Source of the DNA: Porodaedalea pini
Taxonomy: Eukaryota; Basidiomycota; Agaricomycetes; Hymenochaetales; Hymenochaetaceae
Length of the DNA: 64,000 bases
Direction of reading: 5' to 3'
Assembly: GCA_002794775.1 (NCBI GenBank)
Contig: NBAY01000007.1
Location: 124,001 to 188,000 of the forward strand
Shown here: piece after piece, positions 1 to 64,000 of the stretch
Layout: each line of letters starts with the position of its first letter
How positions within the stretch are numbered: position 1 is the stretch's first letter
Notes under the pieces: generated by a model
The model's input: the letters and a program-made list of their open reading frames with translations, nothing else
Database searches by the model: none
What the model was told of the DNA's origin: nothing
Made by a program: the position numbers and the translations under genes

Positions 1-192
1 TTAGTGTGACATGGAGCGATGTGGATGTAATGGGAGATCAGGACGACGTGGATAGATGGAGCGGAACAAGAAAATATTTTGGGATGAGGTTCTATCGCCT
101 ACCCATCGGACGCATGTCCCTCTTAACATGAAAAAAAAAAACCATAGGCATTTGACCAACTGCACAACATTTTCCTATTTTACGAATAGCAT

Positions 193-218
193 CCCCCCCC
201 CCCCCACCCCACACACAC
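193..218. repeat. Poly-C tract followed by CA repeat
   Basis: A run of 13 C is followed by CCCC and a short (AC)n stretch. It lies 14-40 bp past the beta-mannosidase stop codon, so it would be a G-rich run in the 3' UTR of that transcript. Confidence 0.85.
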
Positions 219-231
219 GTTCTCTCTCGTT

Positions 232-3200
232 TCACATGTTTGTGTTGTTCCAAAGCGATCTGACTACGAAGTCCGCAGGATCGGGATCGAGGACTTTTGA
301 GATGTCCTCGTTCAACGTGAATCGGACTATTTTCTACGTTCAGGAAACCGTAGTTGAACAAGCGTATATGATCAAACTGACCTGTTCTGTCAATTCCTGG
401 TATGAGATAAAACCCGTTCGATGGTTTGCCGGTGGCGTTGTCCACAAAAATTCCTACAGTTCCGGATGGGTGGTCCAGCCAGGTGAAAGGAGCTACGCCT
501 CCTTGCGCAGACAGCGTGAAAGTCAGGTTCTGACCCCTAGTGACGTTAATCTGGGGATCAATGAGTGAAACGTTGGACAAAGGCGTCGGCGTAAACTGAA
601 ATAACGAGTGAATGAGCGTGCGATTTGTTAAAACGAAGACGAAACTCACGTATTGCTCGTTTGACACCTGCCCGTTCTCGGTCTCAGCAGTAAGATTCAA
701 GAGCATCCAGGCACCTGACGCATTCGCTCCCGTGGGAAGGATGGAGTCCAGTCCTGTCGCCGAAAATAACACGGTGTTGTTGAGCGTCGGCGTCGTGAAC
801 TCGTGAAGGCTAGAGTTCAGCACATTGCCAGCCCAGTCAAACCAGGTGAGCTGCGCAGTCCCGTTGACGGTCTCCCAACGATCAGAGGTAACGAGGACCT
901 CCAGCGTCTGGTTTTCCGGTGTCCAAAAGGGGTAAACGGTTACTGGAGCGAAAGCTCCGCCCAAAGCGTATTGCAAAACTTTCCAGCGCCCAGAATATTC
1001 AATACTCGACCAGCTCACACCCTGTCCAGATTTATTTTGAGAATGTTCCAAAGCCTGAATGGATAAAATGAAAGACTGACTTGCCAAATGTCATTCAGCT
1101 GCCATACCAATGCACCTAGGTTGTTTTCCCCGAGGCCTGCGCCGCGGCGGTACCACGCGATCTCAGACACCATGTTGAGTGACTGGAAGATCTGAGTGCT
1201 CCAGCACCATTGCGCGAACGTCTGGTTCGAAGAGTCTGTGCCTGGAGTGGGAAGCCAGAGCTCGACCCCCGAGGTCATCTGCGCCTGACCTTGGTTTGCG
1301 TTAGGATTCGGCCAGGTGAGGCCAGCTGCTGGAGGATGGTGGTCGCGAGAAAAGACTATGGTTGAGTTGAAAGAGAAGTCATTTGGAGATTCGAGTACCT
1401 CTTCCCAGCTGTAGAAGGAAGGCATGGAGTGGAACCCGAACTCGTTCACGAACCTGTTAACAAAGTCGTCATTCTGAGAACATCTCAATATAGGCAACTT
1501 ATCAGCTTACCTAGACACAGGATATGTGCTATAGTTGAAAGCTTGAGAGGCGTCGTAGTTGTAGCGCTCTAGGATCAAGCCGATAACGTATCAGTACACT
1601 CGGATGACGAAGGACAATAGGCAATTTGTACCGCTGTTGCCGTAGATTTCCCCAGGAGTTTCGTTGAGGAATCTCAGAACATACGGGTCTAGACTGAGAT
1701 ATCCGCTTGTCGTCGAGCAGTCCGAGTAAGACAGCTTTCGTAGTAATCAATCATAAGAAGCAGCGAGGTACATAGTCTTTAATAGACATACCGAGGACGT
1801 CTCGTTAAGCACTATGTCGTGCAGAAAATCTTGGAACAATGCAACGAACTGTGAAATAGCTTCAGTGAAATAACATGACGATATAAATCTGTACGTACTT
1901 CGTCCAAATAATGCGTTCCATTGACGACCGTTGTATTCACCTGCTCAACAATGCCTTCAATTTCATTGCCGCCCGCCCACTGAGCATTACTGGGGTGTCG
2001 GTTCGTACGCCTTATGTTCTGTCGCACCTCAGGGGCAATTGACTCCAGAAGGAATCCGTTTATCGGGTAGATGTTGTCAGAGAATATCAGCTCGGACCAC
2101 GCCAATATACCGAGCTCGTCACATATTTCGTAGAAGTCATAGACGCCGGTCTCTTCATCTGAGGGCTGGTAAATCCCTCCACCCCAGACTCGAAGCTAGT
2201 ACAGAGACGTAAGTCGGCTGATCAACTGCGGAAATATGATAAAGTATATGTATGTCATACCATGTTCTGACCACTAAGGACCGCGCTCTCAATAACCCAG
2301 CGCACCTGTGCAGTCGTCATTCGAGCGTAGAACGGATCAAAGGGGATGATATTCGTGCCGAGACTATAGAACGCCTTGCCATTGACTTCGAAATGGAACT
2401 GATCGCCAGGCGTGATGCCTCGTGCAGCGACGTCAGACTCTGCATACGGTTCCTGCACGAGCACGATGGTGCGGAATCCGGTGGTCGTTGTGAAGCTAAC
2501 GTTCGCAGGGCTGAGAGAGACAGTGACATTGTATCGCTGGGGTGTGCCAAGATTGTGAGGGTACCAGCGCTGGGGAACTCCATCTGGAATGGTCATGCTC
2601 GTTGATACAAATGTTGTGTCGGATGTGTCACCCGGGAGGGAAGGAAGTGCAAGAGCGTCAGAAGTAACATTAAGCTCTGGAAACGTTATAACCACGCTCA
2701 GGTTATCGAGTGCCTGAGAGGATCGCAACGCAAGCGTAACATTCACTAGCCAGTCGGCAGTTTCGTTGGGCCGAAGTGAGGGCTTTTGCCCGACCTTTGA
2801 TATTTCTATCGACTTTTCTTCCACGAACACGGACGGGCCGAAGGTGACAGAGGACACGGAAGAAGACGTAGTAGTTGAGTTGTTGCTCCCTAAAGAAATG
2901 AAGTACGCTGGTTTGAATATCCCGCTCGGAACGAATGCGGGTCCCTGTGTCAACGATAAATACGCTTCTTTCCCTTATGTATTGATGTGCAAATTGCTCA
3001 CCCAGTCCCAGCCGAAGTCTGAGGCAGTCTTCCGCACCCATGGGTGCCCTCCCGGGTATTCGAACTATAAAAGGAGTTAGAAGAGGTACTGAAAATTGTA
3101 CAGAATGTGCTACTTTACCGTAGAAACTCCCAGAAGGTTGCTCTCCACATCCGGTCTTGCGCTCACGTTGAGTCCGTATGTCCCCGCTGCCTCGAATGCA

Positions 3201-3757
3201 ACGGTCAGGTTGTTGTTAGCGCTCGAGCTGTTACCTGCTAGGATCCCCGAAACGTCGTACACGTATTGTCTGAACTGGTTATTCACCCATGCAATAGGCT
3301 TCCCAAGCATCGTCTAGCGCATAATAAGTTGGAGCTACTCACACCAGAGAAGCTTGGAAGACCTACAATGTTGGCAACTGTGTCAAGGCCGTAAAAGACG
3401 AGCAGCGTCTTTTCCGTCTCTTCTCCCGTCAGGGTGGATGTAAAAGGAACTAAATCAGCTGTATATGTCCAACTCTCGTTCGCGACCCATCTCTGCGTAA
3501 AGTCTAGTGACGTGCTTTCAGCCCACAATTATTAAGACGGAAGCAATCAACTGACCGTTTGCACCGAGCAGAGGCTCCGAGATTATTCCCGCTCTGACGA
3601 GATCCAGATGAGCCTGGGATGGGACTTGCGCAGGAACGACGATGGACCCGTTCGAGTTTTTTAGAGTCCACTGCAGGTCCGACAGATTGAACTTCTGCGC
3701 GAGGCAGAAGAGCGGAAAGCAGAGCACAACAATTACTAGTAGCCTATGCTTCAGCAT
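232..3757 (-). CDS. mndA: Secreted beta-mannosidase, GH2 family
   Basis: Hydrolyses terminal beta-1,4-linked mannose from manno-oligosaccharides and N-glycans outside the cell. The protein opens with a clear signal peptide (MLKHRLLVIVVLCFPLFCLAQ). Joined exons then give GH2 landmarks: GAND-FTQRWVANESWTYTADL, WVNNQFRQYVYDV, EYPGGHPWVRKTASDFGWDW, the acid/base segment AQWAGGNEIEG (near 1950-1985) and the nucleophile segment FVNEFGFHSMPSF (near 1430-1460). Many N-glycosylation sequons are present. The reading frame only closes sensibly if a 55-bp intron (381..327) is removed near the end; this gives GIDRTVRFTLNEDISKVL and the typical family C-terminus ADFVVRSLWNNTNM with the stop at 232-234. At least ten exons. 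A TATA-like box lies about 60 bp upstream. Family assignment is sure; some internal splice sites are approximate. Confidence 0.93.
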
Positions 3758-3816
3758 CCTAGTAGCGAATCCAAGTCCCCCGAGTTGCTAAACTGCGAGA
3801 CATCATCCGATGAAGC

Positions 3817-3824
3817 ATTTATAG
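3817..3824 (-). promoter_or_regulatory. TATA-like box of the beta-mannosidase gene
   Basis: On the minus strand the sequence reads CCTATAAATG, about 60 bp upstream of the beta-mannosidase ATG at 3757. Position and sequence fit a core promoter; this is inference from sequence only. Confidence 0.4.
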
Positions 3825-3830
3825 GCTTGG

Positions 3831-4620
3831 AATGAAGGAATTCCGATGTCGTCAGAGATGGGCCCTGCCGGACAAGCTATTGACCCTACATTTCTGCTTC
3901 GCGATGTAGTCCATCATGAACGGCTAGAGAGCGGCGCGCGCGGGGGCTATTAGCCTAGTAGGCTATTTTTGGAATCGGAGCCGTGTCCGCCAGAGTATTA
4001 GCTGAAAATAAGTTACATGGTTCAGCGCAGCGAGCAAATGGTATAAAAATGATTGAAAAAGTCCTACGGAGTCGCAGACGCAGGGACTAGTAGTAGTTAG
4101 TAGTACTGACTACATGCTAACATAGTACTGAGGACGCATGGTAACGTGATGCTTAAACGCGCTCAAAGCGCAATAGCGCTTCGGAAAGGTTGCAGCTGAC
4201 CACAAGGAAGCTACGATTGATCCGCCACCATGAGGTCCATTCATCCAACAGATTGTATGGCAGATCAAGCGAGACATGTACATGATGTAGATGACCCTGA
4301 TGCAGTGTTTCACTGTTTGTGTCGCGCGACTCGCAGCCGACAAAGACAGCCTAAGGGCGCACTTTCGCGCGCAATCGTGATTTTACCGCTTGTGCGGTAT
4401 CACGGCTTTTAAAAAAAAGCAGGTCTGAGCTGTTTCTCACTTTTGGCAGGGAGTATCGCGCGTGATGCTGCAGCCGAGCGGGCCCTAATTGATTCAAAGA
4501 AAATTGATATTTGTGTACAAAACGTATCGGATGACGGAACAAAGCATGCAGTCGACAAAGCAAGTGGTTGTGCAGTGAATGAGAAGTGGAGATGTCGCGA
4601 CTAAATATCTATGGTAGAAA
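3831..4620. other. Intergenic, no gene seen
   Basis: Upstream region of the beta-mannosidase and downstream region of the securin-like gene. Open frames here are short and carry no recognisable domain. It contains a low-complexity TAGTAG-rich stretch near 4087-4110. Confidence 0.6.
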
Positions 4621-5948
4621 TCAAAGAGTGAAACGGTAGTCATCTTCCACTTCGAGCTCATCGTCAAAGTGGAACGCAAGTATATCATCACTGTCACACT
4701 TAGCCAACGATGCCGTACTTACGGCGGACGAAGCAGCGCGGACATGATTACTAGAGACAGTTCTCATCAGTGGACGACGCGAATTCGATGCCGAAGTACC
4801 CGGTCGCGGAAGCATTGAGACTGGCTTAGGGTCAGGTGCGCGGATGGCTGTTGAGGTTGCGGGCCGCGCAGGAGGAACCGATGGAGGTTTGTCTCGCGTC
4901 ACCGATGGGGCTCTCGATGCAAGAGTCGGGCGAGGAAACGGCCGCTTCAGCACTGTTCTGGATGAGGCTGCCGTTCGAGCAGTCGCTTTCGCTTCTGGTC
5001 TGCGAGGCCCGAAAATCTCGTCCTCGTCTGAACATGCAATTGAGCTCTCGGGAATCCGATAGATTAAAAAGCAGACGTACCGGACTCCGAAAGATTGAGT
5101 TTCATATGCTCTTCGGACCAGTCACAGCCCTTGAGAAGGTCCTCCGAGTCGAACTCATAAACGTAGGGTGTATCATCAACAGGATAGGAGTGTGCAAGCG
5201 TGCGGAGCATATGCCCGACTTCTTTGTAGTCTGGAAGCTCAAACGGGGGCTCATAGGCCGGCTCTGGCATATTATTAGTTTCGGACTTAACATGGTTCAT
5301 TCGTCGACTCACCGACGGTCTTAGGTGGCATGTATTCAGGTTCACTGTAGTCTGGTTCATTCGCGTCCGCTTCGTTGATTTCACCCAAGGTGGAGGTTCC
5401 CACTTCGATAGAGACATCGCTCACGTTCCAGTGATCTCCCTTCGTGATGGGTGTCTCAAAACTCTTGCTGGTCCTCGGGGCGCGTAGCTTCTTGCGGGAA
5501 GAGCTTGGTGGCTGACTGGGCGAGTTCGCTTCCTTTTCATCTTGAAGAGCAGGTAAGGTGAACTTGGCAAGCTTTCCATTGCGCGGTCCAGGTGTAAAAA
5601 GGGATAGACTCTGGCGGTTAGGTTTGGGCGTCTTGTCTCCAAGGGCGCGTGTATTTGAGACGGTGGCTGCTTTCGACGAAGCTCGAGCATCTTGCAGAAT
5701 TATCTCTACTCTCATCAGACTCTGATTTCAATAGAAGTCGAAAGTACTCACTGCTACTCCCTTGACGAAAGGGTGTCTGCAAAGCTACACGCTTCTCTTT
5801 AGGGTTCGCGGTCATAGACCCATTCTGAAGGACGTTCTCCTGGAGGCCGGCCCGGCCCTTCAAAGCTCTACCAGGGGTTTTTGATGCGGTAATTCGTGAG
5901 TAATCATCGCTTTCGTGAAGTAGAGAGACTGGTCGAGAGCTGAGCATG
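4621..5948 (-). CDS. Putative securin-like cell-cycle protein
   Basis: A low-complexity, Pro/Ser/Lys-rich protein encoded by several exons. Starting at MLSSRPVSLLHE, the N-terminus holds KTPGRALKGRAGLQENVL, which resembles a D-box (RxxLxxN). After an intron near 5744-5702 the frame resumes as SSKIILQDARASSKA. The middle contains EPEYMPPK, similar to the acidic-EYxPP separase-binding motif reported for fungal securins. It is followed by a conserved-looking block (LPDYKEVGHMLRTLAHSYPV) and DEDEIFGPRRP. The C-terminus is basic, then acidic, ending DDELEVEDDYRFTL. Securins inhibit separase until APC/C destroys them. The call rests on motif order in a fast-evolving, mostly disordered protein, so it is tentative; an unrelated basidiomycete-specific protein remains possible. 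An upstream in-frame ATG at 5992 is an alternative start. Confidence 0.45.
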
Positions 5949-6013
5949 TTGGTATAAGATATGGTGGTCGAGAATGACACGCCCGACTTCAAATTCTTGA
6001 ACCAGAGTTTCCA

Positions 6014-6021
6014 TCACGTGA
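6014..6021. promoter_or_regulatory. E-box palindrome TCACGTGA at the LINE A target site
   Basis: This 8-bp palindrome lies 66 bp upstream of the ATG at 5948. It straddles the left junction of LINE copy A: TCAC belongs to the host flank and GTGA begins the target-site duplication. CACGTG is the known core for bHLH factors such as Cbf1/Pho4; a regulatory role here is inferred from position. Confidence 0.6.
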
Positions 6022-6028
6022 GTTCGTG
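6018..6028. repeat. Target-site duplication of LINE A, left copy
   Basis: GTGAGTTCGTG, identical to 12334-12344. It borders the 3' end of the minus-strand LINE. Confidence 0.88.
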
Positions 6029-6204
6029 TTTATAAGGTTGCACTACTCTGCACTGTACACTACGGACTAAGCGAACAAAAGGGGAAAGGGGGGAATAGGA
6101 GAAAGAAGAAAGAAGATGAATGGGGCGTGGTGGCTGAATGTATGTCATCGCAGAAGTGAAAGATGGTGAATGTGTTAAGTATGTGAAGAAATTTGGTTAT
6201 GTAA

Positions 6205-9200
6205 TTAGTGAAGATCGTCTGGGAGGTCTGAGAAAAAGGGCATTGCGTCGGGTGGACGTCGAAAAGAAAAATATGCGAATTGGATTAAAAGCATGAAATT
6301 GGCCGGGGCGAACCAATTGGAAAATTGAAAAGGCAGTTGCGTTTTATGAAAAAATTGACGGCGAATTTGTGAAAAAAAAGGGCAAACGTTAAGCATATGA
6401 CGGACGTCATGTTCCGTACAGGACGGGTCCGGGCATCGACGGGGTGGATTTCGATCATGCATTTGGTGTGCGTTAAGAAGGATACCCACTGCTCTCGACT
6501 GGAGGTGTTGAGGGGTGCACCTCTCAGGACTGAGTCGCAGGAAGGGCCGTAATTGGCGCCTTGGGAAAAGGATAAACAGTGCGGTGGTAGCGCTGCGATG
6601 GTGTCGAAGATTAAGGACACGGTTCCGCCATTTGGCCAATAGGTCGGTGGAGAATCGCGCGTATAAATTCGGTAGTGTGTCGGGTGCTAGACTTTTATGC
6701 TGCGAGCGCGAGGCTTGGGCTGCGAGCTGGTCTGCGTGCGAGTTACCGGGTAAGCCCATATGGGAGGGCACCCACTGTACTGAGACAGTGGACGCGGGGT
6801 GATGGGTAGATAGATAGATACCGCAGAGTCTGCGAATGGCCGTGATGAAAGCGGCATGAGAGGGGTCTTCTGAGAAGATGAGGCGTGCGCAGTTTGCTGA
6901 GTCTGTGACAACGCGTAGGTGTGTAGGGTGGGTGCATTGCGCAAATAGGGTAGAAAAGCGCGAAATGCCAGCAATGAGGGCTTGTTGTTCCTCGTATAGG
7001 ATGTTACTGTGGGTATGAGCACTGGACGCGAAGGACGCGAGTTCGCGTCGGTTATGCATGATGGAAAATCCGTGCCCGCCGGTGGGGACGTTGTCCTGAT
7101 CAATGACGGAGCCGTCAGTAAATAAAAAGTATTGAAAGGGAGGGGGGTGATTGAAAAGGCGTAAGAATGCTTGGCGCGTGTGATGACTACAGCTGCGGGA
7201 CACGACTGGTACAAGAGTAAAGCGGGAATGAATGGGGGGGATGAGAGGGTAAAGATTGGTGCTGGGGATAGTGATGTTAACAGGAAGCATACAGCGAATG
7301 TCTGCTGAAGGAGGAAGAGAAGAGCGAGAGGAGGATACATAAGAAGTGATAAAGCGTTTAGCTTGGTATTCAACGAAAAGATCGATAGGGGGAATGGAAA
7401 GTAAAGAACCCGCAGCGTCTTTATTGACATTGCGAGATAGAATTAGAGAAAGAGCGCGATGTTGCACTGTAGATAAAATGGAACTGATTGCAGGGGAAGT
7501 TGGGAAGAGTTGAGCGCCATAAACAGCAACAGAACGAATAAGATTGAAGTAAAGGAGACGGGCGTATTCCAGATAGGACCCGTTAGAAGAATGAAATAAA
7601 AATGATCGTTGTGAAAGAGTGGATAGCGCCTTGTTGGCACGAGATTGAAGGTGTAGAGTAGGATGGAAATATTGATGAAATATAACCCCGAGCCAAGTGA
7701 TTTGTGATCAGGGGGGAATGACGTGAGAAGGTGAAAGGATGAGTGAAGGTTGATGTTCAACTTGTGTTGGATAAGGTACAGAATTAATATTAGGTGGAGG
7801 GGTAAAATGAATGAGTTCGACAGAATCGGGGTCGATGGCAAGCCCCAGTTGTGCGAATTGCAAGGAAAGAAAGCGGTATTGGTTTCGTAAACGAACAAGG
7901 TTGGTCCGCATACTCAACGAGCGGGCAGATAAAAGGTGATCGTCCATGTAGGCAAGGAGGGGACGGTTAAGGGGGAAACACTTGTAATACGCTTCAATGG
8001 CCGGTGTGGCCGCGAAGGTGGAAATGAGAGGCGAAAGGGGGGACCCCTGCGAGACACCCCTATTGGGCTTGGTGAAAGTGTCTGAAAAATATTGGTTAAA
8101 GTGTAAGGAAATGGGGCGATCGCGCATCCAATGGGAAACGCAATTAATAAGGTTAGGATGGATGAGGGACCGGGTCAACCGATCAATAAGTAAAGGATGA
8201 GAAATGTTATCGAAAAAACCCTGTATGTCGACTGTGACCACTGAGGTCAATAGGCGGCGACGTCTGGGTTCGAGTGGACCGAAACCAGGTCCACCAGTAA
8301 AAAGAGAACGAATGGTAGGATTGAAGTTATTCAAATGCAAAAGTTCGTAGCAGGCGGTAAGTGCGGATTGGGCTTTCCGGCAGCCATGCTGTGATGGGGG
8401 AATAAGGGAACGTTGTTCAAATATAACTTGAAGGCGGTTAAACAGGATGCATTCGAATAATTTGCCCATAGTGTTGACCAGGGCGATAGGGCGGAATGAA
8501 CGAGGGAGTGAGAAATCAGAACGTTTTGGTTTGGGGATGAATGTAATAATTGAATGTTTGAAGGATAAGGGGAAATAGCCGAAAGTGAGGCAAGCGGAAA
8601 AAATTTGAGAAAAAAAGGAAGGTTCAAGTTCGATAAAGAGTTTTAAATGAAGGTAAGAAAAGCAGTTGATGCCAGGTGACGTCGAGTCAACGGTGCCCTT
8701 TAGGGCCCGGAGTATTTTGTCGACAGAGACAAGCTCGATGTCGGAAAGTGGTGGGAGCGTATGCTGGTCGCGATAACCCGGAGGGAGCGCCGGAAAGAAC
8801 GTAGAGCGAAAAAGATCGGCTTTCTCACTCTCGCTAGAGGTGAAATTGCTCGAGGGGAGCTTAAGGGCGCCGATGGGGTGGCGGCAACACGCTGTACCGA
8901 TGTGTTGACGTCTCCAAATGGAGCTGTGGTCAGATTGTTGGAGTAAGCCGCCGAAAAAGGAAGATTTAGCGGCGGCGAGGGATTTATTAAGTCGGGCAAG
9001 GCTCTCCGGCGATGGGTTAGAATGATGTGACTGGTAGTCGCGACTGCATTGCTCGGTCCACCAGGAATGGGGTCCGTGATAAGTCCGGGGTTTGTGCTTT
9101 CGCAGAAAGCGGGTTGTGAAAGAAGAGAAGGTTGTATAAAAGGAATGTAAAATATCGTCAATATCGGAAGGGGAGTGAATGTTGGACGCGTCGAAAGCAA

Positions 9201-10028
9201 ACAAATGCGCCTCGCGGAAATCAGAAATTAAAGAAGGGATGTCACGCCTACGAACAAGGTGGAGCGGGTGCGTGTCAGGGGGTGGCGAGAAAGAAATTGG
9301 AATAGAAAACAAAAGAGGGAGATGGTCAGAGTGAAATTCAAAAGAAGGGTCTCCAATACGGAGGGATTGAGTAATAGAAGGGGAAATGTCAGCCGAACAA
9401 AGAACGAGGTCAAGTGTAGAGGAACCTTGAGGGTAAAAGAAAGTTGGAGAATTGGGGGGTTGGCGATGGCTAAAGGAATGTTGTCAATCCAGCGTTCGAA
9501 AGGTTCGGAGACAGGGAAAAGACGAGAGAATTTGTAATCAGACCAAAGGGCAGAGTGTCTGTTAAAATCACCGAGAAAAATATGAACGTCGGTAGACGAA
9601 GGGTTAGGAAAAGGGTCTTCGAATGGGTGAGTGGAGGGGGAGTTGTAAATGTTCCAGACGTAAATAGGGGACAACGAACGGCCACAATCGATGCTGATAG
9701 TGACCTGAAAATTGGAGCGTGATAAGTTAGGATGGGAATTAAATAAATGAGCGATGCGCGGATGGATAAAAGTCGCGCATGAGGGTGGCGTGTTCTGAGA
9801 TGAAGGGGGGAGTACGCAAAGAAAGGGATCGGAGTTGCGAGTGGCGAATCGCCGCTCACCGACCGCTGATGTTTTAGAAGGAATTATAGTAGAGATTGTA
9901 GGGATCTCCTGTAAGCAGATGATATCCGGGCATGCTGTACCACGTTGAAAGAGAGATTTAAAAAGGAGGTCAGTAGTGGGTTCCGAGCGTCAGACGTTCA
10001 TAGAAAGGAAAGAAAGGGACGTCATCAT
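6205..10028 (-). pseudogene. LINE A ORF2: endonuclease-RT-RNase H, broken
   Basis: Begins with ATG ATG directly after the ORF1 stop, with no gap. Compared with the intact ORF2 of copy B, three lesions are visible. (1) A TGA at 9990-9992, after 12 codons. (2) A frameshift in a C-run near 9456-9461, after ...LAIANPP. (3) A TGA at 7708-7710, before the segment ITWLGVIF. Otherwise the frame is open to 6205. Domains in order: APE-type endonuclease (QEIPTI, GDFNRHS, SDHLP), reverse transcriptase with the YMDD box (LLAYMDDHLLSARS), and RNase H (FLFTDGS, EEQQALIAG, VTDSANC, VQWVPSHMGLPGN). A C-terminal Cys/His motif (CPDPSCTEHDVRHMLNVC) follows. The lesions make it a pseudogene unless stops are bypassed. 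Confidence 0.93.
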
Positions 10029-12266
10029 TTAGAAAGGGGGTCGGTAATTGCGATGGGCAGGGCAGGCGGAAGACCTGGCATTATGATCGCCTTGGCAATT
10101 AATACAGTGTGCAAAGTGTTGGCACGCGAGGTTATTAGCTTCGGTGCAAGGGGCACATCTTGCGACGTGCACCGCCGTCCGGTGTGGTTCGGAACAAATG
10201 GCGCATCGCGCTACTGAACGACACTTGGTGGAAGGGTGTCCCAAGCGATGGCAGTTGTCGCACTGTGAAATGGTAGGTCGGGCCCGCATCTCCTCAAGTC
10301 GACGAATGACGCCGAAGACTGGGATGTTGCGGTTATCGTGGAGGAAGAAATGGTCGAAAGCAAGACGGTTAGTATCCTTGATAATGACAGACACGTTACA
10401 AAAGTCAAGGGTATTGAGGCTCTCGATAGATGCCATGAATCTGGGAGGGTAAAGGAACTCTTGGTTAGCGAATTGAGGCAGAGACGATAGCTCTTCCAAT
10501 AAGTCTGCTGGGGAATAAAGGGCGTTCATCTGTTTATCGAACATGGGAACAGCTGGGACGACAAGTTTGAATTGGGGAGAAGGGGTAAAGACCCTCGCCC
10601 CGCTGATGTTAATAACACGGTTGAGAAGAGTAGAAAGGGATGCGAATGCGGAATCGAAATCGGTGCGAATATTAGTAAATGAAATGCATAAGTTGCCATT
10701 TGAAGTATACTCGACGTTAAGAACGACGAGATGCTTAAAGTCGGCAGAGCCTTTGAGGCCCGAACGAACGGTGTTTTTAATAGAATTAGGGAGGGGGTGG
10801 ACAGCAAGGTTGTCAGGAAGGGAGAAATAAACGTGTTTGACGTTGCGGACGCGGGTATTGACCGAGCCATTAGCCCGATTCATAGGCATGGTGGTGACCT
10901 CCCCGTCAGGGTGGTCAATGGTAGGCTTCGAGACTTTGGTAGGGACCTGTTTAGGCCTTTTCTGCGCTGCCTTGGCGTAAGTAACCGTGGTGTAGCCGTC
11001 GTTGTCTGTTCCAACGGACTGGACAGGAGGGGGGTAAACCGTGGTCGTCATTCCTGGGTGGGGGGCGTTATGCTCTGAGTGCATGTATCCATCGGGAGCG
11101 TGGATCGTGCCTTGTGTGTCCATGCGATAGCCCGAGCCCGGGATACGAGTCTTGGCCATGGCTACTTGGTATTCGATGTGTCTGCCTTTGGGGGGCGGGA
11201 CGCGTTGTTTGACTACAGGGGGGGGTGGGGGAAAGCGGGGATCGTGAATAAAGCGAGCGCCCAGAGGTTCCGGGAGGAGCTTTTTGTCTGTCGGGATGTT
11301 AGTCTGGAAGGATACTTTGGGTTTTGTGGGGTTTTGCGCCTGTTTTTCAAGTTTAGTAGTTTTTTCCGTTAGAGATGATACCATAGATAAAAGAGAGGAA
11401 ATAGAACGGGACATAGTCGTGAGTTCGTCTGAAATATGTTCCTCGCGGATATCCTGAGGACTCCGATAAATATTATCAAAAACGTTTTTGCAATATGGTG
11501 ACTGAATTTTGAATGCGGTCTGAAAACTGTTAATAGCGGTATTTGCATAATTCTCTCGCTGAGTTTCCTCATCGAGCATGTTAGAGTGATTTATCCAGAA
11601 GCAAAGGGAGGACGCGATGTTAGCCATATAGCGTCCCATGCGTGCGGGGTCATTCTGAAAAGGAGTCTCTGATTTCCAGAGGTCCTGAGAGATTAGGTTA
11701 CGGAGGTCGCGGACCGAACCGTCCGCGAGTTCAAGAGCCTTCCGGTTGACTTCTTCGGCAATTTCCGGGTCCTCGTGGTCGATATCGATGGGATCGAGGT
11801 CGACTTGGGGGGGTTGGGAGTTCACGTACAAGTCATCATCTGCGTCCATGGCATCCTTGTCGTCAGGAATTTGCCCGATGGTAGCGGGATTGCTAGGAGC
11901 TTCGCGCGCCTGGTGTTCGTCCTCAGAGGGGGATCGTTTGAGCGACTGTTGAGAGAGAATTTCCGGGGTAGGGGGAAGATCCCCTTGTTTGTGGAGAGCG
12001 GCGGCGTGTTTATCCGCATCAACGTCGGGGGACCAGTTAGCGATGTTTGTCGCGGTCTGGTCGCAAACAACAGAGTCGTGATTAAAGGTCAGGTCGCGTC
12101 CGCATTTGCTGCAGAGCTTCGCCGCGCCAGAGGCGCACGAGCGACTGTGATGAGGCAATTCGTATTTGCACTCTTCACATTTGGTGGGATCCTTGATGTT
12201 ACCCAAGGATCTGAGCGATTTGATTCTATGGAGACTCGGTGGCTTCGCGTTGGGGGGCGGGGCCAT
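10029..12266 (-). CDS. LINE A ORF1 protein with zinc knuckles
   Basis: 745 residues, uninterrupted. Near the N-terminus (about residues 30-70) lies a Cys/His-rich segment, CEECKYELPHHSRSC...CSKCGRD...NHDSVVC, which is conserved in copy B. The middle is acidic, then Pro/Lys-rich (PPPPVVKQRVPPPKGRHIEY). The C-terminal 80 residues hold a CX2CX4HX4C zinc knuckle (CDNCHRLGHPSTKC), followed by two irregular Cys/His clusters (CAICSEPH..., CINCQGDH...). LINE ORF1 proteins bind element RNA and escort it to the target. The stop TAA abuts the ORF2 ATG, suggesting coupled termination-reinitiation. Confidence 0.92.
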   Translation of the reverse strand: MAPPPNAKPPSLHRIKSLRSLGNIKDPTKCEECKYELPHHSRSCASGAAKLCSKCGRDLTFNHDSVVCDQTATNIANWSPDVDADKHAAALHKQGDLPPTPEILSQQSLKRSPSEDEHQAREAPSNPATIGQIPDDKDAMDADDDLYVNSQPPQVDLDPIDIDHEDPEIAEEVNRKALELADGSVRDLRNLISQDLWKSETPFQNDPARMGRYMANIASSLCFWINHSNMLDEETQRENYANTAINSFQTAFKIQSPYCKNVFDNIYRSPQDIREEHISDELTTMSRSISSLLSMVSSLTEKTTKLEKQAQNPTKPKVSFQTNIPTDKKLLPEPLGARFIHDPRFPPPPPVVKQRVPPPKGRHIEYQVAMAKTRIPGSGYRMDTQGTIHAPDGYMHSEHNAPHPGMTTTVYPPPVQSVGTDNDGYTTVTYAKAAQKRPKQVPTKVSKPTIDHPDGEVTTMPMNRANGSVNTRVRNVKHVYFSLPDNLAVHPLPNSIKNTVRSGLKGSADFKHLVVLNVEYTSNGNLCISFTNIRTDFDSAFASLSTLLNRVINISGARVFTPSPQFKLVVPAVPMFDKQMNALYSPADLLEELSSLPQFANQEFLYPPRFMASIESLNTLDFCNVSVIIKDTNRLAFDHFFLHDNRNIPVFGVIRRLEEMRARPTISQCDNCHRLGHPSTKCRSVARCAICSEPHRTAVHVARCAPCTEANNLACQHFAHCINCQGDHNARSSACPAHRNYRPPF

Positions 12267-12333
12267 CGTACAAGACTAAGAGCTAGCAGATAAGGTCTTT
12301 CCCACGGTCAAGATGATGGTGGTAAGAAGTTAA

Positions 12334-12344
12334 GTGAGTTCGTG
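12334..12344. repeat. Target-site duplication of LINE A, right copy
   Basis: GTGAGTTCGTG, identical to 6018-6028. It borders the 5' end of the minus-strand LINE, about 156 bp upstream of the CSF1 start. The CAC half of the E-box is missing on this side. Confidence 0.88.
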
Positions 12345-12499
12345 ACGCGCTTCTGCAGACTGCATACCCTCCTTCTGTCTTGCATTGCTTAGGCTTCACT
12401 TTGTAGTCTTTTCGCAATGTTTTGAGGTTTACAGAATTTCTTGCGCACGACTTACGCATTCACTATTTCTGGCATCTGGCAGCTGGCAAGAATCTCACG

Positions 12500-15400
12500 A
12501 TGTTGGACGTCGTTTTACTCGTGGTCTGCATTGCAATTGCCATAGGCTCTCTATTCTATTTCTTCTTCTGGAATCGTATCCTTGGGTCACTTCTTGGGGC
12601 TCTTGTGAGGTTGGCTTTATGGACGCAGGATGGTTCAGCGGCATGGGTGGACTTCGGTGAGGGCGCTTACTTTATGGCTATGACGAGAATAGCTAATACT
12701 AGGTCCTTGTTTCAGGTTCCGCCCATCTTTCCTTAATATCTGGCAGAATATTATTGCGCGATGTGCGCTACCACTCTAGCAATCAAACTTTTCGAATTGT
12801 CAAATGCCAACTAAGCTGGCGATGGTGGATTCGGAACGTTGCAGAGGAGGAAGACCTGGCGGATGGTCATTCAGATGGTGTCGAGAGCACTTCGGGTAAT
12901 TGTTAAAACCCTGCGAATCAAGAAATATAGCTCACAGGCGATTTCGTTTAGACCGCAAACATCCTCCGCGATGCAGGATACATGCTTCAATGGAGGGCTT
13001 CGAATGGTCCATGTACAATAGGACCGCCTCATTCGACAATGTCGTATCGCAGCTATTTGCATCGAGCCCTGAAATGGCAGGACTGAAGACGAAGAGTCGA
13101 GAATCAGCTTCTCACTCGATCAACCGATCCGTTCTTGTTCGCGACGAAACACGCTCACGCGGTAAATGCCTTTTACTCCTATATTACCTCCTATTCTCAT
13201 GCACAACAGCTTCAGCTTATGCAGCCGGACGACGAGCCCTCTCTGCAATGCGATTTCCTTCCTTTGTTGACAAGTTCTCCGCTTGGGTAACTCGTCAACT
13301 ACCCGATTTAGACCCCAAAAACCTCTTGCCTCTGAGCTTCGATGTTGTAAAGGGAGCGATTACGATGGGAAACCATACGACTGAGAATCTCCTCATGGCT
13401 CAATTCGGTCAAGCTTATGGAGCCTACGGCATCGTCCAGTCTAGGTCGAGATTAGATTATCACAAACAACTGCTCCGCATTACCTTTAAAGAAGCTGCAA
13501 TAAGCTGTGTCGAGAACCCCGACTATTGGACCAGCAACCACAACATCGGAAAGAGTGTGTATGAATGTTTCGTGCAATCAGAGTAAGAGCTTGACATCGT
13601 AACCATCCTACGTAAGCATGTGCTCACGCGATGTTCCTAGTCCCATTTTCAACCTTAGGACGGTCCCACTTGCATATGGCGACTTCAAGAAGCTATGGGC
13701 TCGCTGTCGAGAACATTTCCCGTTCTTTACGTCTCACGGACGGCGGTATATCAAGCCAGATAGGGAGCACAGGCGGAAAGAGAAAGGAAAGAAGATTCAT
13801 GAGGAAACGTCGCACGTGGGCGCTGATTTCACGGTGCTGGAGTATGCAATAGACCGCAAGCTGCTCGAGGCACCCTCGCTCGAGCTTGTGTACTATGCGG
13901 ACGTCGCAGGCGTCGTCCCCGATAAGCCCATTATGAACCCTGACCACGATGTTCGTAGCAGTGTGAAACACGCGAAGGATCTCGAGTTGATGGATATTGG
14001 GAACGGAGATCTGCCTCCTGAGTGGGGGATTGAAGTCGTCGTTCACGAGGGTGCCATCCACTACGGGCCATGGGCAGATCGCCAGCGGGCTCAGCTTCAG
14101 CGTGTCTTTTTCCCACAGACATTTCAGACTGGCGAACCAACGAGTGTGCTGTTGCCGGGAGACCAGCGTAGCTGCACGTGCTTGAAAATATTTTTTGAGT
14201 TTCGAGGAGTAACAACGGTACATCTGCCTTTCAGAGAGGCGTCCAAGGTGCATGTTATGGGTTGCATTAATCGTTCATCCGTGCTCATTGTTTTTGCTTT
14301 TTTACAGAATTGGCAATGGGACGGCCTAGTAGATGTTCCGCGCACCCGAAAGCAGCGCGAGGCAGCCTCTTTTCAACTGAGACTCGGTGATAAATCTTCT
14401 GTAAAGTATCTCGTACCGATGGTAGCCACAACGGAAGGCTACACCGCCGAATTAGATATTTTCATGGACAGCATATCAGTTACTTCTAGCCTAAATGACA
14501 TCAGACTGCTGGAAGCAGATTCGTGCTCTGTATGTATTGGGGTTTCTTTTTGGAAGAACGATCCAATAATCCTTCTACTGTTTAGGTCTCGTCGTTCTTG
14601 CCGTCGCCTCTTCAATGGAATAGCGAACGTGACTGGAACTTTGATGTCTCACTTGACCGACCGATTTTGTATTTGATTCGTGACCATGTCAACATGCTTA
14701 CTGACCTGGGCAAAGACTGGTCATCTGGTCCACCCAGCGACTTCAATACTTTTGTGCCTATAACTTATAGCCTTCATTTGAACTTTCACGACTTTGAACT
14801 TAATCTGTATGCAAACGATCACAACATTATTGATCGTCCGCTGGACAGGCGGGAGAACGGTAAGTATAGTGCATTTTCTGTGTGGCAAGTTTCCTGACGA
14901 TCACCACAGTTCTTTTCACTTTCAAAGGAGACGTGCTCAAAAGTATTGCGTCTCTTCCTTCAAACATATTTCGACCACTCTCATCAACGGTCTCATTCTC
15001 CTTCGCTACTCCGGACGTTGCCTTAAGTCTGACTCTTCCACGATGGAACACGCACGGACTCTCTGCAACCTCCGTCAAACAATTGACGGATATTGGTCAA
15101 GTCGGACTATTCCAAATTGATGGAACATATACATATCATGCTGCAGTGCGAAAAGACTGCATTGATCAGTTGAAGCTGGACGTAAAGGTAAATACATCGT
15201 GGCCTTCACCTCTAATCCAGCCGATTGATGGGTTTTGTTTTACTAGATTCCTTCGCCGTCCTTGAAACTTTTTGGGTGGATAATTCGGCACGTTATGGTC
15301 CTTCGGGAAAACTATTTCGGCGGTTTCACACAGTACTCTACCACTAGAGAGTATCTAGGCAAGCGTGAAAAAGGCTCTGTGGTCGGCGACCCTCTTGATC

Positions 15401-18400
15401 TAAAGTATCGGCCTGGAAAAGTGAGTTTTCGTTCATTCTTTCACTCGTCGTTGTTCATGATCATCAGAGCAACATCTTCCATCTCGATTTGTCTCTCCTC
15501 GTCAAAAATCTCACCATCGCGCTCCCAGCTGGCGCAATCGGATTTGAGAGAGCACAGCAGGGATATTCGGAAAGCGTTGACATGGGGTCTTGTGCAGTAC
15601 TTGCGACCCCGGAGTTACAGCTCCAGCTTCGTCTGCATGACTTCTTCATGGGTTTGTCACCTTCCTACGGCCTTTGTGTAAATTTCTCTAACAAGCATCA
15701 TAGAGATGTCGGTAAACGTAGATCCTGTCGTAGTCTCTATCTTGGACTCCTATCCTGACAGGCTATTGCTGTCACACGTATTTGTACCGTCAAAACAACA
15801 GATGTGTATATCAGGTAAATAAAGTCTCTCCCTGATAATACGGAGCAGTTCGTTGACACAACGCACACCAGGAATTCAAATCACTGCCAATCGACTATTC
15901 GGGCCCCAACCACACACCTCCACGTATGTGTGCATATGGAACTTCTGCTTGGGCAACGTGAAATGCTCTCTGAGTACCATCGAGGCTCAGACGCTAGCAG
16001 CGGTGGGAAAGTCATTTAGTCTGGGATTCAATGATCCCTTCAATGCCCCTGCGTCAGACTTCATTGTAGCTACAGAGCGTGATGGTACCAATTTCCATAT
16101 CCTAAAGCTAAGAATGTTTCAGCTGATACAGTGTCCTTTAGCGACATTCTTGAAGGTAGTAGTAGATAGGGTAGACTTCACATGGAAGAATGCTCCCGCT
16201 GTTGTCCGGCTCTGCCTTAGCGAAGGCTTGCGACTCGCATTCAATAGCTTTGCAGAGGCTCGACATCGCAAGCTCACAAGCATCATCATTCCGGATATTG
16301 ACGTACAGATGCTTCTGCCACCGAGTACGACAAAGCACTGGTTGGAGGCTGGAAGAATTCGAACAGGTGTATCTGTTGACGTATATTCTGCGCCGAAAGG
16401 ATGGCGCAAGGACGCCGAAGAGCAAAAAATATTTTTGCAGACACAAGACGCACAGACGCACCGGCTTGCCTCTATGATTGGACCTAACGGTCGTTATAGT
16501 ATGATGCACTTCGCCATTCCTTTTGGTTTATGTCTGATTGCGTCTTGCCGCAGATTCATCACAATGGTCGGACGGCTTGTACATCCAAAGCATTTACGCT
16601 CCACGTATATCCTCTTCGCCAGGCAAGAAGCAAGGACCACAGCCAGTCACTGTACCTACTGGTGCACGCCGGCCTATCCGAAGTAGCTTTGTCGAATCTG
16701 ATTCAGACGATGGTCGTCTCATCTCAGAAGCTGATAGAGATGAGAGGCTGGCGTAAGTTCACATCCTCTGATTGTAGGCATCTCGTGCTTAATGATTTTC
16801 TCAGAAACTCGCGGCCTACTAGTTCGGCTCTTCCCTTCGGCCAAGGGGATGATGGTAATAGCACATCTCCCTTCGACGAATCTGATGATACAGATAGCGG
16901 AGACTCAGAGAACTCGTGGAGTGACTACTTCGAGTTCGGAACAGACAGGAATGGTGCAGAATCACGAGTTCCATATTGGTCATTTTGCAGACAGCTACAA
17001 TTGCAACGTACATCAGCAGAGTTAGATTGTCACTCAGAGTTCGTGGTTAGGAGGGAGGTGCGTGAAATCGGGTAGTATAGTGGGAAAGAGTACTGATTAC
17101 GAGTTGACTTAGATTCCTCGTCTTCAATTGCACCTCTTCTCAGATGAGCCTTGGTCTACGGATACATCTGCTAATCCAAAGGCGAAGTTTAACTCGAGTC
17201 AATTGGGCCAGGACGCAACGGACGCCGAAAGTAGAAATTATACCTGTGTGGATGTCAAGATTATCGCAGTCTTTCTAACGCCGTTATGTGCCACATCGCT
17301 GAAAGAAATACTGGAACAGCACGGTCCTGATGTGCGTTTTCGTTTTGTTTGCTCATACTCACGTATCAAACAACCATCTCCAGGAATGGAGCCCCGAATT
17401 GCAGCTCGACGAACTAATGCTTGAGCGGATAGCAGCAGCTGCAAAAGCCTCTGCTTCCGTATATGATGTGCGGCTTCGTTCCGTAAAGCTCTGTACTATG
17501 CATGAGGTTGCAGATTTGCTGAAAGTTCAATCGGTCGCGGAGCCCCCGAGTGAGGACTACCATGTCTTTGCCGTTACAAATATAGGTGCAGAAGGGATTC
17601 GATGCCTCCTTAGCCTCCCATCGGCTGATAGTTCGGCATCATCTGGCTCGCCATCGCCTTGCGGAAGACTTTCTATCCGCAAGGTCGTTGGATCCGTAGG
17701 ATCCTTGTACGCGTCACCTATGCCGACCAAACGCGACACCGGTGCTCTTTCAGTGGCCATCGAATGCAGCATTAACGATTTGGCCATTGCTTTCGTGAAA
17801 TCACGAATACAGATCTCACAAGATGCTTCGGAGCTACGCCTCTTCCGGACCGCGCCTGAGGTTGTGCTTGCAACCACTGGCGCTCTACAAGTTCCTCTGA
17901 AGGAGCTTTGGGCAGCGCAGAAAAGCCACGCCTCCTTGACACAGCTCAGAAAGAAGCAGTTGGTGTGCTCTATTCTCGCTCACAGTAGCAATGTGATGTC
18001 AAAGGACCTCCTGTCCTCTGTCCAGCCAGCCTTTTTCGTGCAACGTGGGCGTCCGCACCAGCTTCGCGGGGACAGTAGCTGGAAACTCCTATTTCACCTT
18101 CGTCATTCTCTTTCAGGTATATCAAAAGAGGATTACGAAGCGTTGAAGCAAGAATTGAATGCGATACCGAAGGTTGCAGAGATGGATAAGTCGCTGCAGA
18201 ACCGTCAAGTTCCTTGGGCTATGGAAGAAGGACTTCCACTCATGAAGGTCGAGTTCATTGAGTCTATGTTTGAAAGTCAGACCAATGAGCGCGACCCCGT
18301 GAAAAGGAATGATAACAGACCGGTCAGATCTGCCGGATTCCAGGCCAGTACACTCCGCCTAGTACTTGATGGCGAGGAATCATTGTCTCGAAACTCTCTG

Positions 18401-21400
18401 ATAATACGTGGGATCGATTTACAGGCCGACTTATTGACAAGACGTCTTATATTTGAGCCCCATAGCCTGTCGCCGTATTCCTCCACAATCAGGAGCTTCA
18501 GGCCCACGTCAGAGTACGTCGACTATGGCAGTATATCTGCGATACTTGCTATGGATATCGATTCCGTGCAGATCACCGTCTTTCCGAGTATAATCGAGCT
18601 GTTGCAAAACGCTATACATGTCTGGAGGATTTTGCTGCCTTCGTCCGAACCACATATCGGAGATGAAAAGAGAACGAGCCCTGCGCCACGCTCATTCTTG
18701 AACGACTTTCTTGACAACAGGGTTATCGCTTGCGATGCCCGTGTTGTTTTGCACCATATGCTTATTGAAGCTGCTGCCGAGAACATTGTTTTTGAAGTTG
18801 CGTCTAGGCGGTTTTCTTCGTGTTGCGTGGGTCATGTAACGAAACCCTTAGAAGGCCCCTCGCTTGATTTGTCTATCAACCATACAATGGATTTCCACGA
18901 GTTTTCAGTGAAAGCGAGGACGAGGAGTTTCGTGGATAAGGGTATGGACACACTCGCCAGTATTACTGTGGTAGGAGGTATTTCTTGTCTCTTGTTTCAA
19001 AATCACACTCCTCGAGGGTCGACTTTGCGCAGCACTCTTCATGCTATTTCGATGGAACTAAACATTCCTAGAAGTGCAATCCGATTGTACAAATTCATCG
19101 AGCAATGGAGACAAGATTACCTCCTTGGTATTGACGCTATGATCAAGTCTCTGTTCACTGAGATCAGGCAAGCGTCGGATCGACCTTCGAGACAGACGTC
19201 TGCGAAAAAGCACGGCTTCGGCGTGAATATCAATGCTTCCCTAGGGACGGCCTCAGTAATCTTACAGATTATGCATGGAACATGGCTCGCTTGGATAACG
19301 CATGGGATTATCGGACACCTGACGGACAAACCTGGAGGGAGGGGAATGGCTCGTACCTGCGGCTTACAGATTGCATCGCAAACCATCCGGATTACCTCCA
19401 CGACATCTAAGTCTGGAGATTGGTCGTCTCAACATTCACCAAGGATCATTTTAGACCTGCCTTCGATCAGCGCATCTGGGTCCTTCAGCGTAGAGCGCGT
19501 TGGTTTGCTGATCTCTGTTGGTTTCTTGGAGGTAACGGTCAAGCCATCACACTGGGACTCTTTACTGTCCGTCCAGCAAAAATTCGGCCAGGACTTCAAT
19601 GACTTACTCCTCATTTTGGGTGATACTAAGAGCAAACGACCTAATTCAAGCAGCCGAAAGCTTTCGTCCACGAAAGACGTTGCGCCATTCTACGTCACTG
19701 CAAAATTTGAAGGTTTCAAAGTTGGTTTGGAGGGCCTATCATCCACGCAATTCTTGGAATGCGTGGATATCGATGCAATGATCAGTAATAAGGGGTCGCC
19801 TCAATGGCATGTCACTTTGACGGACCTGACGCTGTACCTTTCCCCGAGATCTCTAGCCAAACAGAAGCACACACAACTCGATCGCAGTCAGTTACCGGTA
19901 CTGGTATCCGTGGACCTTCAAGTGGTTAGCCATCGTTCATCCCCACAAGACCGTCATCGTCATCTCGAGATAGACATCACGAAGTTTCACGCTATCTTAC
20001 AAGCCCATCTCATGGGTGACATCGGCGACTTTGTAGATCACTTGCAGGTAAATGACTTGTTACTCTAAAGACTTGGTAGAAAGTTCTCATATCATTCACA
20101 ACTACAGGCCGAGCTTATGCTTCGAAGGGAACAGCGAGCTACTGAACTGAGTGATTTCAAGGAGAAAGCAATACAAGTCATGAAGACGTTCAATATGAAT
20201 CCACGGAAGTCTTCGATGGCGAAGCAAGAAAAATTCTTGGACAGTTCTTCGGTCACAATTTCGATGGCGAATCTTGGTGCCGCGTTTCCTCTAGATCTAG
20301 AACGTAGGAACGCCCCTAAGTTAGGATTGGATAAGGAGATTACTACAAAGGCGTTTTTGCTGAGCATTAAGTCGTTCAGATTCAAAACTCAGCGCGGAGA
20401 GTCAGGCGAGGCTCTCATGAAGGGCTTTTGTTTCCAGTTTGTTTCCCGGTATGTAGCGGAGTACACCATTAATCGGATTCACCAGTTGACATTTTAATTG
20501 CAGATTCAATCCGTCGAACCCAGATGACTTTTCTGCAGGAAGGCATCACACCTTGAACCAAATGTTGTATCCGGAAATGACAGCCAGAATGCGCACAGAG
20601 ACGTCTTCATCTGCAAGACATGTCTTTGCTTCAGCTAGTATCAGTGGCTTTATCCTAGACCTTGACCCCTCGATAACTTCATACGCCTTCTCTCTAGCTG
20701 ATGCATATCATCATGGTAAACAGCGCGTGGAACAACTTGCTGCAGGGATGCCGCGCTCCGTTGCTGAATCAAGTTCGGCCGCTCTTGCGCCAGAATCGGA
20801 CAAGAAAGGGGCCAGGAAAAACACGGTCACATCGAGCGTTGAGGCATCCTTAACGTTCATGAGTGGCACAGTTCGAATGCACTGCACCTCGAAGGATTCG
20901 TCAGCATTTTCGTCTATATCTCCCGATTGGTCAGGAAAGACTTATCAGATATTGGAGTCTGACGCAGAGCTTTTTACCCTGCCTGAGTTATCTGCCTCTG
21001 CTGAATATCGTGCGGACGTCAGACAGCTCGGTTTCTCGTCTGGAGATGGTCTCCGCTCGCCGGTTCTCGTACTCAGGAGTACAGTCCACTCCAGCCACAA
21101 CATTCTTCGTCCGCTCGTGTTATCTTTCGTATCGGGTGTAGTTCACAATGTTGAAGAACGCATGAAACGAGTGCCATACATAAGCACGCACCAACCTTCC
21201 AGCATTCGCCATTCACTGTCGACTCTTACCATGGAAGAATCGGATGTAAGCGCCTTCAAGCCGGAAGAGCCGATGCCTTCCAGTTTCCAGCTGTTTATCA
21301 GCTTGCGTATCGACAAGTCTCGGTTGGAATTCACTTGTAAACCAGACGTCAATGTGGTTGCTGGAGTCAATTGGGAGAGTGGAGGATTCATTTTCAACAT

Positions 21401-23590
21401 GGGCCCTGGAGCGAAAGGTGTCTCGATATCCGCCAGCATTGAAGGACTTACCATAGGCCTGAAGCATGGCTTCTTGTCCGAGGACTCTGCCCACATCGAT
21501 GCAAGAAACCTCAACTTCTCTGTCAATTTCTCCAAATCTAATTTGCCATCTGGACATTTCGTTAACTTCATTTCGATGATTGTTGACACCGAGTTTTCCG
21601 GCGGCATACGATTCTCTCGTTTCCAGGACTTCCTATGCTTCAAAGCCGTATGGCTCGACCATATTCCCGTCTTCAAAGGTGATGCTGCTGAGAACGCCAA
21701 CTCGCCTAGCAGATTGAGTGCAGTCTCATCACTTGATCAGGCTCCGAAGCAAGGTTTTGACACTGCCGTCGTCATCCGCGTTCGACATGTTTCGCTGGAG
21801 GCAGACTTGGGCCAGTCTATAAGCACCATTACATTCGATTTGCAGACAGCCCTCATTCGCACCCGCTTGGCACCAGAGTATTCCGAACTGTCCGTATCGT
21901 TTGCTCGTGTGGACATGCAAGCCCGGGGCAACCTCTCCGGGCACTTGAGGATGCCTGATTTCTCGTTTCGAAGCGTCCGGAGGCGACATACAATCGAGAT
22001 TGAGAAAGAACATCTCAGTCGAATGCTCGAGCTGAACTTGACGAGTGGCACTCTGGATATTCAACTTCAATCGGATTGGCTGTGGCTATTACAGTATCGG
22101 TGAGCGGGTTTCCTTAGTTATAGTCGATGCTGATATTTAATTTACATACAAAAACCCACAGGGCTGAGCCTCTTGAAGCGACAATATATGACGATTGGAC
22201 CACGAACTCCCCTTCGAATGCAGTCAAAGATCGTCAACTTCATCTTTACTTCTCCGTTTCTGGATCTAAGGTCATTGCGATGATGACTATCATGGCTATA
22301 CCCAAGCTCTTGATGTATGCGGGAAAGCTCAGATCAAATTTAGAGGCACAACGGGAGGGCGCAAGTCGTGAATCGTCTGCATTCCGTTCTACTCGACTTC
22401 CCAAGCCCGACAATGCATTGTCCGAAGTTGCTAATGCCATGTTCCAGTCGGCGAGGACGAAACTAAAGGAGACAGATTCTCTATCCTACGCGATCAACCA
22501 GCATATGAAGTTGAGACTCAGCGAACTGGTTTTCGTTGTCTTACCTAGATCACAAGGTGACACCGAGTTGGCGCGCTTTATAGGACGAAACGTGATGGCT
22601 CAACTGCAACGAACAGTGCAGCAGGTTGGCCTACCAGCGCATCGAGATCTTCAACTTTCACTCTCCCATATGTCAATATCTCAACTCCTGAAGCCAGGAT
22701 TTGATCCCCGCATACCCGAGCAGGAGTTCGATGTCCTGGCGACAGGGGGCCGCAACTTCTCTGGTACAGAGAATGTCATCATTTCTCTCCCCGCGATGGA
22801 CATGCGCATGATTACGGACGAAGGAACAGAGGAAGACTCAAGGGTTCTGCCTTACGATTTCGCCAGTAACTTTGCTCGCCGTGAGGGTCAAAGAGGAGAA
22901 AATATAAACATCTCCTTCAATATCCGACTCTATAGTTGGCTTACTATTTTGCGCAAGACTTTCACCAGGGAACTCAAACGCGCGCAGGAAGTTGCCGATT
23001 GGAGGACAGGGAACGTATCCCCGTCAAATATGACAGCACCTCGACTCGCTAGTCCTGATGCTACTGCATCGCCTTTCGCGTTTGGAAGCGATGGGACCTA
23101 CTCACCTCCCGAAAGTCGACCCTCAAGCCGCCATTCAAGTCGGCCTTCATCCCCAGTCCGATCCAGATCTGTGGAGTCGGTCATTCTGACCACGCCGAGC
23201 AAAGCACAGAGCTCCCATTATCCAGTGACGCTGACGTCTCCGAAATTCGGGCTCTCTGAAACGACAAAAGCGGGGGAACAGAACGCCGGGCCCAATTTTA
23301 CACAGTCGCCGCCCACCTCCGGGGAAGGTTCAGAAAGGTCTCCGGCGCAGGATCCACCAGCGAAAAAGCCACAGGAAGTACTCTATAGTGCGCGTTCGCG
23401 GAAGATCGAGCGGCTGACGGTAAAACAGCTCGGCGAAGCGACGCCAGATGTAATGCACCCTTTCTTCACCAAGAAGGCTGGGTTCAACCTAGAGGAGTCA
23501 CTGCCACAGTATGTTCATGAATACGCAACTTTGCCGATTGAGGAGATCATGAAAGCACTTGTCAAGCTGTACAGCAAGCAGCTGAACTGA
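12500..23590 (+). CDS. CSF1: CSF1-like bridge-type lipid-transfer protein (BLTP1 family)
   Basis: A giant gene of many exons encoding roughly 3,000 residues. The start at 12500 gives an N-terminal membrane anchor (MLDVVLLVVCIAIAIGSLFYFF) followed by WVDFG. After an intron it continues SAHLSLISGRILLRDVRYHSSNQTFRIVK, the characteristic opening of fungal Csf1. Further family blocks are RIHASMEGFEW-MYNRTASFD, GIQITANRLFGPQPHTSTYVCIW (after a short intron ending near 15872) and the C-terminus HPFFTKKAGFNLEESLPQYVHEY. A long exon spans about 17390-20046. Csf1/Tweek/KIAA1109 proteins form hydrophobic grooves that carry phospholipids from the ER at contact sites; in yeast Csf1 supports GPI-anchor lipid supply and cold growth. 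No disabling lesion was seen. The promoter is only about 156 bp long before LINE A begins. Confidence 0.9.
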
Positions 23591-23852
23591 TTCTGTCGTT
23601 TCAGTTGTAGATTTTCTTTACTTATATTGATAAATTTTTTGTTAACTCTACTACATATATGTAATGAGTTGTTAGTAGCAATAGTCGTATATCCTCGTCT
23701 AGGATTAATGTGATAAATGTTTTTTCAACTCGCTGTGTGTTCTTGCCATGGCATGTGTGATGTGTCAGCAATCAAGTTTGATCACGTGACAAGCACGGAT
23801 GATTACGAGCCCTAAACATGGCAGTCGGACGTGACCAAGGCAAGCAAGCAGG
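23591..23852. promoter_or_regulatory. CSF1 3' region and GLTSCR1-gene promoter with TCACGTGA box
   Basis: AT-rich sequence directly after the CSF1 stop, then a TCACGTGA palindrome at 23782-23789, 64 bp upstream of the ATG at 23853. This is the same motif and spacing as the E-box cut by LINE A, but here it is unoccupied. Confidence 0.5.
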
Positions 23853-25528
23853 ATGTCGAGTGGGACTGCTTTGCCCTCTTCCAGTGCCTCACGACAACCA
23901 ACATGGTCTTTCAAGATACAGAACTTTTCTACTCCTCAGACATATGCAGCAAAATCTGCGGTTGATTCGAAGGGGCATCAGACGGCGACAGCTCCAAGCC
24001 AAATTGCCACCGCGAGCTCTAGTGCACACGACGCACGAAATGAGGCGTCCGACGTGCGACGGAGAACGCATGCTACAAGGAAGAGGCGAAGGTTGGATAA
24101 AGAAGAAGAGGAAATGAAGAATGAGATAGCTACATAGTACGTGATTCTTGATCATTTGTTGTCTCGGCGCTCTGACACAACCCGCGCACCAGTGTTACCG
24201 CGAACTTAGAATTTGACCAAATCATGGCTCTTTATCCTGACACGGATACGACTTTTGAAAACGAGACGGATGTTGTCCAGCGTTTGCTCCCGTATCACAT
24301 CTATCAGCATCCTCAGCGTGATCTCGACGAGATGCGGGGGTTGAAGGGTAAGGCGAGGGCTAGTGAGGCAGATTTGTTGCGTGAAGAGATTAAGGGTAAG
24401 CCAATTGTCTGCGTTCCTGTATTGTCTGTGAGCTGAAGTAAAGCAGAAACGAAATTTGCAATGGAATGCCACAAACGGTTCAGATCCTTGGAACAGCGAA
24501 TGAAGAGAGCACGGTTGAAAGCTGGTCAAGTAAGTTGCTCATTTGACATTGCTGTTTTCACTGCAGGTCTTCCTATTACTTTTGAAATCATTTTACTCTT
24601 ACTAGTATGCTGTCGCTGTGAAAAGTGTGTCTGACTTCTCTCTGTCTCCCTCTTCTAGTCCATTATTCGTCATGACCAGGCTATTGTAGCGGAGCGATTG
24701 ATGCTAGAATCGGAACACTCGGACTCTTCGATGTTGGAGCAGGAACTATCAAGTGCTCGCTCCGAACTCGATAAAGTTCTTCGCGCGCAGCGAACGGCGA
24801 AGTCTGCGGCTATCCGCACGACATTGACGACGTCAAGTTCCACTGCTGTTAATGGCGCTAACTCTACTACCCAATCGCCAACGACTTATTACGGTTATAC
24901 CACCCCTACGTTCAACGCGAGTTCCACTCCAAGTTATTCGAACTATTACAGTTCCTACACATATCCTTATGCTCAATCATTCATACCCGGTATGGCGTAC
25001 GCTGCTTCAGCAAAAGCAGGTACTTCGTCCACAACCGGCGTTTCTTCCTTCCAGTCTGGTGCTGCAAGCCAATCCCAATCGGCTTCGTCGGTTAATTCGA
25101 CATCAACTCCTTCATCTTCTGCTCTGGCAGCTGCGCGTCCCCCACCGGTTGCGATTCCCTTGCAGCTTCCTGTCACATCTTTACCGGCGCTCCAGTCCCT
25201 CGGGATTCTGCCAGTACCGAAGGCTTCGTTGCCGTCTGCGACTAGCCCTCAGCCGGCTGCAATTCTCCTAGGCTCGTCGAGTAATGGCGATATGCTTAGC
25301 CTGGAAATCAATGCAGCACTTTTACAGCCGCCTCAGATGAGTGGTTTGGCCATTTTGCTAAGCAGCCTTGTGAAAATGAGTGGAGGGCCGAACGGTAGCG
25401 GGCAGGCTTCCGGACAGACCCAAGGTACAGGTGCTGGCGCTGCCGCACAGAGCACCCCCAGTAGTGGTTCAACCCCGCAACTTGTTGCTGATGCTGTGGC
25501 GAACCTTATAAAAGGCGACTCGAAGTAA
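23853..25528 (+). CDS. GLTSCR1-domain protein (BICRA-like)
   Basis: Joined exons give: a Ser/Thr/Ala-rich N-terminus with a basic patch (RRRTHATRKRRRLDKEEEE); the conserved block FDQIMALYPDTDTTFENETD then VVQRLLPYHIYQHPQRDLDE; and a helical segment (EIKETKFAMECHKRFRSLEQ then RMKRARLKAGQ, then SIIRHDQAIVAERLMLESE). The C-terminal half is long, low-complexity and Ser/Thr/Tyr/Pro-rich (YYGYTTPTF, NYYSSYTYPYAQSF). The FxTPFxxxxDVVxRLLPYHxxQ pattern is that of the GLTSCR1 domain, found in animal BICRA/BICRAL, subunits of the non-canonical BAF remodeller. In fungi the role is not established. Introns: about 24136-24192, 24396-24448, 24530-24659. The start at 23853 is preferred because its frame runs into the conserved block; an ATG at 23818 is in another frame. 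Confidence 0.75.
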
Positions 25529-26701
25529 CGAGCTTGAAGATTTGTTTGTTCCTTTTTACATGTGCGGGGCTGAATGAAACAAGTAGACACTGTATTCACC
25601 ATCGTCGGCCAAGAAATGCACCTTTGTAATGCGTAACTTTTCAATTAGTCTAGATAGATCGGTGTTGTGAACATTTGTAATGCGCTTGCATCGACGTTCA
25701 GTGTAGAATTTATTTATTCTGACCCTTTCCCTACATGTGAGTGCTAGACCCCCAGAGAATTGAGGCCACAGCTTGACAAATGACTTCAACGTTCGCGGGA
25801 GTCTATGAGATATTCAGGCATTCTGGACCGCTCCCTCGGTGTCACAGACTCACAGCTGGTGTGGGACCGACCGAAGCAGATCATCTGAGCTTCGCGGGAT
25901 AATGAAGATATTGTGTCTTAACAAGGACCAAAGGAGGATCGTCGAAGTACAGCATATGCATGTGGTCCTCGGAATTCAAAGTACTATTGAAGTCCTCCGC
26001 CGCTTATGCTGTCTATCTTGGGAGCTAGGTACGTATGATTGCTTTTGCCCACGTATTTTCAGTCGAGATACGTATGTGTGGATATGTGCGATTTTTTCAA
26101 TCTTTTCACGACGCCACAGCTCGATGAACGGACTAATATCATCATCTCAGAAATATCGTGGGTTCCCTCCTGTTCGGGACTTTCTATCATATTCTGTATA
26201 TTCGGAAGCGAGTGATCAAATTTAGAAAAACGCAGTCATTGGAACCAGAGACTCTCTGATAGCTCGACCGAGCTCAGGCTTTGCCAATAAGAGTCCTGAA
26301 AACATTGAGCGCCATTATATTCTTCAGTAGAAGAGAGAAGAAGGGAAAGAAGTGGACTCGCTCTAAATTAAAGAGAGGGGAGGGGGGACAGACGATTAAG
26401 GTCGGGTGGGTCAGGGCCAGGTCAGTTTTAAGCGAGCAGTATGCATTCGGAAATTTGAAATTTGATACACTACGAACAAGCGCATCCTTTGAGTAAAATT
26501 ATGGCCGACTTCTGGGAAGAACTTGATGAGTGTATAAAAAGTACGGGTAAAGAAAATCCGAGTTTCGAGGTATGTACATTAGAGTTCAGATGTCGGAGAT
26601 TGAAAAGTTACTGAGATCGACGGATCTCTTTTGACTTTTGAGCATCTACCAACTTGACGCCAGCCACTCCAACTCCGTTTGTTTGGAAGCGAGCTACAAC
26701 G
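25529..26701. other. Intergenic, one tiny ORF
   Basis: No domain-bearing gene found. At 26502-26570 a small frame reads MADFWEELDECIKSTGKENP... followed by a good intron donor (GTATGT), but its phase does not join to ALG14. It may be an upstream ORF, a small unannotated gene or chance. A purine-rich tract lies at 26325-26395. Confidence 0.5.
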
Positions 26702-27642
26702 ATGACACTACTTTCTCCTTTACTGTGCTTTTTGCTGATCCTGGGGATCGCAGCCATCCGCGTCTGTGCTTTAGTTCCAAACCCAGCTTCTAAACGATCG
26801 ACGCGACGCAGAGACGCGTTAGACACGTGTAGTCTCGCGGTCTTCCTTGGCTCTGGTTAGTACTTTGAAATTGTCTGCGTCAATCCTAAATGCCAAATCC
26901 TCTATTAGGCGGTCACACAAGCGAGGCGTTGGCGCTTGTTTCGACATTAGATTTTTCGCGCTACTCACCCCGAACGTACATCGTTAGCGAGGGGGATGCC
27001 CTGAGCGCTCAAAAGGCCAGAGAGCTTGAGAAAGAGACCGCAAAACTCAAGAGAGTGAGAATATCCATCAGCTTCTGGACTTCAACTAATCGTCTATTCT
27101 GCTCAAGCTGACAGGGTTTTCGACGTCTTACGAGGTTCTGATAGTCCCTCGAGCTCGTCGAGTACACCAGCCGTTAATTACAACGCCTCCAACAGCCATA
27201 TGGTCCTTAGTATCAATCCTAAAATACCTGATACGTTACTCCTCCGTCTACAAGGGTCCTTTGGTAGATGTTCTTCTCTTAAACGGCCCAGGAACCTGCT
27301 TTGTTCTTTGTATCGCCGTGTACATTCTGAAAGTGAGCATGTCTCTTGCCGTTGCTACCTCGGTCTCGAGACGAATAATCTACGCTTGTACTAGTTCTTT
27401 CGGATACCGACTCCGAGGCTCATCTATGTCGAGTCGTTCGCACGTATAAACTCTCTATCGCTCTCTGGAAAACTTCTCCGGCCGTTCGTCGATAGGTGGG
27501 CGTGAAAATCGTCAATTCCGTGCTTCACATGGTTCCTGACTTGGCTGTAATCTTCTCGCCTCGGACTTATAGGTTTGTCGTACAATGGCCTCAGCTCCTG
27601 AATGATGGAGGACGTGGCGACTGCCGCGGGTGGCTTGTGTGA
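26702..27642 (+). CDS. ALG14: UDP-GlcNAc transferase subunit ALG14
   Basis: ALG14 anchors the catalytic partner ALG13 to the ER membrane; together they add the second GlcNAc to dolichol-PP-GlcNAc in N-glycan assembly. The start at 26702 gives an N-terminal transmembrane helix (MTLLSPLLCFLLILGIAAI). The signature FLGSGGHTSEAL is split by an intron (26856-26908). Later exons give RYSPRTYIVSEGD, VDVLLLNGPGTC, RLIYVESFARINSLSLSGK then LLRPFVDR, and after a last intron FVVQWPQL. Five exons. All main family motifs are present and in order. The C-terminus extends a little beyond FVVQWP, ending GGRGDCRGWLV. Confidence 0.92.
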
Positions 27643-27886
27643 CGGATGTTTTTACAGGTTTGACGTATGCAGCTCCCAGCAAGACCGAGTATCTGGCTCT
27701 CTGATAAGCAAGTCGGCGAACAGCTGCATCCTCCGAGAACCCTCGCGTCAGGAGTTTATACGCATAGTCGCGATAATTAGATGAATATCTCCTTGCCGCA
27801 GAGGTTCGAAAACTTTTCACACCAGTGACAGACACATTGTGATTATGTTCCAAAACCGCTGGCAGAATCTCGATCGCTACAAACAT
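27512..27886 (-). CDS. Hypothetical small ORF, convergent with ALG14
   Basis: A 124-codon minus-strand frame (MFVAIEILPAVLEHNH..., with SSNYRDYAYKLLTRGFSED). It overlaps the last ALG14 exon on the other strand. No domain recognised. The segment 27680-27886 reads like protein, but the overlap and lack of known relatives make it doubtful. Confidence 0.2.
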   Translation of the reverse strand: MFVAIEILPAVLEHNHNVSVTGVKSFRTSAARRYSSNYRDYAYKLLTRGFSEDAAVRRLAYQRARYSVLLGAAYVKPVKTSVTQATRGSRHVLHHSGAEAIVRQTYKSEARRLQPSQEPCEARN

Positions 27887-28478
27887 GTGAACTAGTTACT
27901 CAGGCCTGGCATTCTGACAGATTTTCCTTATAGTGGCTTTCCGCGACCTTTCGGCGCTTCTGCAGCACTTCTGTAGTTCTGGAGTTTGTTCCATTTGCTA
28001 CGTGCAAGCGGAAGTCACAAGCAAAGAGTTGTATCTTCCGTTCGCCGAGGGTCGTGGAGTTTGTCGGCTCTCTCTTACTTCTTCCCTGGTTCTTGAAGTT
28101 GAATATAATTCCCCTCTAATTATCGGTCGCGCCAAGCCTTGAAGAAGTACGAGCAGGACTCGAAAACTCCACGGAATCGGAGAAAAAAAAAGGGCGTTCT
28201 TGATGTCGTGTCATTCACGACAACGGACAAGTAGGGCAAGTCCGCGGCACTGAAGCAGAACAAAAAAAAAGCGAACAAACACTCATTCAATTGTCGTGAG
28301 AAATAGGCATGGCAAGAAATAATCATATATTATACCGCCACTCGAGTACAGATGAGGAATTCGGAAGAAAGTAAAGAAAATAGATAGGCCGGGTAAAAGC
28401 CAGTAAATTATATCATTTCCTGAGCAACAAAGTGTAATTTCGGTTTACGACGATCATTCAAGCTGTTCTGACGAATAC
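27887..28478. other. Intergenic between ALG14 and U2AF1, nothing firm
   Basis: Short frames exist on both strands (for example 27933-28142 plus) without recognisable domains. Two A-rich runs occur at 28183-28192 and 28261-28270. Confidence 0.5.
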
Positions 28479-29381
28479 TCACTTGCGAGTCCATCTGTCT
28501 TCCCCAGCATCCTTGCCCTTTCTAGTCGGGCTGGCGCTTCGGCCACGACCGCTCTCTCGCTTTCCCGGTTCCCATCCCCCACCTCCACCTATTGACTTCT
28601 GCGGGTTTAGCTTCCGCTCCAGCTTTTGGCCGTGACGTAATGACGAGACGAGTTCCTTCGACGCGAGGCGCAGATGCATGAAGTTGCAGAACCCACCTCG
28701 ATTGCATTCACCGTTCTCGTTCTGTCTACAGCATGCTTCGCGGAAATCTGTCACCGGCGACAGCTCGGCGTAAAGAGGGCGCCCTGTGCAGGGGTAAACG
28801 AGTTTTAATAACGGAGCAACATTGAGGCGAAAGAATACGTACCAGCATACCAGCGGTCATTCAGGTTGTCAACGGCAGCTTGAGCCTCGGCCTCCCATTC
28901 GTACCTGGCGTACACATTTCCAATCAGATGGTCGCCGACATTATCGCAAACCTGTTCCGAGTTTGAGAAGGTAAGCCGTAAGCAAATAAATTTGCGACTT
29001 ACATGCAACTCCATTAGGTGCCCAAACTTCGCCAGTTCACAATACAGATCCTCATACACAGCATCGAAGCCTTCCTGCAGCTCCTTCTCTGTCAACTTGC
29101 AGACCGGATCATGTGCAGGGTTGTGGTAGACGTTCGGTAGGAGGATTGTTTGAGAGAAAGGCGGGCGGATGTGTTTCCGTGAACAGCGGTCACCGTGTCG
29201 GCAGGCACCAATCTAAGACCATATTAATACTGTGATATGTGCACATACATTAGAGCACGTACTTTATAGTAAAACGAGCAATTGACACGGTCTTGTTCCG
29301 TCCCAAAAATGTTGGCCTGGCACGTACGTTAGCAGAGAATAATGCAGGTGCCTTCGCAGCACTCACCAAATGTGATGCCAT
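28479..29381 (-). CDS. U2AF1: Splicing factor U2AF small subunit
   Basis: Recognises the AG at the 3' splice site as partner of the U2AF large subunit. Exons assemble to: MASHL | ANIFGTEQDRVNCSFYYK | IGACRHGDRCSRKH (first CCCH zinc finger), then LTEKELQEGFDAVYEDLYCE, FGHLMELHV | CDNVGDHLIGNVYARYEWEA (UHM/RRM), NLNDRWYAG | RPLYAELSPVTDFREACCRQ, CNRGGFCNFMHLR (second CCCH finger). The tail is Gly/Arg/Ser-rich (GGGGGWEPGKRESGRGRSAS). The first intron is 50 bp (29366-29317). The very short first exon (five codons) is typical of this gene. The end at 28479 uses the first TGA; the AAGTGAGT there could also be a donor, so the last residues are slightly uncertain. Confidence 0.95.
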
Positions 29382-31718
29382 CGTGTTCTATCAAAGTTCA
29401 ATTAACTTTTGAGTAGAGACCGTGGTGACTGTTCCAGTGCAAGATGTACTACGAGCACGGCAGCAGCTGTTCAGGAAAACGACCAGTAACTTAGTAAGCC
29501 AGAACTTAGAACGAACCTTAATCTTCTGGAACATGCCGGCACTTTCTGTTTTGGCTCCCGATTTTTTTTTCTTTTTATTACTCACTATTTGCTCTCTCGC
29601 TCCAAACCACACTTTCTGACAAATAGAACTCTGCAGGGGTGCAGTAGTAGCAGTGAGCAAAGTATCTATCGCCGCAAAGCCGCCCATCTCCCATGTGAAA
29701 GTTCGAAGATTAGGCATCCATTCTGTTGAAGAACTCAGCTTCAGTTCGTAAGAAAGTATTTGCAAGAAACGACACAGCTAGCATGTCAGTAGGTTCCTTA
29801 CTGTTCCAAGAGAATTATTAATGATTGGTCTCTCAGGTCCACACCATCTTCTTTTCCTGTGCCCCTCAAACTAAGTGGTGAACTTCCAAAAAGGGGTCAA
29901 CAGCAACTCTAGAGAGCTGCCCGGATATACGAAATTCACTTGGCCAACCCTATCTGCGCAACAGTCACTGAGGAGCTGCCGTGGTTGAAATGCGCGAATG
30001 CATATCTTATATAGTAACGCAGATACAATCTTCTGTCTGGCCACGTTCACGCTGTACGCTTTATCCATATCGACAACTCGGGCATGGCATACACATAGAA
30101 AGTCGAAGTCAGGCAAGTGATAAGCCATTGCTATGGAAGCTTGCCGTCCTTGCCTCGTGTGCAGATTTGCAATACTTCATCTTTCGAGCCTAGTCTTTGT
30201 ATGCAGGGAAGCGGCAGGATTCTTTTTCATTCCGAAACTCTTATGAAGCCCTTCCGAGTCGCTGACAGATAATGCATGTAGTCTGTATGCTCAGTCAGAT
30301 GATCCATTTTCATTAGCAGACATACGTTAACCCCGCAGTACGGTGAAGGAGGCGACCGTTCTAAGGTTCCTGCCAGTGATTCTGCAAAATTTCCTAAAAG
30401 GATCGAGACAAGCCTCGCACTGAAGACGCCGAATTCCTGTCTCCGTTTGTCCTCACGAACTCGGAAGGTGACGAGGGCACGAGGGTATGTAGTTCCAAGT
30501 ACAACAGCTCCGTCCAGTCGCTGATTTGTAGGTCAGAGCCCTGGTCTTCCAGTCTCTTGGCACGTTGGGCGCTGGAAGAACCGAACAGTTGATGTACAAG
30601 ATATTCAGCCTGACCACGTAAAGATCTCTTTGAATGCTTTCATACAATCACGTAATGCGGCTCGACGTATAGTGCTTTCACTGACGAAAACTATTAGGTA
30701 CGCGAGGAGGTATCCCAACTGGCAGCCACTGACAATATTTCCCCGTTCTCCTCTTTCCCTATGATATATGGGTCATGGTCGCGAGTAAATCACCCTTGTC
30801 TCCGGCAGAGAAGTTGTTCTGACGCTGAATCGATGTCTTTGCATTTGCCACTTCAGAGAGAACTCGCGTAGGCGTTGCTGTGACACAGACTTCTTGTTCA
30901 CCTTGGTCACTGAGGGTGTCTCCCTAGCCGTTCTATTTCGAGAAGCACCGGAGTCTCGTTTTGTCCATACAAATCTTCAGAGTTGACTTAAGAGTAAGAC
31001 TTCTTTGTGAAGGGTCGGCGGCGGTGGCGCAACTCGTCGCATCCTCCGAGTCGGCGTCAGTACTAATATGAGTTCTTCAGAGTCTTCCACCTAAGCTTTG
31101 CATAAAATATTACTATCATTCGTAGCATATGGACTTCACGCAAACTCTTGTAAGTTGTGTCTCCCAGTAATGTCATTCACGCTCCGGAAATTCGGATTAG
31201 AATCCGGAAATAACGGAATCCTACTGTCACTCGATTACCGCGGTTGGCGGAACCATCCACCGATGGGACCTTTATGCGGTACGATCGCCGAATAAATTTG
31301 AGCCCGAGCTGAACGAGGTGGTGTTTTCGACCCATCTCTGAGTCATTGGCATATTTGATAAGATTTATCACGGTATATCGCTGCCTTAATGGCCTCCGAA
31401 GGGCCTTCCAGGCATCAAGGTGACACATCGTTCCTGGACCCCTTGGCACCAGATTCGATTCTATTGTATTCGAGTACAACGCACGGTGGGAGAACACCTT
31501 GGCAGGTTAGTTCTCTGCCCGAGAATGTCAATTTCATTACAGTGTTGATTGTACATGGCGCCTGAACGATGTTTGGAGGTACAATCACATACAATACATC
31601 AGCGATGAACCGCCGGCGGGTTTCAAAGGGCGTCCGACACTTACAACAACAAAAGAAAAAGAAAAAGAAAAAGAAAATTGATACAACTCTTGGAAAGTAT
31701 TCGTCTGTACAAAAATCA
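29382..31718. other. Intergenic, 2.3 kb, no supported gene
   Basis: Holds scattered short frames only. A 124-codon minus frame (29391-29765) with a KKKKK run overlaps the U2AF1 5' end and has no domain. A hexamer microsatellite lies at 31651-31678. Probably UTRs plus non-coding sequence or gene relics too decayed to name. Confidence 0.5.
31651..31678. repeat. AAAAAG-type microsatellite
   Basis: About four tandem copies of a GAAAAA-like hexamer, 40 bp downstream of the Zn2Cys6 gene stop (in its 3' UTR as a T-rich run). Confidence 0.85.
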
Positions 31719-33257
31719 TCAGGATCTCGGAGCATGTGTCCAATTCTCTCGCGATACGCCATCCCACGACATAAAAGAGTCACCATCAGAACTCCCCGAA
31801 ATTGAGGGTCTGATGACACTCGACTCCCATTGCTGGATGTCGCTGAGACAGTTCGGTGAAACAGTAGAAGGCATGAACTCCGCCAATAGCGGAGTGAAGT
31901 ACGTGTCGCTATTTGGGTGGCGTTCTGCAGGGGATGTTGCATTTCCGAGTGTGGATCTGACGACCATGGTGTATCAGATAAGGGGATAGAAATCGCAGAT
32001 CGCAAAGGACTTACGACGTAAGTCTATCCAGCTCACAAATTTTTGTGTACAATTCGCATTCGGGCCCGTAGCTTCTTGTATGGTGATCGGTGACCCTTCC
32101 GAGGGATTCGACGGCCTTCCGCAGCCTCACAGACAATTCGAGCAGGCTATTGTACACCATAGCATTATTAATACAACCGCAGTTGCTCCCATCCTGTGAG
32201 GACGAAGATGCATCACAGTTGCAAAGACTGGCAGCTCTTGCCTGGTCCGTTTGCATGATATGGTCCAACATGTGCCCATATATCCCGTCTTCAAAGCCTG
32301 TAGGCTCCAGAGATGCATTCGCAAGAAGACTGTCGACGTTGAAATCGGAGGCATTCATCGGACGAACGTCGTTGATAACGACCCGAGGGAGAGACCTATG
32401 GCTGTGAGCAGGGCTGGAGGACGACGAGGAGCTGGGTGGGGATGGAAGGTTGAAAGCACTCAGGAAGTGTGGGTCTTGTGGAGTTAGAGGGCTCTCGCAG
32501 GCTAATGGTGCACCAGGTGACGGAGGGACAGGAGTGAGACGAATGCTGGGTGCGTTCAGCTGAGAAGTTCCGGCAGGTAGCGAGAGAGCTTCGTCGGAAA
32601 TCGGTATGTCACCGTAATCCTCATTAGAGCATGAATCGGTGGTGATTAAAGGGAGGGCACAGTCATCATCACTTAACTGGGGACTCGGAGCTTGACTGGC
32701 TGTTGACTTCTGCGCCCAGCGTGGGTGCGGTTTGTTCTTCATCTGGGACGAGTGTCAGACAACGTGGATAAGATCAGTTATCGGCCTGCTATTAACCTCT
32801 CTGATCACGCCCTCTAGTTCAGCAACACGGCTACGAAGGAGTGCCTTTTCATCAGAAAAGCTGTTCCTGTATAGGGCTTTCAACAAAGCAGGAATTAGCG
32901 TGGAGGTGAACACCGACCTTTGAGTGGGATCATCGACTTCGTATACACAAAGTCCTGTCTAAAAAGGAAAAAGAAACTTTAACATACGGAAAGTTGGACC
33001 ATCTCAGCTTCATACCAGACCAAGAGTCGTGCAACGTTGACACGCGGGCCTCTTGCGATCACACTATGTATGATGATTTTAATTTGATTCAGTTAATACG
33101 CAGATAGAGTGAGAGAACGACGCACCATTCTCTTTGATGCATGGCAATTTAAGCATGATTGTGTTGTCCTGTTCCGACGACGTTTCCTGTGATCACCTGG
33201 AGGAGCAGGCGTAGATGTGGGTGCCTTAGATGCGAGAGGTGACTTCTCCGACGACAT
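31719..33257 (-). CDS. Zn(II)2Cys6 binuclear-cluster transcription factor
   Basis: Six exons with exact, phase-consistent junctions: 33257-33126, 33063-33016, 32958-32918, 32866-32797, 32742-32015, 31956-31719; 418 residues. A basic stretch (HRKRRRNRTTQ) precedes the zinc cluster CLNCHASKRM-CDRKRPACQRC-TTLGLTGLC, spacing C-x2-C-x6-C-x6-C-x2-C-x8-C. A predicted coiled-coil dimeriser follows (RNSFSDEKALLRSRVAELEG), then MKNKPHPRW and a long Ser/Pro/Asp-rich region. No fungal-TF middle homology domain was seen, so it belongs to the short class of cluster proteins. It is a nuclear DNA-binding regulator; target genes are unknown. If the last intron were not spliced the protein would stop at 32011 after CELDRLTS. 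Confidence 0.88.
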
Positions 33258-34911
33258 GCTACTCGAGCACGGTTCAATGGGAAGGGGCGAAGGTGCCGAA
33301 GTAGCTGGGAGTAAAGGGATAGAACAAAGTAAGAGGCCTACCCCGAGTATTTAAAGCATCCATTCTTGGCACGCACCAGAAGAAGTCCAGAACCATCGTG
33401 ATGACCGTATTGAGTAGGTAGGTATTCATTAGAAATTATGGAAAGTTTGTGTCAATCCTCTGGGTCCTCGAAGATGCAGTGCCAAGCCATCCGGAGATGC
33501 GCGTCCCGGGCGCACGGAAAGATTAGCAGCGGGTACGTGGAAAGCAATCATATTTGCTGTCATCAAGCCAGCCTATCTCATGGACATATCAAACCGAAGT
33601 TAAGTTAAGGATGCATGAAAATAGACGTTTATAACGTACAGACCGTCAGGGAGAGTGGGATCGAGACAGATTGGCATGATAGATATTTCAGTCTAGCCAC
33701 CGAGTAATAAAGATCTCCGTTCGCAATGAATGGTGCAGTACCCGAAACCTTCAGCGTGATTGGTCAGTAACGAGGATCAGGAATAAACCCAGTATACGGG
33801 CCGAGGTGTACAATCTGCAAGGTACGTACCTGGTGCTCCTCGGATAAGAAAATGAGGGTCTTCTTGATCAAAAACCTTGAAGGATCTTACACCGCCTCTC
33901 TTTTCTGGGAGAGCCTCGATTGTGCATCACGATCGTGCAGGCGCATCCGTAAATGCTACTGAACTGAACCGACTTATTGGAAAGGTTTGGGTCATGCTTC
34001 CTCCGCATCTGATTTGACTCCTCGGAGAACGTCGGGTATAATGCACACTTCGAAAAGGAAATTGCCATTCGCTGCACTTCAACGAAATCGCGCGGCCCAG
34101 CGATGTTCTCCCGCTCCTATCGAGGTGGGAACTCATGCAACCTTCAGACTATAACTGAGCTATAATCTTGAGTAGCCGCAACAGCGAGACAGCCCATCGA
34201 AACATCAACTCGTCTGCAACATTATGGACAAAGATCGAACTGAACTCACATTAACGTATGGAAGGAACGTAATGGCATCTTACACCAGCTCCAGAAAGCC
34301 GATAGAGGGCTCCGAGCGGGATACAGTAAGATAAAACACAAGTATACGGGATGTTCCGTGCGCCACATCCGTATAGGTAAGACGCGTATTCTTCGCTGCT
34401 GGAGCATATAGTGTAGAGCTGTCTAAACTAGCAGCGATAATCATCGCTACAGTCTAACAGGCGGCACGCTTTCCGTGCCAATGGTCTAGAAGTGGGAAAG
34501 TGGGGAAAGTGAGAGTGCGGTGTCTCGCATGGGAAGCGAACCAGAGAAAGGTTCAAGCTTTCAAGTTGGTCTTCAGCGGCAGATCTATCATGGCACTGAG
34601 ATCATAGACAAGAAAAGCAGCATAACTTAGTAGCTTCTGCACAATCATAACCTCCCCTTGAAACCCGACGGAAGCAGTACTAGTCGCAGATTTGAAGTCT
34701 CCGGCGTGCTTTCGAGAATAGCCGTACTTTGCGCTCGAGCTATAAAACCGGGCTTTTCTCTTCTTTTCACTTGATAATAGCCGGTTTTTCTCCTTTCATT
34801 CATCGACATGAGTAGTCAAATCCTCAACAGGAGTGCATGTAGTTCAGAATCGAGAGTCGAGAGACTTATTCAAGTTCAAGTTGTCAGACTCCGTGATTTT
34901 CGTCGATCAAC

Positions 34912-34918
34912 CACGTGA
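34912..34918. promoter_or_regulatory. E-box CACGTGA at the LINE B target site
   Basis: CAC is host flank; GTGA starts the target-site duplication. Before insertion this box would have lain about 110 bp upstream of the carrier-protein ATG now at 41310. Confidence 0.55.
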
Positions 34919-34925
34919 TGCGGCT
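34915..34925. repeat. Target-site duplication of LINE B, left copy
   Basis: GTGATGCGGCT, identical to 41200-41210. Borders the 3' end of the minus-strand LINE. Confidence 0.9.
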
Positions 34926-35063
34926 TGTATAAGTTCTGCTATCTACTACCAACAGATGCCCAACCGCACAGGAAACGAAACAAAAGGAGACATAATTCGT
35001 AGCGCGTAAATGGGTGTAGTTAATAACTAGGGGAAAAGAGCGTAACGGGGTTAGAGGTTGTGA

Positions 35064-38000
35064 CTAAAGGTAAAAGGACGGGGGTAAATCAGATAAAACA
35101 GGCATAGCGTCCGGTGGGCGACGGAATGAAAAGTAAGCGAATTTAAGAAGGAGAAGAAAATTATTTGGGCGAAACCAGTCTGCAAAAGTGAATGGTAGGG
35201 AGCGTTGACGAAAAAGGCCATTTCGAACCAGAGAAAAGAACGAGCAAACATTAAGAATATGATGGACATCATGTTTAACGCACAACAGGTCCGGGCAACG
35301 GGGTTCGGGGTTTCGGTTATGCAAATCGAGCGTGTTCAGCATTAAGCTGGTGGCGCGTGATAGAACTGTACGGTGAATCTTCTTCCTTGGAGAAAGCTTC
35401 AAAAATGGACATAAAGAACGCGTTGGTTGAAGGATAAATGAGGATGGCTCGATGATGGAGCGATGTCCCCATAGGTTTATGATCGTAGCTTTCCAGTCTC
35501 GCAAAAGATCGAGCTGTACTTGCGCCTTCAAGTTTGGAAGCGAGTCTGGTATGGTCTCGCGATGAGGACTAGATGCTGCGTCTTTAGCCAGTTTGTCGGC
35601 TTTGGAATTGCCCAATACTCCGCGATGAGATGGGAGCCACTGGACCGTAATATGAGATGCCTCGTGGTGAAGGACGAGGAATATTCCGCATAGGTGGCGG
35701 AAAAGAATGATAAAGTCCGCATGTCGAGCGTCATCAGAAAAGATGAGTTGGATGCAATTGAGGGAGTCCGACACAATGTGAATATGGACGGGTGTGTGGC
35801 ATTTTGCAAGGAGAGAAGAGATTCGTCGTATGGCTGCGATGAGCGCTTCCTGCTCTTCAAACAGTATGTTTGATCGAGAGTGCGCTGCTGAAGTAAAGAC
35901 AGCGAGTTCCTGGTGATTGTGCATAATAACGAAACCATGGCCGCCGTTATGGGAGCCATCGGCATTCGGTGTGATGGAGCCATCTGTAAAGATGAAATAT
36001 TGGTAAGGAGGGGGATGTAAGAAGAAAGAATTAAAATCGCGAATAGCACGGTTGCGATACAAAGAAGGAGGGATAGGAGTCATAATAAGACGTGAATGAA
36101 TAGGAGTAAAAGATGGGAAGGAAGTGACTTTAGAGATAGTTATGTTAGGAAGAAGGGAAGAAACTAAATATTGGTTTTTAGAAGGGTTATGTTTAGAGTG
36201 GGCGAAATAAGACAAGAGAAAAGATTGTGAGAGAGCTCGAACGAAAAGATGTATAGGAGGACATGACATAAAAGATTCGGCCACGGCAGGGTTTGTGCTG
36301 TGGTTAACTACTGAGTGAAGAAACCGGTTTTGAGTCATTTGAAGGATTGAAATGAAAGAGGATTCCGGGAAGAGGACGGCACCGTAGGTGGCGACCGAGC
36401 GGATTAAGCCAAAATAAAGAAGGCGCGCGTATTGGAAGTAAGCGCCATTAATCCTGTTGAAAAGAAACGAGCGTTGGTGAAGAGTGGAAAAGGCTTTATT
36501 GGCCCGAGATTGAAAGTGAAGTTTAGGGGAAAGGTCAAATGAAAAGATGACACCAAGCCAAGTAAGGTGGCGCGAAGGAGGAATAATACGATTGTTTGGC
36601 AATGACAACGCTGCGCTGGAAGCTGAAGGAGAGTCATGTAGAAAGAAACGAAAGGTGTAATTAGCGATTTGAGTATGTGGAAGGATATGGAGGAGCTCGA
36701 TGGCGTCCGGGTCAATGGAAAGACCAAGAGATTGGAACTGGGAGGATAGAAATTGAAATTGGTTTCGCAAGCGTCGCAGGTTGGTACGAATGCTAAGCGA
36801 ACGCGAATAAAGAAGATGGTCGTCCATGTACGCGAGTAAAGGGTGATGGGGACCGAAACGAGTGTTATATGCTGTTATAACGTCAGCGGCGGCGAAGATT
36901 GAAATAAGAGGGGACAACGGGGACCCTTGGGGAACTCCCCGGTTGGGTTTAATAAAGGGGGTAGAGAAAAAATTGTTAAAGTGAAAAGAAATGGGTCGGT
37001 CTCTGAGCCAGCCCGAGAGAACATGAATGATATTGGGATGGACATTGGAATGAATGAGTTTCGATAGGAGGCAGTTATGAGAAATGTTGTCGAAGAAACC
37101 TTGAATGTCAATGGTAAGAATTGAAGTGATCAAATAGCGATGTCGCTGGGAAAGGGAGCCCCGCTTGTCGCTGGAGTTCATGATAAAAGGTTGGGTTAGA
37201 ATATCAGAAAGAAGATCGTAGCAAGCCGTCAAGGAAGAACGATGTTTCCGGCAGCCGTGTTGGGCGTTGGGAAGAAGATTATTTAGTTCAAAGAAAGGTT
37301 GAAGAAGGTTAAAAAGGATGCGCTCGAAAAGTTTGCCTATGGTATCAACCAGGGTAATGGGCCGGAACGCTCGGGGAACCGAAAAGTCCGAGCGTTTAGG
37401 TTTAGGGATGAAGGTAACGAGCGACGTTTTGAAGGGCAAAGGGAAATGACCCATCTTCATACACAAAGAAAAGAGATCAACGAAAAATTGACCGCGATGC
37501 TCGATGAGGAGCTCCAGATGTTTATACGAGATGTGGCTATTGCCAGGGCTCGTTTCGCGATCGATGCCTCGAAGGGCTGCATGTACGTCCTTCATTTCAA
37601 TGGGACGGAACTCGGATAGGTCGGGGAGGGGAATGACCTCCGGAGTTTGTGATAGCGGGGGAAAAAACGTCGTACAGAAAAGAGACGCTTTGTCCAACTC
37701 GGTTAGCGAGAAAGACCCGTTATTCATGCGGAGCGCGCCGATAGGGGCTCGACGACGCGCCATCCCGATATGTTGGTTGCGCCAGGCAGTATGCGCATCC
37801 GATTGTTGAAGGCGGGAGCCAAAGAAGGCGTTCTTGGCTCTGGTGATTTCGGTGTCCAGACGCCTTTTCGACTCAGGCGTAGGATTAGTGCAATGATCGC
37901 GATAGAGTCTCGTACATGCTTCGGACCACCATTTGTTGGGGCCGAAGTAGGATCGTGGTTTTCGTTTGTGCAAAAAGACAGCGGCGAAGCCTGAAAGGGA

Positions 38001-38888
38001 TGAATGAAGAGCAAACAGTAGGTCGTCCAGCGCCTGGGGAGACTCGATGTTGGTTAAAGAAAAGGAAAAAGAGTTAGAGTCGCAGAATTCCCCAATAAAA
38101 GAGGGTAAATCTCTGGAACGGATGGATCGGAGAGGGTGTTGTTGGGGAGCGACCGACTCAATAATGTTAAAAGAAAAACGAATGGGTAGGTGATCAGAAG
38201 AAATGTCAAGGGATGAATCGGAAACAGTAACACTTTCCAGAAGGGAAGGTGCGAAATCGGCTGAGGCGAGAACAAGGTCAATAATAGTTTTAGAACCGGT
38301 GGAGCGATTAAAATATGTGTGTTGGTCTGGGGGATTGCAAACGGTTAAGGTGTTCTCGTTGATCCAGTCAACGAGGGCTACCGATTGGTTGAAATATGGG
38401 GATTGATCTGGAAAAGACCAAAGGTCTGAATGCCTGTTAAAATCTCCGATGAAGATGTTCGATGGGAGATCAAGTGAAGGAAAAGGGTTTTCGAACTCGT
38501 GTAGGGAAGGGGAATTGTAAACGTTCCAGAGAAGCAGGGGGGATAAATCGCCCCGTGAAAGAGAAATGACTGTAACGTTAGGTGATGAAGAATAAGGAGT
38601 GAAAAGGGAAACTCGGTGAATGATGCGGGGGTGCACAAGCGTGCAACACCTCGGCTTCTCGGGAGACGAAGGACGAAAAGCGATATAAGGAGCGGAGTAT
38701 CGAAGGTGAAAGACTCGAGTGCCGACAGGAGACAATTTGGATGGAACAATGGAGTGAATTGTCGGGATTTCTTGAAAAAGAATAATGTCCGGGGCGGAAT
38801 GAGTGGAAGAGAATGCTCTTAAAAGAAAGTCAAAAGATGGTTCGGAGTTGCGAAGGTTAATAGAAAAGACAGAGATAGTGTCAGTCAT
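35064..38888 (-). CDS. LINE B ORF2: APE endonuclease, reverse transcriptase, RNase H
   Basis: 1,274 residues without interruption. The N-terminal APE-like endonuclease (about 1-240) shows SINLRN, FQEIPTI, GDFNRHSDLW and SSDHLPIRF, the active-site blocks of this fold. The reverse transcriptase (about 440-720) shows FIPKPKRSDFSVPRAFRPI, LTIDIQGFFDNISH, GVPQGSPLSPLI and the catalytic YMDD in LLAYMDDHLLYSRS. RNase H (about 960-1110) shows FIFTDGS (D), EEQEALIAA (E), IVSDSLNC (D) and VQWLPSHRGVLGNSKAD (H/D). A C-terminal Cys/His motif (CPDLLCVKHDVHHILNVC) closes it. ATG lies 5 nt after the ORF1 stop (TAATCTCCATG), consistent with reinitiation. It makes the protein that nicks target DNA and primes reverse transcription there. 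Confidence 0.96.
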   Translation of the reverse strand: MTDTISVFSINLRNSEPSFDFLLRAFSSTHSAPDIILFQEIPTIHSIVPSKLSPVGTRVFHLRYSAPYIAFRPSSPEKPRCCTLVHPRIIHRVSLFTPYSSSPNVTVISLSRGDLSPLLLWNVYNSPSLHEFENPFPSLDLPSNIFIGDFNRHSDLWSFPDQSPYFNQSVALVDWINENTLTVCNPPDQHTYFNRSTGSKTIIDLVLASADFAPSLLESVTVSDSSLDISSDHLPIRFSFNIIESVAPQQHPLRSIRSRDLPSFIGEFCDSNSFSFSLTNIESPQALDDLLFALHSSLSGFAAVFLHKRKPRSYFGPNKWWSEACTRLYRDHCTNPTPESKRRLDTEITRAKNAFFGSRLQQSDAHTAWRNQHIGMARRRAPIGALRMNNGSFSLTELDKASLFCTTFFPPLSQTPEVIPLPDLSEFRPIEMKDVHAALRGIDRETSPGNSHISYKHLELLIEHRGQFFVDLFSLCMKMGHFPLPFKTSLVTFIPKPKRSDFSVPRAFRPITLVDTIGKLFERILFNLLQPFFELNNLLPNAQHGCRKHRSSLTACYDLLSDILTQPFIMNSSDKRGSLSQRHRYLITSILTIDIQGFFDNISHNCLLSKLIHSNVHPNIIHVLSGWLRDRPISFHFNNFFSTPFIKPNRGVPQGSPLSPLISIFAAADVITAYNTRFGPHHPLLAYMDDHLLYSRSLSIRTNLRRLRNQFQFLSSQFQSLGLSIDPDAIELLHILPHTQIANYTFRFFLHDSPSASSAALSLPNNRIIPPSRHLTWLGVIFSFDLSPKLHFQSRANKAFSTLHQRSFLFNRINGAYFQYARLLYFGLIRSVATYGAVLFPESSFISILQMTQNRFLHSVVNHSTNPAVAESFMSCPPIHLFVRALSQSFLLSYFAHSKHNPSKNQYLVSSLLPNITISKVTSFPSFTPIHSRLIMTPIPPSLYRNRAIRDFNSFFLHPPPYQYFIFTDGSITPNADGSHNGGHGFVIMHNHQELAVFTSAAHSRSNILFEEQEALIAAIRRISSLLAKCHTPVHIHIVSDSLNCIQLIFSDDARHADFIILFRHLCGIFLVLHHEASHITVQWLPSHRGVLGNSKADKLAKDAASSPHRETIPDSLPNLKAQVQLDLLRDWKATIINLWGHRSIIEPSSFILQPTRSLCPFLKLSPRKKIHRTVLSRATSLMLNTLDLHNRNPEPRCPDLLCVKHDVHHILNVCSFFSLVRNGLFRQRSLPFTFADWFRPNNFLLLLKFAYFSFRRPPDAMPVLSDLPPSFYL

Positions 38889-38893
38889 GGAGA

Positions 38894-41125
38894 TTAAAAG
38901 GGGGATCGATAATTACGGCGAGCTGGACACTCTGAAGACCTGGCGCTGTGGTTGCCCTGGCAGTTAATGCACAGGGTGAAATGCTCGCATTGCAGATTGT
39001 TGGACGCAGTACACGGTGCGCATTTGGTGACGTGGACGGCCGTTCGGTGGGTTTCGGAACAGATAGCGCAACGGGCGACAGATCTGCATTTGGAAGCTGG
39101 GTGTCCTAGGCAGTGACAATTGTCGCACTGGTTGATGACCGGGCGAGCTTTCATTTCTTCAAGACGGCAGATCACCCCGAAAATCGGGACGGAGTGGTTG
39201 TTGTGTAGGAAGAAATGGTCGAAACATAGGCGAGCGTCGTCCTTAAGTATGACGGATACGTTGCAGAAGTCGCGCTGGTTTAAGCGCTCGATAGAAGACA
39301 TGAACCAGGGTGGGAACATGAATTCTTGCCCTTCGAACTGAGGCAACGAAGCGATTTCTTCATGGAGGTCTTTTTCCGAGTAAATTAGGTTGGTGTCCTT
39401 GTCAAAGACTGGGACGCCGGGGATAACCATCTTGAACTGGGGTGAAGGTGTAAAAGCCTTAGCCCCGGAGATATTGATGATTCGGTTGAGCTGTAAAACA
39501 AGAGAGCTGTGTTGTGCGTCGAAGTCTGAGCGAATATTAGTAAAAGCAATCAAAAGATTGCTGTTGGTCGTGTATTCGACGTTAAGGATGACAAGGTGTT
39601 TAAAGAGTGGGTTGCCCTTTAGGCCGGCACGAACAGTGTTTTTAATAGATAGGGGAGACGGGCGAACAGCAAGGTCACCCAGAAGGGAAAAGAAGATACG
39701 TCGGACGTTGCGCACACGGGTGTTAACCGATCCATTAGACCGGTTGATAGGCACTGTGGCTATTTCCCCTTGAGGGTTCTGCTCAGTAATGCGTACTACC
39801 TTGGTAGGGGTAGTTTTAGGCTTCTTTTGTGCCGCCTTAGCGTACGTAATGGTGGTGAAACCCTCCCGATCGGTGCCAACCGATTCAACAGGGGGGTGGT
39901 AGATGGTTGTTTGAGAGCCGTGCGGGGCGTTGTGCTCTGAGTGGGCGTAACCGTCGGGGGCAATGATGGTCCCATCGGTAGTCATGCGGAAACCCGAACC
40001 CGGGATACGGGTTTTAGCTATAGCAGCAGCGTATTCGGTTTTACCGTTCTTCGGGACCGGGACGCGTTGTTTGACGACAGGAGCTGGGGGCGGAAATCTG
40101 GGGTCGTTAGAAAAGCGAACCCCAATAGGGTCCGGAAGAATTTTCTGCTTTTGATTTGTTTTAGAGTTAGTGGAATTGACGTGAATGGAGGAAACGGGGC
40201 CATCCGCAAGCTGTTTTTCGATAATGTTGGTTTTCTCGGAGATAGAAGATACGACCGCAGAAAGATGCTGAATGGAACGCGACATAGCGTGCATGGTGTC
40301 GGTTATTTCTTGGTCCCTAATGACCTGACTGTTAGTATGGATATGTTCGAACACATGTTTAAACAAGGGAGAATGAATGCGGAATGTGGAATGGAAAGCT
40401 TCGAGACTGTCGTTTGCTGAATTAGTAAGACTGGTTTCATCGTCCAGCATGTTTGACTTGTTGATCCAGGATACCAAGTTGGACCCGACGTTAGCGAGGA
40501 TGGATCCGGCGCGAACTGGATCTTCGAACCAGGGCTTATCGGCTGACCACGTCGGTTGTGAAATGAGCGTGTGTATGTTGTTGATAGTGTCCTTGGTGAG
40601 GTCAGCAAACGAAAGGTTGACTTTCTCGGCGATGTCCGGATCATGCATTTCATCGATATCGTCCATAACGTTGTCGACCTGGGGGGCTTGGCTGGGATGC
40701 TCGTCTGGGATATACAAGTCATCGTCCATAGCGTCGTCATCAATTCGTGCGGGGGGCAGAATAGACCTATGTTCTTCCTCTGAGTTGGAGCGCTTCAGGG
40801 TGTTCTGCGATTCGATGTCCGGAGTCGGGGGAAGATCCCCTTGTTTACGGAGTCTGGCGGCGTGTTCATCCGCCTCGATATCGGGAGACCATTTGGCACG
40901 ATTCGCCTCCACTGCAATGCATACTTTGTCATCGTGGTTGTAGGTCTTGTCGCGACCACAAGTGACACATAGTTTGGCGGTCCCACTAACACACTGGCGA
41001 CTGTGATAGGGGAGATCCTGTTTACACTCCTCACACTTGGTGGGGTCCTTGGGATTAACAAGGGAACGAAACGACTTTGTTTTGTGAAGCGAGGCCTTTG
41101 CCTTGGTCAACAAATTGTTGTCCAT
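38894..41125 (-). CDS. LINE B ORF1 protein with zinc knuckles
   Basis: 743 residues, open. Same plan as copy A: N-terminal Cys/His segment (DPTKCEECKQDLPYHSRQC, AKLCVTCGRDKTYNHDDKVC), acidic linker with SPDIEADEHAARLRKQGDLP, a Pro-rich hinge (PPPAPVVKQRVPVPK), a conserved central domain (GSVNTRVRNVRRIFFSLLGD), and three C-terminal Cys/His clusters starting CDNCHCLGHPASKC (CX2CX4HX4C). Expected to bind the element RNA and act in the ribonucleoprotein. The N-terminal Cys-rich part is conserved between the two diverged copies, implying function. Confidence 0.94.
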   Translation of the reverse strand: MDNNLLTKAKASLHKTKSFRSLVNPKDPTKCEECKQDLPYHSRQCVSGTAKLCVTCGRDKTYNHDDKVCIAVEANRAKWSPDIEADEHAARLRKQGDLPPTPDIESQNTLKRSNSEEEHRSILPPARIDDDAMDDDLYIPDEHPSQAPQVDNVMDDIDEMHDPDIAEKVNLSFADLTKDTINNIHTLISQPTWSADKPWFEDPVRAGSILANVGSNLVSWINKSNMLDDETSLTNSANDSLEAFHSTFRIHSPLFKHVFEHIHTNSQVIRDQEITDTMHAMSRSIQHLSAVVSSISEKTNIIEKQLADGPVSSIHVNSTNSKTNQKQKILPDPIGVRFSNDPRFPPPAPVVKQRVPVPKNGKTEYAAAIAKTRIPGSGFRMTTDGTIIAPDGYAHSEHNAPHGSQTTIYHPPVESVGTDREGFTTITYAKAAQKKPKTTPTKVVRITEQNPQGEIATVPINRSNGSVNTRVRNVRRIFFSLLGDLAVRPSPLSIKNTVRAGLKGNPLFKHLVILNVEYTTNSNLLIAFTNIRSDFDAQHSSLVLQLNRIINISGAKAFTPSPQFKMVIPGVPVFDKDTNLIYSEKDLHEEIASLPQFEGQEFMFPPWFMSSIERLNQRDFCNVSVILKDDARLCFDHFFLHNNHSVPIFGVICRLEEMKARPVINQCDNCHCLGHPASKCRSVARCAICSETHRTAVHVTKCAPCTASNNLQCEHFTLCINCQGNHSARSSECPARRNYRSPF

Positions 41126-41199
41126 GGCAGAGATATGAGGTAGAAAAGCGACAGATGAACAGTTTTCCCACGATCGATGATGATGGTAAGAGGGAAAAA

Positions 41200-41210
41200 G
41201 TGATGCGGCT
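41200..41210. repeat. Target-site duplication of LINE B, right copy
   Basis: GTGATGCGGCT, identical to 34915-34925. Lies 99 bp upstream of the carrier-protein ATG; the CAC half of the E-box is not restored on this side. Confidence 0.9.
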
Positions 41211-41309
41211 CCGCCGCAGCGCCTCAGTACGCCGTCAGCAGATTGCGTATGTTCGTTGTATCTTGAACTTCATCGCTCACGCTCTGTCCCCTTCACTCTT
41301 TCTGCAATT

Positions 41310-42506
41310 ATGGGGTTTGCAGAATCTGCGCTCTTTGCGATTCTCTTCGTGGTCTCGTTTGCGTTCAGCTTCCTCATAGCCGTTCCTCTTGCCGGTGCTC
41401 TGATCAGGTTCCGAGCGAACTACACACCTAAGGGGCTTCAGTTGGATGGAGAAGGTGGTGTCCAACCGCATACTGGACCAGTGGTGAACTCTTATGTTGC
41501 CATGATCAAGAGGGTGAAGCGGCTTGAGGTAAGTCATTGTGTTTTAATTCGGCTCTTCAACTCAATGTTTCATATAGGGGTGGGCAGGATTATACAAGGG
41601 CTTCAGTACGGGCTCTACCTTCATCTGTCAACCGTTCAAAACTCATTTATCATTTACATAGTGCCCAGCTTCATCAGTTCTCTTGTCATAATTGCATTTA
41701 TAGCTATACTCCCCGGTACACCAATCGCGCATTCGGGTGGACACAAGAAATACTCGGCTCCCGTTGAAGGCGTGTGGAACAGACTGGTTTATAGTCTTTT
41801 CATGATGGTCATTTCCCTGCCTGTGACGGTCATAACGAACCGGTGAGTGTTTTGTGTTGCATCGCATGTGTATTTTGTACTTATTCTCTAATTTAGCGCC
41901 GTCACAACTCCTTACAAACTGCCATGGCTCAATGGTGCCTATTCCCTCTGCATACTTTTAACAGCGACTGAGCGCAGACGTCCGTGGCTCCTGTTCTTCA
42001 CGCCCGGTCTTATGGTGTCTGAGGTTCTGCGTGTCGCATATATCATTTTACTCATGGATCCCCTTCGCCTGGTGATATTCCCGGCAGACACGATCGATGA
42101 CTCGGATCATGTCGCAAAACTGACACTCGCACGTCTTAGCGCATATCTTGGTCTTGCTCTCGTTAGTACGGCTATCATTTGTCCGCTGGAAGTCGTGTCC
42201 ACCCGGCTGTCTATTCAACGTAACCATGTGGCGTCTGGATTTACTTCCGTTGCCCAAGAGGAGGATGCTGTTGTCAATGATGTCGTGTATTCCGCTGCAG
42301 ATGAAGATGTCATTGGGTGCGTTTCACAACTCTTCATAACGATTTAGTCCTAATTAATATTGAAAAGGCTACGAAACGAGGACGATCCGTACATTGGATT
42401 TGTGGACTGCGGAAAGCGCATTGTCAACGAAGAGGGATACTCGACACTCTTCCGTGCATGGTGGCTTGTCTTTATTCCGCTGGTGCTGGTTGCAATTTCG
42501 CCTTGA
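41310..42506 (+). CDS. Mitochondrial-carrier-family protein
   Basis: Five exons with exact phase-consistent joints: 41310-41528, 41578-41605, 41662-41841, 41897-42316, 42368-42506. The N-terminus (MGFAESALFAILFVVSFAFS) is a membrane helix. The 28-bp second exon plus the third give GWAGLYKGFMPSFISSLVII, the carrier-repeat GxxGLYKG signature. A later PLEVVSTRLSIQRNH matches the PxExxxxRL half of the carrier signature, and EDDPYIGFVDCGKRIVNEEG then FRAWW is the matrix-helix block. Only some of the three carrier repeats keep full signatures, so it may be a divergent or non-mitochondrial member; the substrate cannot be told. About 99 bp separate its ATG from the LINE B target duplication, so its promoter was split by the insertion. 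Confidence 0.85.
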
Positions 42507-42873
42507 AGGTCGATTTGTCAATCTCCTTCGTCCATGAAATAGTTGTTTATTGAATGTCACTCTGAGACCGATGTATCTAACGGCCATTCTCATGACTATC
42601 GCGTTTCATATTATTACAGCCAACATGATGTATAGACATTAAAAAACAGGTTGTAAGTAGGAACTTGAAGTTACGTCAGGGTGGCGAAGATACATACTAA
42701 TATTAGTAATACTAATCAGGTTATGCTGTGAACTCTGCACCTGTCTATATCGAGCAAGTCGGTACAACTTGTTACCTGTATTTCCTTTAAGAGGACCGTC
42801 ACCTTGATCGATGTATGGACCAATCTGTTCCTCTATACAACTCCCTTTCTGCATCGACCGTCTGGTTATGTTA

Positions 42874-42921
42874 TTTGGCGAAGAATTTGGCGAAGAATTT
42901 GGCGGAGAATCTGGCGGAGAA
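42874..42921. repeat. 12-bp tandem repeat, four copies
   Basis: Unit TTTGGCGAAGAA, two identical copies, then TTTGGCGGAGAA and TCTGGCGGAGAA. The graded changes suggest stepwise expansion. It lies 370 bp past the carrier gene. Confidence 0.92.
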
Positions 42922-44206
42922 TAAACAATAGACTGGATACGGGATCACTCTCATAGGCCATGCTCTTGGAGCACAAGAAGGTTCGTGGATAATCAACACA
43001 TACACGCCCTGCAAAGACTAACAGGGAACCCAGTTCTTATTTGACCGAGGTCTTTGAGGCCCCTGTGCTTAAAAGGCTTCAGACGGACTTCCGAAGTCAC
43101 AGTTCTCTTGGCTGATGGTCTTCCTGTTCCTCATCTTCCTGCTTGGCGCACGTTCTCTCCGAGTTGCGAGGACCCAGGTAACAGTTTATCCCAGAATTCT
43201 AACCGGCATCTGATGCTGTAGGGTCGGGCTCTTACGACGCTTTCCCAGACAGCGGGACGACGGGAACGAGGGCCGGAAAACAACATCTGCGGACTTGCAA
43301 AGTTTGTGAAAAGACATTTCTTCTTCCTTCGTCGAAGCGTGAGCCTGTTTACTCGTCAGTATTCTCGCTATCTCACGATGCTCCGAAAGGTCATCTCCCT
43401 GGAAGGCATTTCCCGCATGTTTTACCGAGCGGAAACGAACGATGCGGAAGCAAAGGGACTGAACTGACACTGCCCCCTTTGATACCCCTTCTACCGGACA
43501 CCTGCAGAGTGTGAGAGCCAAGCGGGGAAGTCATTGATTGATTCTCGCTCTTGATAAGGTGTTTATATTTTTTCTTAAGATTTTGTCTGGTGGCTTTCTA
43601 CTCTTCGCAGAATGCGAGTTGTGTATCCCGTGTTTGGAGGTACGACTTTGTTTACCTTCATATTGTTAGAGCGATTATCAAATGACTCACTGTAGCTAAA
43701 ACGAAATCAGTGTTATTCGGGGGTTTAACCTCAAGAAACGGATATGGCTGACTTACTTCGGAGTACGTACACTCACCAACTGCCCAAGACAGCGGAGAAT
43801 TTGGGGTCTGGTCACGTCTTGATGTGCTTTACTCAGAACCTTACAACCAGCTCGATGTTCGAAGGTTTCAATGGAACAACTTTGACATCGCAGTCCTTCT
43901 CATCCATCCAGCTGGCTCGTATTCATTCCCATGATTATCTGGCCCCCCAGTAGACGTCTTATTTCCTCGGCTGCTGTCGCTCGTAGTGCCTGTAGCCGCG
44001 ATTGATGTCTTTTCTTTCGACCCTTGCTACGCTTAATCTTGGGTTTGAAGGCGTCGCCTGTGCTCCCTCTTCCATGGGCGACTTACGGTGCGTCTAACGA
44101 CCTAACAAACGTTGTCTCATACTGATGACCAGAACTCGCAGAAGGTCCGCGGGAGGGAAGATTAATCAACTATCTGAAGTGAAACGATGACCCTCTTTCC
44201 GCATGC

Positions 44207-44665
44207 ATGCCGAGGGTGCAAGACGTGATCTGTATGGATGGCGGATTCGGAGGAGGCGGCATAGGCCAAACGTACCATGATGCCGCTGCGATAAAGCGTG
44301 CGTTATCAATGCACTGGCCGGTGCCTTTACCCCCTCTGGAGGGCGATGGGACTCACGACTACCCATTCCTTCCTGAAGTTCTGGTGTTGCACCTTTTCAG
44401 GCGTGCTCTTGTTAAATTCGAGCCCCGGGAAGGCCCAAACCTAGTCTTCAAGCCAAGTTTATTTCAAATCATTATACCTCGTATCGTGAGCCATATGACT
44501 CTGTTCAGGCCTTTTTTAACGCTCCGGAACTCGCTGAGGCAGTGTGCACTTGTTGCGCAAGAGTCAATCGGGCCAGCTTCGCTCACGGGCTTGGATGGGG
44601 ACAATGCGACACCGATTTCCCCAGGAGAAGTAGTTCGCGGGTTCCACCATTCAGTGCGAGCATAA
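44207..44665 (+). CDS. Hypothetical ORF in gene-poor region, possibly a gene relic
   Basis: 152 codons (MPRVQDVICMDGGFGGGGIG..., PVPLPPLEGDGTHDYPFLPE). No domain recognised. Amino-acid composition is protein-like, but flanking frames are broken, so it may be one exon of a decayed gene or chance. Confidence 0.2.
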   Translation: MPRVQDVICMDGGFGGGGIGQTYHDAAAIKRALSMHWPVPLPPLEGDGTHDYPFLPEVLVLHLFRRALVKFEPREGPNLVFKPSLFQIIIPRIVSHMTLFRPFLTLRNSLRQCALVAQESIGPASLTGLDGDNATPISPGEVVRGFHHSVRA

Positions 44666-46948
44666 TTATCAGGCTCGATGATACCTTACTGATGTCCTAG
44701 AATCCCGTACCACGTATCGGCGGTAGGATGCCACCGTGTGAGCGGGAAAATGTCAACAGGGAAGACCAGCGGAAAGGTGCGAATACTAGTTAGCTCCTGA
44801 GCATTCAATGCAGTTTGGCAATTGTCTCTGGGGCTCTCCCTCATTAATTATCGCCAACCTTCCCCTCCGTCTCCCGCAACCCTCACGGAGAGTTTGGCTT
44901 ATTGCGATGCTAGTCCTTCATGTCTCAGCCTGCTGTCTGGTAATTTCATAACCTCTGGATTGCAATCGTCCTAACTAAAAAGCCGCGCACTCGACAAAGT
45001 GGGGGTTTTTCCCTCTTCCGTGGCGGCCGCACAGAACTAAGCGGTAAGTGAGCGTAGTTTTGATATGAACTGTTTTTGTGATTGATTCATCACCCATTAC
45101 AAGGTTATTCGGGTGCTGAATATCGCGTGGCACTTATCATTCCGATCATTAGGATAGAATTGTCCAACTTCTTGGCATTACGCGTCGCATCATTCGACAG
45201 CGAAGCGAAGGCGTTCTGTTTCCGCCACAAAACGACTGGTGTGAATGTCGTATATGACTTTTAATAGCGGCGGTGAGCAACTACAATGCAGTCCGTCGTC
45301 TACTGAGACACTGTACTGACGCATCGCTTACTTGTTTTTCTGCCGTCACACTGCATCAATCCGATGGGCAGCACTTTGTGCAGCAGACGTGTATCATACG
45401 ACAAAGTCAGGTGGGGTCAGAGATGGTACGTATGTATATATCCTCTTCGATTTTGCTTTCTCTTCGACTTCCATCCCCGCAGTATCCCCAGCCTTGGTGG
45501 CGCACGGCGCGGATCATAGAACGTCTGTCAAACATCTAAAGCCAATACATCATGAGTATGGCGTGCACCGTCCCACCCGTTGTTAGGACCCGCTGTGCGG
45601 GTCGTTCCGATCAAGAGGCGACGTGTGAGCCGAAATTATCTATCTGAGTATCTGATTATATTGCCAAGATAGCGAGGACTTCCCGTCTGCGCGCTAGAAG
45701 CAGTCCTGGACTTAGAAGGTAACGCTCAAAGCATTGAAGATGTGAAACGTAAGGGTTGTCGCACTAACTTGACTTAGTATGCCTTCTGTGCAGTGTGTGA
45801 CTTAATGTCTTTCAACCCAAGATTGTAGACGCTTGTTTTTCCTTCGATATGTTCACTTTCTTTAAGAATACGTAGAACTCGTCGACGTCTAGTCTCGCCC
45901 CGAACTGATGGAACGAGGCGCTCAAGCTGTGACACTATGGCAGATTGCTACAGTAAGTCTGCCCACTAGCTCGTACAGTCATGACTCTCACAGAGTTTCT
46001 CTAGTTTCGTGAAGGTACTTGCCGAGCGCCAGCACATTCAATAATCGCTTCTCAATACTTAGCGGTGGCGTCTCATCTGCTTATGCATCTTGCTGGCCGA
46101 ATTTTGCACACATCTCGTCCGCTGTTCTCTTGCTTTTGCGTCTGAGCTTCATTTTGTTTGCATGTTACTATTATCCACGGTCTGGAGTAGCTCAGTCACG
46201 CCCTAGCTCTTCGATCCGTCGAAGACACCATTTCATTACTTATGGACCATTGAGAAGGCGTGGTGAATGTAGTGTACGGTATGGTATTCCACATCGCTAT
46301 TCTATGCTTCCGAGTCCGCGTTATTGATTCGGCGTCCCGTGACAGAAATCTCGATGTCAAGTGCATTCCGTTGTCGTGTCGTATGCTGCCCTTTTTTCAA
46401 GCGCCGACGCCCAAGGAGAGTCCGTCTCAGCTGTCAATCGAGCTCTCCATGATCTTGGTTGCAATGGCTGATAACGCTTGTCCCCGACATGACCGTGTTG
46501 ACTTCCGGACTGAATTTCTGTGATTATCGGTTAGAACTGCAAGTCCATGGGTCTTTCAGCCCTTCCTCGCCCGCCTTCTTTCATTTCTGTTCTCCCTCGG
46601 CTCCCATTGGTCAGAGTCGGATAACAGCACGGCTCGACCTGAACGCAAGAACTTACTGCGCTATGTTACTTTCACGTAGACACATCATGTCCCAGCTCCG
46701 ACGAATGCCACCTCTTTTCTCCCTTATCCGCCTTCAACCTTAGACATTAATATAATCTGTCTTATGCTGTTCAGCGTTATTTGTTTGCAGTGGCCTGATA
46801 CGTGGGAAAGTTGATCAGCGTTTGCGGTGTCGCTCAATAGCTGCGTGTCTAAGTCTGGTCTGTCTTCATCGCTTGTTGCCTGTACCGTAGGCACGGCACG
46901 TACTATAAAGAAACAGCACAAACTCGACAGCTAAACGACTTTTTGACC

Positions 46949-49900
46949 ATGTCGTCTGGCGCAGACATCGCCAGCGACGCAAGGGTTAGTGGCTCATGCG
47001 CCATCACTTGCCGTGCACTCACACAGCCTTGACAGAGACTTACCAACAACCTCGCGAGGTTTGCATTCAGACCTGAGCAGAACCAACTCTCGGACGTTCA
47101 GCAATCGAGTACCTCATCTTTGTCGTCGCCAATGGCGGCAGGGATGTCGTTTAGCCCGCCAACACAGTCGCGCGACGCCACGAATAGTTCGCGCTTCTTC
47201 CCTACTACTCCTTCGAACGGAACAGTTCTTGTGCCCGATTCGAGTCCGCTGGCCCACGAGTCAAAGCATCAGCCATATCAGCCCTTTCAATACTCGCACG
47301 ATGGCCCGTCGATACCAGGGCTTAATCACCACAATTCTTGGTCTCAGAGCTTCAAAAGTCATGCCGATCCACTGTCTAGACCGAGCGGTTTTGTCGCGTC
47401 CACAGGCGTAAACAACGCGCCTATCACGCGTCTGACGCCTCCTTCTGCTAGGCGGCCGATTGACGTCGATGAGGGGATCGATGACGAACGTCCCCGCAAG
47501 CGTGCAAACCTCGACAACTCGAGTTCTGACCCGCTCGACATGTTTGTCCCTGCTGGGTCCCCGCCGTCGCCCGAAATAGTGCGCGCGGGTCAGAAGCGCA
47601 AGCTTATGACGAATAAGTCGCTGGTGCTTTCCTCGTCGATGTCTTCTGACGAATCTATACCGGATACGAAGGCTGTCATTGCCGACTCACCGAAGCCTCG
47701 GATTGTGCGCGGCGAACGCTCTGAGGACAACGAGCTCATCAAATTTCGTATGGTGAATCCAGGAGTTGCTTACGGAAAGATCGATGCCGCGTTTCATTTG
47801 GCCAACAAGGACATAAGGATAGCTACGAATCTTCTGAGGGATCCTGATTTTGATCCCTCAGCGTACAAACCTTCGTCATCAGCGAGCACTCCGACTTCGG
47901 TCAGGGTACTCGGGAAGGTCAAAGAGGTGGAGGAAGAGCGTGAGGCAAAGCGCGCTCAGCAAAAACAGATTGCATCGAAGTCAACTATCTATAAAAAACA
48001 ACAGATTGTCGACTCGCCATCTCCGTCGACGTCGTCCCTTCCAGCAACTCCCATAGTTGTAGATGTCGACTCTTCTCCCACCCGACCAAGACCTGCTCGC
48101 AGTAAGCCCCGTAGACACATTATCGAGTCTGCTTCAGAAGATGAGTCAGAAAGCGAGAGGGAAGATGTACAGGATAGCTTTGAGAAGCAGACTTTGGATA
48201 ACTTCAACGCTCTCGGATTAGACGCATTGCGGGAGCTTACAGGTATGTCGAACCCAGACTTCTTCTGAGCTTGTTCTTACTCTGCCCAGGTTGTACACAA
48301 GCACAGGCGGAAAAGATTACATCCCTTCGACCGTTTGAATCCGTAGAAGACCTGAGGAAACGCCTTGGTCAGGATAGAAAAAAAGCAGGCCCAGCAGGAA
48401 TCAGTCCGCGCATGTTCGACGACTGCGTTGAGATCTATGAGGGCTATGGCAATGTGGACCAGATCCTGCAAGATTGCGAACGCATTGGAATAGAGCTGAA
48501 GAAGGCTATTGATAGTTGGACTGACGAAGGTAAGGGCAAGGGCAAAGAGCGGGAAGGTTCTCCCAGTCTTCGAGACGACTTGTCGGACGATGGTGCGCTA
48601 AACCTTGTCTCTCTTTCTGGCGCACCATCGGCGAATGGTCTCATCACGAAGCCTCCGATGCTCCTCGCTCCTGGTGTAGTGCTCAAGGATTACCAACTTA
48701 CGGGAATCAACTGGTTACGACTGCTTCACTCGAAGAAGTATAGTTGTATCCTTGCGGATGAGATGGGTGCGTGTGATACCCCTTTCCCTTTCTTAAACAA
48801 CTTTGGCGATCCTTTTTTTCACAGGGCTCGGGAAGACTGTACAGGTCATCAGTTTCTTTGCTCAACTGAAAGAGCAAGGCTGCGCTGGACCTCATCTAGT
48901 TGTTGTTCCGTAAGTAAGGACTGCTGTGAAGAGCTTTTTGCGCCTAACATTTCATTCCAGATCTTCGACTCTTGAGAACTGGTGTCGCGAATTCGAGAGG
49001 TTCGCACCTTCAATCGCCATTGAGACGTATTATGGGAACAAGAATGATCGCCCATATATGCGCGAAAAACTGCTCCGTTCGCAACTCGGCAACGACACAA
49101 AGAAAGGGAAGAACTGGGAAGTTCTTATTACGACATATAACCTAGCCGTTGGTGATGCGGGAGACAGGAAATTCTTCCGTAAGGTCCCTTGGAATGTAAG
49201 ATCATCTCTGCTCCTTGTGAAAAATGACTTACGATTCCCTCATTCCGGTTTTCAGACCTGCGTGTTTGACGAAGGGCACGTTTTAAAAAATTTCCAGTCA
49301 CAGCGGTACATGGCCCTGACGCGTATCAACTCCGAATGGAAGCTGCTTCTGACTGGAACACCTTTGCAGAACAACCTTCAAGAGCTTGTGGTACGTTGCC
49401 ATTGCTTCTTCACAAGACGCTTTCGTATTTATATCGCTACATAGTCTGTCATGGGCTTTATTCTTCCTGAGAAGTTCGGGGATGAGGTGTCAACAAATCT
49501 TCGGGCGATCTTCAAGGTGAGGGGCGACACAAAGCAGCTCCTTGCAGAAGAACGGGTAAAGAGAGCGAAGACAATGATGACTCCCTTTGTTCTCCGTCGA
49601 CGGAAAGACCAGGTACAACTTCAAGTCCTTTATCCTTTGCAAGGAATCTCACGTAGATTGTCTATAGGTTCTGAAGGACCTTCCAAAGAAGACAGAGCGC
49701 ATTGAATGGTGCTCGCTATCAACCTTACAAGAGTCCATATATGACGACGCTCGACAACGTTCTCGAAAGGCCGTCATGGGTGAGGCAGAAAACGAGTGCA
49801 CAGTAGATGATCCGAATGGCCCAAGTGCAAAGGACAGCAATCAACAAGCGCAGAAGAAGGGCAGAGTTCACCTGCACGGGAAAGACAAGAAATATCTAGA

Positions 49901-50954
49901 GAACTCGTCCAATGTCCTCATGGATCTTCGCAAGGCGGCTTCACACCCTATGTTGTTCCGCACTCATTTTACGGACGCTAAGTTGACAACATTGACTCGC
50001 ATGTTGTTGAAGGAGCCCGATTTCAAGAAGCGAGGTGCCGTCTTCGAATATGTCAAGGAGGATATGGAGGTTATGACGGACTCGGAACTCCAGGCGTTCT
50101 GCAGGACTTACAAGGTTTGTTTTACTTTGGTGGCTCCCTTTTGTCTCGTGGCTGATAACAGCGCATTATACAGTCCACTCAGAAACTTTTGTTGGACGAA
50201 AGCTGCTACATCGAATCCGGTAAGGTTAAGACGATGCTGAGTCTCCTTAGCCGGTACAAGACCGAGGGCCGGAAATGCCTCATATTCTCGCAGGTACGTG
50301 GAAGCCAAGCTATTCACCATGTCATCTGAACGAACATTTGTCTGCTCGCAGTTTACACAAATACTTGATATCCTGCAAGTTGTGTTGAAGCAGAGGTCCA
50401 TTAAGCATCTCGTTCTAACGGGTTCTACTGCTGTCGATGTTCGACAGGGATTGGTTGACGAGTTTACCGAGGACGAGTCGATCCCTGTGTTTTTACTCTC
50501 GACAAAGGCAGGTGGAATGGGGATTAATCTAACGGCCGCATCCGTCGTAATACTCTTCGACCAAGACTTCAACCCGCACAACGACCGGCAGGCAGCAGAC
50601 CGCGCGTACCGCATCGGGCAGAAGCGTGACGTCGAAATTGTGAAGCTCATTTCTCGCGGGACGATCGAGGAAGACATGTTTCGACTCGGACAGACAAAGC
50701 TCGCCCTCGATGAAGCTGTTGCTGGTGATACGGAAGAGGGCGGTGGCGAAGCGAAGGCGGAGAAGATCATGCGGACGAGTTTGATGGACACATTGAGGAA
50801 GCAGTTCGAGGCAGAGGATAACGAAGGTTCGACGGAGGTGGCAACTGCCTCAGCACCGAATGGTGCGGACATTTCCAATACAGTGGGGCCGGAAATGAAG
50901 ACAATGGACGTGGACTCGGAAGTATCTGATCTGACAGACCTAGAAGACTCGTGA
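46949..50954 (+). CDS. FUN30: FUN30/SMARCAD1-type SNF2 chromatin remodeller
   Basis: ATP-driven nucleosome remodeller acting in silencing and DNA-end resection. Exon 1 (MSSGADIASDAR) joins to RLTNNLARFAFRPEQNQLSD. A long Ser/Pro-rich N-terminus carries a CUE-like ubiquitin-binding segment (IKFRMVNPGVAYGKIDAAFH, NKDIRIATNLL). The ATPase has LKDYQLTGINWLRLLHSKKY, Walker A DEMGLGKT (split by an intron at about 48766-48826), VVVPSSTLENWCREFERF, the Walker B variant DEGH typical of the Fun30 group (FDEGHVLKNF), and LLLTGTPLQNNLQELV. The C-terminal lobe has LRRRKDQV, CLIFSQFTQILDIL, STKAGGMGINLTAA and DRAYRIGQKRDVEIVKLIS. The end is acidic (DSEVSDLTDLEDS). About 9-10 introns of normal size. Family call firm; splice sites approximate. 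Confidence 0.94.
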
Positions 50955-51604
50955 GGATAATGGAGGGCATGTATAGATGTATGGGTTTTATTTTTATCTC
51001 CGATTAATTCTTTCCTTGTTGCTTTCGTATCCTCAAACTGTACTGTATACTCTGACTGTTTTGTGCAATCTCTGGATGCTGTGGGACCGCATTTGCTCTA
51101 GAACCTGTATGGGTTGAACATCCGAGCAACTCCCCTGACAATATTAATGTCTACAACACAATAGTACTAGTCAAAATAAAGAGGGTAATGCGATTACCGG
51201 AAGTCGACTGTTTTTTTGTCCTCCCGCCGTTTCTGCGCACTCTCCACCTTGATGTGTGTCGCGCTCTCAACTCTTCCGTTCTCTGACAGTAGTCGTACCC
51301 CCTTTTCTTCACCTCTCTCGTCCCTTTTTGCGCACCGAGGTGCGTTTCTCGCTGGCGTCTCTGGCTTTATCTAGCTCATGCAGTCCTCACCCTCTGGGTG
51401 TGTGTGCATCACTAAAATCCAGGATGCCGTAGTTACGGGGTCTTCGAGGGCATAGAGCTTTTGTTTCCTTTACAGTAGAGTTGAGCAGTCGACATTTCCA
51501 CATGATGTGGCTTCACATATTCGGGGTAAGATGTAGGCTGCAATCATCATAAATTCAGGCTTGTCTGCAAAGAATTATGGTGCGAAATGTACCTTCTCTT
51601 AGAG
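50955..51604. other. 3' regions of convergent FUN30 and BET5 genes
   Basis: Non-coding between two convergent genes; T-rich with no open frame of note except a shadow of BET5 at 51587-51811. Confidence 0.6.
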
Positions 51605-52368
51605 TTAGTTGAAAAAAGCCTGGCCTCTCATGAGGCGATCCACGCTCGCACGAAAGAATTCGTTGTCAATGCCTCGCTCACGGGAGTCCATCTGGACGAG
51701 CGGATTCCGGACGACGTATTCCAGAAACGGGCCCGCGTAAATCTGACGCAATGCAAAACGAACAGCTGGCGCATCTGCTTTCGGGTCGGTCAGGAGTACA
51801 AATTTGTATAGCGTCGGTGTCTCGTAGAGGTGCATCTTGTATGCTGACGTCCGGTATGCGGTGAAATTCTCGTCACTTTCGAGCAGGTCGAATCGATACT
51901 TGAAACAAAAATAATGCAACAGTACACACCGTTTTGAGAGCTTCTTCATCATATTCCGTAACGATAAAATAACACCATACACTAGCTTCGCCTCTTCGTC
52001 GAACGCAAGAGCGCTGCCTGTTGTCGGGGGCTGCGCCTGTGTTCCTGCGCTCGTAGGCTTGCTAGGCTCCATTTCTTCGTTCACCGCAACTACAATGCCA
52101 GAGCTTGACATCAAAGTGTTTCTTGGACTGCTGAACGTAGACATAGGCGGGGGTGCACCATCTGCAGTTGGTGCCTGATAAGAAACGGCGCGCGAGACGG
52201 CGGGGAGTAGGCCATCTTTGCTTGCGGGCTTTGGTCGCTTCGTGCGATACCAGTCGTGGTAGTAAACACAGATACAATGTCTAAGTCAGAGTTCAGCAAT
52301 TTTACGCATTAGACATCGATCGGGGGAATGAATTACCTGTCGTACACGTAGAGACTATATATCGTCAT
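51605..52368 (-). CDS. BET5: TRAPP complex subunit BET5 (TRAPPC1)
   Basis: A core longin-fold subunit of the TRAPP tethering complexes and Ypt1/Rab1 exchange factor at the Golgi. The start at 52368 gives MTIYSLYVYDR, split by an intron ending at about 52278, then HCICVYYHDWYRTKRPKP. A Ser/Pro-rich insert follows (about residues 45-95), then LAFDEEAKLVYGVILSLRNM, MKKLSKR. A second intron (about 51930-51873) leads to DENFTAYRTSAYKMHLYETP then TLYKFVLLTDP. The C-terminus is YVVRNPLVQMDSRERGIDNE then FFRASVDRLMRGQAFFN. The YVYDRHC/YYHDWYR and YRTSxYKxHxYETPTxxKFV blocks are diagnostic. The insert makes it longer than yeast Bet5; such inserts are seen in basidiomycetes. Confidence 0.93.
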
Positions 52369-52562
52369 ATTTTGAGATTAATGTACTTTGGACTCGAGGA
52401 GATCTAGTCCATGAACCACTTTAGCTAGCAGTCACGGGATTGACGCGGTTAAAAGTCGCGACGCGTCAGTCAAGCTTAATCTCAACGTTGACCGTCGACT
52501 GAAGTCCTCCGAATCAAGGTACTTGCTTATTTCCTCTACCATCCTCCAGCACAGCCGCTGCA

Positions 52563-53495
52563 ATGGACGCACATACGAGATTTGATCTACCCGATGATGT
52601 CCTTCGACTTATCGTTGACACATTCGCGATTCAATCTAGGAAGAACGATGTCCTTCGTTTATTTACTGTTTCACGAAGTGTGAAAGCTTGGACAGAACTT
52701 CACGTATATTCAAAGGTCGTTCTGAAATCGAGAGAGCAGGTGCTATCTTTCTCTGCCGCCTTGAATGGCGAACTAGCCTTCTGTCGTCCTTCCCGCCACG
52801 TCGAGTTACTGTGGTTACTCTGCACAGATACCTCCGCCACGCAATATCTCAGTGACGTCCCCAATCTGTGTCCAAACTTGGTGCACTTCGCTTTTGATGG
52901 AAGCAGGGCTCCTTTCATCGGCATCCATGTGAGCCGAAATGAACAGCCTCGATTTACTCGTCTGAGTATATGTTCCCCTTCACTACTTGATGACGAATTC
53001 TGCCCGCCCATTTCATGGGAGCACCTCACTCACCTCCAAATCTTTGGGTCTGGCAACGTCGATGACTCTACATTATACCTCGAGCTCCTCGGCTCTCACA
53101 TCGAAAAGCTCGGTTCTCTGGAGCATATATGCATCGAGCTCACGTATCCTTCGCCAGAGACGGAGCTCTTCAACTTTACCTTCTTCTCCGAGATGGTTAT
53201 GTTCGATCTTTACATGGAGGAGGATCGTATCCGCAATCTGTTAGTGTGTCTCCCACAGTTACGCAAGGTCGTTATAAAGGGCAGCTTTACGTATCCGAGG
53301 TTTCGGATCCTATGGGACGATTTAGTGGCGAAATTCAAGGATGAATCACGAGTTGTCTTCAAACTACAAGCTCTCCAAAACCAAGATTTTTACCAAAATG
53401 CGTTGCCGTGTCCGACGTTGTCTGAAGGGGCATGGCATGGACTGCTGTGTAATGCACTGGACGAGGCCAATCAACTATGGGTGTCGGATGATTAG
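52563..53495 (+). CDS. F-box-like protein
   Basis: A single-exon gene, 310 residues. The N-terminus FDLPDDVLRLIVDTFAIQS matches the F-box start (LPxDVLxxI) that binds Skp1 in SCF ubiquitin ligases. The rest has leucine-rich, irregular repeats (HVELLWLL, LVHFAFDG, LTHLQIFGSG) resembling the leucine-rich receptor part of fungal F-box proteins. These occur in large, fast-changing families in Agaricomycetes. The substrate is unknown. The start codon follows a C-rich leader and no upstream in-frame ATG was found. Confidence 0.7.
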   Translation: MDAHTRFDLPDDVLRLIVDTFAIQSRKNDVLRLFTVSRSVKAWTELHVYSKVVLKSREQVLSFSAALNGELAFCRPSRHVELLWLLCTDTSATQYLSDVPNLCPNLVHFAFDGSRAPFIGIHVSRNEQPRFTRLSICSPSLLDDEFCPPISWEHLTHLQIFGSGNVDDSTLYLELLGSHIEKLGSLEHICIELTYPSPETELFNFTFFSEMVMFDLYMEEDRIRNLLVCLPQLRKVVIKGSFTYPRFRILWDDLVAKFKDESRVVFKLQALQNQDFYQNALPCPTLSEGAWHGLLCNALDEANQLWVSDD

Positions 53496-54018
53496 GTTTG
53501 TGAACTCTCGTTTGAGGTGTCGCAAATAACTACTTAAAGAATCTATCAGTTCTCCCTGCCAACGTAGCTACTTTTCCACATAGGATTAGTTGGCATTTTT
53601 GCGGTCGCGAGGAGGGGTACCATTCAGCAGAACTGTAACTTTCGCTGCGTTTTTGACAACGATGCTACGTCGGATCCATGCGACTGCCCTACCGGAAAGG
53701 AAGAGTGTTATGTGCAGAAAGATATAGCGCAAGATGGCGTAGTTCTGCAATGCAGAGCGAAAGAGGTTGGCGCATCTTCTCAGCAGCACAATTTATGTTG
53801 AAATTGCACGATACTCCAATGAGATCGATTTGACATGTAGAAAATGCACACGACTATGGGACTACAAATAGGCATACAAACCGAAGATATCAGCGATCCA
53901 AAGAAAGGCAGAAAATATGCCTCTCTAGTGCAGCGTAAGAATGGACCGCAGCCGGAAACAGAAGGACACCTGCGATCATTGGTGCGGATTTGGAATGTTG
54001 CATCTCAACCCATCAAAA
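53496..54018. other. Intergenic, no gene seen
   Basis: Between the F-box-like gene and the convergent secreted-protein gene; only short chance frames on both strands. Confidence 0.55.
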
Positions 54019-54654
54019 CTAATTGCCAAGAGACGGGTTAGTGGGAAGCGCTTGCTCCACTGATTTTGGGAAAGAATGCGAGGAGGTTGTAGTCGTCCGT
54101 GATGTGTCGGACAGGGAAGTTGTAGTTGTCGACGCAGAGGTAACCGGAGTAGAGGAGGTTGTTGGTTTATAAGTAAAAGTGGGGATAGGGGCGGGAGGGT
54201 GCGTGGAAGGGAGCCTGAGAGCCCGAGGCTCGTCCATAAAGCGACGGATGGAACGCGAGACTGTCGTTTGAGATGCGCTTGTCGAGCTCGTTGAATCTGT
54301 CGCGCTCGTGTAAATCGTTGAAATCATCGTGGAGGCCGGCACTTTCGAGCCCTGGCGAAAGAGAGTAATAAGCGAAGGAAAAGGAATCTCTGCCGAAGAA
54401 GCTGTATACTTACACCGGTGCAGGGAAATCCAGTAGCGCCCTCTCCGCAAATGCGAGGTGGTGTCTGTATGTCTATGGATGAGCAAATATGATGAAGAAG
54501 CCGTTGCTCAAGGACTTACAGCGCAGATATTGCCATTCTTTGGGTTTGAGTGGCAGTTTCTCTCTTTTTCGGTTGTGTCGACCGGAGATGCGAACGCTGG
54601 GACGTTGCTACTTAGGAGAGCAAGGAAGATTGCGGTGATGACGAAGGAGCGCAT
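54019..54654 (-). CDS. Small secreted protein with Ser/Thr-rich tail
   Basis: Three exons. The start at 54654 gives a clean signal peptide (MRSFVITAIFLALLSSNVPAF then ASPVD). The mature N-terminus holds four cysteines in a short span: NCHSNPKNGNICA | TPPRICGEGATGFPCTG. A Ser/Thr-rich region follows (SATDSTSSTSASQTTVSRSI, then STPVTSASTTTTSLSDTSRT), likely heavily O-mannosylated, ending ALPTNPSLGN. No GPI signal was seen. Length about 165 residues. The profile fits a small secreted cell-surface or effector-type protein; no known family. The splice sites chosen (acceptors at ACATACAG and TTTCGCCAG) are the ones that keep the frame open. Confidence 0.65.
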
Positions 54655-55635
54655 TCTGCGTAAAGGAGTGTTTAGGATTATCGTGATATGTAGATTTGAG
54701 GTAGACTTGAGGGATAGGAAGAGAAGTAGCCAGAGAGATGGTTGGGAGACTCAAAACTATGCGGCTGGCCATTAGTTACTCGGCTTAAGTAGGAATATTT
54801 CTGAGACTGTCAGCCAATGGATCGCTTGTATACCCTTGTTTGTTTATTTGGATCGACGTGATCGGCGAGCAGTTATAACTTCAATATTAATTGGCATCAT
54901 AATGTGGTCTTGCATTTCCATTGCATGTACCTTTCTGATTTGCGATGTCCCGTTCTGTCGGCGAGTATGGAGAATTCCCTATTCCAAATTATGACTTGCA
55001 ACGCTCATACGTATGTACATCATCATTTAACTGGCTTTGCAACAGCATTGTCGTAGTTTGGCAGCTCGCATTCATGATCAGCAAAAGGGCGATATCCACC
55101 TGAATACGATCTATACTCCCAATTAATCACAGGCAAAACCCAGGGATGTGTCTCAAAAACCATGTTCTCCAAGTTACTTAACTATTAGAAGTCTAAGAGC
55201 AGAGGAGGGTGCGCATGGATAATAAACGCGCTCTGGTATGTAACAATACAGGCAGGTGGAACAAGAGATCGATCACGTCAGGATATGTCAAGTCGGAGAA
55301 CAGAATAGAGCAAGGGAAGCTAGGGCCGAATTATGTACACGTGCATGAGGGAGATAAACAGAGAGGCAGAGAATAGAAAGCAAGGGGGATTGATTCAGAG
55401 GGCTCCGTTAGAAAGAGAAAAGGGGGCGAATGAAATCTATGGGATGCGTGCATGCGAATGATTAATTACAATAAATTGCAACAGAACAATGAGAACGGGG
55501 GAGGATAGGGGAGAAAGAGAGAGAGAGGGGGGGGGGGGGGTTGTTGCAACAAGAAGAAAGACAAAATAAGGGAAGTGTAACCGTCCGATTCGACAACGAG
55601 CCAGATAACAGATTAGCAAAGAACCAGGCCATATG
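54655..55635. other. Intergenic, with GA/G tract at its right end
   Basis: Upstream of the secreted-protein gene and downstream of the arrestin gene. No gene recognised. A GAGAGA run and 14 G (55527-55540) lie 95 bp past the arrestin stop. Confidence 0.55.
55503..55540. repeat. GA microsatellite plus G14 run
   Basis: GAGAAAGAGAGAGAGA followed by 14 consecutive G; in the arrestin 3' UTR it would appear as a C/CT-rich tract. Confidence 0.9.
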
Positions 55636-58348
55636 CTATCGCACCAGCTGTGCCTCAGCGCGCACACGTGCAAAATGCGCCACGAGGTCACTATCGCTGA
55701 ACGAGCGCTGTGGCTCGATCCCGCTCTCCGCGTCGCGCACCCCAGACGGCAAAGCATGCCCGTGTCCGAGTGCCTGGGCCTGGGCCTCCGAGTCCTCGTA
55801 CGTCGGCAGCCCGCGCAGCGTCTCGAGCGGCGGAACGCCCCCGCCAGAACGCGCCGCGGTGAAGTAGTCCGGCACCGCACTCGTCGACGTGCTACCCCCG
55901 CCTTCCGGCGTCCCAGGTACCGTCAAGCTCCCCGCGAATGCGCCGCCGGCGGGCGTCGGCAACGGCATCGTCAGCGCGCGCAAGTCGCTCGTGCTCGCGC
56001 TCAGCCCAACACCATTCCCACCACTTCCAACACTCGCACCTGCACTCGCGCTCCCCCAGTTGCCGCTCCCACCCCGCTGCGCACTCGCGTGTGCGTACGT
56101 GTTCTGAAAGTGCTGCGCGAGCGCGGCAGAATGTGACGACGCGTGCCAAGGCGCGGCAAAGCTCGACAGGCTCGTCAGTGGCTTCATCACGACGCTGAAC
56201 AAGCCATGTGTTTGCCTGCTCGCCGCGTTCGACGCGTGCACATGCGTCTCGTCCGCGCGGGATACGCCTGGACTCGTGGCCGTGCTCCCGATCGTCTGCA
56301 CGAGCCCGTCGCTGCGCTCGGGACTCGGCGCGCGGCTGTTTGCACGACTGTGCAGACGACTGCGGCTGAACGGGCCCCACCCGCTCCCGCTCCCGCCGGT
56401 AGAGGTATCCCGCTCATGCCGACTGCTGGGGCGCGTGCTCGGCCGACTCGACTCCTCAGAGGACGACTCGGGCGGTGTCGCGCCCGCACTCGTATTTTGG
56501 CTCGTCTGCTGCGGCACATTCTGCGTCTGCACCCGCGAAAGAGGTGCGCCAAACGCAAACGGAGACGCGCCGGCGTCCTGCGTGAAGCCAGGGAAGTCGC
56601 TCAGAGCATGCGTACCGAGCGTCGTCACGCCGGAGTTCGGCTGGGTTTCCTGCGCTGCAAACGATCTTAGAGCACGCGCCTCGGGAGGGCCACGTCCATC
56701 GCAACGCGGTCGCGCACATGCGAGGGGTAGCTCGGGAGCTGTGCGTCCTCCTCCCCAGCCGCACGCGGGGCGTCCTCCCCGCCAAACAACAGGCGGCGCG
56801 TCGCTAGCGTCGCGGTGCGCGCCTCGTCAAGGAGCGAGAAGTCGAGAATGTGAATCGGGAGCGAGCAACGCAGCTCAGAGGTGTGCCCGTCGAGGTTTGC
56901 CAGGAGGACGGACCAGCGCACGCGGTAGGAGACGATGATCGGGTCGAGGGAGTGAGAGGGCGTGAGGGTCGCTGGAAGTGGGACGTTGATCGTCGTCGAC
57001 ATCTCCGAGTCGACGCCATCCGTGTCTTCTTGGGCACGTACATTCGTAGACGAGCCGGATGGGCCCGAGCCTGTCGCAGATCCCGTTGAGTCGCGTGTGT
57101 TGGACCTAGAGAGCGCGAGTCCCAATGCCCTCAGTGACAGGCGTTGATGTGCCAGAGACGAACGCCGACGTCCCTCCCACTGGATACCCAGGCGACGAGC
57201 CGCCCGAATGACTCGACAGCCCCATCGGCTGGCGGCCTTGCTCGCCAAGCGCACTCTGCAGTACATTTTGCAGTCGTTTCCTCTGTTGGTCCTCTACGCT
57301 CACCGCACGTCCATTCACAATCTCGTGCTTCCTCGTCACGACATTCCGCGTCTTCTCCAAATGCCCACTGCGCGCGAGTGTCTTCGTCGTCTCGCAAAGG
57401 TGCGTCGTCACCGTCAGCACACGCACGCCCTTCGCGAGCGGCGCGAACTTGAGCAGTGCGGTGAGCTCATCGCCGGCCGCCCACGCCTTGTGCGGGATCA
57501 TGAGCGCGTACATCACCTTCTCCGGCCACGTGTTCTCGATCTCGAGCGTCTGTTGGTACTCGAGCGACTCGGGCGCGAAGGTCCGTAAGAGCGTGATCGG
57601 GAGCGAGGTCGTGAGGTTTGCGGCGAGCCCCGGGCGCACGGCGGTCGCGCGTAGCTTGTAAGAGATGGAAGCACCGCCGTTGACGTATGTTACGAGGCTG
57701 GAGGGCAGCGAGCCGCCAAGGCGCAGCTCGAAAGGGAAGAGGTGTCGTCCGGCCTTGAGAGTGTGACTGTGCTTCTTCTCGCCCTCGAGGAACGTCCAAT
57801 CATGACTGCACACAATGTATTGGCTCGGGGAGCTGTTCAGAACATGACTATGCCTAAAGAACCGCTTTCGTCAGCATATATGCGCCTTTCACGAGATAAA
57901 CGAAAAATGGAGAGAAACAGGGCACGCACGGGTCATGAGGGCCGTTCGGCACGCGCGCCTTGCCGCGAAAAACAAGCACGATCTGCTTGATCGACGTCGG
58001 CTCAGAAAGTTGCAGGACGACGTTGCCGGTGAGTAGCGTGGGCTCGACGTCGACGCCTGTGCCGCGCAGGTACAGCTGATCGCTCGCGACGGCGATGTCG
58101 AGGCTTGTCGTCTGCACCTTCTCGCGGGGGCTGTGACCCTCGTTGCGGGAGGGCGAGCACGCCGTTGCCGCCATCGCTGCTGCCGAGCTGTCGCCGGAAC
58201 CAGAGAGCGAGTGCAGGGCGGCGTGCAGGGCGGAGACGAGGTGCTCTTCGTGCCCATGTCCGTCACCGCCGCTGCTCGGTGTCGAGCTGGTGGCCGGCAC
58301 GTTATGGGCGGGCTGTTGGCCTGTCAAGGTGGTGTTTGTATTCGGCAT
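55636..58348 (-). CDS. Alpha-arrestin (ART-type endocytic adaptor)
   Basis: Adaptor that brings HECT ubiquitin ligase Rsp5 to plasma-membrane transporters to trigger endocytosis. The start at 58348 (MPNTNTTLTGQQ) leads through a Ser/Gly linker to the arrestin N-domain: SDQLYLRGTGVDVEPTLLTG then NVVLQLSEPTSIKQIVLVFR, and after an intron CSHDWTFLEGEKKHSHTLKA then GRHLFPFELRLGGSLPSSL. The arrestin C-domain follows: YQQTLEIENTWPEKVMYALM and LLKFAPLAKGVRVLTVTTHL. A later exon gives IVSYRVRWSVLLANLDGHTS then LRCSLPIHILDFSLLDE. The C-terminal 330 residues are low-complexity and carry an LPTY motif (ETLRGLPTYEDSEAQ), an L/PPxY-type Rsp5-binding site. Introns near 57840, 57190-57110 and 56650 are inferred from frame changes. 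The very GC-rich 3' half gives many long antisense shadow frames. Confidence 0.87.
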
Positions 58349-59192
58349 GACTCCAGGTGCAAGAGTGCGGTGCCTTTGGAGGTGTGGGTCAGTCGGGCTA
58401 GCCGTTATCGTGTCGTGTCCGTCTTGGAGGTAGGATATAACAAGCAAAGAGCACAGAAAGCAAAGGAAACAAAGAAAAGCAGTTCGGTTTCGGGGAGCGA
58501 TAGTCAGCTAGGGTGTTGTGCGCTCGGGATGACTAGCTAAGCCCGAGATGTGGACATGCTGGAGCGTCAAGTCGAGTGAATTGTCGACGACGACAACAGA
58601 TGGGATGGCGGGACAGGGCAAGTTGTGCCTAGTTGAAGAAGAGAAGAGGGGCGGTGAGCATGCCATTTGTGTTTTGTTTTATACGCGTACGTGCATAGCA
58701 AATTGAGGGCGACAGACAGACTCGGAGCAACGGAGTGTGGACAGCACCACTCCGGCTAGTCCGACCCGGCCTCCGGCTCATCTCCTTTTTCATCTCTCTT
58801 TTTTCCTTTTTCTCTTTAAAATTTATTTTTCCTTCCATCTTCTTTTCCATCTCTTCTCTCCTTGCTGTTCGTTCCTCTCTCTTCTCGTTGTCCATCTCCG
58901 AATCCACGTTCAATCAAATAGAGGACAAAAGCAGGGCGTGCATTTACACAGATAATAAAATAAATTCCAGGCCCATGCGCTGGCGCGACCCGAGTCGACC
59001 ACCGGCACTGGCAGCCCATCTCCATCTCCGTTTCCAACAACAGATCCTGATACCGAACCTGAACCTAGAACCACTAACAAGATTGATTGATACCGAACGA
59101 CCGAGTGCACGCCGAGCACTGGTGGAGTCTCGGAGCGTCCTGCATACAACGAAGCAGACTCCCGTTGCCAAATATAAGGCGATCTACAGACA
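58349..59192. other. Arrestin promoter and DPL1 3' region
   Basis: Contains a strongly pyrimidine-rich stretch on the plus strand at about 58780-58890. An ORF of 153 codons across it (58735-59196) is low-complexity (Phe/Ser/Leu) and is judged chance. Confidence 0.6.
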
Positions 59193-62100
59193 CTAGGCCT
59201 TGTACAGCGCATCCAGGAAGGCCGTCGCAAGCTTCTCGACCATCGCTGGCCCGACAGCGCTCGAGTTCCCGAGGCCTGTCGTCACCGTCCACCCCGCAAT
59301 AGGATCAGGAGCAGCGAGCGACCCGTTTTTCGGTTTATCGGTCGACGCGCACCAATACGGTCCAGACCGGTCCATGATGTGTCCATCCGATATGCCCATC
59401 CCGATATAGCACACATCCGGCCGGCAGTGCCAATATCGCCGGAAGCGGTGCAGAGATAACAAAGCGCGCAGGCAGGCCGGTCCCGGTGCGGGTGCAAACG
59501 CAACAGCAGGCGAGATACGGAAGGTCAGTGAGAAAAAAACACAGGAGGGTCGTCAGTTTTCCGACAAACAGCCAGACAAAGACAAAAGAGGAAAAGACGA
59601 ACCGTAGACCGCGACCATGTTCCCTTGTCCGTCCTTACCCTTCGCCGGACTCGCCTTCACCTCTCGCACACACTCCTTCAGGTCCGCGATAAAGTGGTTG
59701 ACCACCGGAACAGTGAGGCGCTGCTCATATGCATACCCCGTTCGGATGCATGACAGAACAGGGTCGGTAGCCACGTTCGTAAAGATAAGAAAATAACATC
59801 ATGTCAGTTTTCACTTCCGGCATTACTACGAGTCATCAGAAAAAAAGAAGGGAAAAAAGTGCCCGTCCGAGGCAAGGCGAACAGCGAACAACGAACAATG
59901 AGGAAACCTCGGTTGATCTGTCTCCCTGCTCAACACTTCCGGTACTGGACACGAACACTGATCCTGGAGGCAAAACGAGCTAGCCAACAACGCAGCACCA
60001 CACCTCCGAACGATAAATCTAGAAGCCCATCCATACAAGCACAAGCGCAGAACCATCTCGGACGGGATAATAAGTCAATAGACCTCCTCATACCCCGGGC
60101 TCCAGCTCCAGACGCAGGCTAGCAACGCGTGCACCGCACCTCCGAGGGGTAACTTTAAGGACTTTCGCAGGACGAAGAATTAAATCGGAAGCGAAGCACG
60201 AAGCACGAAGCCCAAAGCGCCAGCTCCAAGCTTCAGGCTCAAACCATCTCCCGCCAAACCATCTCCCAGAATGGCGAAGATCAGCAAATAGATGCGTATC
60301 CGAAGAATCGCAAGTGGGGTGAGAACAAAACAAAAACATAAAGCAGAACATAACCCCAAAGAAGCACACGCACCGTACACGCAATGTGCACCGCCGCTGG
60401 CTTCGACAGACCATTCAAATGCCATCCACGCTCACTCATTTTATCCCCAACAGCCAGCACGTCCAGCGTCTTCGCATCGCGCGCGGCGAACGCCACGCAG
60501 CTCGCCGGTGGGTCCCCTAGCACGTACAACTCCGGGATCTCCTCGCGCACTGCACGCGCGATCTCCTGCGCCGCACCCACGATCGACTTGCAAGACGCAA
60601 GGTAGCCGCTGCGGATTCGAGAAGAAGAAAAGGAAGGAAGGAAGAATGTTGTGAGATGTTTGTTATATGAGGAAATGGAAGGACTCTGGCGTACTCTTGA
60701 CCCATGTATTGCATCGCGGCCCACGTTCCTGCGATCAATGCGCCCGGTCTGTGCAAAATAGAATCAGAAATCGATGTCAGAGAATACCAGAAGCTTTCGG
60801 ACCCACGTACCGCGAACCAGCCATACTCGGGCTGCCATAAACGCCACCTACGTAGAAGGAAATGCAAATAGGTCAGGGCAAGCACGAGTACAAATGACAA
60901 TCGATAGCAAAGAACCGCGACTGCCGAGAAGATTGCTTGTGAGAAGCAACGTCTCTGAGGCATCGAAGGCGTCAAGGTTGGAAGTGCACAAAAGCAGAAA
61001 CAAGGAGGGGAGAAAAGAGTCCAGACCTGGCCAGCCCGTAGTAATATAGTATTGGTACCGACGGAGCTCGGCATTACGGTACATCACGACGGAGGAACCC
61101 TAAAGTTGAGCCGTACAAAGGAGAAGAGGACAGTGTTGTCAGTTGTTTACTTCCAGAGTTAAGCAGCACATGTATCATAACGTACCTTCGGTGCGAACCC
61201 ATACTGTACCCCAGAATGCACAAGAAGGCGACCCAGTCAGCTCCAGATAAACTAGATACATAATCGAAGAAACAATGATGCACCTTGTGTGTGTCGCAGC
61301 TGATGCTCGTCACGCCCTCAAGCCGGAAGTCGAAAATGTCGCATGGGTAGCCCGCGCGTTCGAGGAACGGCATGATGAAGCTCCCGAGGCAGCAGTCGAC
61401 GTGCAGTCCGATGCCGTACCGTTTCGCGAGAGCAGAGAGCGCCGGGATATCGTCCATGTTGCCGTCCGGAAAGTTGATGGCGGAGCCGACGATCTTTTTC
61501 CAAACGGTGTCATTAATCACATTTGCGAAGAAAAGAGTTGGCGGAGCATACCATGATAGTGTTAGAGTTACTGGTGAACATAGTGTTAATTCTCGGTCAG
61601 AGCTGATGAGTATGCCATGGCTTACATGGCGCGCTTCATTCGCGAAACGTCCGCCTTGCGCGTCTCGAAGTCAACGGGGATAGTATGAATCTTAATCTTC
61701 AGGTACGCCGCAGCCTTATCAAATGCCGCATGTGCAGATATCGGGACAATTCTTTCCGAACCGTCATAAGCTATTCACAAGAAAGCACAGAGAATGTACT
61801 CACATCTCCGGCTCCGTGATTCCCTTCACCGCGCGCGCCCAATCGCGATGCGTCTTGACGGCCATGATGATGCTCTCCGTCCCGCCGCTCGTCGTCGTGC
61901 CCGCGCCACTGGGATTGTTGTACATGCGCAGACACATCGCGACAATCTCTGCTTCCATCTTTCGCACAGCTGGGAACGCATCAGGGTGTAGCGGATTTGA
62001 GACGCAGTACTTGCGAAATGCATCTACGATCACCTTCTCCATGTCATCACCACCGTCTGATACACATAGCAGTCAGTCTGGCAGTCCGTGAGAGCCGAGA

Positions 62101-62941
62101 GGAAGTTTTCCTTTTACTCCCGGGGCTGAGAGAGAGGGAGGGGGGAGAGGGGGAATGCTCCTGCAAGGCTGCTTTGGTTCATGCTTGAAATGTTAGCTGG
62201 CATTATCTCCTTCAGAGTATAGACTGCCTTCATTCTCTTGAGAAAACTCTGCTGGATATAGTCTCTGATATCAGCCATTTTTCAAACAGTGAGTTGCACA
62301 TCACCGGACATACCATAAAAATTGTATTGTGCTTTACTGCTGTGAATACAGCTCATCTCTACAGTCCAAGAGTCATCGTTCTCATTCGTCGATTGAATAT
62401 CCAAGCATGAACCAGGCCAACCATCCATTGCCTTTCTTTCGTTAGAGTAACAGGACACTTACGGTATACAGCCCCTGACAGGCGTCCGCCCTTCCAGTTC
62501 GCGTGCTTGCCTGTCTCATTGTCCATCTTGTCCATTTCTTGCAAAATCCACTCGGGAGTGCGGCCTTCAATAGGCAGCGCGAGGTGGCGCACGACATCTG
62601 GGCCCTTGGGTACTAGTGAATTTTCTATCTTGAGCTGCGCTTCGACGATTTGCGAGTCGACCTTCTGCTTTGCTGCCGGGAGACGCAGAGCGAGAAGAAT
62701 AACACGCTATACCGCAACCGCATTTTCTCAGCATTCCTTTAGCACTTTAATTTTATATTGTTTTTTTGCTTACCTGGCAGATCCATGCCCAAAAGTCCGA
62801 AATTGTCTGCCGGAATCCTCGCGCGCGCAGATGCCGCTGCGCCTCAAGTGATCGCGTAAGCAGAACATAGATGAAGAGGAGTGTCTTGACGGTCTCAAAG
62901 CTGGTGAGGGCCCGTGCTCTTTCCCGTATTATTACAAGCAT
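59193..62941 (-). CDS. DPL1: Sphingosine-1-phosphate lyase
   Basis: PLP enzyme of the ER that cleaves long-chain-base phosphates to a fatty aldehyde and ethanolamine phosphate, the exit step of sphingolipid breakdown. The start at 62941 gives an N-terminal membrane segment ([15 protein letters not shown]). Then: [25 protein letters not shown] | [93 protein letters not shown], the PLP-lysine segment SISCDTHK | [72 protein letters not shown] and the end [20 protein letters not shown]. Three introns are unusually long: 62462-62057 (406 bp), 60373-59721 (653 bp) and 59602-59276 (327 bp). All catalytic blocks are intact. Confidence 0.94.
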
Positions 62942-64000
62942 GGCTGAAAACTCAGCAAGGCAATGCTGGCAGAAGATGAAGATGGCGTTAGACTGGATTC
63001 AGGGGAAAGAACATGATTTTGTTGCTATGATGGGCGCGGTTAGCAGCGGCATACCGGAACGTCGATCTGTCGATCTGCCCAAAGCAGGGTCGAAGCGCCT
63101 ACCTACTACTAAGATAGCAGTTTTTACTTATTACTGGTGTATCGCGTTAGAAATGAAGGATAAAAAAACAAGTCCGCCGAGATGCCGCTGTTGAGATGCA
63201 ACGCTTTCATATTTCCTGCATCATGTAGATGACCTCCTCGATTTAAAGTCCTCTACATTTTCCTGTAGTGGAGGAAGGAGAGAATCTTTATTTCGAGCTC
63301 TTGAATCTAGTGTATACAGTTTACGGTGCGACGCCATGATATCCTATGGCTCCTGCTTCGCATCAAGAGCTTGTGCATAAGCCCGTAGAGTACGACTCCG
63401 TCCAGTACCGCAGCACGCAAATAATGGCATCGACCTTTTTTGATGTCTTCCGTTGCTTAGGGAGGCGAGATGCTATTGCTGCCGTGTCTCTCGCGAGATT
63501 AGGTTCTGGAGACTCGAATGAGCATGTACAAAAGCAGCTATATGCCATTGCAGTCACTAGCATATTATTTACTTACAGAACCTTTGCATGGGGTGTCTGC
63601 TGCACACACTATCTCCCTGTTGTCATTGCTTCGCGTGCGATGGAAGAGCATGGCGCCGAAGGTGACGAATGACGCTTATGTGCATGGAATGGGACACTGA
63701 ATTGACCTCATCGTGGTATTGTAGTAGGAAGTGCAGTGTTGGTGATAACGGCTGCGCCGAAGTACGAGAAGCCGGCTTCGGTTAGAAGGGGCTGTAGTCG
63801 CATGCTGGATGCGTTATGAGGCAATAACACCTTTCATATCCTCTTAGACCGGAGACATTTTGTCGTGACGAGGCGGAAGTACATGTGTTCGCCGTAGCTG
63901 TCATGCATTTGATATCGGATATATATCCTTATAACCAGAGGGGTAAAAGAGGCGAAATCAGACGCATATTAAGAGTGTGCCGCGCATCCCTGGACGTTTG
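62942..64000. other. DPL1 promoter and unresolved right end
   Basis: No recognised gene. A 108-codon plus frame (63346-63672, MAPASHQELVHKPVEYDSVQ...) has no domain and is not supported by flanking exons. The sequence ends without a clear gene start. Confidence 0.45.

Follow-up and report, generated by a model that had tools for sequence, protein, structure and literature searches.

In target-primed reverse transcription (TPRT), cDNA is primed from the nicked strand that adjoins the 3' end of the element. Among LINEs whose insertion follows strict rules, those of the R1 clade (R1, TRAS and SART) are close to the element described here: they likewise carry an APE-type endonuclease (EN) at the N-terminus of ORF2, choose their target strictly and have an EN to which ours matches in fold, and R1 and TRAS have two ORFs. 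Their targets, however, are long repeats (28S rDNA or telomeric DNA), whereas the target here is a 6-bp palindrome, the E-box CACGTG, with some 10,000 occurrences, and the sequence information sits at the second-strand cut. The Tad1, Inkcap and I-like LINEs of fungi possess an ORF1 and an ORF2 with APE, RT and RNase H parts; the present element, also fungal, has this layout in common with them, and the likeness to these clades is by layout only. No report of an E-box target for Tad1, Inkcap or I-like LINEs was found in the literature searched.

Two further systems bear on the comparison. In the R2Bm model, as given in the available part of PMC6895275, two nicks are made by subunits that flank the site, the downstream subunit making the second cut; this scheme of two nicks with subunits on either side resembles what we describe below. 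R2 differs in using a restriction-like endonuclease and contacts to the rDNA on both sides, whereas our element has an APE-type enzyme and information only at the second cut. TRE5-A of Dictyostelium is another LINE that targets a regulatory context within gene-dense DNA. According to the available text of PMC5391098, Pol III factors are presumed to tether it, and 80.2% of its insertions are spread over 47+/-3 bp, a stretch of several bp that lies outside the site of the factor, in contrast to the base-exact cut inside the motif seen here. The target-specific LINE clades treated in the accessible part of PMC4640811 aim at repetitive sequences, and the passages seen of a work on fungal LINE insertions (PMC9674265) make no mention of a target preference. 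Thus, a site-specific APE-type LINE is already known; what is unusual is the kind of target and the placing of the information at the second-strand nick. The literature searched contained no report of an E-box-targeting LINE, an absence that is weak since subscription papers mostly lay outside the search.

The window, which is the whole stretch of 64,000 nucleotides of Porodaedalea pini DNA analysed here, contains two full-length copies, A and B, with the following features:

6015..6020, no strand: CACGTG E-box of the A target; the cut lies between 6017 and 6018
6018..6028, plus strand: A target-site duplication at the element 3' end, GTGAGTTCGTG
6029..12333, minus strand: full-length LINE copy A of the second lineage; DNA identity to B 65-75% in six blocks
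12334..12344, plus strand: A target-site duplication at the element 5' end, GTGAGTTCGTG
34912..34917, no strand: E-box CACGTG at the B target, intact after insertion, cut CAC^GTG between 34914 and 34915
34915..34925, plus strand: B target-site duplication at the element 3' end, GTGATGCGGCT
34926..41199, minus strand: LINE copy B, full length, bounded by a perfect 11-bp repeat, its ends resembling those of the genome copies examined
41200..41210, plus strand: B target-site duplication at the element 5' end, GTGATGCGGCT

Copy B is read on the minus strand, so that its 5' end lies at 41199 and its 3' end at 34926. The perfect 11-bp duplication and the left flank ending in CAC that an earlier note had attributed to B were both recovered at these positions. 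The left flank of B reads ...CAACCAC and that of A ...CCATCAC; both duplications are perfect, 11 bp long and begin with GTGA, and neither repeat can be extended, as the adjoining bases differ at either end. Given that the flanks end in CAC and the duplications start with GTGA, both insertions split CACGTG centrally.

The two copies are diverged. Their DNA is alignable in six blocks only; the ORF1 of A shows 62-64% amino acid identity to B-type ORF1 copies, and the central RT-bearing piece of its ORF2 53-55% identity to B-type. As judged from these alignments, A and B are separate lineages of one two-ORF kind of LINE. The earlier note had also held that they are not one duplicated locus, and we agree: a duplicated locus is ruled out by the differing flanks of A and B and by 50 targets with unrelated flanks (see below). 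A genome search for an empty allele of the B insertion returned the window's own copy only, and none was present in the genome for the A insertion at up to 3 mismatches. Moreover, the B site had been placed about 110 bp upstream of the ATG of a carrier protein; the distance holds (ATG at 41310, 110 bp off), but a Pfam scan of this ORF (41256-41846, which may run through an intron) gave no support for the name 'carrier protein'.

We then surveyed the 53.27-Mb genome assembly containing the window, in which CACGTG occurs 10,184 times (p = 1.9e-4 per position). Matches to the ORF2 of B were found at no fewer than 36 scored places and matches to its ORF1 at no fewer than 60. At the first 30 ORF2 loci, including the window copy, CACGTG or a close variant stood at a near-fixed distance past the 3' end. 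A genome-wide search with the B-type 3' end returned 117 places, from which the window copy is absent because it has one base different. CACGTG lies exactly 10 nt past the terminal TATA (N10) in 86 of these 117 ends, which represent 81 distinct targets, against 0.02 expected per position. When CACGTG was allowed 0-30 nt downstream, 94 matches at 93 ends were obtained, the eight outside N10 lying at 9, 11, 19, 21, 23 and 29 nt, and the reversed-pattern control gave 0 matches. Overall, the 117 ends comprise 86 at N10, 2 at N9 or N11, 27 with a variant word at this place or up to 2 nt from it, and 2 outside the examined set.

The A-type lineage follows the same rule. All 50 A-type 3' ends that have a CACGTG within 0-30 nt carry it exactly 8 nt after TTAYANA, a count made up only of ends with a CACGTG and still including copies on homologous contigs. 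From 40 A-type 3' pieces fetched, 30 had a recognisable end and 10 did not; the 30 comprise 25 with CACGTG in place, 4 with CACGTT and 1 with CACGAG (by eye), and one of the 25 (R14), of a lineage with 65% identity in the RT piece, is placed by a weak alignment. The insertion of these LINEs at CACGTG is therefore confirmed genome-wide, far above chance. This survey of insertion sites had been proposed in the earlier note, whose claim of true target specificity came through the refuting test set there and is supported, with CACGTG at a fixed position in most copies examined.

Random placement is ruled out by the 86 of 117 B-type ends at one exact distance. E-boxes are often found in promoters, and their frequency there could be taken to mean that insertion is non-specific and that insertions at E-boxes survive best or simply sit in open promoter DNA. 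Such an explanation would leave the base-exact position unaccounted for, in the B-type ends as in the A-type ones (50/50 among ends with a box), and we consider it barely tenable.

To read both sides of the target, short flanks were fetched for 75 B-type copies, 46 with both ends recognised and 29 lacking one. A direct repeat of at least 8 bp, found without use of the E-box, was present in 45 of the 46. These 45 copies represent 42 distinct targets, and the repeat is 11 or 12 bp long in 40 of the 42 (11 bp in 29, 12 bp in 11, the remainder 10 and 8). The extra base of the 12-bp repeats also matches the tail of the element, as chance would give in about a quarter of cases. One copy (B11) has no repeat of at least 8 bp, and its 3' site reads CACGAC; another (B56) has a repeat of 8, its 5' copy having TAC in place of CAC.

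The base profile was drawn from 50 targets read from both duplications, A and B pooled, with the two of the window included and B11 and B56 left out. Ten of the 20 paired A copies entered it. A02 was removed when the copies were filtered by hand, even though by eye it has an 11-bp duplication under the same rule; the nine others had no exact repeat of at least 10 bp or no 3' end in the piece, and two of the A copies outside the profile (A04 and A17) conform to the rule by eye apart from a single mismatch. It should be noted that the 50 include both B39 and B40, apparently a single insertion on homologous contigs. The 50 targets read CACGTG in 44 cases, CACATG in 2, CACGCG in 2, AACGTG in 1 and CACGTT in 1, the six variants each being one base off. 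They are CACGTG sites with unrelated flanks, and not rDNA, telomeric or other multicopy repeats.

Each base of the hexamer (positions -3 to +3) holds 1.7-1.96 bits of information. The flanks hold far less: 0.37 bits at the base preceding the hexamer (T/G) and 0.50 at the base following it (A first, C second), 0.18 and 0.15 bits one base further out, and at most 0.09 beyond, the other nick included. Altogether, the information is spread over some ten bases with CAC^GTG at their centre. T or G precedes CACGTG in 72 of the 81 distinct B-type targets, compared with 64.6% of all genomic CACGTG (p = 1e-6), and A or C follows it in 42 of the 50 targets. The motif is really the 6-bp palindrome CACGTG with softer flank preferences. 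The 7-bp target CACGTGA given in the earlier note is thus retained in its core, while its seventh base, A in 32 of 50, is only a preference.

The geometry of the junctions indicates which nick falls in the E-box. The element 3' end joins N8-CACGTG, and as both copies are read on the minus strand, the duplication has CAC^GTG at its 3' edge in element sense. Hence the priming nick lies 8 bp off the E-box, and CAC^GTG is, per TPRT geometry, the cut on the other strand, by the element 5' end. A priming nick inside the E-box is ruled out, since the 3' end joins N8 and not GTG. The priming nick, 11 bp from the CAC^GTG cut, shows practically no sequence information. The constant position of the nick in CACGTGA that the earlier note described is therefore upheld, with the amendment that it belongs to the second-strand cut and not to the priming nick.

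The 5' junctions read N8CAC followed by the element, and CAC could in principle be assigned to either side. We therefore considered whether CAC might be the 5' end of the element or result from microhomology priming, in which case the true duplication would be 8 bp and the cut would fall just before CACGTG. The element 3' ends are near-constant and the 5' starts variable: among the 40 copies whose repeat is 11 or 12 bp long, CAC lies anywhere from 3 to 14 nt away from the first conserved 5' motif and still adjoins the flank, and in two copies with short 5' ends (B08 and B35) CAC still adjoins the element. In 20 more copies with only the 5' end recognised, 18 have CAC up to 24 nt upstream of the conserved motif. 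Part of the spread of 5' starts is probably a subfamily difference and not truncation, and the copies read at the 5' junction include no strongly 5'-truncated one. As CAC adjoins 5' ends of varying start, it derives from the target rather than the element. Moreover, an origin of CAC in the element would leave the GTG half unexplained, and we regard it as very improbable.

Since the duplication is N8CAC, its 3' copy and the GTG that follows make a complete E-box, which can be used again. On contig C35, an A-type copy (A07) and a B-type copy (B39) lie tail to tail around one common E-box, and each of them has a separate duplication at its outer end. The homologous stretch on C63 carries a B-type copy (B40) without A07 and thus represents an empty site, with CACGTG intact. 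Most simply, A07 would have inserted into the box rebuilt by the B-type insertion. On contigs C24 and C128, whose 3' flanks are homologous, the same E-box is occupied by an A-type element on C24 and by a B-type element on C128. Common insertion flanks were observed for the contig pairs C35/C63, C24/C128, C79/C102, C50/C90 and C9/C75, which look as if both haplotypes, or recent duplications, were present in the assembly.

Sites other than CACGTG were examined for the half of the box in which they deviate. They include 8 CACATG (one at N12) and 6 CATGTG, which likely reflect decay of the central CpG. With these two words excluded and one N11 variant included, a tally by hand from the 3' junctions gave 17 mismatches in the GTG half (12 B-type, 5 A-type), among them CACGTT and CACGCG, versus 2 in the CAC half, CTCGTG and AACGTG (p = 7e-4). 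For the B-type alone, the numbers are 12 versus 2 (p = 0.013). Some variant sites may be later mutations.

We propose, with a probability of roughly 0.6, that the integration complex of this LINE clade recognises the palindrome CACGTG and that a protein of its own reads the palindrome and cuts its centre. The target in element sense is N8-CAC^GTG. The cDNA-priming nick falls a constant 8 bp ahead of the E-box, whatever the sequence there, and the second nick splits CAC^GTG; the stagger of 11 bp, about one helical turn, produces the duplication N8CAC, and the E-box is rebuilt intact after the element 3' end. The sequences themselves show the fixed E-box, the 11-bp duplication, the lack of information at the priming nick, the rebuilt site with one instance of its reuse, and a common rule for two diverged lineages. 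The protein reading the E-box would likeliest be the endonuclease of ORF2, or else a part of ORF1p or ORF2p that binds DNA, with a fixed ruler positioning the other nick. Taken more broadly, we think the odds slightly favour a clade that has adopted a transcription-factor word as its integration site, with specificity wholly at the second-strand cut, a ruler-placed priming nick and E-boxes acting as reusable docks in single-copy promoter DNA.

CACGTG is the canonical binding site of bHLH proteins. A host factor of this kind (Cbf1, Pho4 or USF type) sitting on the box could recruit the LINE complex, which would nick beside it and cut the vacated box later. Such tethering would fit a priming nick made 8 bp outside the box without sequence preference, and the T/G before CACGTG (72/81) is mirrored by the A/C after it (42/50). 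However, the second cut bisects the box exactly, at a place presumably covered by a dimer when bound; the placement is base-exact, unlike the spread reported for TRE5-A in the part of PMC5391098 cited above; and a tolerance that is one-sided (17:2), extending to CACGTT and CACGCG, misfits a symmetric dimer. We consider tethering possible but unlikely.

Between the two mechanisms put forward in the earlier note, the evidence leans towards a protein of the element over a bHLH tether. In favour of such a protein, the cut lies inside the motif, is base-exact and forgives one half, and the centring of the information on the second-strand scissile bond is as expected for a nuclease that reads its own cut site. 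Other points speak against it. CACGTG is itself the standard bHLH word, the preferred flanks are roughly symmetric, as from a dimeric factor, the 17:2 tally was made by hand and may include later mutations, and the information lies solely at the non-priming nick, which is unusual, as known APE-type endonucleases read the priming strand. The L1 endonuclease reads the strand that primes cDNA. The TRAS1 endonuclease reads the bottom strand, which primes cDNA (available part of PMC7265360), and Asp-130 and a hairpin take part in its reading of the telomeric repeats (available part of PMC2868851).

The proteins encoded by the two copies of the window are the following:

6205..9312, minus strand: ORF2 of A, broken frames, with long pieces at 6205-7467 and 7708-9312
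10029..12266, minus strand: ORF1 of A, 745 aa, 62-64% amino acid identity to B-type ORF1
35064..38888, minus strand: ORF2 of B, 1274 aa, with APE-type endonuclease, reverse transcriptase and RNase H
38894..41125, minus strand: ORF1 of B, 743 aa, with Cys/His clusters near both ends (by eye)

The element is an APE-type non-LTR retrotransposon (LINE), having a reverse transcriptase with an N-terminal apurinic-like endonuclease, target-site duplications and ends of the TPRT type. The ORF2 of B gave Pfam matches to RVT_1 (2.4e-24) and Exo_endo_phos_2 (1.5e-17), and its C-terminal RNase H domain is present (RNase_H, 9.2e-10, residues 963-1105). The endonuclease end of the ORF2 of A sits beyond 9312, towards 10029. 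A predicted model of the first 240 residues of the B ORF2 (pLDDT 79, pTM 0.84) found its best fold matches in the ENs of L1, TRAS1 and R1 (E about 1e-9 to 1e-8), including R1Bm EN (2ei9) and TRAS1 EN (1wdu). The top PDB sequence match of the EN was also R1Bm EN, a weak one (E = 0.068). Residues G148, N151, S231, D232 and H233 are among those invariant across 22 aligned sequences. A search for protein homologues returned 35 distant relatives at 20-29% identity, one of them from Podosphaera aphanis.

A Pfam scan of ORF1 gave no match. By eye, the ORF1 of both A and B has CCHC-type clusters at the C-terminus and a Cys/His cluster near the N-terminus; the latter is common to both (10029-12266 and 38894-41125) and reads CEECK...HSR.C...C..CGRD...NHD..VC. 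Either of these clusters could, as a guess, bind DNA.

Targeting a regulatory palindrome of 6 bp that is dispersed through the genome represents, for a LINE, a different strategy from the one described for other clades, with likely consequences for promoter evolution. As the second-strand site is here a palindrome that holds nearly all the sequence information, the system offers a natural test case. If the EN itself reads the E-box, it would be an endonuclease of small size whose specificity, at 6 bp, is unusual.

Finally, several observations concern CACGTG in this genome at large. The word is rarer than its reversed form GTGCAC (10,184 versus 13,436), and this scarcity stands despite a repeat family that carries CACGTG and despite the sparing of the word by these LINEs. 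Pairs of CACGTG 0-20 nt apart are over-represented (760 versus 172 in the reversed control), and many of the pairs among the matches listed are the inverted ends of an element of ~0.8 kb with terminal inverted repeats, one of which was read on L213 (about 1500 to 2290, CACGTGCATGTCACGTG ... CACGTGACATGCACGTG). Within the window, TCACGTGA at 23782-23789 is an unoccupied palindromic E-box with the preferred type of flank.
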